Made by a program: the position numbers and the translations under genes
Notes under the pieces: model-generated
Told to the model about the DNA's origin: nothing
Seen by the model: only the letters and a program-made list of their open reading frames with translations
Database searches by the model: none
Shown here: piece after piece, positions 1 through 36,890 of the stretch
Numbering within the stretch: position 1 is the stretch's first letter
Layout: each line of letters starts with the position of its first letter
Assembly (NCBI GenBank): GCA_026988115.1
Contig: JALSLV010000103.1
Location: forward strand, 1-36,890
Source: Lysobacterales bacterium
GTDB taxonomy: Bacteria; Pseudomonadota; Gammaproteobacteria; Xanthomonadales; Marinicellaceae
DNA length: 36,890 bases
Direction of reading: 5' to 3'

Positions 1-52
1 CACCCTGTTAGTTGATTGAATTTTATCTAACAAGGCGAGTTTTTAAAAGCCT

Positions 53-93
53 GCCACACTCATTGTTCCGCTACGCTCCACAATGAGTGTGGC
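53..93. repeat. Long perfect stem-loop upstream of the cas operon
   Basis: Two 14-bp arms (53-66 and 80-93, beginning GCCACACTC) are perfect inverted copies around a 13-nt loop. The sequence after it is A/T-rich but has no clear T run, so it may be the end of an upstream transcription unit, a REP-like extragenic palindrome, or both. It lies about 130 bp before cas1. Confidence 0.6.
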
Positions 94-155
94 AATTATT
101 TAACAATAACGTTGTGAAACTATACAGGTAATCAATTAAATGCTAAAATTATTAG

Positions 156-180
156 GCCATTCTCAAGTTTTGAGAATGGC
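156..180. promoter_or_regulatory. 11-bp hairpin in the presumed cas1 5' leader
   Basis: Arms 156-166 (GCCATTCTCAA) and 170-180 are a perfect 11-bp inverted repeat with a 3-nt loop, 41 bp before the cas1 start. It could be a protein operator or an RNA hairpin in the cas mRNA leader. No T run follows on the + strand, so an intrinsic terminator is unlikely. A possible -10 hexamer TATACA sits at 121-126 without a convincing -35. Confidence 0.4.
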
Positions 181-221
181 AACAACTAAACTAACCCACA
201 ACCCAATAAAAACAGAACAAA

Positions 222-1169
222 ATGGAAGCGTTAACCGACCTAAAACATATTTTACACAGCAAAAGAGCCAATATTTATTACCTCGAAAAATGTCGCCTCA
301 TGCAAAAAGGTGGGCGAGTCGTCTACCTGACCGAAGAAACCAAAAGCAAACACTACTGGAACATCCCAATAGCCAACACCACCGTCATACTACTGGGTAC
401 AGGCACATCCATCACCCAAGGCGCAGTAAGAATGTTGTCATCCGCAGGCGTGTTATTCGGGTTTTCAGGTGGTGGAGGTACGCCATTGCTCGCAGGTAAC
501 GAAATAGAATGGCTCACACCACAAAGCGAGTATCGACCCACTGAATATATCCAAAGCTGGATGAAGTTTTGGTTTGATGCAAACAAACGCTTAAAAGTTG
601 CCAAATATTTTCAAAAACAAAGAATAAACTATCTACAAACTACTTGGAAAAAAGACCAAGACCTCAAACTAGAAGGCTTTGACATCAAGCATGAAGAACT
701 CTCTCAAGCCCTAACCAAATTCACTGACAAAATAGACCAATGCCAAGACACCACAAATTTATTACTTGCCGAAGCCCAATTAACCAAATATTTATACAAA
801 TACGCAGCCACCCAAACCAAACATAAAGATTTTAAACGCCAACACGACAGCATAGAAGCCGCCAACGCCTTTCTCAATCACGGAAACTACCTTGCTTACG
901 GACTAGCAGCCACAACTTTATGGGTGCTAGGCATACCACATGGCTTCGCCGTTATGCACGGCAAAACTCGCCGCGGAGCTTTGGTTTTTGATATCGCAGA
1001 CCTCATTAAAGACACATTAATATTACCATGGGCATTTATCTGTGCCAAAGAAGGAGCAAGCGAAAAAGAGTTTCGGCAACAGTGTTTGGAAAACTTCACC
1101 AACCACAAAGCACTAGACTTTATGTTTGCTACAATAAAAGAGGTTTGTAAAAAAGGAGAGAAACAATGA
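222..1169 (+). CDS. cas1: Cas1, subtype I-F (CRISPR adaptation integrase)
   Basis: The 315-aa protein matches I-F Cas1 from its first residues (LKHILHSKRANIYYLEKCR), which supports the start at 222 although no strong ribosome binding site is visible. Cas1 with Cas2 integrates new spacers at the leader end; in I-F it works with the Cas2-3 fusion. The likely metal-binding triad is Glu184 (LLAEAQLTKYL), His246 (HGFAVMHGKTRRGALVF) and Asp260 (DIADLIKD), assigned by position relative to the Pseudomonas protein. It is the first gene of the operon. A good Shine-Dalgarno (AAAGGAGAG, 1152-1160) lies inside its 3' end, just before an ATGA overlap with a 20-codon frame, so the next gene is not simply cas2-3 as in ordinary I-F loci. 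Confidence 0.95.
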   Translation: MEALTDLKHILHSKRANIYYLEKCRLMQKGGRVVYLTEETKSKHYWNIPIANTTVILLGTGTSITQGAVRMLSSAGVLFGFSGGGGTPLLAGNEIEWLTPQSEYRPTEYIQSWMKFWFDANKRLKVAKYFQKQRINYLQTTWKKDQDLKLEGFDIKHEELSQALTKFTDKIDQCQDTTNLLLAEAQLTKYLYKYAATQTKHKDFKRQHDSIEAANAFLNHGNYLAYGLAATTLWVLGIPHGFAVMHGKTRRGALVFDIADLIKDTLILPWAFICAKEGASEKEFRQQCLENFTNHKALDFMFATIKEVCKKGEKQ

Positions 1170-1228
1170 ACAATAGTTTTTTTTTAATTATGGCGAATTC
1201 GCCTCAAATAGGTTTGTATTATGAGTAA
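1166..1228 (+). CDS. 20-codon mini-ORF coupling cas1 to the KilA-N gene
   Basis: An ATG at 1166 overlaps the cas1 TGA (ATGA) and follows a strong AAAGGAGAG site. It encodes 20 residues (MNNSFFLIMANSPQIGLYYE) and its TAA lies just inside the KilA-N start at 1221. It contains a T9 run and the 12-bp palindrome GGCGAATTCGCC (1192-1203). It may be a translational coupler, or a scar of the junction that once held the cas2-3 start. There is no evidence that the peptide itself has a function. Confidence 0.3.
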   Translation: MNNSFFLIMANSPQIGLYYE

Positions 1229-2051
1229 AAGAAATTCAAAAATAGAAATCAAAGGAATTGAAGTTACCTTAACTCAAATACGACAAAAGGATTTTGTTTG
1301 TATCACAGACATAGCAAAATATAAAAACCCAGAAGCACCAAGAGACATTATAAAAAATTGGATGCGAACTAAAAACACCATTGAATTACTAGGACTTTGG
1401 GAAAAAATAAACAACCCAAATTTTAAACAGGTCGAATTCGACCTGTTTAGAAGTGAAGCCGGTTACAACCACTTTGTGTTATCACCACAAAAATGGATAA
1501 ATACTACAGATGCTATTGGTTTACAATCTAAATCGGGTAGGTACGGCGGCACATATGCTCACATAGATATTGCTCTAGAATTTGCCTCATGGGTCTCAGT
1601 TGAGTTTAAGTTTTACCTTATAAAAGAATTTCAGCGGTTAAAAAGCCAACAGCAAAAAGAACTGGATTGGGATATAAAGCGCAGTTTAACCAAAATAAAT
1701 TACCGCATCCACACCGATGCAATAAAACAAAACCTCATACCAAAACACCTAAGTAAAAAACAAACATCAATAATCTACGCCAACGAAGCCGATGTGTTAA
1801 ATATGGCATTGTTTGGACAAACAGCAAAACAATGGCGAGAAAACAATCAAAAAAAAGAAGGTAATATCCGCGATTATGCCAATGTAAGCCAACTGGTTTG
1901 CCTATCCAATCTCGAAAATCTCAATGCTGTATTCATAAACGCAGGAGAAGAGCAAAATATACGCTTAGAAAAACTCAACCAAATAGCCATAGGGCAAATG
2001 AAAATCTTAGTTCAAAACCACACTATAAAAAATTTAGAGAACAAGGATTAA
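1221..2051 (+). CDS. KilA-N domain protein inside the cas operon
   Basis: The 276-aa protein has a KilA-N DNA-binding domain over roughly residues 10-140: KDFVCITDIAKYKNP, then WINTTDAIGLQSKSGRYGGT, then IDIALEFASWVSVEFKFYLI. This domain is typical of phage and large-virus regulators such as P1 KilA. The rest (about 150-276) is helical, charged and not recognised (contains VLNMALFGQTAKQWRENN). It starts within the overlap of the preceding mini-ORF and stops 3 bp before cas2-3, so it is almost certainly co-transcribed with the cas genes. I-F loci normally have cas1 directly followed by cas2-3, so this is an insertion. It could be a regulator, an accessory adaptation or interference factor, or a cargo gene from a phage; the sequence does not decide. 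Confidence 0.8.
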   Translation: MSKRNSKIEIKGIEVTLTQIRQKDFVCITDIAKYKNPEAPRDIIKNWMRTKNTIELLGLWEKINNPNFKQVEFDLFRSEAGYNHFVLSPQKWINTTDAIGLQSKSGRYGGTYAHIDIALEFASWVSVEFKFYLIKEFQRLKSQQQKELDWDIKRSLTKINYRIHTDAIKQNLIPKHLSKKQTSIIYANEADVLNMALFGQTAKQWRENNQKKEGNIRDYANVSQLVCLSNLENLNAVFINAGEEQNIRLEKLNQIAIGQMKILVQNHTIKNLENKD

Positions 2052-2054
2052 AAA

Positions 2055-5000
2055 ATGATAGTTACCTTCATCTCCCAATGTGAAAAAAAGTCACTGAATA
2101 AAACCAGACGTGTACTGGATGCCTTTGCTAATCGAATAGGTAACAGAACATGGCAAACGCCAATAACCGAAGAAGGCTTGGGAGCAGTTAAAAAATTGTT
2201 GAAAAAAACTGCTACAAAAAATACGGCAGTGGCTTGTCATAAAATCAAATCTAGAAAATTGACAAAGTTGGAGTGGGTTGTTGGTAATCGGGATAGGTTT
2301 AACTTTGAGGGGCATGTTCCGGTTAATTTTACGGAAAAAGATATTAATAAATATAGAGATAGTGCAAAGTGGAAAACACTAAATATTATTAAATATGCCT
2401 CTTCTATAGCAGGGTTGTTCCATGATGTAGGTAAGGCTAATGAACTGTTTCAGAATAAACTAAACCCTGAATTATTAGGTAAGTTTTATGAACCATATCG
2501 GCACGAGTGGGTTTCGTTGAGAATATTTCAAGCATTTGTAGATAACCAGTCAGATACAGAGTGGTTACAAGCTTTAATTGATATAGATAACAGTGCAGAA
2601 AAATTAGTACTTGAAAAACTCAAGTCACTAAGAGATGGGATTGATAAAAATATAAAGAACCCTTTTAAATCCTTACCGCCGTTTGCAAAATTAGTTGCTT
2701 GGCTGATTGTATCTCATCATAAATTGCCGCAATATCCTAAAATGGGTGATAATCCACCATCATTTGAAAACATGGGAAAATGGTTAAATGAATATTTTGA
2801 AGCTTGTTGGAATTCCCCACAATGTATGCAAGATGATTGGAATTACAGTGATATTAAAAAAAATTGGAATTTTCCATATGGTACACCATTTAAAAGTGCC
2901 CACTGGCAAACTCACATCAGTATTTTAGCCAAAAAAGCCTTAAGTTTTGAGAGTCTGCAACAAAACTGGTTTGAGCAACACTTTACGGCTCATATATCTC
3001 GGCTATGTTTGATGCTATCTGATCATTATTATTCATCTCAGCCAGAAACAACCCCAGAATTACAAGATAGAAACTATAAAGCCTATGCCAATACAGATAA
3101 AGATAAATACGGGCAAAAATATTTAAAGCAAAAACTTGATGAACATAATATTGCGGTAGGAATGAATGCATACGAATTTGCTAAATCATTGCCTAAATTA
3201 AAAAATGATTTACCTGTGTTAAAACCTAATAAAGCATTAACCGCAAAAGTTCCAGATTGTTTTCAATTAGATTTTGGTTGGCAAGAAAGAGCTTATCATT
3301 TAGCAAAATCTATTAAAGATGATACAAAAAATTATGGCTTTTTTGGTGTTTGTCAATCATCAACAGGAAAGGGGAAAACACTAGGCAATGTACGCATAAT
3401 GTACGGGCTTTCGGATGATAACAAATGTCGATTTAGCATTGCTTTAGGCTTGAGAACATTAACTTTACAAACTGCGGATGCTCTCAAAGATAATTTAAAT
3501 CTTGAGTATGATGAACTTGCTTTGCTGATAGGTTCACAAGCGGTGAAAGACTTACATCAACAGTCAAAAGAACCAGAAACAACAGAAGAACAAAACCAAG
3601 GCAGTGAATCGGCCGAATCCTTATTAAAAGATGAAATATCATTAATTGAGGAATTACCAGAATACCATGGAGAAGGTGCTGTATGGTTTAAACATGATCC
3701 AAAAATTCTAAAACTGATACAAGCGCCTGTTTTAGTTAGTACCATTGATTATTTAATGCCAGCCAACGAAGGAATACGAGGTGGTCGTCAGATAGCTCCT
3801 ATGCTTAGGTTGTTGACCTCGGATTTAGTGCTTGATGAGCCTGATGATTTTGGCTTAGATGATTTACCTGCTTTGTGCCGCTTAGTGAATTGGGCAGGAA
3901 TGTTAGGCAGTCGAGTTCTCTTATCAACTGCAACCATTTCTCCATCACTAGCAAGTACACTATTCTTGGCCTACCAACAAGGAAGAAAGCACTATACGCA
4001 AGTTAATTGCGAGCTTGGTGAAACAAGTAGAGTTTGTTGTGCTTGGTTTGATGAATTTAAAAAACCATTATCCAAGCTTATAGACAATGAAAAATCTTAT
4101 GTACTAGAACATAAAAGCTTTATTGATAAACGCATTAAAAATTTAGAGAAAAAAAGTTCAGCTTTAAGGAAAGCCAAAATTGTTAAAGTGGAACGCAATA
4201 ATGAAAAAACACCAACTGAGTGTATCTCATCGGTTATTCAAGCCTCAATTAAAACATTACATCAACAAAATTCTGTTATTATTGATAATAAAAAAGTCTC
4301 TATTGGCTTGGTACGTATGGCAAATATTAATCCACTGGTGCATATTTCGAAAATGTTATTAGAAAAAGCTCCACCTGAAAATACAATTGTTCATTATTGT
4401 GTATATCACAGTCAATTTCCATTGTTACAACGCTCAAATATTGAAAAGCAATTAGATGATGCATTATCTCGTCATAGTGAAAAAAAGTGGCTACAGCAAT
4501 CCGGCATTCCAGAAGTTATACAAAACTATAAAGAAAAACACCATATATTTGTAGTTTTAGCAACAGCGGTAGCTGAAGTAGGTCGAGATCATGATTATGA
4601 TTGGGCAATTGTTGAACCAAGCTCTATGCGCTCAATTATACAATTAGCAGGGCGAGTTCAACGTCACCGCAAACAAATGCCATCAAATGAAAATATTCAT
4701 ATACTATCAAAAAACTATAAAGGTTTAAAAGGCTTAAAATTAAAATTTGAAAAACCAGGGTTTGAATCTCAAAAGTTACAATATGCATCAGCTGAATTAA
4801 CCGAACTTGTCAAGGAAAATGAATTTGATGATATTAATGCAATTGCCAGAATTAAAGCACCTTACACGCTCTCTTTAACAACACATCTTTCACCAAGGTT
4901 TAAATCATTTAATGAATTAGAGCATTTTTCTCAAACAATACGCCTTGTTGGCAGTAAAAAAGAAAAAGATTATGCAGCTCAATGGTGGAATAATGAAATG

Positions 5001-5393
5001 ACATGGTGTGGCGAATTGCAACGTTTACAACCTTTTAGGCAGTCATTGCCAAATGATGATTATAATCTTGTATTTACTCGTACAGAAAAAGCTATTTGGC
5101 AAAAGAAAATACCAAAAACATTTCCAGTACGGTATGAAAATACTTCTGATATAGCAGAAAAGCAAGAAAAAATTAATATCGGAATAGGCAATCACTTTTG
5201 GGGAAGCTTTAATCTCAAAGAAGAAATAAACAAATTAGCAAAACGATCAAGAGAAAGTGAAGAATTAGTTTTAAAGAAATTCACTCACTTATCTCTTCAA
5301 CAATTAAATAAAAACTCGACTAAGCAGTGGCAATGCCACCCTATGTTCGGTTTATACAAAATATTGAAAAAGGATACCTATGAAAATGAGTAA
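2055..5393 (+). CDS. cas3f: Cas2-Cas3 fusion, subtype I-F (nuclease-helicase)
   Basis: The 1112-aa length fits the I-F Cas2-3 fusion. Residues 1-95 are the Cas2 domain (MIVTFISQCEKKSL). An HD nuclease domain follows with His123-Asp124 (LFHDVGKANELF) and a second motif ASHHKLP-like (IVSHHKLPQY). The SF2 helicase has Walker A STGKGKT (438-442), DEPD box at 594-597 (LVLDEPDDF), motif III STAT and a C-terminal QLAGRVQRHR. It joins Cas1 for spacer acquisition and degrades target DNA after recruitment by the Csy complex. The start at 2055 has AAGGA at 2043-2047. No key residue appears missing, so interference should be functional. The 3' end overlaps csy1 by 14 nt. Confidence 0.95.
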   Translation: MIVTFISQCEKKSLNKTRRVLDAFANRIGNRTWQTPITEEGLGAVKKLLKKTATKNTAVACHKIKSRKLTKLEWVVGNRDRFNFEGHVPVNFTEKDINKYRDSAKWKTLNIIKYASSIAGLFHDVGKANELFQNKLNPELLGKFYEPYRHEWVSLRIFQAFVDNQSDTEWLQALIDIDNSAEKLVLEKLKSLRDGIDKNIKNPFKSLPPFAKLVAWLIVSHHKLPQYPKMGDNPPSFENMGKWLNEYFEACWNSPQCMQDDWNYSDIKKNWNFPYGTPFKSAHWQTHISILAKKALSFESLQQNWFEQHFTAHISRLCLMLSDHYYSSQPETTPELQDRNYKAYANTDKDKYGQKYLKQKLDEHNIAVGMNAYEFAKSLPKLKNDLPVLKPNKALTAKVPDCFQLDFGWQERAYHLAKSIKDDTKNYGFFGVCQSSTGKGKTLGNVRIMYGLSDDNKCRFSIALGLRTLTLQTADALKDNLNLEYDELALLIGSQAVKDLHQQSKEPETTEEQNQGSESAESLLKDEISLIEELPEYHGEGAVWFKHDPKILKLIQAPVLVSTIDYLMPANEGIRGGRQIAPMLRLLTSDLVLDEPDDFGLDDLPALCRLVNWAGMLGSRVLLSTATISPSLASTLFLAYQQGRKHYTQVNCELGETSRVCCAWFDEFKKPLSKLIDNEKSYVLEHKSFIDKRIKNLEKKSSALRKAKIVKVERNNEKTPTECISSVIQASIKTLHQQNSVIIDNKKVSIGLVRMANINPLVHISKMLLEKAPPENTIVHYCVYHSQFPLLQRSNIEKQLDDALSRHSEKKWLQQSGIPEVIQNYKEKHHIFVVLATAVAEVGRDHDYDWAIVEPSSMRSIIQLAGRVQRHRKQMPSNENIHILSKNYKGLKGLKLKFEKPGFESQKLQYASAELTELVKENEFDDINAIARIKAPYTLSLTTHLSPRFKSFNELEHFSQTIRLVGSKKEKDYAAQWWNNEMTWCGELQRLQPFRQSLPNDDYNLVFTRTEKAIWQKKIPKTFPVRYENTSDIAEKQEKINIGIGNHFWGSFNLKEEINKLAKRSRESEELVLKKFTHLSLQQLNKNSTKQWQCHPMFGLYKILKKDTYENE

Positions 5394-6909
5394 AGTGAAT
5401 ATTATAAAAGTTCAAAATGCCATTAAAAACTATATTGATGCTGTTGACGAGAAAAACATAATAGATAGAAGTTTAGATAAGATTTTAAATTTATATACAG
5501 AATTTTTATCAAATACATACTTGCAAGCCAAATCTATTTTTAATCAAAATATTGAAATTAAAAAAATTGTCTCTGATTTAAAAAAGAAAAAAGTTGCTAA
5601 AGGTTCTTCTAAGCAAGAAAAAATTAATTTTTCTCGTGATATTATAAATAAGTTGATAAGTTTTTTTGAAAAACAAGAGGTGCTTGCTGAACTAGTACAG
5701 GCACATCGTCTATTATCTATTGAAGTTAAAAACATTAAAAGTTGGAATAAATATGAGCAATGGATTGGCTGGGCGTTAGATTTTGGCAAGGAAAGCTACT
5801 TGGCAACTCATATTGCAAAATTGACACACTCAAGTAGTAAGGGAGCTTCGTGTGATGTACGTTACCATAATTCTTGTACTAAATATAACTCACAGTATTT
5901 AGCAACTTCTGAAAAGCCTATTTTAGATACTGCTTACCCAAACAACAAATATTCATCTATTTCGCAGTTATACAGTATCAAAGTGGGTGAGTGTTATATT
6001 GGTGATTTACTAAGGGAAGGGAACGAGCAATATCTTAAATGTTTTACCAGAAATGACAAATTATTGGAATTTTGGTGTCAGTGTTTTTCAAAATTTATTA
6101 AAAATAAAAATAAAAAAAGTTACTTTCTTTCCAAACAAACCTACTTTCCTATTGAAGATAATCAATACCATCTGTTATTACCATTAACTTCATCATCTTT
6201 AGTGCATGAGTTACACCTTGAACATAAGAAATATTGGGATAAAGGGCAAGAAACGGCTAGAGAGCAAAATAAAAATAAAAAATACTCAGCTATAAATACA
6301 TGCAGCTACCCAAACAAAGCTTATTTACATGTAACAGGTTCCAATCACTCTAATGCCTCGTCATTAAATGGTAAACGTGGTGGAAGAATTGCTTTATTAT
6401 CGGCGATGCCTCCACAATGGCAGTCAAAATTTCCTTCTTATGTTGATAAAACTGAAGTATTCGATAAAAAGCTAGGTTTTACCTTAAAAACGGAAATAGA
6501 AGAACTTAAAAAATATTTATTATTAATCAAAAGCAAATCACTCAGTATCAGTGAGTCTAAACGAAATGCTGCGGTCATGCGTAAACTGCGAATCATTAGC
6601 GGTAATTTCTTTAATTACATTGGGGAGATTAATATTCAAACAGCTCTTAAAAATTGGACTATTGACAGTCATTTACCGATTGAACAACAACTTTTATTTG
6701 AATTTAACCGAGAAGATAAAATAGCACTGTCTGTAAAAGCAAATAAGAAGTGGATGAAAACACTCAGTAAAAGTTATGGGCGTTGGTTAAATAATCAGCT
6801 TAAATCAAAAAGCAAATTATCCTTAACTCTTATTCATGAAAGAATATGGGCTGATGCTTTTTTAATTGAATTGCGAGAGTTTATTGCAATACAGGAGGTA
6901 ACATTATGA
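5380..6909 (+). CDS. csy1: Csy1 / Cas8f, large subunit of the I-F complex
   Basis: This 509-aa protein lies between cas2-3 and csy2, as in all I-F operons, and has the C-terminal motif region of Csy1 (LHVTGSNHSNASSLNGKRGG and ALLSAMPPQW). In the family Cas8f recognises the PAM and, with Cas5f, caps the 5' handle of the crRNA. The start at 5380 overlaps the cas2-3 stop and is preceded by AAAGGA; a second in-frame ATG two codons later is possible. It is somewhat longer than the Pseudomonas protein and very rich in Lys, Asn and Ser. The stop overlaps csy2 as ATGA. Confidence 0.92.
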   Translation: MKMSKVNIIKVQNAIKNYIDAVDEKNIIDRSLDKILNLYTEFLSNTYLQAKSIFNQNIEIKKIVSDLKKKKVAKGSSKQEKINFSRDIINKLISFFEKQEVLAELVQAHRLLSIEVKNIKSWNKYEQWIGWALDFGKESYLATHIAKLTHSSSKGASCDVRYHNSCTKYNSQYLATSEKPILDTAYPNNKYSSISQLYSIKVGECYIGDLLREGNEQYLKCFTRNDKLLEFWCQCFSKFIKNKNKKSYFLSKQTYFPIEDNQYHLLLPLTSSSLVHELHLEHKKYWDKGQETAREQNKNKKYSAINTCSYPNKAYLHVTGSNHSNASSLNGKRGGRIALLSAMPPQWQSKFPSYVDKTEVFDKKLGFTLKTEIEELKKYLLLIKSKSLSISESKRNAAVMRKLRIISGNFFNYIGEINIQTALKNWTIDSHLPIEQQLLFEFNREDKIALSVKANKKWMKTLSKSYGRWLNNQLKSKSKLSLTLIHERIWADAFLIELREFIAIQEVTL

Positions 6910-7967
6910 GTCAATATTTAGTACTTAGTCATATCAAAATACAAAATGCTAATTCAATTGCAGGACTGACTTGGGGCTTTCCTGCTATTACTCAATTTTT
7001 GGGCTTTACTCACGCCCTAAATCGAAAAATATCCAATCAGTATGATGGTGAATATGATACTGAATTAATCGGTTGTGGTGTGATATCTCATGCTATTCAA
7101 AATAAAGTGTATCAGCCAAAACAATATGCTGACTTTGAATTTATACAAAGTAGAAATCCACCTGTACTAGCACTTCATAAAAATGGTAAAAAAGTACCAG
7201 TCATCGAAGAAGGCAAAATGAATTTAACCGTTAGCTTAGTGATAGAGTTAAATAAATCGTTAACTTTAACGACTGAACAAATAAAAGAATTTGAACAAAA
7301 AATAGAGTCTTTGAGTTATCAAATGCGCATTGCTGGAGGCACTTTATTAAGCATTAGCAAGGTGAATCTTCTGGCTGCAAGCACACAAAATCAGCATACA
7401 GATATGCTAAGAAAAATTAAGCGACTGACTATGCCTGGTTTTGTTTTGTTTGACCGCCATGAATATTTACAGCAACACTATCAAACTTTATTAACAAAGC
7501 ACAGTTCAAAAGGTGGTAATGCAAAAAAACCACAATTGATTGATGCGTGGCTAGATTTTTCTGCACTTAAATTTAAAGCAATACCAGAGCTTAGTAAAGA
7601 TCAAAATCAACCAGATGACAATACAACGGCCAAGTGGGAATACATTTCTAAGCCTAATACAGGCTATTTAATTCCGCTTATGACAGGTTATAAGGCTATC
7701 AGTGAATTGTATACACCAAAGCAAGTTAAAAATACCCGTGATGAAACAACACCTACGCGATTTGTTGAAGCGATACATTCAGTTGGAGAATGGAAAAGTA
7801 TGCACAACACTAAACATATTATTGATATTATTTGGCGTTATCAACATGACGGACAATGGTATCTATGTAAACAAAATATTAATACAGGTATCGAGAAAAC
7901 TGATGATACAAATAATATAGAACAGACCCAAACATTTAATTTAAACGAAGCACTTAACAACTTTTGA
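6906..7967 (+). CDS. csy2: Csy2 / Cas5f
   Basis: The 353-aa protein begins QYLVLSHIKIQNANSIAGLT and has the WGFPAITQFLGFTHALNRKI stretch typical of Csy2. Cas5f binds the 5' handle of the crRNA and pairs with Cas8f at the tail of the complex. A consensus AGGAGG (6893-6898) precedes the ATG at 6906, the strongest ribosome binding site in the operon, and the start overlaps the csy1 stop by 4 nt. The C-terminus is Asn/Thr-rich and acidic. Confidence 0.93.
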   Translation: MSQYLVLSHIKIQNANSIAGLTWGFPAITQFLGFTHALNRKISNQYDGEYDTELIGCGVISHAIQNKVYQPKQYADFEFIQSRNPPVLALHKNGKKVPVIEEGKMNLTVSLVIELNKSLTLTTEQIKEFEQKIESLSYQMRIAGGTLLSISKVNLLAASTQNQHTDMLRKIKRLTMPGFVLFDRHEYLQQHYQTLLTKHSSKGGNAKKPQLIDAWLDFSALKFKAIPELSKDQNQPDDNTTAKWEYISKPNTGYLIPLMTGYKAISELYTPKQVKNTRDETTPTRFVEAIHSVGEWKSMHNTKHIIDIIWRYQHDGQWYLCKQNINTGIEKTDDTNNIEQTQTFNLNEALNNF

Positions 7968-7978
7968 GGAAAAACATT

Positions 7979-8998
7979 ATGACAAATTTAACCATGCCAA
8001 GCGTATTAGCTTTCGACCGTAAACTAGAACCTTCTGACGCATTGATGTACTCAGGTACTTGGGACAGCATACATACTGAAAACTTATGGCAAGCAATAGA
8101 GCTTTTTGAACGCCGCAATCGAGCAGTAAAAAGTAACTTTAAACAAGAAGTTCTTGAAGATGAAGTAGAATTACAAAAACAAACAGCAGAATCAAACCTT
8201 TCTTGGGGAGACGATGCCGCATTAGACCATAAGCATGACACATTAAAATTGAGTTTTACCTTGCGAGTTGTAAATGGTCTAAATAAACCTTCTGTATGTA
8301 ATAGTACAGACTTTGAAAAAACTTACAGTAAGAAGGTGGAAGATTATACTCAATTGAACATTGGACAACTCGCTAATCGTTATGCCTATAATATTGCCAA
8401 TGGACGATTTTTATGGCGTAATCGTATTTGTGCTCAGGAGCTTAAAGTTGTTGTCAACCATTCTAGTTTGAGTGAACCATTAACCTTTAATGCGTACGAT
8501 TACCCTTTAAGAAACACAACAGCAGACGATAAGAAACTAGCAATGCTTGCCGAGATAATTAAATCAGGTTTTGTAAATGACAAAGCTGTATTACTGAAGA
8601 TTGATGCTTACGCAAGGCTTGGCAATGGGCAACGAGTGTGGCCATCACAAGAGATGACTTTAAACACGCCAAAAGGTGAGAAAAGTCGCCATTTATTTCA
8701 TTTGAAGGTTAATGGTAAGGATATTGCAGCAATGCATTGTGAAAAAATAGGCAATGCTTTACGCACGATTGATGATTGGTATCCTAAATTTCAAGAAACA
8801 CAAACACCTATTGCGATTGAAGCCTATGGCTCGGTCACTCAAAGAGGTATAGCTTATCGTTCTACAAGAAATGATTTCAAAAGCTTATTGTTGACATGGC
8901 TTAATGCAGAGGACGAAAATGGCATTGAAGAAGATAGTAAGCACTTTGTTGTTGCTATGTTAATTCGTGGTGGAGTTTTTGGTGAGAGTGAATGCTAA
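7979..8998 (+). CDS. csy3: Csy3 / Cas7f, backbone subunit
   Basis: The 339-aa protein starts MTNLTMPSVLAFDRKLEPSD, a typical Csy3 N-terminus. The frame is open further upstream to a TTG at 7964, but GAGGA at 7966-7970 with 8-nt spacing selects the ATG at 7979. Six Cas7f subunits coat the crRNA spacer in the I-F complex. Family features include TESNLSWGDDAALDHK and the C-terminal GSVTQRGIAYRSTRNDFKSL. Only 11 nt separate it from csy2, and its stop lies in the ribosome binding site of cas6f. Confidence 0.95.
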   Translation: MTNLTMPSVLAFDRKLEPSDALMYSGTWDSIHTENLWQAIELFERRNRAVKSNFKQEVLEDEVELQKQTAESNLSWGDDAALDHKHDTLKLSFTLRVVNGLNKPSVCNSTDFEKTYSKKVEDYTQLNIGQLANRYAYNIANGRFLWRNRICAQELKVVVNHSSLSEPLTFNAYDYPLRNTTADDKKLAMLAEIIKSGFVNDKAVLLKIDAYARLGNGQRVWPSQEMTLNTPKGEKSRHLFHLKVNGKDIAAMHCEKIGNALRTIDDWYPKFQETQTPIAIEAYGSVTQRGIAYRSTRNDFKSLLLTWLNAEDENGIEEDSKHFVVAMLIRGGVFGESEC

Positions 8999-9007
8999 GG
9001 AGATAAA

Positions 9008-9613
9008 ATGAAATACTACCAAGACATAACCATCATTCCATGTGCAGAAATCTCGATTTACCATATTTGGGAAAAACTCTACCAACAAGTACATCTTGCA
9101 CTTGTTGAGAGTCAAGGTGCTGAGGATAAAATACACATGGGTGTGGCATTTCCTAAATACAAATATAATGAAAAATGTAAGACATTGGGCAATGTATTAC
9201 GGGTATTTGCAAACAGTGAACAGGAACTAGAAAATTTAGACTTAACTAAATGGCTGACTCGTTTAAGTGATTATGCTCATATAAAAAGCATAAGAACAGT
9301 TCCAGAAACCAATAGTTTTTATAGTTTTTACGATCCAAGACCAGAATCGAATATCGAAAGGCTTGCCAGACGAAACATAAAAAGGTTAAAGGAAAAGAGG
9401 AATATCAAAATAACTTTAGAAGAAGCGATAAAGAAAATAAAAGCAAGAGGATTTAAAGAAGAAAAATTAGACTATCCATTTATCAATGTAAAAAGCTTGG
9501 GAAATCAGCATCGTTTTAGAAGGTTTATAATTCAGCAAAAAGCTGATATAATGACGAATAAAGGTTTTAACTCCTATGGATTAAGCCGTCAATCATCATT
9601 ACCAAACTTTTAA
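9008..9613 (+). CDS. cas6f: Csy4 / Cas6f, crRNA-processing endoribonuclease
   Basis: The 201-aa protein has the Csy4 layout: the N-terminal KLYQQVHLALVESQ with His29 at the position of the catalytic histidine of Pseudomonas Csy4, MGVAFPKY, an Arg/Lys-rich helix (about 113-131, ERLARRNIKRLKEKRN) that would sit in the RNA major groove, and a C-terminal GNQHRFRRFI...SYGLSR block. It cuts each repeat RNA at the 3' base of the hairpin, leaving the 8-nt handle CUUAGAAA, and stays bound to the 3' stem. AAGGAGA (8997-9003) directs the start. The repeat it must read lacks the top stem pair. Confidence 0.95.
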   Translation: MKYYQDITIIPCAEISIYHIWEKLYQQVHLALVESQGAEDKIHMGVAFPKYKYNEKCKTLGNVLRVFANSEQELENLDLTKWLTRLSDYAHIKSIRTVPETNSFYSFYDPRPESNIERLARRNIKRLKEKRNIKITLEEAIKKIKARGFKEEKLDYPFINVKSLGNQHRFRRFIIQQKADIMTNKGFNSYGLSRQSSLPNF

Positions 9614-9647
9614 CCATTATTTTTATGCTCATTAACAAATCGTTTAA

Positions 9648-9660
9648 AATCAAAAACTTG
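9648..9660 (+). promoter_or_regulatory. Candidate IHF-binding site in the leader
   Basis: AATCAAAAACTTG fits the IHF consensus WATCAANNNNTTR at every position. It ends 83 bp before the first repeat. IHF bending of the leader is known to guide integration in I-E and I-F systems. In such A/T-rich DNA a chance match is possible. Confidence 0.5.
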
Positions 9661-9700
9661 CAAATTAGCCAAAAAACATTGGTTAAAATGGCTAATTTGC
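9660..9700. repeat. 12-bp inverted repeat in the leader
   Basis: GCAAATTAGCCA (9660-9671) and its exact reverse complement (9689-9700) flank a 17-nt loop. The right arm is followed by C-rich sequence, not a T run, so it is not a standard terminator for the cas operon. It overlaps the end of the IHF-like match by one base. It may be a protein-binding palindrome or an RNA hairpin. Confidence 0.55.
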
Positions 9701-9743
9701 CCCAACCCCTTGAAATTTCAACAAAAACACGCCAAAATCCACT

Positions 9744-12233
9744 ATTCACTGCCGCAAACGCAGCTTAGAAAAGCATCAAAGGGTAATGATTGCATAAAGT
9801 GCCATTCACTGCCGCAAACGCAGCTTAGAAAAGCTACTCAGGAACATTGTGACAAATGCGGATAATTCACTGCCGCAAACGCAGCTTAGAAAAGTTTGCG
9901 TGTAAAAGTTTAATCAAAAGTTGAATTCACTGCCGCAAACGCAGCTTAGAAAGATAGGCTCTACTTTCGACATGTCCGAATCAGATTCACTGCCGCAAAC
10001 GCAGCTTAGAAATGATTTAAGTTTGATGACTCTCTATCGTTTGCATTCACTGCCGCAAACGCAGCTTAGAAAACTAGACTTGACTAAATACTCAATGCAG
10101 GGTGATTCACTGCCGCAAACGCAGCTTAGAAAATCATATTTAAAGATGGAAACAAGCTAAATCTATTCACTGCCGCAAACGCAGCTTAGAAAAATCAGCT
10201 GGGCGATAATACCAGGCTTTTTTCATTCACTGCCGCAAACGCAGCTTAGAAATATGTATATCGCCATTTTCTTTTTTCTTAAATATTCACTGCCGCAAAC
10301 GCAGCTTAGAAAAACTAAGCGTTTTTGATACCCTCCTTTTACTGATTCACTGCCGCAAACGCAGCTTAGAAAAGCATCAAAAGGCACTAAAGGCATCTTT
10401 GGACATTCACTGCCGCAAACGCAGCTTAGAAATGATTGTCTTTGTTTTGTAATGCTCATTGATTATTCACTGCCGCAAACGCAGCTTAGAAACGAAAAGC
10501 CACATGTGGAAAAGCCACATGTGGATTCACTGCCGCAAACGCAGCTTAGAAATACAAGGAATATATAGATCTATTTCTATATATATTCACTGCCGCAAAC
10601 GCAGCTTAGAAAATTTGTTGATATTGTTGAGTTCAATATACTAAATTCACTGCCGCAAACGCAGCTTAGAAAATAGCTGTAATTCTTTGCGTTCGTTGTG
10701 CTGCATTCACTGCCGCAAACGCAGCTTAGAAAAATTAAGAGAACAAAACCAAAAAGAGAAAAAAATTCACTGCCGCAAACGCAGCTTAGAAAACATGGGA
10801 TCACCTGTTTTAGGTGTGGGACATATTCACTGCCGCAAACGCAGCTTAGAAAGTGATGTTACTTTCAGCTTTAACATTTACAAAATTCACTGCCGCAAAC
10901 GCAGCTTAGAAAATTTGTTGTATAAATAAGTTAAGTACAGGAGCATTCACTGCCGCAAACGCAGCTTAGAAATGTCTTCCAATTCTTTAATTGCTGGTTC
11001 AATTATTCACTGCCGCAAACGCAGCTTAGAAATTAATTGATGCGTTAGAAGACAAGAAAAATATATTCACTGCCGCAAACGCAGCTTAGAAAAAGTGGGT
11101 CACTAATCGTGATTGTGTTCAAATATTCACTGCCGCAAACGCAGCTTAGAAAATACAGGAAAAAATCAGGAGGGTTATGGAGGAATTCACTGCCGCAAAC
11201 GCAGCTTAGAAAACGCCGATCACAGCGGTACCGTAAGCGATGCTATTCACTGCCGCAAACGCAGCTTAGAAATCAAAGGGGTTAAGACACGGTTTTGCAA
11301 TCGCATTCACTGCCGCAAACGCAGCTTAGAAATGCAGAAATTCAACCACAAATCACAAAAAAAGATTCACTGCCGCAAACGCAGCTTAGAAAAAACATAG
11401 CAATCTCAAATGAGTTTGTGTTGTATTCACTGCCGCAAACGCAGCTTAGAAATAGATTCCCAGGCGTTGGATATGAGCGAGGAGATTCACTGCCGCAAAC
11501 GCAGCTTAGAAATTGTTGTGCACAATAACCTGCCTTATGGTAACATTCACTGCCGCAAACGCAGCTTAGAAAAAAGCATCATATATTTGCATTAATTCTC
11601 CACCATTCACTGCCGCAAACGCAGCTTAGAAAATTCAGGTGACGCACTCATGAAATATTCGACCATTCACTGCCGCAAACGCAGCTTAGAAAAGTACAAC
11701 GACCAAACCTATCAGTTGGTGGCGATTCACTGCCGCAAACGCAGCTTAGAAAAAAAACTTGCTGGTCGTGATGAAGTTGATTTGATTCACTGCCGCAAAC
11801 GCAGCTTAGAAATGACAGCAGAGTATTAGAAATTGAATATGAACATTCACTGCCGCAAACGCAGCTTAGAAATAAACAAAGGGAATTAAGCGACCGCGAG
11901 ACGTATTCACTGCCGCAAACGCAGCTTAGAAATGAATTCAATGTAACAGACCATAAAAACGGTTATTCACTGCCGCAAACGCAGCTTAGAAAAAACAAAA
12001 AAAATCAGGAAAGTCAAAGATAACATTCACTGCCGCAAACGCAGCTTAGAAAAACAACTTCAAAAGATGATTTTAAGTTTAAAAATTCACTGCCGCAAAC
12101 GCAGCTTTGAAATCTGTGTTTTGTCTGCATCTTGCATGTGTTGTATTCACTGCCGCAAACGCAGCTTAGAAAAATGTCATGCGGGTTTGGTTGCTCATAA
12201 ATGCCATTCACTGCCGCAAACGCAGCTTATAAT
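9744..12233 (+). CRISPR. Subtype I-F CRISPR array, 42 repeats and 41 spacers
   Basis: A 28-bp repeat (ATTCACTGCCG, then CAAAC, then GCAGCTTAGAAA) recurs with a 60-bp period; spacers are 32 bp except two of 33 bp (9832-9864 and 12173-12205). The + strand is the transcribed sense, giving the I-F 5' handle CTTAGAAA. Forty repeats looked identical on reading. The repeat at 12085-12112 has one change (CTTTGAAA), and the last, 12206-12233, ends CTTATAAT; this places the old end on the right. The spacer at 10493-10524 is two tandem 15-mers. The hairpin has CTGC/GCAG but a C-C mismatch where the fifth pair should be. No spacer source could be identified by reading. Confidence 0.98.
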
Positions 12234-12240
12234 CGATAGG

Positions 12241-12345
12241 GTCGAAGAATTTGACTTTGCTGGATTGTTGGTTTTAACCGACGTTTTTTGGTTTTGTTTG
12301 TCTTTGAGTGGGATAAATCCCACTTACCAGTAACTGCTTGAGTTG
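12241..12345. repeat. Degenerate non-coding direct repeat, copy 1
   Basis: This stretch starts right after the last CRISPR repeat and recurs with small changes at 12509-12615, about 268 bp on. Shared blocks are GGTTTTAACCGA and the hairpin AGTGGGATAAATCCCACT (12307-12324) followed by TACCAGTAA. The same hairpin recurs with one change at 12473-12490. No ORF of note lies here. Confidence 0.6.
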
Positions 12346-12353
12346 AAGGGGTT

Positions 12354-12460
12354 GGTTTTCTTTTATTTATTGAGGTAATCCACACACTGCCGATGGGCAT
12401 GGCCCATCCTACAGTTTTATCTTTTCGCCGTGTGTGCTGTGTCGCTGTGCGATTATTTGT
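12354..12460. repeat. Non-coding repeat flanking the toxin-antitoxin pair, left copy
   Basis: The segment from TTTTCTTTTATTTATTGAGG to GTGCGATTATTTG recurs at 13495-13594 on the other side of the antitoxin-toxin genes, in the same orientation and roughly 85-90% alike by eye. It includes the hairpin GATGGGC/GCCCATC (12392-12408). A shorter relative of its start lies at about 12621-12660. Confidence 0.6.
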
Positions 12461-12508
12461 TTTTTGCGCTTGAGTGGGATAAATACCACTTACCAGTACA
12501 TTGCTTGA

Positions 12509-12615
12509 CTCGTAGAATTCGATTTTGTTGGATTGTCGGTTTTAACCGATGTTTTTTTAGGTTTTTTTTGATTTGAGTGGGATAAATCCCACTTACCAGT
12601 AATGGCTTGAGTTGG
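12509..12615. repeat. Degenerate non-coding direct repeat, copy 2
   Basis: Second copy of the unit at 12241-12345, again with the GGTTTTAACCGA block and the AGTGGGATAAATCCCACT hairpin (12576-12593). The remaining non-coding DNA up to 12743 shows no further structure that I can support. Confidence 0.55.
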
Positions 12616-12743
12616 AGGGTTTTATTTTATTTTTGTCATTGAGGTAGTCCAAACTCTGCTTTATTTTAAAAAATCTCTTAGTAACTCCGTGTTTTCTCTG
12701 TGTTCCTTTGCATTTTAATAACAAAGACAGTGAAGATATTTCA

Positions 12744-12772
12744 TTGCCTTATGTAAAAGTAAGTATTATAAT
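12744..12772 (+). promoter_or_regulatory. Candidate sigma70 promoter of the toxin-antitoxin operon
   Basis: TTGCCT (12744-12749) and TATAAT (12767-12772) are separated by 17 bp, 30 bp before the antitoxin start. The -10 is perfect and the -35 matches 4 of 6. Confidence 0.55.
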
Positions 12773-12802
12773 TAAATCCAAGTTTATTATAAATGAAAAA
12801 TT

Positions 12803-13039
12803 ATGACAGTTGCAACAATATCTAGTAGAGGTCAAATCACAATACCAGCCGATGTGAGGGCGACATTGAGTTTAAAAAGAGGGGATAAAGTTAACTTTAT
12901 TATCATTGGTAATGAAGTTAAATTTTTACCTGTTACTAAGGATATAAATACATTAAAGGGTTTTATAAAAAAGCCGTTAAAAGCGGTAAGTATAGAAGAG
13001 ATGAATAAAACCATTAAAACCAGAGGTTCTAGTTCGTGA
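12803..13039 (+). CDS. AbrB/SpoVT-type antitoxin (VapB-like)
   Basis: The 78-aa protein opens with the swapped-hairpin DNA-binding motif TISSRGQITIPADVRATLSL, followed by KRGDKVNFI, which is diagnostic for AbrB/MazE/SpoVT antitoxins. The C-terminal 30 residues are the probable toxin-binding tail. Its TGA overlaps the GTG start of the PIN toxin (GTGA), so the pair is translationally coupled. By analogy it neutralises the toxin and represses its own promoter at 12744-12772. Confidence 0.88.
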   Translation: MTVATISSRGQITIPADVRATLSLKRGDKVNFIIIGNEVKFLPVTKDINTLKGFIKKPLKAVSIEEMNKTIKTRGSSS

Positions 13040-13434
13040 TTGGCTTAGATACTAATGTTTTGATTCGGTTTTTGACACAAGATGATGCTGTTCAGGCAAA
13101 AATAGCAACTAAATTTATTAACTCAAATTGCTCTGAAGAAAGTCCTGCCTATATTTGTCATGTTGTTCTTTGTGAGTTGGTATGGGTATTAGAAAGTAAT
13201 TATCTGCAAACTAAAGAAACAATAATTCGTTTGATTGAGGAGTTGTTACAAATTAGTCAATTAGAAATAATGGAATCTGAATCAGTTTGGCGTGCATTAG
13301 GTGATTTTAAAAACTCAAATGCTGATTTTGCAGATCATTTGATTGCAGGTTCAAATTTTGTAAATGGTTGCAGTACGACAGTGACCTTTGATAAAAAAGC
13401 AGGTAAACAACCGCTGTTTGAAATGTTGGAATGA
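13036..13434 (+). CDS. PIN-domain ribonuclease toxin (VapC-like)
   Basis: The 132-aa protein has the PIN motifs in order: MIGLDTNVLIRFL (Asp5), LCELVWVL (Glu47), NADFADHLIA (Asp97, Asp100) and TFDKKA (Asp119). These acidic residues bind the metal ions of the nuclease site, and all are present, so the toxin should be active. VapC toxins cut tRNA or rRNA when freed from antitoxin. It starts with GTG, overlapping the antitoxin stop. Confidence 0.9.
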   Translation: MIGLDTNVLIRFLTQDDAVQAKIATKFINSNCSEESPAYICHVVLCELVWVLESNYLQTKETIIRLIEELLQISQLEIMESESVWRALGDFKNSNADFADHLIAGSNFVNGCSTTVTFDKKAGKQPLFEMLE

Positions 13435-13494
13435 ATAGTAAAATAATACACAGCCACTACTAACGCGTTCGGAATCTATTGGGTCGGTGGGTTT

Positions 13495-13594
13495 GATTTT
13501 CTTTTATTTATTGAGGTAGTCCAAACACTGCCGATGGGCATGGGTTCATTCTACTGTTTTATTTTTTCGCCGTGTTCGCTGTGCGATTATTTGC
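13495..13594. repeat. Non-coding repeat flanking the toxin-antitoxin pair, right copy
   Basis: Same-orientation copy of 12354-12460, ending 9 bp before the rsmE stop. The two copies bracket the antitoxin-toxin module about 1.1 kb apart. Confidence 0.6.
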
Positions 13595-13603
13595 TTTTTT
13601 GGG

Positions 13604-14332
13604 TTAAACAAAGTCGCCCCATAGGCTGTGTATTGATGCCAGTATGGCTGGTGCCATGGTTTCGGTTCTGAGGATTCTTGGTCCGAATTGTATGCCGTGT
13701 AGTCCACAGGAGTTGAGTTGTTTTAAATCATTTTCTGACCAACCGCCTTCAGGGCCTATGGCAATATCAAATGTCTGCCATTGGTTTTGAGCGATTTTTT
13801 GGATGGTGGTTTTTTCGTTGGGTTCTAAAAACAAGCCGGTGCGTGAGGATTTGGCGTACTCTTGGATGCTGATGGGTGCTAGTATTTTTGGAATATCGAC
13901 TCGATAGCTTTGTTCACTGGCACTTATTGCAATGTTTTGCCAATGCTTGAGTTTTTTTTCTAATCGCTTTTCTTTGAGTTTGACCTCGCCGTATTCACTG
14001 GTGATGGGTTGAATGCTGTTGATGCCTAATTCCGTGGCTTTTTGTACGGTGTAATCCATGCGTTCCCCTTTGCTTAGACTTTGCACCAAGGTGATGTTGA
14101 GTTTTGATGAGCTTATGGGTTTAATGATTTCTTGTAAATGTATTTCAACTGATTTTTTATTGATGGCAGTTATTTGGGCTTTATACTCTTGTTTTTGATG
14201 GTTAAATAGACGCAAATAACGACCGCACTTTATTCGCAACACATTACGGATATAATGCGCCTTATCATCACTAATAATGATTGTTTCATCCAAACCCGCA
14301 CTAAAGGGGTAGTAAAATCGGTGTAATCTCAT
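13604..14332 (-). CDS. rsmE: 16S rRNA m3U1498 methyltransferase RsmE
   Basis: The 242-aa length and motifs match RsmE, a SPOUT-class enzyme that methylates N3 of U1498 in 16S rRNA with S-adenosylmethionine. The N-terminal PUA-like part starts MRLHRFYYP and contains HYIRNVLRIK. The knotted C-terminal domain carries KGERMDYTVQKATELGI, the SAM-binding IGPEGGWSENDL and FGPRILRTETMAPAIL. It appears to be a single gene; the DNA upstream (14333-14397) shows no clear promoter to my eye. Confidence 0.95.
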   Translation of the reverse strand: MRLHRFYYPFSAGLDETIIISDDKAHYIRNVLRIKCGRYLRLFNHQKQEYKAQITAINKKSVEIHLQEIIKPISSSKLNITLVQSLSKGERMDYTVQKATELGINSIQPITSEYGEVKLKEKRLEKKLKHWQNIAISASEQSYRVDIPKILAPISIQEYAKSSRTGLFLEPNEKTTIQKIAQNQWQTFDIAIGPEGGWSENDLKQLNSCGLHGIQFGPRILRTETMAPAILASIHSLWGDFV

Positions 14333-14397
14333 GGACAGAAATTGTAATCGCAGTATGCAAAATTAGCAATTTCAACAACCAAATCTCGTAAAACTAA

Positions 14398-14423
14398 TAC
14401 AGAGGAGTTTTTTTTCCTCTGTA
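14398..14423 (-). terminator. Stem-loop after the DUF6502-like/small-protein operon
   Basis: Arms TACAGAGGA (14398-14406) and TCCTCTGTA (14415-14423) form a perfect 9-bp stem with an 8-nt loop just downstream of the broken small gene. The T-rich tail is weak on the - strand (TATTAGTTTT) and better on the + strand, so the direction is uncertain. Confidence 0.45.
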
Positions 14424-14442
14424 TTTATTTATTTATTAACGC

Positions 14443-14732
14443 TTAGTCAGTGCAAATACGTCTGCTTTGAATGCTAAATCCGTTTGAGCTATCTTTGCCG
14501 ATAGCGTAAATGGTATAGCATGATTGGTTTGTCGTTGGTTGAGCGCCAGAGCCTTCACCAACACCTGAGATTACAGGCTGTCCAGTCCCTTCTCCAACAC
14601 CTGTTGTAATTGGTGCTCCACCAGATCCTTCACTGCCTCCTGCGAGTGGTGCTGCACCTGAGCCTTCACCAACACCTGCTAATGTTGTGTTACTGACTAA
14701 AAAAAAACACCTGTTAATATTATTGTTCTCAT
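14443..14732 (-). pseudogene. Small Gly-rich secreted protein, frameshifted in a T9 tract
   Basis: The ATG (14732-14730) has GAGGAG (14746-14741) with ideal spacing and starts 4 nt after the stop of the DUF6502-like gene. The frame hits TAG after 11 codons, right after a run of nine T (14707-14699). One more T would give a 96-aa protein: a signal peptide ending SNTTLA, then repeats of GVGEGSG/GVGEGTG, and a C-terminal QSCYTIYAIGKDSSNGF...RRICTD with two Cys. The downstream frame keeps clear coding character with no stops to 14443. It may be a recent pseudogene, a phase-variable gene, a slippage-rescued gene or a sequencing error. Function unknown; likely exported. Confidence 0.7.
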
Positions 14733-14736
14733 TGTA

Positions 14737-15546
14737 TTACTCCTCATTTATGTTATTAAAAATAAAGCTTGAAATACCTATTTCATTGTTTAGGTTTTCT
14801 ATTGCTTGGTTGGATAGTTCCGTATCCTCATAACTATCAATCAATGCTTGATACTCTTCAAAGTGCTGCCGTGCTAGTTCTCTAAGACCATCGGTGAGTT
14901 CTTTTCGTTTGGATGGTTTTATTGAATTTGAAAGATATGTCATTTGAAATAAAGATTCATCAGTTGTCTTTGCGTTTAAGTTATATTGAATTGTTTTTGA
15001 CAACCGAAACATTAAATTGCTAATGATGTTGATTAAGTATAATTTTGTATTGTTTGATTTAGTTGGTAAAGAGCTATGGAGGTAAATATTTTTTTTCTTT
15101 TTAGATACAATGCCTGAATTAATTAAGGCTTCTAACATGCTTTTGGATGTAATAATATTATCAGGTGGTTTTGTCTGATTATATGCAGATGTGTAACTTC
15201 CAAATTTCCCATAAATTGGGATTAACCCATTTTCATGTTTTTTTGAAAGTTTCACTAGCTCTCTTACTAATAAATCGTAGTGCAGGCTTAATTTACTTGA
15301 TGTTGGTTTAACTTTAGACTCTTCCAAACACTTCTTAACCACATGGCGTGAAAAGCCTGTTGAGAGGTAAACTGATGATTTGGTTTGGCTTTTTTTGTAG
15401 GCGTGGTTGACGTAGTTTGAGATAAAATCTTCAACTACGTCATTACCATCGACTCCGAGGTCTTGTAATAAGGCACTCAGACCAGAATAAAATTTCGTGG
15501 GTAATTTTCTTCTAGTGAAATTTTCTAACTTAAACAGGTTATTCAT
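14737..15546 (-). CDS. DUF6502-like protein, probable helix-turn-helix regulator
   Basis: 269 aa from the ATG at 15546; the frame stays open to a TTG seven codons earlier, but that lies nearer the palindrome and the ATG is preferred. Residues 15-75 (FYSGLSALLQDLGV...YLSTGFSRHVVKKCLEES) resemble the N-terminal winged-helix-like part of DUF6502 proteins, with the pattern of a helix-turn-helix. The C-terminal half is unrecognised, with a Ser/Lys-rich middle and an acidic end. It is divergent from the gene at 15652, which has a similar HTH-like segment, and is followed by the small exported-protein gene. The family assignment is from memory of the sequence pattern. Confidence 0.6.
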   Translation of the reverse strand: MNNLFKLENFTRRKLPTKFYSGLSALLQDLGVDGNDVVEDFISNYVNHAYKKSQTKSSVYLSTGFSRHVVKKCLEESKVKPTSSKLSLHYDLLVRELVKLSKKHENGLIPIYGKFGSYTSAYNQTKPPDNIITSKSMLEALINSGIVSKKKKNIYLHSSLPTKSNNTKLYLINIISNLMFRLSKTIQYNLNAKTTDESLFQMTYLSNSIKPSKRKELTDGLRELARQHFEEYQALIDSYEDTELSNQAIENLNNEIGISSFIFNNINEE

Positions 15547-15570
15547 ATTTAGTGAAATCAGAATCAATAT

Positions 15571-15596
15571 AACTATCGTAACTTTTTACGATAGTT
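15571..15596. promoter_or_regulatory. Palindromic operator candidate between divergent DUF6502-like genes
   Basis: AACTATCGTAA (15571-15581) and its exact reverse complement TTACGATAGTT (15586-15596) are separated by 4 nt. It lies 25 bp from one start and 56 bp from the other, a natural place for a dimeric regulator controlling both genes. Confidence 0.55.
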
Positions 15597-15651
15597 TTGC
15601 AAGTAGTTTTATGATTTAATGAGATTTAACGTTAAAAACCGCTAAAAAATT

Positions 15652-16161
15652 ATGTTAAATCACCTTATTTGCAGCCTAAAGCGACTTAATGACCAAAACA
15701 ATTCCGAAAATGAAGAAGCGCTTGTTTATCAAGCAATCGCTCAATGTTGCCTCAAAACGGGTAAAAAAGCCCCTTATTTTCAATTTGAATACGAAAAGCA
15801 TTTGGTGCTGCAAGCGCGACTAAAACACCCCGATTATCCTATTGTTCGTTTAGCTATTATTACAGGAATAGACAGAAGACGTGTGGCAAAGATTTTGAAA
15901 GGACAAGCCTTTTTGCGCTATTCTGATAAGTTAGATTTATTAGTCACTTACTTAGAAAGGCAGTGCGATAAACAAAACACCACAAAAATATTAAAACGAG
16001 GTAAATTTGAGAGCTTTGAATATTTTTGTAAACTTGCTGCCAATGGCAAACTAACCAGTAAAGCCATGGCAGATGAACTTTTATTGCAGGGGATAATTGC
16101 TGATAAAGGCAAATTTTATGAGTTAACGAGTCGAGTTGATATAAAACCCAAACCCCGATAG
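15652..16161 (+). CDS. DUF6502-like short protein, end replaced by a repeat element
   Basis: The 169-aa protein has the stretch YEKHLVLQARLKHPDYPIVRLAIITGIDRRRVAKIL, the same pattern (IxTGIxRRxV) as the HTH-like part of the divergent gene. The C-terminal part (FESFEYFCKLAANGKLTSKAMADELL) has a second possible helical domain. The last residues KPKPR and the stop come from the left inverted repeat of the element starting at 16146, so the native C-terminus may have been longer. No ribosome binding site is obvious before 15652. Confidence 0.55.
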   Translation: MLNHLICSLKRLNDQNNSENEEALVYQAIAQCCLKTGKKAPYFQFEYEKHLVLQARLKHPDYPIVRLAIITGIDRRRVAKILKGQAFLRYSDKLDLLVTYLERQCDKQNTTKILKRGKFESFEYFCKLAANGKLTSKAMADELLLQGIIADKGKFYELTSRVDIKPKPR

Positions 16162-16444
16162 TGAAAACAGCATTATAGAACAACCCCTTTGCACGCCTAG
16201 CAAACCAAGAAAATATCTTATCACCAATGAGGTGACGACGAATTTTGTTGATTTGCTATAGTATCAAAAATACTTCTGGAAAGTAATTTACTTCACCCGT
16301 TCATGGGTTTCGCCCTACGGGTTATCATGAAAAAACATTCCTGATGTTTTTTTCACGCAAGCCCACATGGATGTGGGTGAGTATCATGGATGATACGAAT
16401 AATTGATTGCACTCTAATTCGCGTTTCACTATCGGGATTTGGGT
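16146..16444. mobile_element. 299-bp hairpin-rich element with 22-bp terminal inverted repeats
   Basis: The left end (ACCCAAACCCCGATAGTGAA, 16146 on) and right end (to 16444) are inverted copies differing at one of about 22 positions. Inside are back-to-back hairpins: TGAAAAAACAT with its complement (about 16327-16355), CCCACAT-GG-ATGTGGG, and GTATCAT-GG-ATGATAC. No ORF is present. The left 95 bp is related to 27785-27880. It looks like a non-autonomous MITE- or REP/BIME-like element. No target duplication could be recognised. Confidence 0.6.
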
Positions 16445-16464
16445 GAAATAACTTAGATGAAGCT

Positions 16465-16493
16465 TTGTTGATTGCCATGGCGTGAGTTATAAT
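16465..16493 (+). promoter_or_regulatory. Candidate promoter of the gspGHIJK operon
   Basis: TTGTTG (16465-16470), a 17-bp spacer and a perfect TATAAT (16488-16493) lie 25 bp before gspG and just outside the right end of the hairpin element. Confidence 0.5.
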
Positions 16494-16518
16494 TGCTTTT
16501 TTAGTTTAAAACAATTGC

Positions 16519-16941
16519 ATGAAATCAAACATCCAACACGGTTTTACCCTTATCGAAATTCTTATTGTTGTGGTTATTTTAAGTATCTTAGCCATTACGG
16601 TTGTGCCGCAGTTTCTTGATCAACCTGCTAAGGCTCGTGTGGCTCGTGCTCAATCGGATGTGCAGCAGTTAAAAACTGCTTTAAGCATGTATAAATTGGA
16701 TAATTTTAGTTACCCGTCAACTACGCAAGGTTTAAATGCCTTGGTTTCCAAACCCAGCGGACAGCCTTTGGCTAAAAACTGGAAAACAGGGGGGTATATG
16801 GAGCGCATGATTAAAGACCCTTGGGGGAATGACTACCAATACCTTAATCCTGGCAATCATGCAGCCATTGATGTTTTTTCCATGGGGCGTGATGGTCAGC
16901 CTGGTGGCGAAGGAGATGATGCGGATATTGGAAATTGGTAG
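16519..16941 (+). CDS. gspG: Type II secretion major pseudopilin GspG
   Basis: 140 aa with a prepilin leader: MKSNIQHG is cut before FTLIEILIVVVILSILAITV, with Glu at mature position 5. The GspG-specific region follows: AKARVARAQSDVQQLKTAL, LDNFSYPSTTQGLNALV and the C-terminal DPWGNDYQYLNPG...MGRDGQPGGEGDDADIGNW, including the conserved calcium-site acidic residues. It forms the shaft of the periplasmic pseudopilus. First gene of a pseudopilin operon. Confidence 0.95.
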   Translation: MKSNIQHGFTLIEILIVVVILSILAITVVPQFLDQPAKARVARAQSDVQQLKTALSMYKLDNFSYPSTTQGLNALVSKPSGQPLAKNWKTGGYMERMIKDPWGNDYQYLNPGNHAAIDVFSMGRDGQPGGEGDDADIGNW

Positions 16942-16958
16942 TTCAAAACACTTAGCGA

Positions 16959-17468
16959 ATGTGCGGTTCTAACCCTAAAGGTTTTACACTGATAGAAATA
17001 TTGGTTGTGGTTGTTATTATTTCTATTCTCATGGCTTTGGGTGTGCAAATGATTAGTTCTGGCTCGGTAGAAAGAAACCTGCAACAACGCGGTAAGATTT
17101 TAAAATACTCCATTCAATACGCTTGTGATCAAGCCACTTTTCAAAATCGGGTCTATGGCATTAAGTTTTATCGCAACGCTTATGGCTTCGCTCAATTTGT
17201 TAATAATCAATGGGTGGAAGTCATTTCTGAGCAACTCTCTTCGGTAAAGCTAACGGATGGTATGGTGCTTGCTTTATCAATTGATAATCAAATGGTTGTA
17301 TTGCCTGAACAAGAGCTTAAAATTCCTCAAGTCAGTTGCGATGCCACTGGTCAATTGACCTCTTTTGCCTTAACTATTTCTGATGCAACCGATTGGCACC
17401 ATTACCAATTAAGCACGACTGATTCTTGGGAAATGCAAGGCAAATGGCTCGATCAAGAGACTCAATAA
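16959..17468 (+). CDS. gspH: Type II secretion minor pseudopilin GspH
   Basis: 169 aa with prepilin leader MCGSNPKG cut before FTLIEILVVVVIISILMALG, Glu at +5. The remainder is weakly conserved, as is usual for GspH, with many beta-strand-like stretches. It lies 17 bp after gspG in the standard G-H-I-J-K order, which supports the call more than the sequence alone. Confidence 0.85.
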   Translation: MCGSNPKGFTLIEILVVVVIISILMALGVQMISSGSVERNLQQRGKILKYSIQYACDQATFQNRVYGIKFYRNAYGFAQFVNNQWVEVISEQLSSVKLTDGMVLALSIDNQMVVLPEQELKIPQVSCDATGQLTSFALTISDATDWHHYQLSTTDSWEMQGKWLDQETQ

Positions 17469-17473
17469 CAAAG

Positions 17474-17845
17474 ATGATTAAAACTCATAAACAATCTGGT
17501 TTTACATTGCTGGAAATTATTGTGGCTTTAGCTATATTAACCATCGCATTATCGGCTATTGTGACGGTTGCTTCAACACGAGCGGAAACATTGATTCAAT
17601 TGCGAGAAAAAAACAGGGCATTAATGGTTGCTAATAATATCATGCAGCGTTATACCTTAAGCTCTCAACAGGTTTCGGTTGGTGTTATTGATGGCGTGCA
17701 GGAGAATGGCAAAACCGATTGGAAATGGCAACTAAATGTGCAACCGACCAATAATGACTACATTTACCGTTTAGATGTCAAAGTGAGTAAAAATGCAGAT
17801 TTTGACTCCGTATCTGCCAGTTTAGTGGGGTTTAAATGGCATTAA
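17474..17845 (+). CDS. gspI: Type II secretion minor pseudopilin GspI
   Basis: The ATG at 17474 gives MIKTHKQSG, cut before FTLLEIIVALAILTIALSAI, a proper prepilin leader; an upstream TTG at 17426 in the same frame would give a poor leader and overlap gspH. The 123-aa protein has the GspI pattern (ALMVANNIMQRY and DWKWQLNVQPTNN). It starts the pseudopilus tip complex with GspJ and GspK. It overlaps gspJ by 10 nt. Confidence 0.88.
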   Translation: MIKTHKQSGFTLLEIIVALAILTIALSAIVTVASTRAETLIQLREKNRALMVANNIMQRYTLSSQQVSVGVIDGVQENGKTDWKWQLNVQPTNNDYIYRLDVKVSKNADFDSVSASLVGFKWH

Positions 17846-18432
17846 TGGCACCCAATTCCACACAAAAAGGCATGACTTTGTTAGAGGTGTTGGTTGCCAT
17901 GACCTTAATGGTGGTGGTTTCTGCGATTTCTTTTGCCAGTTTAAACGGTTTAATCAATGCAAAACAGCAAAGCGATGCCGTTGCTGATAAAATTCGTCAA
18001 GAGCAATTAACTTCTTTACAGTTGCAAAAAGATTTTTTCGGCTATATTAATAGGCCTGTAAAAGATGAGTTTGGCAACCTTAAACCCGCATTGTTAGGTC
18101 GCTATTCGGATGTGGAATTTAGCCGAAATGGCAATTTTTCGGGTCTTAATAATCACCAATCGGACTTGCAAAGAGTTCACTGGTACCTTCAAGACCATGC
18201 ACTTTACCGAAATCACATTAATACCATGGATTTAGGAAATTTTGCTCACTGGCAAAAAAGGAAATACCTTGATGAAGTTAAAGAATTTAATGTCAGCTAT
18301 GTTAATATTTCTGGCATTGAATCACGTCAATGGCCGATTGCAAATAGTTTAGTGCCATTAAAAACCGTACAGGTTTTAATCGTTATGAAAAATGGTGTTA
18401 AATTACGCTATGAAATGGGTGTGTCTCATTGA
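17836..18432 (+). CDS. gspJ: Type II secretion minor pseudopilin GspJ
   Basis: 198 aa with a leader ending in QKG before MTLLEVLVAMTLMVVVSAIS. Family blocks include LQLQKDFFGYINRPVKDEFG and VHWYLQDHALYRN. An alternative ATG three codons later (17845) leaves the leader intact. It joins GspI and GspK at the pseudopilus tip. The stop overlaps the gspK start. Confidence 0.9.
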   Translation: MALMAPNSTQKGMTLLEVLVAMTLMVVVSAISFASLNGLINAKQQSDAVADKIRQEQLTSLQLQKDFFGYINRPVKDEFGNLKPALLGRYSDVEFSRNGNFSGLNNHQSDLQRVHWYLQDHALYRNHINTMDLGNFAHWQKRKYLDEVKEFNVSYVNISGIESRQWPIANSLVPLKTVQVLIVMKNGVKLRYEMGVSH

Positions 18433-19397
18433 AATCAATAAGAAAACAAAGAGGCGTGGCGTTGTTTGTGGCATTGTTAGTGGTCACAATTGCAACTTTG
18501 TTGGCAACCGAAATGTGGTTTCGAAATTCTTTAGATATTGCCAGACAATACAACAGCCGTTCAGTTTACCAAGCCCGTTATTACAGTAAAGGTATGTTGT
18601 TGTGGGCACGTGATATTTTACGACAGGATTATGAGCATGAAGCGGGTTTTGATAGCCGCAGTGAAGCATGGAATCAGCCCATAGCGGGAATAGAGTTACC
18701 TGATGCGATGTTATCGGGTAAGTTGGTCGACTTTGATGGTAAGTTTAATCTTAATAATTTAGTTATAAAAGGGCAAGTCAACGCCTTAAGTGTTGGGTAT
18801 TTTAAAAGGGTTTTATTGAACTTAGAAATGGATGTCACCTTAGTGGATAAAATCATTGATTGGTTAGATGCGGATCAAGTTCCGTCACCACAAGGAGCCG
18901 AAGACAGTGTGTATTTATCCAAAAACCCGTCGTATCGTTCTGCTGGACAACCCTTTGCCCATATTTCTGAGCTCAGATTAATTGAGGGAATAGATTCAAG
19001 AACTTACCAAAGACTTAAGGCTTATGTGACGGTTTTGCCAGTGCAAGGAACGCAACCAACAACCATGAATGTTAACACTATGTCAACATTGTTGTTAAAG
19101 TCTTTGGATGTAGCAATTACGACTAAAGATGCTTTAGCCTTATACAATGAGGGCACTGCAAATAATAAAACCCTTCGTGAATTTTTTAAACAACCTGCCA
19201 TTGTGTACTTGGGTTTGAATAATGAAGCCAAACAGTTAGATAAATTGATTTCGACAAAAAGCAACTGGTTTCAAGCACGAGTTGATGTCAGAATGGATGA
19301 ATCACTCTTTACTCAATACGCAATGCTTTATCGCCCAAACTCTTTGGCAACCATAAAGCAATTATCTGATACACCATTTATTCCTTTACCTAACTAA
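18429..19397 (+). CDS. gspK: Type II secretion minor pseudopilin GspK
   Basis: 322 aa starting with TTG, overlapping the gspJ TGA. The leader KSIRKQRG precedes VALFVALLVVTIATLLATEM; as in other GspK proteins there is no Glu at +5. The body has the GspK features DFDGKFNLNNLV, VDKIIDWLDADQVPSPQGAED and YRSAGQPFAHISELRLIEGI. GspK caps the pseudopilus tip. The usual next genes gspL and gspM do not follow; a DUF2288 gene does. Confidence 0.93.
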   Translation: MKSIRKQRGVALFVALLVVTIATLLATEMWFRNSLDIARQYNSRSVYQARYYSKGMLLWARDILRQDYEHEAGFDSRSEAWNQPIAGIELPDAMLSGKLVDFDGKFNLNNLVIKGQVNALSVGYFKRVLLNLEMDVTLVDKIIDWLDADQVPSPQGAEDSVYLSKNPSYRSAGQPFAHISELRLIEGIDSRTYQRLKAYVTVLPVQGTQPTTMNVNTMSTLLLKSLDVAITTKDALALYNEGTANNKTLREFFKQPAIVYLGLNNEAKQLDKLISTKSNWFQARVDVRMDESLFTQYAMLYRPNSLATIKQLSDTPFIPLPN

Positions 19398-19416
19398 GAG
19401 AGGTATAATTCACACC

Positions 19417-19722
19417 ATGAATGAAAATACAGCCATAAAAGATTACCAAGAACTCAAAGACGAGTGTGCTCCTGTTTTTTATAAAGAGATTGAAAAGTTT
19501 TTTGCCAAAGGCATGTTGGTTTTAGTGGCAGAGGCGTTGGATATCATCAAAGTCGCACTGGCTATTCAAGCTGATGATAAGCAAACCATGCAAAAATGGA
19601 TAGACCAATCGCTGGTTGTTCGTGTGCATGATGACCACGCCATCAAATGGAGCAAAACCAACGAACCCTTAATGGCAATAACGGCTGTGCCGTGGGTTCT
19701 GGTGCAAGAAATACCAGAGTAA
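19417..19722 (+). CDS. DUF2288 family protein
   Basis: The 101-aa protein matches the DUF2288 pattern: ECAPVFYKEIEKFFAKGMLVLVAEALDIIKVALAI, then WIDQSLVVRV, and the C-terminal VPWVLVQE. The function of the family is unknown. It follows gspK by 19 bp in the same direction and may be co-transcribed. It is a soluble protein with no signal peptide. Confidence 0.8.
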   Translation: MNENTAIKDYQELKDECAPVFYKEIEKFFAKGMLVLVAEALDIIKVALAIQADDKQTMQKWIDQSLVVRVHDDHAIKWSKTNEPLMAITAVPWVLVQEIPE

Positions 19723-19788
19723 AATTGACTCAAATCAATTTATTATTTTCTTTAGCTATCTATAATATAATCAAATAAAACAATAACT

Positions 19789-19947
19789 GAGACCTTTGCA
19801 TAACTATATGGCGAAAGAAAAAATAGAGAAAATTTGCCAGGTTGAGTTAAAAATTGAAGGTAATAACCAGTTATTGGCGAGATTTTTAGCGAAAAGCTGG
19901 TGAATTTAATCATTTTTTACTCGTCACTATAATTATGCAAAGGCCTC
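19789..19947. mobile_element. 159-bp MITE, copy 1, with 5-bp target duplication
   Basis: The left end GAGACCTTTGCATAACTATA and the right end (reverse complement GAGGCCTTTGCATAATTATA) are near-perfect terminal inverted repeats. TAACT flanks both sides (19784-19788 and 19948-19952). There is no ORF. It lies between gene 19417-19722 and the DUF465 gene, ending 18 bp before the latter's start, so it probably changed that gene's leader. Confidence 0.85.
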
Positions 19948-19965
19948 TAACTTAAGAGGTTAACT

Positions 19966-20250
19966 ATGTTAGGAGAAAAACACGATTTACACCATGAATT
20001 TCCAGAATTTGAGAAAGAAATTCATTACTTGAAAATGAACAATGCTCATTTCCTTCGATTTTTTAATGAATACGATGAAGTGGATGATGAATTGCATCGA
20101 ATAGAACAGCGGATAGAAACCCCTTCGGATGATTATACAGAAGAACTCAAAAAGAAGAGGTTGTTTTATAAAGATGAGTTGTATTTTATGATTTTGAAAC
20201 ACCGCAGGAAACAAAAATCAAAACTGATTAAAAAAGAAAAAAACGGTTAA
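19966..20250 (+). CDS. YdcH/DUF465-like small protein
   Basis: 94 aa, longer than typical YdcH (about 75) owing to a Lys-rich tail. The DUF465 pattern is clear: FEKEIHYLKMNNAHFLRFFN, EYDEVDDELHRIEQRIE and KKKRLFYKDELYFMIL. It is predicted to be two long helices. The family function is unknown. AAGAGG precedes the ATG. Two same-orientation MITEs lie directly on either side. Confidence 0.85.
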   Translation: MLGEKHDLHHEFPEFEKEIHYLKMNNAHFLRFFNEYDEVDDELHRIEQRIETPSDDYTEELKKKRLFYKDELYFMILKHRRKQKSKLIKKEKNG

Positions 20251-20275
20251 AGAAAAAATCAAAAAAATAGTTTCT

Positions 20276-20434
20276 GAGACCCTTGCATAATTATATGGCG
20301 AAAGAAAAAATAGAGAAAATTTGCCAGATTGAGTTAAAAATTGAAGGTAATAACCAGTTATTGGCGAGATTTTTTGCGAAAAGCTGGTGAATTTAATCAT
20401 TTTTTACTCGTCACTATAATTATGTAAAGGTTTC
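20276..20434. mobile_element. 159-bp MITE, copy 2, with 5-bp target duplication
   Basis: Same length and orientation as the copy at 19789-19947, with about seven base differences, four of them in the ends. TTTCT flanks both sides (20271-20275 and 20435-20439). It separates the DUF465 stop from its probable terminator at 20444. Confidence 0.85.
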
Positions 20435-20443
20435 TTTCTCTTT

Positions 20444-20478
20444 AAGGGCTTGAATTTATTTTCCAAGCCCTTATTTTA
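20444..20478 (+). terminator. Terminator of the DUF465 gene
   Basis: AAGGGCTTG (20444-20452) and CAAGCCCTT (20464-20472) form a 9-bp stem followed by a T-rich tail (ATTTTATT). MITE copy 2 was inserted just upstream of it. Confidence 0.6.
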
Positions 20479-20572
20479 TTATCTCTTACTGGCACAATTG
20501 TTAACAACTGTTTATGAAAAATTAACACTGTGTTTTGTATAATAGGCCAATCATAAATTTAAGGTAAAACAA

Positions 20573-21082
20573 ATGGACAATCAAACACTATTTCTTATTA
20601 CGGCAACTCTTGCAGGTATTGCAATAGGTGCATTAATAATGTATTTCTTATCAGGAAAAGGCTCGAGCTCTGCTAAGTCTGTGGCTCAAGTTGAAGAGAA
20701 ATTAACCAAATATCAAGAAGATGTGGTTTCACACTTTGAACAAACCGCTGATTTGGTCGATGAATTAACCCAAAGCTATAAAAAAGTTTTTGATCATTTA
20801 GGTCAGTCAGCGCGTGAGTTGTTAACTGAGGAACAAGTTAAAGCCCAAATTGAAAAGCGTAAAGACCGTAAAATAACTCTTGGATTTTTAACCGAAGAGT
20901 CGAATACAGAAGCAGTGGAAACAGTATCGGAAGCTTCTGTTGAAAATATTCAGGAAACTAACGAAAATGAAGGTGAAATTGTTGAGCAAAAAGCGAATGA
21001 TGGCAAAGACGCTTTAGAGCAAGATGTGGAAGAGCTTATTGAAGAGATTGAAACGGAAATGAATAAGTCGGATAAAGAATAG
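20573..21082 (+). CDS. YhcB/ZapG-like (DUF1043) membrane protein
   Basis: 169 aa: one N-terminal transmembrane helix (LFLITATLAGIAIGALIMYF), a coiled-coil region (about 35-100, VEEKLTKYQEDVVSHFEQTADLVDELT) and a very acidic, disordered tail (VEELIEEIETEMNKSDKE). This layout and the HFEQTADL...YKKVFDHL block match YhcB/ZapG, an inner-membrane protein linked to cell division and envelope growth. A TATAAT at 20538-20543 could be its -10. A strong terminator follows. Confidence 0.85.
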   Translation: MDNQTLFLITATLAGIAIGALIMYFLSGKGSSSAKSVAQVEEKLTKYQEDVVSHFEQTADLVDELTQSYKKVFDHLGQSARELLTEEQVKAQIEKRKDRKITLGFLTEESNTEAVETVSEASVENIQETNENEGEIVEQKANDGKDALEQDVEELIEEIETEMNKSDKE

Positions 21083-21106
21083 ATAAGCCAAATTTATTCA
21101 TCGAAT

Positions 21107-21132
21107 AAAGACCGCTAATGCGGTCTTTTTTT
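21107..21132 (+). terminator. Intrinsic terminator after the yhcB-like gene
   Basis: AAAGACCGC (21107-21115), loop TAAT, GCGGTCTTT and a run of T to 21132: a classic rho-independent terminator. Confidence 0.9.
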
Positions 21133-21176
21133 ATGCCTGAGAAATGGAAAATATTTTAGTTTCAAATGCAATTAAA

Positions 21177-21185
21177 TGCTATAAT
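21177..21185 (+). promoter_or_regulatory. Extended -10 promoter candidate for mmsA
   Basis: TGCTATAAT is a perfect extended -10 element (TGnTATAAT) with no good -35. It lies 76 bp before the mmsA start and after the preceding terminator. Confidence 0.5.
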
Positions 21186-21260
21186 CTTTGGCAAAATTTC
21201 AGGGAGATTTCTCATTCTGAAGAAGTCATGCCTACAAATCAACAATATAAGGGGACTCTT

Positions 21261-22763
21261 ATGTTAGAAAAAATAAAACTATTCATTGATGGCAAAACAG
21301 TTGTTAGTGAATCGAATCAATGGCTGGATGTTACCAACCCTGCCACGCAAGAAGTGTTATACCAAGTACCCATGGCAACCCATGATGAAGTCGATTTAGC
21401 GGTTTCTTCGGCAAAAAAAGCATTTGAAACGTGGAAAGATGTGCCTGTACCTGTGCGCGCACGGATGGTTTTAAAATACCAACAACTGCTCAAAGAAAAC
21501 CACGATGCAATCGCTGAGGTTTTGGCAGAAGAAACAGGCAAAACTTTTGAAGATGCCAAAGGAGATGTCTGGCGCGGCATTGAAGTGGCAGAACATGCCG
21601 CAGGTGTGGCATCGATGATGATGGGAGAGTATGTTGAAAATGTCGCTAATGGTATTGATACGTATTCTATAATACAGCCATTAGGTGTTTGCGTGGGTAT
21701 TACACCCTTTAATTTTCCTGCCATGATTCCACTGTGGATGTTTCCTCTAGCGGTCGTTTGTGGCAATACATTTGTACTCAAACCTTCCGAACAAGACCCT
21801 AAAACGCCCAATATGTTGGCAGAACTGTTCTATGAAGCAGGTTTTCCTCGTGATGTGTTGCAAGTGATTCATGGTGGTAAAGATCAGGTGAATCAACTAT
21901 TAAAGCATAAAGATGTGCAAGCCATATCCTTTGTGGGTTCAGTTGGAGTCGGTGAACACATCTACAAAACAGGCACGGATAACCTAAAACGCGTACAAGC
22001 TTTCACCGGTGCAAAAAACCACTTGGTTGTTATGCCTGATGCCAATAAAAACCAAACCATTAATGCTCTAGTTGGAGCGGCTTGTGGTGCCGCAGGACAA
22101 CGTTGTATGGGAATCTCTGTTTGTGTGTTGGTTGGCGATGCCAAAGACTGGCAAGACGATATTAAAGCAGCGATGCAACGTTTAAAACCAAATTATTGGA
22201 AAAACCAATCCTCGGCTTATGGCCCCTTAATTAATCCACAAGCAAAAGCACGTGTAGAAGGGCTAATTACCGAAGGTGTTGAGTCCGGTGCAACCTTATT
22301 ACTCGATGGTCGTAATTGTCAGCCTGAAGGTTATGAAAACGGCAACTTTGTCGGTCCAACCTTGTTTACTGATGTCACTACACAAATGTCGATTTATGAG
22401 AATGAAATATTTGGCCCAGTATTGTGTTTAATGCACGCCGAAAGTATCGAAGATGCCATAAAAATGATTAATGATAACCCGTATGGCAATGGCACCTCGA
22501 TTTTCACCAATTCAGGGGCTGCTGCACGTAAATTCCAACACGAAATAAAAGTCGGGCAGGTTGGGGTGAATATTCCAATACCGGTGCCTTTGCCGTTTTT
22601 CTCTTTCACTGGATGGAGAAAATCATTTTACGGTGACCAACACGCCTACGGTAAACAAGCGGTGAAGTTTTATACCGAAACCAAAACCGTCACATCGCGT
22701 TGGTTTGAAAGTGATATACCCGATGGACATCACGCACCGAATTTATCCATTAATTTAAGGTAG
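21261..22763 (+). CDS. mmsA: CoA-acylating methylmalonate-semialdehyde dehydrogenase
   Basis: 500 aa from the ATG at 21261, which has AAGGGG (21249-21254); the frame is open to an upstream ATG at 21144, but that would add 39 unrelated residues over the promoter. The aldehyde dehydrogenase fold shows [32 protein letters not shown] and the nucleophile Cys282 in [10 protein letters not shown]. The Cys context and [11 protein letters not shown] are typical of MmsA, which converts methylmalonate semialdehyde to propionyl-CoA at the end of valine breakdown. The acyl-CoA genes downstream fit this pathway. A REP array and a RAYT gene separate it from them. Confidence 0.93.
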
Positions 22764-22779
22764 AATGACATATTGAAAA

Positions 22780-23102
22780 TGTTGGGGTTCGCATTACTCA
22801 CCCCAACCTACAATTAAAGAATCGTAGGTTGGGATGAGTAATGTGAATCCCAACAAATAAATAATAAAATATAAAGAACCGTAGGTTGTGATGAGTAACC
22901 CGAATCCCAACAAATAAACAATAGAATATAAAGAATCGTAGGTTGGGATGAGTAATGTGAATCCTAACAAATAAATAATAAAATATAAAGAACCGTAGGT
23001 TGGGGTGAGCAACGCAAATCCCAAAAAATAAACAATAAAATACAAAGAACCGTATGTTGGAATGAGAGCCGTAGGTTGGGGTGAGTAATGCGAACCCCAA
23101 CA
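22780..23102. repeat. REP array: inverted pair plus 57-bp tandem units
   Basis: A 32-bp unit (GTAGGTTGGGGTGAG ... CCCCAACA) occurs inverted at 22780-22811 and direct at 22824-22855, 22881-22912, 22938-22969, 22995-23026, truncated at 23052-23066, and intact at 23071-23102. Starts 22824 to 23052 are exactly 57 bp apart. Each unit folds into an imperfect hairpin. Units of this kind are the usual substrates of the RAYT encoded next to them. Confidence 0.9.
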
Positions 23103-23141
23103 AAAACAGAATAATACAAACATTAATGACAAAACAATAAA

Positions 23142-23669
23142 ATGCAATACAAAAGAGCACATGTCAAAGGTGGAACATATTTTTTCACATTGACTTTGCA
23201 AAATCGTAAACTATCCATATTGACGGATTATTTTAGTCAATTGCGCGATTCTTTTAATAAAGTGAAGAGTAATCATCCGTTTATTTTGGATGCGATGGTG
23301 GTTTTGCCTGAGCATTTACATGTGTTAATGACATTGCCTGAAAATGATAGCACATATGCCAAAAGGTTATTGTTGATAAAAGCTGGGTTTTCACGACAAT
23401 TGCCAAAATATGAAAACATTTCAGAAAGCCGGGCCAAAAAAGGCGAACGAGGAATATGGCAAAGACGGTATTGGGAACATTGCATTAGAGACGAAAATGA
23501 TTTTAACCGCCATGTGGATTACATTCATTATAACCCAGTTAAACATGGTTATGTGGATAGACCGACAGGTTGGCACTATTCAACCATTCATCGCTTTGTT
23601 GAGAATGGTGTTTTAGACCAAAATTGGGGTGCTGAATATCACGGTGATTTTGATATTAAAAATCCGTAA
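23142..23669 (+). CDS. REP-associated tyrosine transposase (RAYT)
   Basis: 175 aa with the Y1/HUH transposase pattern: GTYFFTLTLQNR near the N-terminus, HxH metal motif His58-Leu-His60 (LPEHLHVLMTLP), and VDYIHYNPVKHGYV with the likely catalytic Tyr127. WQRRYWEHCIRDENDF is typical of RAYTs. These single-copy enzymes cut REP-hairpin single-stranded DNA and are thought to spread REP sequences. It is flanked on both sides by REP units, as expected. No ribosome binding site is evident. All key residues are present. Confidence 0.92.
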   Translation: MQYKRAHVKGGTYFFTLTLQNRKLSILTDYFSQLRDSFNKVKSNHPFILDAMVVLPEHLHVLMTLPENDSTYAKRLLLIKAGFSRQLPKYENISESRAKKGERGIWQRRYWEHCIRDENDFNRHVDYIHYNPVKHGYVDRPTGWHYSTIHRFVENGVLDQNWGAEYHGDFDIKNP

Positions 23670-23684
23670 GTATTTTTTTTGTGA

Positions 23685-23765
23685 TGTTGGGGTTCGTGGA
23701 ACTCACCCCAACCTACAAAGAGACAGAACAATCGTAGGTTGGGGTGAGTAATGCGAACCCCAACA
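23685..23765. repeat. REP pair downstream of the RAYT gene
   Basis: An inverted unit (23685-23716) and a direct unit (23734-23765) form a BIME-like pair, the same as the units at 22780-23102. The pair ends 35 bp before the acyl-CoA dehydrogenase start. Confidence 0.9.
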
Positions 23766-23800
23766 AAAACAGAATAATTAATTAACTACATGGGGACAAC

Positions 23801-24961
23801 ATGAATTTTAATTTAACAGATGACCAAATAGCCTTTAAACAAGCGGCCAAAGAATTTGCTGTCAAAGAAATGGCTCCGCACGCTGCCAAATGGGACAAAG
23901 AGTCAATATTTCCAGTGGATGTGATTAAAGCCACAGGTGAATTGGGTTTTTTGGGCTTGTATTCACCTGAAAAATACGGAGGCTTGGGTTTATCACGCTT
24001 AGATAGCTCGATTATCTTCGAAGAAATGTCACAATATTGCACATCAACTACGGCTTTTCTCACCATTCATAATATGTGTGCTTGGATGGTCACCAGTTTT
24101 GCTAGCGATGAATTAGCCAGCCAATGGGGTGAGCGTTTAACATCTGGTGAAGTTTTAGCCTCTTATTGTTTAACCGAACCAGGCTCTGGCTCGGATGCGG
24201 CATCCATGAAAACCACAGCCGTACTTGAGGGCGATGAATATGTTATCAATGGCAGTAAAACTTTTATTTCAGGAGCGGGTTCAACCGATGTGTTGGTACT
24301 AATGGCACGTACAGGTGAAGCGGGACCCAAAGGAATATCTTCCTTGTTGGTTCCAGCTAATCTGGATGGCATTATTTACGGTAAAAAAGAAGAAAAAATG
24401 GGCTGGAATTCACAACCCACTCGCTTGATTACCTTTGAAAATGTGCGCATTCCAAAGGGGAATTTAATCGGCGAAGAAGGTCAAGGTTTTACCTTTGCCA
24501 TGAAAGGCCTAGATGGCGGCCGAATCAATATTGCCTCATGTTCACTAGGAACTGCACAAGCTTCATTAAAACATGCACAAGAATACATGCTAGAACGCAA
24601 ACAATTTGGCAAACCCTTAGCTGCATTCCAAGCCTTACAATTTAAAATAGCAGATATGGCGACTGAATTGATTGCTGCACGTCAAATGGTGCGCTTAGCT
24701 GCGTTTAAATTGGATGAAAAAGATGCCAATGCCAGTGCCTATTGTGCTATGGCAAAACGCTTTGCCACCGATGTTTGCTTTCAAGTTATTGACGAAGCCC
24801 TGCAATTGCACGGTGGTTACGGTTACATCAAAGAATATCCTATCGAAAGACACTTGCGTGATGCACGCGTGCATAGGATTTTAGAAGGAACAAACGAAAT
24901 AATGCGATTGATAATTTCACGCAAGCTATTGGTCCAAGGGGCGATTGAGGTTATTCAATAA
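23801..24961 (+). CDS. Acyl-CoA dehydrogenase, probably isobutyryl-CoA dehydrogenase
   Basis: 386 aa with the acyl-CoA dehydrogenase signatures CLTEPGSGSDAASMKTTA (FAD/substrate loop), ERKQFGKPLAAFQALQFKIADM and QLHGGYGYIKEYPIERHLRD. The base Glu is in RILEGTNEIMRLI, the usual position for short-chain members. The next gene encodes 3-hydroxyisobutyryl-CoA hydrolase and mmsA is upstream, so isobutyryl-CoA (valine pathway) is the likely substrate; 2-methylbutyryl-CoA is possible. GGGGA precedes the ATG. Its TAA overlaps the next ATG by one base. Confidence 0.9.
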   Translation: MNFNLTDDQIAFKQAAKEFAVKEMAPHAAKWDKESIFPVDVIKATGELGFLGLYSPEKYGGLGLSRLDSSIIFEEMSQYCTSTTAFLTIHNMCAWMVTSFASDELASQWGERLTSGEVLASYCLTEPGSGSDAASMKTTAVLEGDEYVINGSKTFISGAGSTDVLVLMARTGEAGPKGISSLLVPANLDGIIYGKKEEKMGWNSQPTRLITFENVRIPKGNLIGEEGQGFTFAMKGLDGGRINIASCSLGTAQASLKHAQEYMLERKQFGKPLAAFQALQFKIADMATELIAARQMVRLAAFKLDEKDANASAYCAMAKRFATDVCFQVIDEALQLHGGYGYIKEYPIERHLRDARVHRILEGTNEIMRLIISRKLLVQGAIEVIQ

Positions 24962-26067
24962 TGACCGAATTAATCCTATTTAATATCATTGCAGGTGAAT
25001 ACGGCAATATTGCCACAATCACTTTGAATAAACCCAAAGCTTTAAATGCCATCAATACCGAAATGATTGATGCCATACAAAGCTGTTTGGATAAAGTTGA
25101 ACAAGACGATAAAATCAAATGCGTGATGATGAGTGGAGCAGGGGATAAAGCCTTTTGCGCTGGTGGTGATGTGGTGGGTTTATACCATTCCATGCAAGAA
25201 ACCGCACAAGGTGATGTACCAAAAATTGCAGCAGAATTTTTTACTAAGGAATACAAATTAGACTACCGCTTACATACTTTCTCCAAACCCATAATTGGTT
25301 GGGGAGATGGCATTGTTATGGGCGGAGGTATTGGTATATTAGGAGCGTGTTCGCACCGAATAGTGACCGAAAAATCCATGCTTGCCATGCCTGAGGTAAC
25401 GATTGGATTGTATCCTGATGTGGCAGCCTCGTGGTTTTTTAACCGAATGCCAGCCAATATTGGCATGTATTTGGGATTAACTGGTTCACGTTTAAATGCC
25501 AGTGATGCATTGTTTTGCAAATTAGCTGATTTTTTTGTTTTGAATGAATTCAAAGACGAATTACTGGAAGATTTGCTTGAAATCAACTGGTCAAAAGACG
25601 TTCATGCTGATGTTCACAATGCCATATTTGCCCATGCTGATTTTAGCCAAGACGAAGCACCAATCAGTAATGTTCGTGAAAATTACGATGATATTCAGGA
25701 GTTGTTAGCTGGCGGAACATTAAAATCAATAGTTGATAATTTAACTAATGTAGAACCACAATCACAATGGTTAAGCTTTGGACAAAAAGGTTTCCTAAAA
25801 GGTTGTCCGATAACTTATGCCTTAGTATTTGAACAAATAAAACGCGCTAAGCACATGAGTTTAAAGCAAGTATTTAATATGGAATTAACTATGTCAACAC
25901 GCTGCGCCATGAACCCTGATTTAGCCGAAGGCATTCGTGCCTTATTAATTGACAAAGATGGTAAGCCTCAATGGAGTGTTCAAACGGTTGATGAAATAAC
26001 ACAAGAACAAATTGAAGAATATTTTATTTCTCCGTGGGATGCACATCCCTTAGCAAAAATAAGGTAA
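24961..26067 (+). CDS. 3-hydroxyisobutyryl-CoA hydrolase-like crotonase
   Basis: The 368-aa length is that of HIBCH rather than a 260-aa enoyl-CoA hydratase. The crotonase core shows ITLNKPKALNAINTEMIDAI, DKAFCAGGDVVGLY (oxyanion hole) and GWGDGIVMGGGIGILGACSH, and MPEVTIGLYPDVAASWF carries the Glu and Asp typical of HIBCH. The C-terminal helical extension (MSTRCAMNPDLAEGIRALLIDKDG) is also characteristic. It hydrolyses 3-hydroxyisobutyryl-CoA in valine catabolism. Coupled to the upstream dehydrogenase by TAATG. Confidence 0.9.
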   Translation: MTELILFNIIAGEYGNIATITLNKPKALNAINTEMIDAIQSCLDKVEQDDKIKCVMMSGAGDKAFCAGGDVVGLYHSMQETAQGDVPKIAAEFFTKEYKLDYRLHTFSKPIIGWGDGIVMGGGIGILGACSHRIVTEKSMLAMPEVTIGLYPDVAASWFFNRMPANIGMYLGLTGSRLNASDALFCKLADFFVLNEFKDELLEDLLEINWSKDVHADVHNAIFAHADFSQDEAPISNVRENYDDIQELLAGGTLKSIVDNLTNVEPQSQWLSFGQKGFLKGCPITYALVFEQIKRAKHMSLKQVFNMELTMSTRCAMNPDLAEGIRALLIDKDGKPQWSVQTVDEITQEQIEEYFISPWDAHPLAKIR

Positions 26068-26146
26068 GGTGGGCTTGCCCACCATTGTATGAACCTTGAT
26101 GAATTGAGATTTCTACGATTAATGATGGTAGGCAAGCCCACCTTAC
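26064..26146. repeat. Large extragenic stem-loop
   Basis: Arms 26064-26079 (GTAAGGTGGGCTTGCC) and 26131-26146 are a perfect 16-bp inverted repeat, continuing with imperfect pairing (ACCAT). The left arm covers the HIBCH-like stop codon. It is probably a REP-type palindrome; it may stabilise the upstream mRNA. No T run follows. Confidence 0.65.
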
Positions 26147-26187
26147 AAGTTAAGTCTGAATTTAGAACTTAATGATAGAGAAAATTT

Positions 26188-26604
26188 ATGAGACAAAACT
26201 ATATTAACCCAACTGATGAAGCAGCTATGGCTCTTTTTTCTAAAGACCTAAAAGGCGAAGTTATCATGTTGAATATGATTAAATACAATGATATTGCTGA
26301 TTATGGCGAAAACCCTGATTTGGCTCCTGCCAAACAAATAACAGGCGAACAAGCCTACCAGTTATATATGCAACACACCGCTCCATTTTTACAAGAAAGT
26401 GGCGGTGAAGTGATATTTATGGGAACAGCAAGTGAATATTTTATTGGACCAGCTGATTCAAAATGGGATTTGGTTTTTTTAGTGAAGCAAAAATCTTTAC
26501 AACATTTTATGGCATTTGCGACAAATGAAGATTATTTAGCAGGGATAGGGCATCGTACTGCCGCAGTAAAAGATTCACGCTTACTACCAATTCAACCATT
26601 ATAA
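26188..26604 (+). CDS. DUF1330 domain protein
   Basis: The 138-aa protein has the DUF1330 (dimeric alpha-beta barrel) pattern: GEVIMLNMIKYND, TGEQAYQLYMQHTAPFLQES, GGEVIFMGTASEYFIGP and WDLVFLVKQKSLQHFMAFATNEDYL. Members are small cytosolic proteins of mostly unknown function. It sits between the HIBCH-like and isovaleryl-CoA dehydrogenase-like genes, 12 bp before the latter, so it is probably co-transcribed with it. A role in acyl-CoA metabolism is only inferred from position. Confidence 0.8.
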   Translation: MRQNYINPTDEAAMALFSKDLKGEVIMLNMIKYNDIADYGENPDLAPAKQITGEQAYQLYMQHTAPFLQESGGEVIFMGTASEYFIGPADSKWDLVFLVKQKSLQHFMAFATNEDYLAGIGHRTAAVKDSRLLPIQPL

Positions 26605-26616
26605 AAGAGAATTAAC

Positions 26617-27783
26617 ATGCATACACACGTAAGTTTAGGGGAAGACATAGAGTTATTGCGCGATACTGTGCGTAATTTTGCCAATACCGAAATCGCACCA
26701 CGTGCCGAACAAATCGACAAAGATAATGAGTTCCCTGCTGATTTATGGCAGAAAATGGGCGAGTTAGGATTGCATGGCATAACAATTCCGCATGAATATG
26801 GCGGCTCGGAGATGGGCTATTTGGCACATCTTGTTGTGATGGAAGAAATTTCACGAGCATCTGCATCCGTGGGTTTATCCTATGGCGCGCACTCAAATTT
26901 GTGCTTGAATAATCTGTTCAAACACGCCAACCAAGAGCAAAGGCAAAAATACATTGCTAAATTGTGCAACGGTGAATTTGTCGGTGCTCTTGCAATGAGT
27001 GAGCCTGGAGCGGGTTCTGATGTGGTTGGTTCGATGTCATGTAAAGCCGAGTTTGATGGCACAAACTGGATAGCCAATGGCAATAAAATGTGGATAACAA
27101 ATGGGCCTGATGCCGATGTGTTAATTGTTTATATGCGTACCGCTGAGAAGTCAGCTGGTTCTAAATGCATGACTGCTTTTATTGTTGAAAAAGGTATGCA
27201 AGGATTTAGCACCGCACAAAAACTGGATAAACTCGGTATGCGTGGTTCTAATACCTGTGAACTGGTCTTTGAAGATTGTGTCATTCCTCCTGAAAATATT
27301 TTAGGAGAGGTCAATTTAGGTGTGCGAATTTTGATGAGTGGCTTAAACACCGAACGTCTGGTTTTGTCAGGTGGACCAATTGGAATCATGCAAGCCGCCT
27401 GTGATATTGCCTTTCCTTATGTTGGAGAAAGAAAGCAGTTTGGTAAGGATTTAGGTCAATTTGGTTTGATGCAAGGCAAAATTGGCGAAATGTACACCAA
27501 ACTCCAAGCCAGTAAGTACTTTGCCTACGGTATTGCTGCCAATTACGATAGAAATATAAATTCACGATTAGATCCAGCCGCGTGTTTAACCTTTTCATCT
27601 CGAAATGCAGTCGATGTGGCATTAGAAGCGATTCAAATACTTGGAGGTAATGGTTACATCAATGAATATCCAACAGGACGATTGCTTCGTGATGCAAAAT
27701 TATACGATATTGGTGCAGGAACAAATGAAATTCGCTTAATGTTGATAGGACGAGAGCTTTATAATGAAGCGAAATTTAACTAA
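26617..27783 (+). CDS. Isovaleryl-CoA dehydrogenase-like acyl-CoA dehydrogenase
   Basis: 388 aa with ALAMSEPGAGSDVVGSMSC, FVERKQFG-type block (VGERKQFGKDLGQFGLMQGK) and LGGNGYINEYPTGRLLRDAK. At the usual Glu position near the C-terminus the sequence reads YDIGAGTNEIR (Gly, not Glu), while LNTERLVLSGGPIGIMQA carries a Glu where isovaleryl-CoA dehydrogenase has its catalytic base. That shift identifies the leucine-pathway enzyme fairly well. The other leucine-pathway genes (methylcrotonyl-CoA carboxylase, HMG-CoA lyase) are not in the window. Confidence 0.9.
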   Translation: MHTHVSLGEDIELLRDTVRNFANTEIAPRAEQIDKDNEFPADLWQKMGELGLHGITIPHEYGGSEMGYLAHLVVMEEISRASASVGLSYGAHSNLCLNNLFKHANQEQRQKYIAKLCNGEFVGALAMSEPGAGSDVVGSMSCKAEFDGTNWIANGNKMWITNGPDADVLIVYMRTAEKSAGSKCMTAFIVEKGMQGFSTAQKLDKLGMRGSNTCELVFEDCVIPPENILGEVNLGVRILMSGLNTERLVLSGGPIGIMQAACDIAFPYVGERKQFGKDLGQFGLMQGKIGEMYTKLQASKYFAYGIAANYDRNINSRLDPAACLTFSSRNAVDVALEAIQILGGNGYINEYPTGRLLRDAKLYDIGAGTNEIRLMLIGRELYNEAKFN

Positions 27784-27784
27784 T

Positions 27785-27880
27785 ACCCAAATCCCGCTAG
27801 TGAAAATACCATGCGAGCACAAACCCTTAATATGCCTAGAAAATTCAAAAAAAGCCTAATCACCAATAAGTTGACAACGG
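27785..27880. repeat. Diverged copy of the left arm of the 16146 element
   Basis: ACCCAAATCCCGCTAGTGAA and following sequence align with 16146-16240, including GCCTAG, then CACCAAT and GACRACG near the end, with several differences. No right-hand inverted repeat was found. It starts 1 bp after the acyl-CoA dehydrogenase stop and runs into the next gene, whose first 23 codons it supplies. Confidence 0.55.
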
Positions 27881-28533
27881 TTTTTGTGACTTTCCTGTTA
27901 ATGTTTTTGGTCTCTTGTTCAAATTTACCTCATGTTGTTAAACCTGCAAGGCAAATTGACAAGAGTAAGTCTGTTGAGAAAGTAAATACGCTTTATATTG
28001 TAAGGCATGGTTGGCATACGGGTATTGTTATTCCTTCGTATCAAATTACTTCAGTTTTACCCAGTTTACGCCAACGTTTTGGTGATGTGCCATTTATTGA
28101 ATTTGGTTGGGGAGACAAAGGCTTTTATCAATCCGAAAAAGTAACAGCAAAATTGGCACTTAAGGCTATGTTTATTCCTACCGAATCAATTATTCACGCA
28201 GTAGGTGTTCAAGATTCGCCTGAATTGTACTTCTCTGAAAGCGAAGTGATAAAAATTTGTTTAAATTATCAAGACAATAAAGCCTTAATATCTTTTATTT
28301 CCAAAAGTTTTTTTAAGAAAAATAATAAAATTATTGCAACACAAAAAGGCATCTACGGCGATAGTCAATTCTATAAAGCTCAAGGCGACTATTACCTCAT
28401 GAATACCTGCAATAAATGGACGGCCAAAGGTTTATCCAGTGCAGGATTTAGTTTATCCACTACCTTTAAATTATCATCTAACAGCGTTATGCGGTATTTA
28501 CGAAAACAAGAAATTACTGAGAGTTGTTATTGA
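27811..28533 (+). CDS. DUF2459 (TIGR02117-type) lipoprotein
   Basis: 240 aa from 27811 (233 from the ATG at 27832). A hydrophobic segment ending FLLMFLVSC is a lipobox, so it is probably an outer-membrane or periplasmic lipoprotein anchored at Cys36. The DUF2459 blocks are clear: LYIVRHGWHTGIVIP, EFGWGDKGFYQ, and YYLMNTCNKWTAKGLSSAGF (the TCN.W.A motif). The conserved His and Cys suggest a catalytic site, but the function is unknown. The N-terminus lies within a repeat, so the start is uncertain and neither ATG has a good ribosome binding site. Confidence 0.8.
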   Translation: MRAQTLNMPRKFKKSLITNKLTTVFVTFLLMFLVSCSNLPHVVKPARQIDKSKSVEKVNTLYIVRHGWHTGIVIPSYQITSVLPSLRQRFGDVPFIEFGWGDKGFYQSEKVTAKLALKAMFIPTESIIHAVGVQDSPELYFSESEVIKICLNYQDNKALISFISKSFFKKNNKIIATQKGIYGDSQFYKAQGDYYLMNTCNKWTAKGLSSAGFSLSTTFKLSSNSVMRYLRKQEITESCY

Positions 28534-28571
28534 TTACGCGATTACGTTTTTTTGTAGGGTTGGAGTGATTC

Positions 28572-28601
28572 TAAAAGAAAAGGAGCACACAGAGGTGCTC
28601 C
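28572..28601 (-). terminator. Terminator of fadJ
   Basis: On the - strand GGAGCAC and GTGCTCC (28601-28595 and 28588-28582) form a 7-bp stem with a 6-nt loop followed by TTTTCTTTT, 21 bp after the fadJ stop. Confidence 0.75.
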
Positions 28602-28621
28602 ACTATGAAAGGGTTTTGCTA

Positions 28622-30733
28622 TCAAAATTCTTTATTATCTTTAGCGTGTGCTATAAGAATGTCTGCGGGTTTAAAACGGATACCAAACTCTTCTTGCAGT
28701 TCATTCATTAACGACAGTATTACATTGGCTCCTTGGGCATTAACAAAACTAAAAGGACCGCCTGTAAAGGGCGGGAATCCAAGTCCAAGTATGGCGGCTA
28801 AATCGCCATCAGATGCGGAAGATAAGATGCCTTCTTGTAAACACAAGAGGGCTTCGTTAACCATGCTCAAACCAATTTGGTGTTGAACTTTGGTTTTATC
28901 CATTTCTTTTCTTTCTTCACCACCAAAGTATTGGTAAATGTCTTTATTAACGGTTTTTCGTCCTTTTTTAGGGTAAACATAAAAACCTTTGCCTGATTTT
29001 CGCCCAAATAATTTTGCATTAGCGAGTTTTTGCACGCTGTCGTCTTCTTCTATGCCTCGGTCTTTAAACATCTCACCTAAATCACCTCGGGCAATATGAG
29101 CTGCCACATCAATACCGACTTCATCGAGTAAGGATAAAGGGCCTACAGGGAAACCCCAATCTTTCATGGCATTGTCAATGAATTCAATTGATGCACCTTG
29201 CTTGAGTACTTGAATGGCTTCGTGTGTGAGAGCCGATAAAATACGGGTGGTATAAAAGCCAGGACCATCTTTGACAACAACAACTGTTTTTCCTTGCGCA
29301 AGCCCAACATTGGTTGCTATTGCTTTGGCTCGGCTTGAGGTTTTGTCCGTTACAATAATTTCCAATAAAGGCATTTTGGGAACAGGTGAAAAATAATGCA
29401 TACCAATAACGTTTTCAGGTTTTTTTGCTTTTGCGGCAATATCGGCAACAGGTAAGGATGAGGTGTTGGTGGCAAATATAGTATTGGCAGCACAGGTTTT
29501 TTCGATGCCTGCGAGTATGTTTTGTTTTAAATCGGTGTCTTCAAATACCGCTTCAATTACTAAATCAACCGCTTGCATATCGGTTTCTTTGATTGTCGGT
29601 GTAATCTTTGCCATTAATATATCTCGTTCGACATGTCCCATGGCTTTGCGTTTGACGAGACGGTTAAAATCGGACCAAATAGTTTTTAAGGCTTTGCCCA
29701 AACCTTCCAGTGATATGTCTTTTAACACAACATCGTAACCCGCTTTGATGGAAACTTCGGTAATGCCAGCTCCCATAAATCCTGCGCCAATCATGGCAAT
29801 GGTATCGGTTTGGTGTGTCTTGGCATTTGATTTGAGTTTCTTGTTGTCCTGCATAGCAAGGAACAAGCCAATCAAATTTTTGCAGGCGTCTGTGCCATGC
29901 AAATAACCAAAACCTGCTGACTCGGCTTCCAATCCAGCTTGCATGCCATTTTCTAAACCAATTTCCACGCAGTCGAGTATCTTTAAGGGAGCCGGGTAGT
30001 TGCCTCGTGTTTTGCGGGTCACAGTTTCGCGGGCTTTCTTAAGAACAAAGTTCCTGCCCAGTGATGTGTTTAGGGCTTTATCAAGCAGGCTTTTCTTGTG
30101 AGCTTTCTTTTTGACACTGCCTTTTGAGGCGGCTTGTTTTGCCACTTTTATAGCGGCTTGCAAGAGTCCTTCTTTGTGAATTAGTTCATCCACTAAGCCG
30201 ATTTTTTTGGCTTTATAGGGATAAACATTTTTACCCGTTAATAACATGTCCAAAGCATTGGTTAAGCCAACTTGACGAACACTGCGTTGCGTTCCACCTC
30301 CGCCAGGCAATAAACCAAGTTTGACTTCGGGGAAACCAAATACGGTTTTTTTATCGGTACTGACAATGCGGTAATGACACGCCAGTGCAAATTCTAAACC
30401 ACCACCCAATGTGGCACCGTTAATGGCAGCAATGACTGGTTTGGATAAGTTGGCAAGGCGTGATAATAATTTGTTGCCTCCGCGTGATAATTCTGTAGCT
30501 TCATCGCTGGATTTCATTTTCATAAAGGCCTTGATGTCAGCGCCTGCGACCCAGCAATCTTTTTTCATGCTGTATAAAATAGCGGCTTTAATGTCCTTGT
30601 CTTCTTCTATGGTATCCAGTAAAGCTTTAAAATCATCCAACATACTGGCAGATAAAACATTTACTGGCGAGTTTGGTTGGTCAAGAGCGATAATTGCAAT
30701 GCCATCTTGTATGTCAATTGTAAAATACGCCAT
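28622..30733 (-). CDS. fadJ: FadJ-type enoyl-CoA hydratase/3-hydroxyacyl-CoA dehydrogenase
   Basis: 703 aa, the length of FadJ (about 714). N-terminal crotonase domain: KKDCWVAGADIKAFMKM, INGATLGGGLEFALACHYR, FPEVKLGLLPGGGGTQRSVR. From about residue 310, the NAD-binding MIGAGFMGAGITEVSIKAGY, then FATNTSSLPV, GMHYFSPVPKMPLLEII (catalytic His) and DEVGIDVAAHIA. It carries out two steps of beta-oxidation on the products of acyl-CoA dehydrogenases. AAGGAG precedes the ATG. It overlaps the fadI stop (TAATG), so the two subunits are coupled. Confidence 0.93.
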   Translation of the reverse strand: MAYFTIDIQDGIAIIALDQPNSPVNVLSASMLDDFKALLDTIEEDKDIKAAILYSMKKDCWVAGADIKAFMKMKSSDEATELSRGGNKLLSRLANLSKPVIAAINGATLGGGLEFALACHYRIVSTDKKTVFGFPEVKLGLLPGGGGTQRSVRQVGLTNALDMLLTGKNVYPYKAKKIGLVDELIHKEGLLQAAIKVAKQAASKGSVKKKAHKKSLLDKALNTSLGRNFVLKKARETVTRKTRGNYPAPLKILDCVEIGLENGMQAGLEAESAGFGYLHGTDACKNLIGLFLAMQDNKKLKSNAKTHQTDTIAMIGAGFMGAGITEVSIKAGYDVVLKDISLEGLGKALKTIWSDFNRLVKRKAMGHVERDILMAKITPTIKETDMQAVDLVIEAVFEDTDLKQNILAGIEKTCAANTIFATNTSSLPVADIAAKAKKPENVIGMHYFSPVPKMPLLEIIVTDKTSSRAKAIATNVGLAQGKTVVVVKDGPGFYTTRILSALTHEAIQVLKQGASIEFIDNAMKDWGFPVGPLSLLDEVGIDVAAHIARGDLGEMFKDRGIEEDDSVQKLANAKLFGRKSGKGFYVYPKKGRKTVNKDIYQYFGGEERKEMDKTKVQHQIGLSMVNEALLCLQEGILSSASDGDLAAILGLGFPPFTGGPFSFVNAQGANVILSLMNELQEEFGIRFKPADILIAHAKDNKEF

Positions 30734-32163
30734 TATGAATTCTCCTTAGTGTTTGTTTTCTTGCTAGTTTTCTTACTTGTTTTCTTTTTGGTCGTCTTTT
30801 TTGTGACTTTTTTAGTAAGCTTTTTAGCTGGTGTTTTCTTTGTCGTTTTTTTGCTTGTTGGCTTTGCGGTGCTTGTTATTTTCTTTAATAAGATGCTACT
30901 GCCTTGTCCCCCTGCCGCACAAGCCGAAATAAGTGCGTATTTTCCATCACTTTCCATCAATTGGCGCGAAGCAGAAATCAATAAACGTCCCCCCGTTGCA
31001 CCAAAAGGATGACCAAGAGAGAGTGAACCGCCTTGGGTATTGATTTTATCCACTGGAATTTCTCCGAAAGCTCCTTTTAAACCCAAGCGGTTTTTACAAA
31101 ACTCTTCATCTTGTAAGGCGGCTAAATTGGCTAAAACTTGTCCTGCAAAGGCTTCATGAATTTCAAATACGCTAATGTCATCTAAAGTCAGTCCCGCTTC
31201 ATTTAATAATTTAGGGATGGTAAATGCTGGACCTAACAGTAATTCGCCATCGGGGTTGTGTGCCGAATAGGTGTAACCATAGATGACAACTTCTGGTGTA
31301 TAACCTTGTTTTTTTGCTTCGTCAACATCCATCAATAAGCAGGCTGATGCGCCATCGGTAAGTGGTGATGCGTTTCCCGCAGTGACTGTGCCATTAGGCT
31401 TTACAAAAACAGGACGTAAGCTTGATAGTTTTTGAATGCTTGAGGTAGCATAGAATGTGTTGTCTTGTTCCATGGGGGTAAAAGTTGGAGCGACTAAGAC
31501 TGGAACAACTTCTTGGTCAAATTTTCCATCTTTCCATGCTTGAGTGGCTAATTGGTGAGAACGTAAGGCGAATTCATCTTGTTCGATGCGAGATATTCCA
31601 AAACGAGCAGCTAATCTATCGGCATCTTGTCCCATGGTTTGTCCGGTGGAAAATTCTGCAATAGCAGGCGCAACAGGCACTAAATCTTTAAACTTAAATT
31701 GTTTAAACAACGCCCAGTAATCTTTTGCCCCTTTGGCTTTTTGTGCTTTGAGCAAAACGGCTTTAAGTTTGTCAGAAATCCGGACAGGTGCATCTGATGT
31801 GGATTCTACTCCTCCAGCTACTGCCGTTTTCATCACACCTGCTTGAATAGCTTCAACAGTATTAGTGATAGCACGATTAGCTGAAATACAGGCTTGAGTG
31901 ACGGTTGACGCTGGTATGGATAAATCATAACCTGCACCAATTAAGCTTTCTCTAGCAACATTACTGGTTGCTGCATTATGAATCACACATCCCATTGTGA
32001 CTTGTTCGCAATTGGTTTGTATCAGTGGGTGACGTTTTTTTAATGCCAATAAGGCTTCACGTCCTAAATCGTAGGATTTAAGTTTGGAATAAGGTCCTGG
32101 TGATTTGGCAAATGGTGTTCGAACACCATCAATAAAGGCTACTTTGGCTTGTTTAAATATCAT
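30733..32163 (-). CDS. fadI: FadI-type 3-ketoacyl-CoA thiolase with Lys-rich tail
   Basis: 476 aa; FadI proteins are about 436, and the excess is a C-terminal tail (about 430-476) made almost only of Lys, Thr and Ser (KKTTKKTPAKKLTKKV). The thiolase core has the acyl-accepting Cys92 (VTQACISANRAI), GHPFGATGGR (His) and ISACAAGGQGSS (second Cys). It cleaves 3-ketoacyl-CoA to acetyl-CoA with FadJ. AGAGGA precedes the ATG and a TTGACA promoter lies upstream. The tail resembles histone-H1-like bacterial sequences and may be a low-complexity expansion. Confidence 0.93.
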   Translation of the reverse strand: MIFKQAKVAFIDGVRTPFAKSPGPYSKLKSYDLGREALLALKKRHPLIQTNCEQVTMGCVIHNAATSNVARESLIGAGYDLSIPASTVTQACISANRAITNTVEAIQAGVMKTAVAGGVESTSDAPVRISDKLKAVLLKAQKAKGAKDYWALFKQFKFKDLVPVAPAIAEFSTGQTMGQDADRLAARFGISRIEQDEFALRSHQLATQAWKDGKFDQEVVPVLVAPTFTPMEQDNTFYATSSIQKLSSLRPVFVKPNGTVTAGNASPLTDGASACLLMDVDEAKKQGYTPEVVIYGYTYSAHNPDGELLLGPAFTIPKLLNEAGLTLDDISVFEIHEAFAGQVLANLAALQDEEFCKNRLGLKGAFGEIPVDKINTQGGSLSLGHPFGATGGRLLISASRQLMESDGKYALISACAAGGQGSSILLKKITSTAKPTSKKTTKKTPAKKLTKKVTKKTTKKKTSKKTSKKTNTKENS

Positions 32164-32204
32164 GATTCCTCTTGGGTATGTCCTGCGTTTGATTTTAACT
32201 TACT

Positions 32205-32233
32205 ATTGTCTCCATACGCAACCGTATTGTCAA
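32205..32233 (-). promoter_or_regulatory. Promoter of fadIJ
   Basis: On the - strand a perfect TTGACA (32233-32228), a 17-bp spacer and GACAAT (32210-32205, 4 of 6) lie 42 bp before fadI, between it and the htpG terminator. Confidence 0.6.
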
Positions 32234-32243
32234 GTGTAGAAAG

Positions 32244-32283
32244 TAATAAAAAAGCCTGTAAATTGGATAATATACAGGCTTTT
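32244..32283 (-). terminator. Terminator of htpG
   Basis: Arms AAAAGCCTGTA (32250-32260) and TACAGGCTTTT (32273-32283) pair perfectly; on the - strand the stem runs into TTTTTTATTA. It begins 25 bp after the htpG stop. Confidence 0.85.
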
Positions 32284-32307
32284 AAAGAGACTATTGCTTT
32301 TTAAAAA

Positions 32308-34203
32308 CTACAACATCAATTTATTCATGCGCTTAACAAAACCAGATGGGTCTTCTAATTGACCACCTTCAGCTAGTAAAGCTTGTTCAAAGACCAATGT
32401 AGTCCAATCGGAAAACTTATCATCATCTTTTTCAGAGGATAACTTTTTGAATACCGAATGGTCAATATTAATTTCTAATGTTGGCTTACTGCTAGGCATT
32501 TCTTGACCGGCTTGTTTCATCAATTGTTGCATGTATAACGCCATATCTTGTTCGTTAAGCACAATACAAGCAGCTGAGTCGGTTAGGCGTGTTGAGACTT
32601 TGATTTTTTCAACTTTATCACCTAAGATTTTTTCCATCTTCTCAATAATTTCTTTGTTATCTTCTTGGGCTTTTTCAACTTCTTTTTTGTCTTTTTCAGA
32701 ATCAAGCTTGTCTAAATCACCTTTGGCAACAGATTGCATTTTTTTGCCATCAAATTCTGTTAGGCCATTAACCAGCCATTCATCAATACGGTCGGTTAAT
32801 AACAACACTTCAATGCCCTTTTTCTTGAATACTTCCAAGTGCGGGCTATTTTTAGCGGTATTATAGCTATCGGCTGTGATGTAATAGATGTTTTCTTGCT
32901 CAGATTTCATGCGAGAAACATAGTCTTCAAAAGTAACAGTTTGTTTGTCATCATCGTTATGTGTTGAGGCAAAACGCAATAATTTAGATAGCTCTTCCTT
33001 ATTGGCGAAATCTTCTTGAATGCCTTCTTTCATGACATTTCCAAACTCACTCCAAAATTCTTGGTACTGTTCCGCTTTCGAATTTGACATTCTTTTCAAT
33101 AAAGTCAAAATCTTTTTAGTTGATGCACGTTTAATTGATTCAATAACCTTGTTGCTTTGCAAAATTTCACGTGATACGTTTAAAGGTAAATCGTTGGAAT
33201 CAATAACACCTTTTACAAAACGCAAATAACGCGGTAATAAGTTTTTGCTGTCATCCATAATGAATGTGCGTTGCACATAAAGTTTTAAACCATGTGCAGC
33301 ATCCGGTTCCCATAAATCAAACGGGGCCTTTTTTGGAATATATAATAAAGATGTATACTCGTATTTACCTTCGACTTGGTTATGAGACCATGTTAATGGG
33401 TCATTCCAGTCATTTGAGACGGTTTTATAAAACTCTTTGTAATCGTCTTCAGTTATCTCAGATTTTGGTAAAGTCCACAAAGCTTTTGCTCGATTAACTT
33501 GAACCCATTCTGTAACAGTGGCTTTTTCTTTGTTCTCATCTTCTTTATCATCATCGCTTTCTACTTCTTTAGTTTCAAGCATATAAATACCAACTGGTAT
33601 ATGGTCGGCGTATTTTTTGATGATAGATTTAAGTCTAAATTCATTGGCAAAGTCCTTTTCTTCTTCTTTTAGGTGCAGAATAACTTCGGTGCCTTTTTTG
33701 TCTTTTTTGACGTCTTCGATGGTAAACTCACCTTCACCATTTGATTCCCACTTAACACCTGTTTTCTTGCCTGCTTTTCGGGTTATTAATGTCACTTTGT
33801 CCGCAACGATAAAAGAGGAGTAAAATCCAACTCCAAATTGTCCAATCATCTGCGAGTCTTTGGCTTCATCGCCTGAGAGCTTGCTTAAAAATTCTTTTGT
33901 GCCAGATTTGGCAATCGTTCCAATATTTTCTACCACTTCAGAACGAGTCATGCCAATGCCATTATCACGAATGGTAACGGTATTCGCTTCGCTATCATGC
34001 TCAATCTCGATACGCAGTTCTTTATCGCCTTCATTGAGTGAATCATCAGCAACCGCAGCAAAGCGTAACTTGTCGCAAGCATCATTTGCATTGGAGATAA
34101 GTTCACGTAAAAATATCTCTTTGTTTGAATAAAGTGAATGAATCATCAATTGCAATAATTGATTGACTTCGGTTTGAAATTTTAAATTTTCTTTTTTAGC
34201 CAT
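32308..34203 (-). CDS. htpG: Molecular chaperone HtpG (Hsp90)
   Basis: 631 aa, the normal length. The GHKL ATPase domain has ELISNANDACDKLRF, IRDNGIGMTRSEV, NIGTIAKSGTKEFL and IGQFGVGFYSSFIVAD. The middle domain carries LPLNVSREILQSNKVI, which includes the ATP-contacting Arg. The C-terminal dimerisation domain ends FVKRMNKLML. It is the cytosolic Hsp90 that helps remodel proteins with DnaK. A sigma32-like promoter lies upstream, and it is monocistronic with its own terminator. Confidence 0.97.
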   Translation of the reverse strand: MAKKENLKFQTEVNQLLQLMIHSLYSNKEIFLRELISNANDACDKLRFAAVADDSLNEGDKELRIEIEHDSEANTVTIRDNGIGMTRSEVVENIGTIAKSGTKEFLSKLSGDEAKDSQMIGQFGVGFYSSFIVADKVTLITRKAGKKTGVKWESNGEGEFTIEDVKKDKKGTEVILHLKEEEKDFANEFRLKSIIKKYADHIPVGIYMLETKEVESDDDKEDENKEKATVTEWVQVNRAKALWTLPKSEITEDDYKEFYKTVSNDWNDPLTWSHNQVEGKYEYTSLLYIPKKAPFDLWEPDAAHGLKLYVQRTFIMDDSKNLLPRYLRFVKGVIDSNDLPLNVSREILQSNKVIESIKRASTKKILTLLKRMSNSKAEQYQEFWSEFGNVMKEGIQEDFANKEELSKLLRFASTHNDDDKQTVTFEDYVSRMKSEQENIYYITADSYNTAKNSPHLEVFKKKGIEVLLLTDRIDEWLVNGLTEFDGKKMQSVAKGDLDKLDSEKDKKEVEKAQEDNKEIIEKMEKILGDKVEKIKVSTRLTDSAACIVLNEQDMALYMQQLMKQAGQEMPSSKPTLEINIDHSVFKKLSSEKDDDKFSDWTTLVFEQALLAEGGQLEDPSGFVKRMNKLML

Positions 34204-34238
34204 AATGTTTAAAATGTATTAGTTTTAAGATGGCGTTT

Positions 34239-34266
34239 ATATAAGGACATGTGTATAATATTCAAG
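34239..34266 (-). promoter_or_regulatory. Sigma32-like heat-shock promoter of htpG
   Basis: On the - strand CTTGAA (34266-34261), 14 bp and CCTTATAT (34246-34239) resemble the heat-shock consensus CTTGAAA / CCCCATNT. The -10 would be 36 bp before the htpG ATG. On the other strand TATAAT (34254-34259) could serve the protease gene. Confidence 0.5.
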
Positions 34267-34314
34267 CATTAAATTTTATTTCTAATCGCCTAAAATCAAC
34301 AGGATAAGTGTTTT

Positions 34315-36618
34315 ATGACCTCTATTAAGTTTTTATTTGCATTTTTCATAACATTAAACACCATTGTAGTACAAGCTGCTACTAATAAAACTTCAAGTAT
34401 TTTAAGTCAGAAAATAGCTGAAAATGAAGTTGTGGAACTGTATGTAATCCTAAAAAACAATCACAAAATTAATTTGCCAAATACAAAACAACGACTCAAT
34501 CGACTTAATTCTGTTATTAGCCAACTGAAATCAAATGAACAAAAAAGTCGTTCTGAATTAGAAAAAGTAGTAAAGTCTTATTCAAATGATTACCAATTCT
34601 TTTGGATTAATAATTCATTAAGAATAAAAATGAAGAGTAAGGATGCAATAGAATTCATTAAAAACCCAGCAGTTATCAAAGCGTATCATAACTCAGGGGA
34701 AAAACTAAATTTAAATAAAATATCAAACTTAAATAAATCTGCAACATCGTTAGAGTGGGGGCTTGAGAAAATTATGGTTCCACAAGTTTGGGAATTAGGT
34801 TATAAAGGTCAAGGAGTTGTTATTGCTGGCCAAGATACTGGTTTTCAATGGGATCATCCTGCGTTGAAAGCTAAATATAGAGGCTGGGATGGTCAAAATG
34901 TTGACCATAATTATAACTGGCATGACTCTATTCATTCTCCAAACATTGCTTGTGTTGATGATTCAAATCAACCGGCACCATGTGATGACAATAGACATGG
35001 AACTCATACTATGGGGACCATGGTAGGTGATGATGGAGATGGTAATCAAATAGGGGTTGCACCAGATGCAAAATGGATAGGGTGTCGAAACATGAACCAA
35101 GGTGATGGAACACCTGCCAGTTATACTGAATGTTTTCAATTCTTTATAGAGCCAACAGATTTAAATGGAGAAAACCCTGATTTAAGTAAAGTTCCACATA
35201 TCATCAATAATTCATGGGGATGTCCTGTATCAGAAGGATGTACACAGCCTAATGTATTGAAAGAAGTAGTTGATAATACAGTAGCTGCAGGTATTTTGGT
35301 AGTAGCGGCTGCAGGTAATAGTGGCTCTGGATGTAATACAGTTAATGACCCAATTGCAATATATGAAAATGCCTTAACTGTTGGTTCTACAAATAGAAAT
35401 GATTCCATTTCATCCTTTAGTTCTCGTGGCAGCGTATCCTTAGATGGCAGTAATCGCATTAAACCTGATATCTCTGCACCTGGAAGTACAGTAAGATCAT
35501 CGGTTCCAGATGGAGGATATGCTTCTTTTAGTGGAACTAGTATGGCGAGTCCACATGTTGCTGGTGTTGCTGCTTTAATGATTTCTGCAAATCCTGCATT
35601 AGCTGGAAATCCTGAGTTAATTAAGGATATTCTTCTTGAATCTAGTGACTTTAAGAGTTCAAACGAAGACTGTAATAATGTTTCGGGTGAAGAAAGACCA
35701 AATAATACTTTTGGGTGGGGGAGGTTAAATGCCTTAACTGCTGTAAACAATTCACTCAATTATATGCAACCCGCTCATTCTGCATTATGGTATGACCCGG
35801 AACAAAACGGTCATGGCATTAATGTTTATATGCTAGCTGATAACCGCATTATTGTTATTTGGTATGTGTATGATAATGAAGGGCATCCGCTCTGGCTATT
35901 GGGTGTTGGAACTCATGATGGACAGAATGCGACATTAGATGTGCAATCGGGTTCAGATGGTTTGTTTCCACCAGATTTCAACAGTAACGACGTAAATTTG
36001 ACAAATTGGGGACAATTTAAATTAAGTTTTGGTGATTGTAATAATGGTTTGTTTGAATGGATTCCAATTCAAGGTAATGGTTATAGTGCTGGTCAAATGA
36101 ATGTGCTCAGATTGACAAACACTATAGGATTAACTTGTGATTCTGGTACTACAAAGGCTCAAAATAATCTTAGCCAATCAGTCAAACAAGTTAAGTCAAA
36201 GAAAACTCAAACCAGTCAAAGTTCTTTTAGCTTAGATGTCAGTCATTCTGCCTTATGGTATGATCCAACACAAAATGGACATGGCATTAATGTTTATATG
36301 TTGGCAGATAACCGCATTATAGTTATTTGGTATGTCTTTGATAATACAGGTAAGCCAGTTTGGTTGTTGGGTCTTGGTGAACATGATGGAACTAAAGCTA
36401 CTTTAACTGCTCAGATAGGAGATAATGGTTTATTTCCACCTGATTTTGATAGCAATACAGTCAATTTACAAGATTGGGGAACGATGGAACTTGAGTTTTC
36501 AGGGTGTAATAAGGGTACATTTAAATGGGCACCTGTTGCCAATGACAAAGGTTATACCGCAGGAGAAATGCCACTTGTGCGTCTAACTAATACTTTGGGA
36601 CTGGAGTGTTCGGAGTAA
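34315..36618 (+). CDS. Secreted subtilisin-like (S8) serine protease with duplicated C-terminal domain
   Basis: 767 aa: signal peptide (FLFAFFITLNTIVVQA, cut near residue 22), an inhibitor-type propeptide (about 25-140), then the S8 domain with Asp174 (VIAGQDTGFQWDHP), His228 (DNRHGTHTMG) and Ser409 (FSGTSMASPHVAGVAALM); NNSWGC carries the oxyanion Asn. After residue 480 come two copies of a domain of about 120 residues (487-605 and 644-765), starting SALWYDP.QNGHGINVYML and ending RLTNT.GL.C. Both have two Cys and many Trp. The domain may mediate substrate or surface binding; I know no name for it. A Ser/Gln/Lys-rich linker joins the copies. Confidence 0.92.
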   Translation: MTSIKFLFAFFITLNTIVVQAATNKTSSILSQKIAENEVVELYVILKNNHKINLPNTKQRLNRLNSVISQLKSNEQKSRSELEKVVKSYSNDYQFFWINNSLRIKMKSKDAIEFIKNPAVIKAYHNSGEKLNLNKISNLNKSATSLEWGLEKIMVPQVWELGYKGQGVVIAGQDTGFQWDHPALKAKYRGWDGQNVDHNYNWHDSIHSPNIACVDDSNQPAPCDDNRHGTHTMGTMVGDDGDGNQIGVAPDAKWIGCRNMNQGDGTPASYTECFQFFIEPTDLNGENPDLSKVPHIINNSWGCPVSEGCTQPNVLKEVVDNTVAAGILVVAAAGNSGSGCNTVNDPIAIYENALTVGSTNRNDSISSFSSRGSVSLDGSNRIKPDISAPGSTVRSSVPDGGYASFSGTSMASPHVAGVAALMISANPALAGNPELIKDILLESSDFKSSNEDCNNVSGEERPNNTFGWGRLNALTAVNNSLNYMQPAHSALWYDPEQNGHGINVYMLADNRIIVIWYVYDNEGHPLWLLGVGTHDGQNATLDVQSGSDGLFPPDFNSNDVNLTNWGQFKLSFGDCNNGLFEWIPIQGNGYSAGQMNVLRLTNTIGLTCDSGTTKAQNNLSQSVKQVKSKKTQTSQSSFSLDVSHSALWYDPTQNGHGINVYMLADNRIIVIWYVFDNTGKPVWLLGLGEHDGTKATLTAQIGDNGLFPPDFDSNTVNLQDWGTMELEFSGCNKGTFKWAPVANDKGYTAGEMPLVRLTNTLGLECSE

Positions 36619-36633
36619 AAAGTAGAGTTTTTA

Positions 36634-36663
36634 ATAATCCAACAACGAATGTTGTTGGATTAT
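36634..36663. terminator. Stem-loop after the protease gene
   Basis: ATAATCCAACAAC (36634-36646) and its exact complement (36651-36663) form a 13-bp stem with a 4-nt loop, 16 bp after the stop. The downstream sequence is A/T-rich without a real T run, so terminator function is likely but not certain. Confidence 0.5.
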
Positions 36664-36890
36664 ATAATCATGGCTGTGCACTTAACTCCTGTTTCATACA
36701 CTGTAAGTTTATTTTCTTTATATAATACAACAGGTTATAAAATATTAAATAAATAACTGTTATTTTGGGTTGTTGACTTTAGAGAGTGTGAAAGTATTCA
36801 CATTTCAACCCTCTAAATCTAACTGGATTTCTATTTTTCATTTTATTTTCAATCATTTACAAATATTCGCTTTAATATTGATATTTTTGT
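36664..36890. other. Non-coding end of the window
   Basis: Very A/T-rich sequence with no ORF, RNA gene or repeat that I can support. Confidence 0.5.

Follow-up and report, generated by a model that had tools for sequence, protein, structure and literature searches.

The window, meaning the whole stretch of 36,890 nucleotides that was analysed, carries a complete type I-F CRISPR-Cas set on its forward strand: genes for Cas1f, Cas2-3f and Csy1–4, and a I-F array. The cas1 gene (222..1169; TIGR03637, 485.9 bits) comes first. The cas2-3 fusion (2055..5393; TIGR02562, 1095 bits; PF21384) is followed by csy1 (5380..6909; PF09611, 163.1 bits), csy2 (6906..7967; PF09614, 299.7 bits), csy3 (7964..8998; PF09615, 360 bits), csy4, also named cas6f (9008..9613; PF09618, 174 bits), and a CRISPR array (9744..12233) of 41 exact-core repeats plus one variant. 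Csy1 scored below the NCBIfam cut-off (156.2 against 169.4 bits) and above that of Pfam (cut-off 22.7 bits). Just beyond the array, short repeated units of 39–107 nt occupy 12242-12660, and a 132-aa ORF beside the array (13036-13434) resembles, by eye, a PIN-domain toxin.

Between cas1 and cas2-3 lies a KilA-N gene (1221..2051, forward strand) that encodes 276 amino acids with no internal stop. A 51-bp spacer (1170..1220), without CRISPR-repeat-like sequence, separates it from cas1, and a gap of only 3 bp separates it from cas2-3. The initial annotation, made from the sequence alone, had placed a KilA-N gene inside a I-F operon with gene-like spacing on both sides; the intact reading frame, the profile-confirmed neighbours and the measured gaps bear out both statements. 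No excess of promoter or terminator signals was found around the gene. Spacing of this kind, together with the absence of such an excess, fits read-through transcription, and the KilA-N gene is probably co-expressed with the cas operon.

The embedded protein and its family

The protein matches the Pfam KilA-N family (PF04383) at 74.2 bits (cut-off 23.8) over residues 16-142 (1266..1646), and its PHROG match is 2657, "transcriptional regulator". In PADLOC, it is a full-length match to PDC-S22 (PDLC04962; E 2.3e-129), with residues 1-274 aligned to positions 1-275 of the 281 in the profile. An AlphaFold2 model built from a 36-row alignment (mean pLDDT 88.9, pTM 0.64) predicts two parts: the N-terminal KilA-N domain and a helical C-terminal part (1647..2048), which comprises the remainder of a long helix (residues 127-171) and further helices up to residue 273. 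The modelled N-terminal domain resembles that of Mbp1 (1bm8; Z 9.3, rmsd 3.0 Å, 87 aligned residues), and the predicted Mbp1-like DNA-binding fold of the KilA-N/APSES type is what is expected for KilA-N. We infer that the protein would bind DNA through its KilA-N domain. A search by sequence for relatives with solved structures returned none at E 1. The protein is conserved, with a mean column identity of 59% among 43 sequences.

According to the accessible part of PMC12988326, which cites Payne et al. 2024, PDC families are named by "guilt-by-embedding", and validation is pending for most of them; PDC-S22 is not named in that part. No function of PDC-S22 is reported in the literature searched. 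The feature behind the naming is seen here as well, since the window gene stands inside the operon of another defence system, between cas1 and cas2-3. By its profile match the gene is a member of PDC-S22, a listed candidate anti-phage family. The suggestion that it might be an undescribed component of the system therefore falls away, since the family is already in PADLOC-DB.

Relatives of the KilA-N gene and a second copy at the junction

Full-length relatives, at about 43-85% identity, were found in Bacteroidota, Chlorobiota, Cyanobacteria, Campylobacterota, Patescibacteria and one archaeon, and also on plasmids, in Streptococcus satellite phages and in Staphylococcus phage EW. Thus, the phage link first proposed for the gene holds in the sense that genes of this kind also occur in phages. 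The closest relatives in public genomes are L053 (85% over 230 columns) and L040 (83% over 275 residues), whose hosts are not near kin. L040, the best BLAST match, stands behind hsdM. HsdM directly upstream or HsdS directly downstream of the relative was seen in 25 of 80 genome contigs, with query proteins that had been checked by Pfam; these hsd-flanked relatives come from genomes of several phyla, and an hsd match is absent in over half of the 80. A Pfam scan of same-strand neighbours no more than 150 bp away and at least 90 aa long gave N6_Mtase upstream in 13/43 cases and Methylase_S downstream in 15/38. The scan kept 43 of 47 upstream and 38 of 44 downstream neighbours, the rest, some of them near-duplicates, having been removed by hand. 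Many other neighbours in the pooled scan were single cases of varied genes. Housekeeping genes were among the neighbours: the relative follows ybeY in Parabacteroides, and single cases stand beside tRNA-synthetase and LpxK genes.

In the two phage and satellite records examined, the gene has the repressor gene on one side and the integrase gene on the other. Among 80 viral contigs with relatives, at least 29 had an integrase match and at least 20 a repressor or ImmA match, both counts being lower bounds because few query proteins were used; an hsd context was found in one. None of the 80 viral contigs matched the window's Cas1, Cas2-3 or Csy1–4, and none of the 80 genome contigs had a window-like Cas1, Cas2-3 or Csy1 (E 1e-3; flanks of at most 6 kb, often shorter). 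A draw of 369 genomes of the class gave 22 matches of PDC-S22 type in 19 genomes: two at the cas junction, two in a strict hsd context, and five more in which a methylase or specificity match lay on the opposite side. By a rough estimate, two junction copies would exceed uniform chance, one of the two being the genome under study.

Three other settings of the gene were observed. The window's own genome (C15) has a second KilA-N gene, 60% identical (L033, 11615-12472), which abuts a 1345-aa helicase gene, presumably Lhr-like, and has an integrase gene nearby that we take to resemble an integron integrase. In L118 (1660-5530) a relative is flanked by two S41-type peptidase genes, with a 4-bp overlap with each, and on an Aureispira plasmid (L123) the KilA-N gene lies about 2.2 kb past cas1-cas2, with a recombinase gene between.

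The second junction copy (L153) belongs to genome G368, of another family. It is a KilA-N gene (PF04383, 87 bits) and PDC-S22 by PADLOC (E 6.5e-125), and its gap to cas2-3 is 3 bp, as for the window gene; its true start is unsure because the longest frame extends into the end of cas1. L153 is 57% identical to the window protein, and its nearest relatives, L076 (76%; hsdM and hsdS) and L084 (73.5%), both lie in hsd operons. In a 94-row KilA-N tree, the window gene falls in a 12-row set composed of itself and 11 hsd-flanked genes (support 99/87), while L153 is placed elsewhere, with L076, L084, L109 and L119. The finest placements are weak by SH-aLRT (window with L040/L053, 90/27; L153 with L109/L119, 91/19), and a single origin of the two cas-borne genes appeared in 0 of 200 bootstrap trees. 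The two loci also stand apart in the cas tree, where two changes are required, forced by starred branches and counted against the other occupied loci. G630, the nearest cas relative of G368, has the ordinary overlap of cas1 and cas2-3. Since the two genes are apart in both the KilA-N tree and the cas tree, the junction was probably entered by KilA-N genes in two independent acquisitions.

The recurrence check proposed with the first description thus has a divided outcome: one distant genome shows the same neighbourhood, apparently independently, while the 80 genome contigs with relatives show no window-like Cas1, Cas2-3 or Csy1 and the relatives are scattered. The same is true of the proposal that the gene would be a chance insertion if found next to cas genes in this strain only, with its relatives scattered. 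The relatives are indeed scattered over unrelated loci, but a place next to cas genes is also seen outside this strain.

Occupancy and guests of the cas1–cas2-3 junction

To describe the junction more widely, cas1f was searched in overlapping draws of genomes, and matches over the cut-off were found in 24 of 299 genomes of the window's order, in 42 of 369 of the class, and in 2 of 20, 1 of 4, 113 of 311 and 1 of 14 genomes of the orders of G368, G523, G545 and G616, respectively; in the window's family, 8 of 33 genomes had cas1f. Thirteen over-cut-off matches of the G545-order draw, mostly partial or at a contig end, and G363 of the class draw were left out. The junction was scored in 155 loci (127 + 28, window included) in which the end of Cas1 was complete and the start of cas2-3 could be located; loci with a partial Cas1 or a contig end did not enter the table.

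Most often, cas1 and cas2-3 overlapped by 4 bp (101/155 loci), and the gap was at most 30 bp in 114/155, which agrees with the earlier statement that the two genes are normally adjacent and overlapping. Where Cas1 shares at least 60% identity with that of the window (127 loci), the gap was at most 30 bp in 86, 30-150 bp in 6 and at least 150 bp in 35; in the 28 loci below 60%, it was at most 30 bp in 28/28 and at least 150 bp in 0/28. The difference in occupancy between high- and low-identity loci gave a Fisher p of 0.0007 with kinship ignored, and the 60% limit is defined by identity and does not delimit a clade precisely. In the cas tree, from which four loci were skipped, every filled locus included falls in one 120-row set (97), and a few of the empty high-identity loci are placed outside this set. 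At the other junctions, csy1|csy2 was free of insertions in 20/20 loci scored, and the cas2-3|csy1 gap was at least 300 bp in 6/21; this comparison is indicative only, as the loci were partly picked for occupancy and csy genes were undetected in many. Long gaps were noted at cas2-3|csy1 in L309 (G802; 966 bp), L321 (G718; 1346 bp), and L300 and L322 (384-385 bp), and at csy3|csy4 in L293 (G882; 1805 bp).

The contents of the 35 filled slots were called by Pfam and by tblastn to Pfam-tested members. Toxin-antitoxin genes fill 24 slots; KilA-N and Bro-N genes fill two each; an ORF6N gene, an HTH-WYL regulator (in G651) and a CreTA-like element fill one each; and four slots (L196, L222, L244, L272) have no assignment, although L196 was scored as toxin-antitoxin in the cas tree. 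No KilA-N gene other than those of the window and L153 was found in the 155 loci. The toxin-antitoxin kinds include VapBC-type, PIN with MazE-type, BrnTA, ParE-type and TacA-type, and one slot combines PIN/MazE with an addiction-module antidote. Part of the 24 are incomplete, as in L019, where the antitoxin stands alone. Orientation follows content: 22/24 toxin-antitoxin guests run antisense to the operon (the exceptions being L192, sense, and L273, mixed), and the KilA-N, ORF6N, Bro-N and WYL guests are sense in 6/6 cases. PADLOC assigns the Bro-N gene of L147 to PDC-S13 and the ORF6N gene of L021 to PDC-S05. Both abut or overlap both of their neighbours; the other Bro-N gene (L148) overlaps cas2-3 by 4 bp and starts 144 bp past cas1. 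We found no description of KilA-N or toxin-antitoxin genes at cas1|cas2-3 in the literature searched, to which the PDC preprint did not belong.

Within the window's genus, cas1f was found in 3 of the 11 members searched, and their slots hold the KilA-N gene (G000), an ORF6N gene (G187) and a short remnant (G008). The latter junction (L018) is an 82-bp gap that opens with what appears to be a weak, incomplete duplicate of the start of cas2-3 (16/20). Other slot-edge duplications are limited to short stretches of exact identity in L196 and L205, and since these duplications are few, weak or short, no insertion mechanism emerges. In L162 (G394), a short palindrome seen by eye in the 69-bp junction gap recurs in the ORF6N gene of L021, and the gap is perhaps a remnant.

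The CreTA-like element lies at cas1|cas2-3 of G481 (L303, about 1058-1404; also in L141). Two pseudo-repeats (24/28 and 23/28, scored against a hand-entered canonical I-F repeat) enclose a 20-nt spacer, whose first 10 nt match a site flanked by a CC motif in the same slot (15/20 overall). Apart from the spacer itself, this is the only seed match of at least 8 in 11.6 kb. Previously described CreTA modules of I-F systems are situated between cas3 and csy1, according to the accessible part of PMC10097628. A further pseudo-repeat of G481 (L303, about 4801) lies in that known I-F CreTA place, within a 380 bp cas2-3|csy1 gap. In L194 (G905), a slot of 1007 bp contains a TacA-type antitoxin and a pseudo-repeat (20/28), with a second pseudo-repeat seen by eye.

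Interpretation and comparison with known systems

The reading towards which we lean, with some reservation, is that of an embedded, mobile candidate anti-phage gene of PDC-S22 with a defence role of its own. A horizontally mobile gene would have inserted at cas1|cas2-3 and would now be part of the cas operon, and its protein would be made together with the Cas proteins. Binding DNA through its KilA-N domain, the protein may add a second and independent defence by interfering with phage DNA or with the replication of that DNA, and it would neither help spacer acquisition nor set cas expression. The junction would serve, in one I-F group, as a landing slot for guest modules, mainly toxin-antitoxin genes, with occasional KilA-N, ORF6N or Bro-N genes whose proteins have matches among candidate defence families. 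Counting against this independent-defence reading, KilA-N occupies only 2/127 high-identity junctions, and many relatives have no defence neighbour.

A bolder version is tentative, and we give it clearly less weight: the junction of this I-F group may be a dedicated guard slot, repeatedly filled with guests of unrelated kinds, namely type II toxin-antitoxin genes, mostly antisense, KilA-N, ORF6N and Bro-N genes in sense orientation, and a CreTA-like element, with the window KilA-N gene as one such guard. Such guests would tie the survival of the cell to an intact adaptation module, or would answer phage attack on that module.

The main rival, which we hold to be somewhat less likely still, is a selfish or neutral passenger, which spreads with mobility functions of its own or of other elements and persists where it is harmless, the junction being merely permissive. 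Relatives in unrelated places (after ybeY, by the helicase gene of the same genome, and beside tRNA-synthetase and LpxK genes) would be expected of a passenger, and so would the diversity of junction guests, the small remnant in G008 and the long gaps at cas2-3|csy1. However, an hsd neighbour in nearly a third of the genome contigs, the conservation of the protein and the intactness of csy1|csy2 in all loci scored argue against mere tolerance, as does the filling of the I-F junction more than once and by three candidate defence families.

A regulator of the cas operon, or a cofactor of Cas1 and Cas2-3 in adaptation, had been proposed initially, and its position between two adaptation genes and its DNA-binding domain speak for it, as does the WYL regulator, of a kind listed by PADLOC as CRISPR-associated, in the slot of G651. 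We regard this as improbable: KilA-N is missing from 125/127 high-identity junctions, most of which are empty; in the one other genus member whose slot is filled, the guest is an ORF6N gene (L021); and relatives occur in phages, on plasmids, within hsd operons and next to housekeeping genes, with none of the 80 genome contigs showing window-like Cas1, Cas2-3 or Csy1 in flanks of up to 6 kb, so that a cas-specific role is left unsupported. Least probable of all is a KilA-N toxin of the CrePA kind, whose promoter Cascade would repress with a crRNA-like CreA as guide, for although G481 has a CreTA-like element in the same junction, the window slot has no CreA-like pseudo-repeat above background (best 16/28; shuffles up to 17), the array spacers (normal-length ones among 39 parsed) match 1001-2300 only weakly (at most 21/32), and the leader is only 51 bp long with no promoter excess.

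Known systems place the locus as follows. DdrC of Deinococcus radiodurans gave a two-domain structural match to the model (Z 9.9, 191 residues, 8% identity), but an rmsd of 12.8 Å and a Foldseek TM of 0.31 at best (E 5.8e-4) indicate that only the domain make-up is alike; helical parts readily yield middling Z values, and the function of DdrC is not transferable to the modelled protein. BstA of phage BTP1 is a defence protein with a KilA-N-like N-terminal domain, often encoded downstream of the prophage repressor according to the accessible part of PMC8585504, and this position resembles that of two phage relatives of the window gene. Homology to BstA was rejected, the best BLASTP piece reaching E 0.093 over 32 columns. 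CreTA and CrePA guards are alike in being guest modules tied to a cas locus, and CreP is reported, in the part of the source available, to carry KilA-N; in contrast to these guards, adjacent CreA-like repeats were not found for the KilA-N gene within the window, and the I-F CreTA described so far in the available source sits at cas3–csy1.

The hsdM-KilA-N-hsdS type I restriction operons are the nearest parallel: the KilA-N proteins are of the same family, at up to 83-85% identity, and overlaps with the hsd genes are often a few bp, but the host operon there is a restriction operon and here a cas operon. With PADLOC PDC-S22 the window gene shares the full-length profile match and the embedding in a defence operon; what differs is the host, I-F cas, and the site, the cas1|cas2-3 junction. 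The family is already listed, and within the literature searched the new aspect is the embedding site, so that the slot matters more than the single gene. Its guests span at least three candidate families (PDC-S22, PDC-S13 and PDC-S05) and many toxin-antitoxin modules, which poses the question whether they are CRISPR guards, independent defences sharing a promoter, or passengers at a harmless spot. Candidate defence genes were already known to be embedded in restriction operons, and the I-F adaptation junction is a further site of such embedding.
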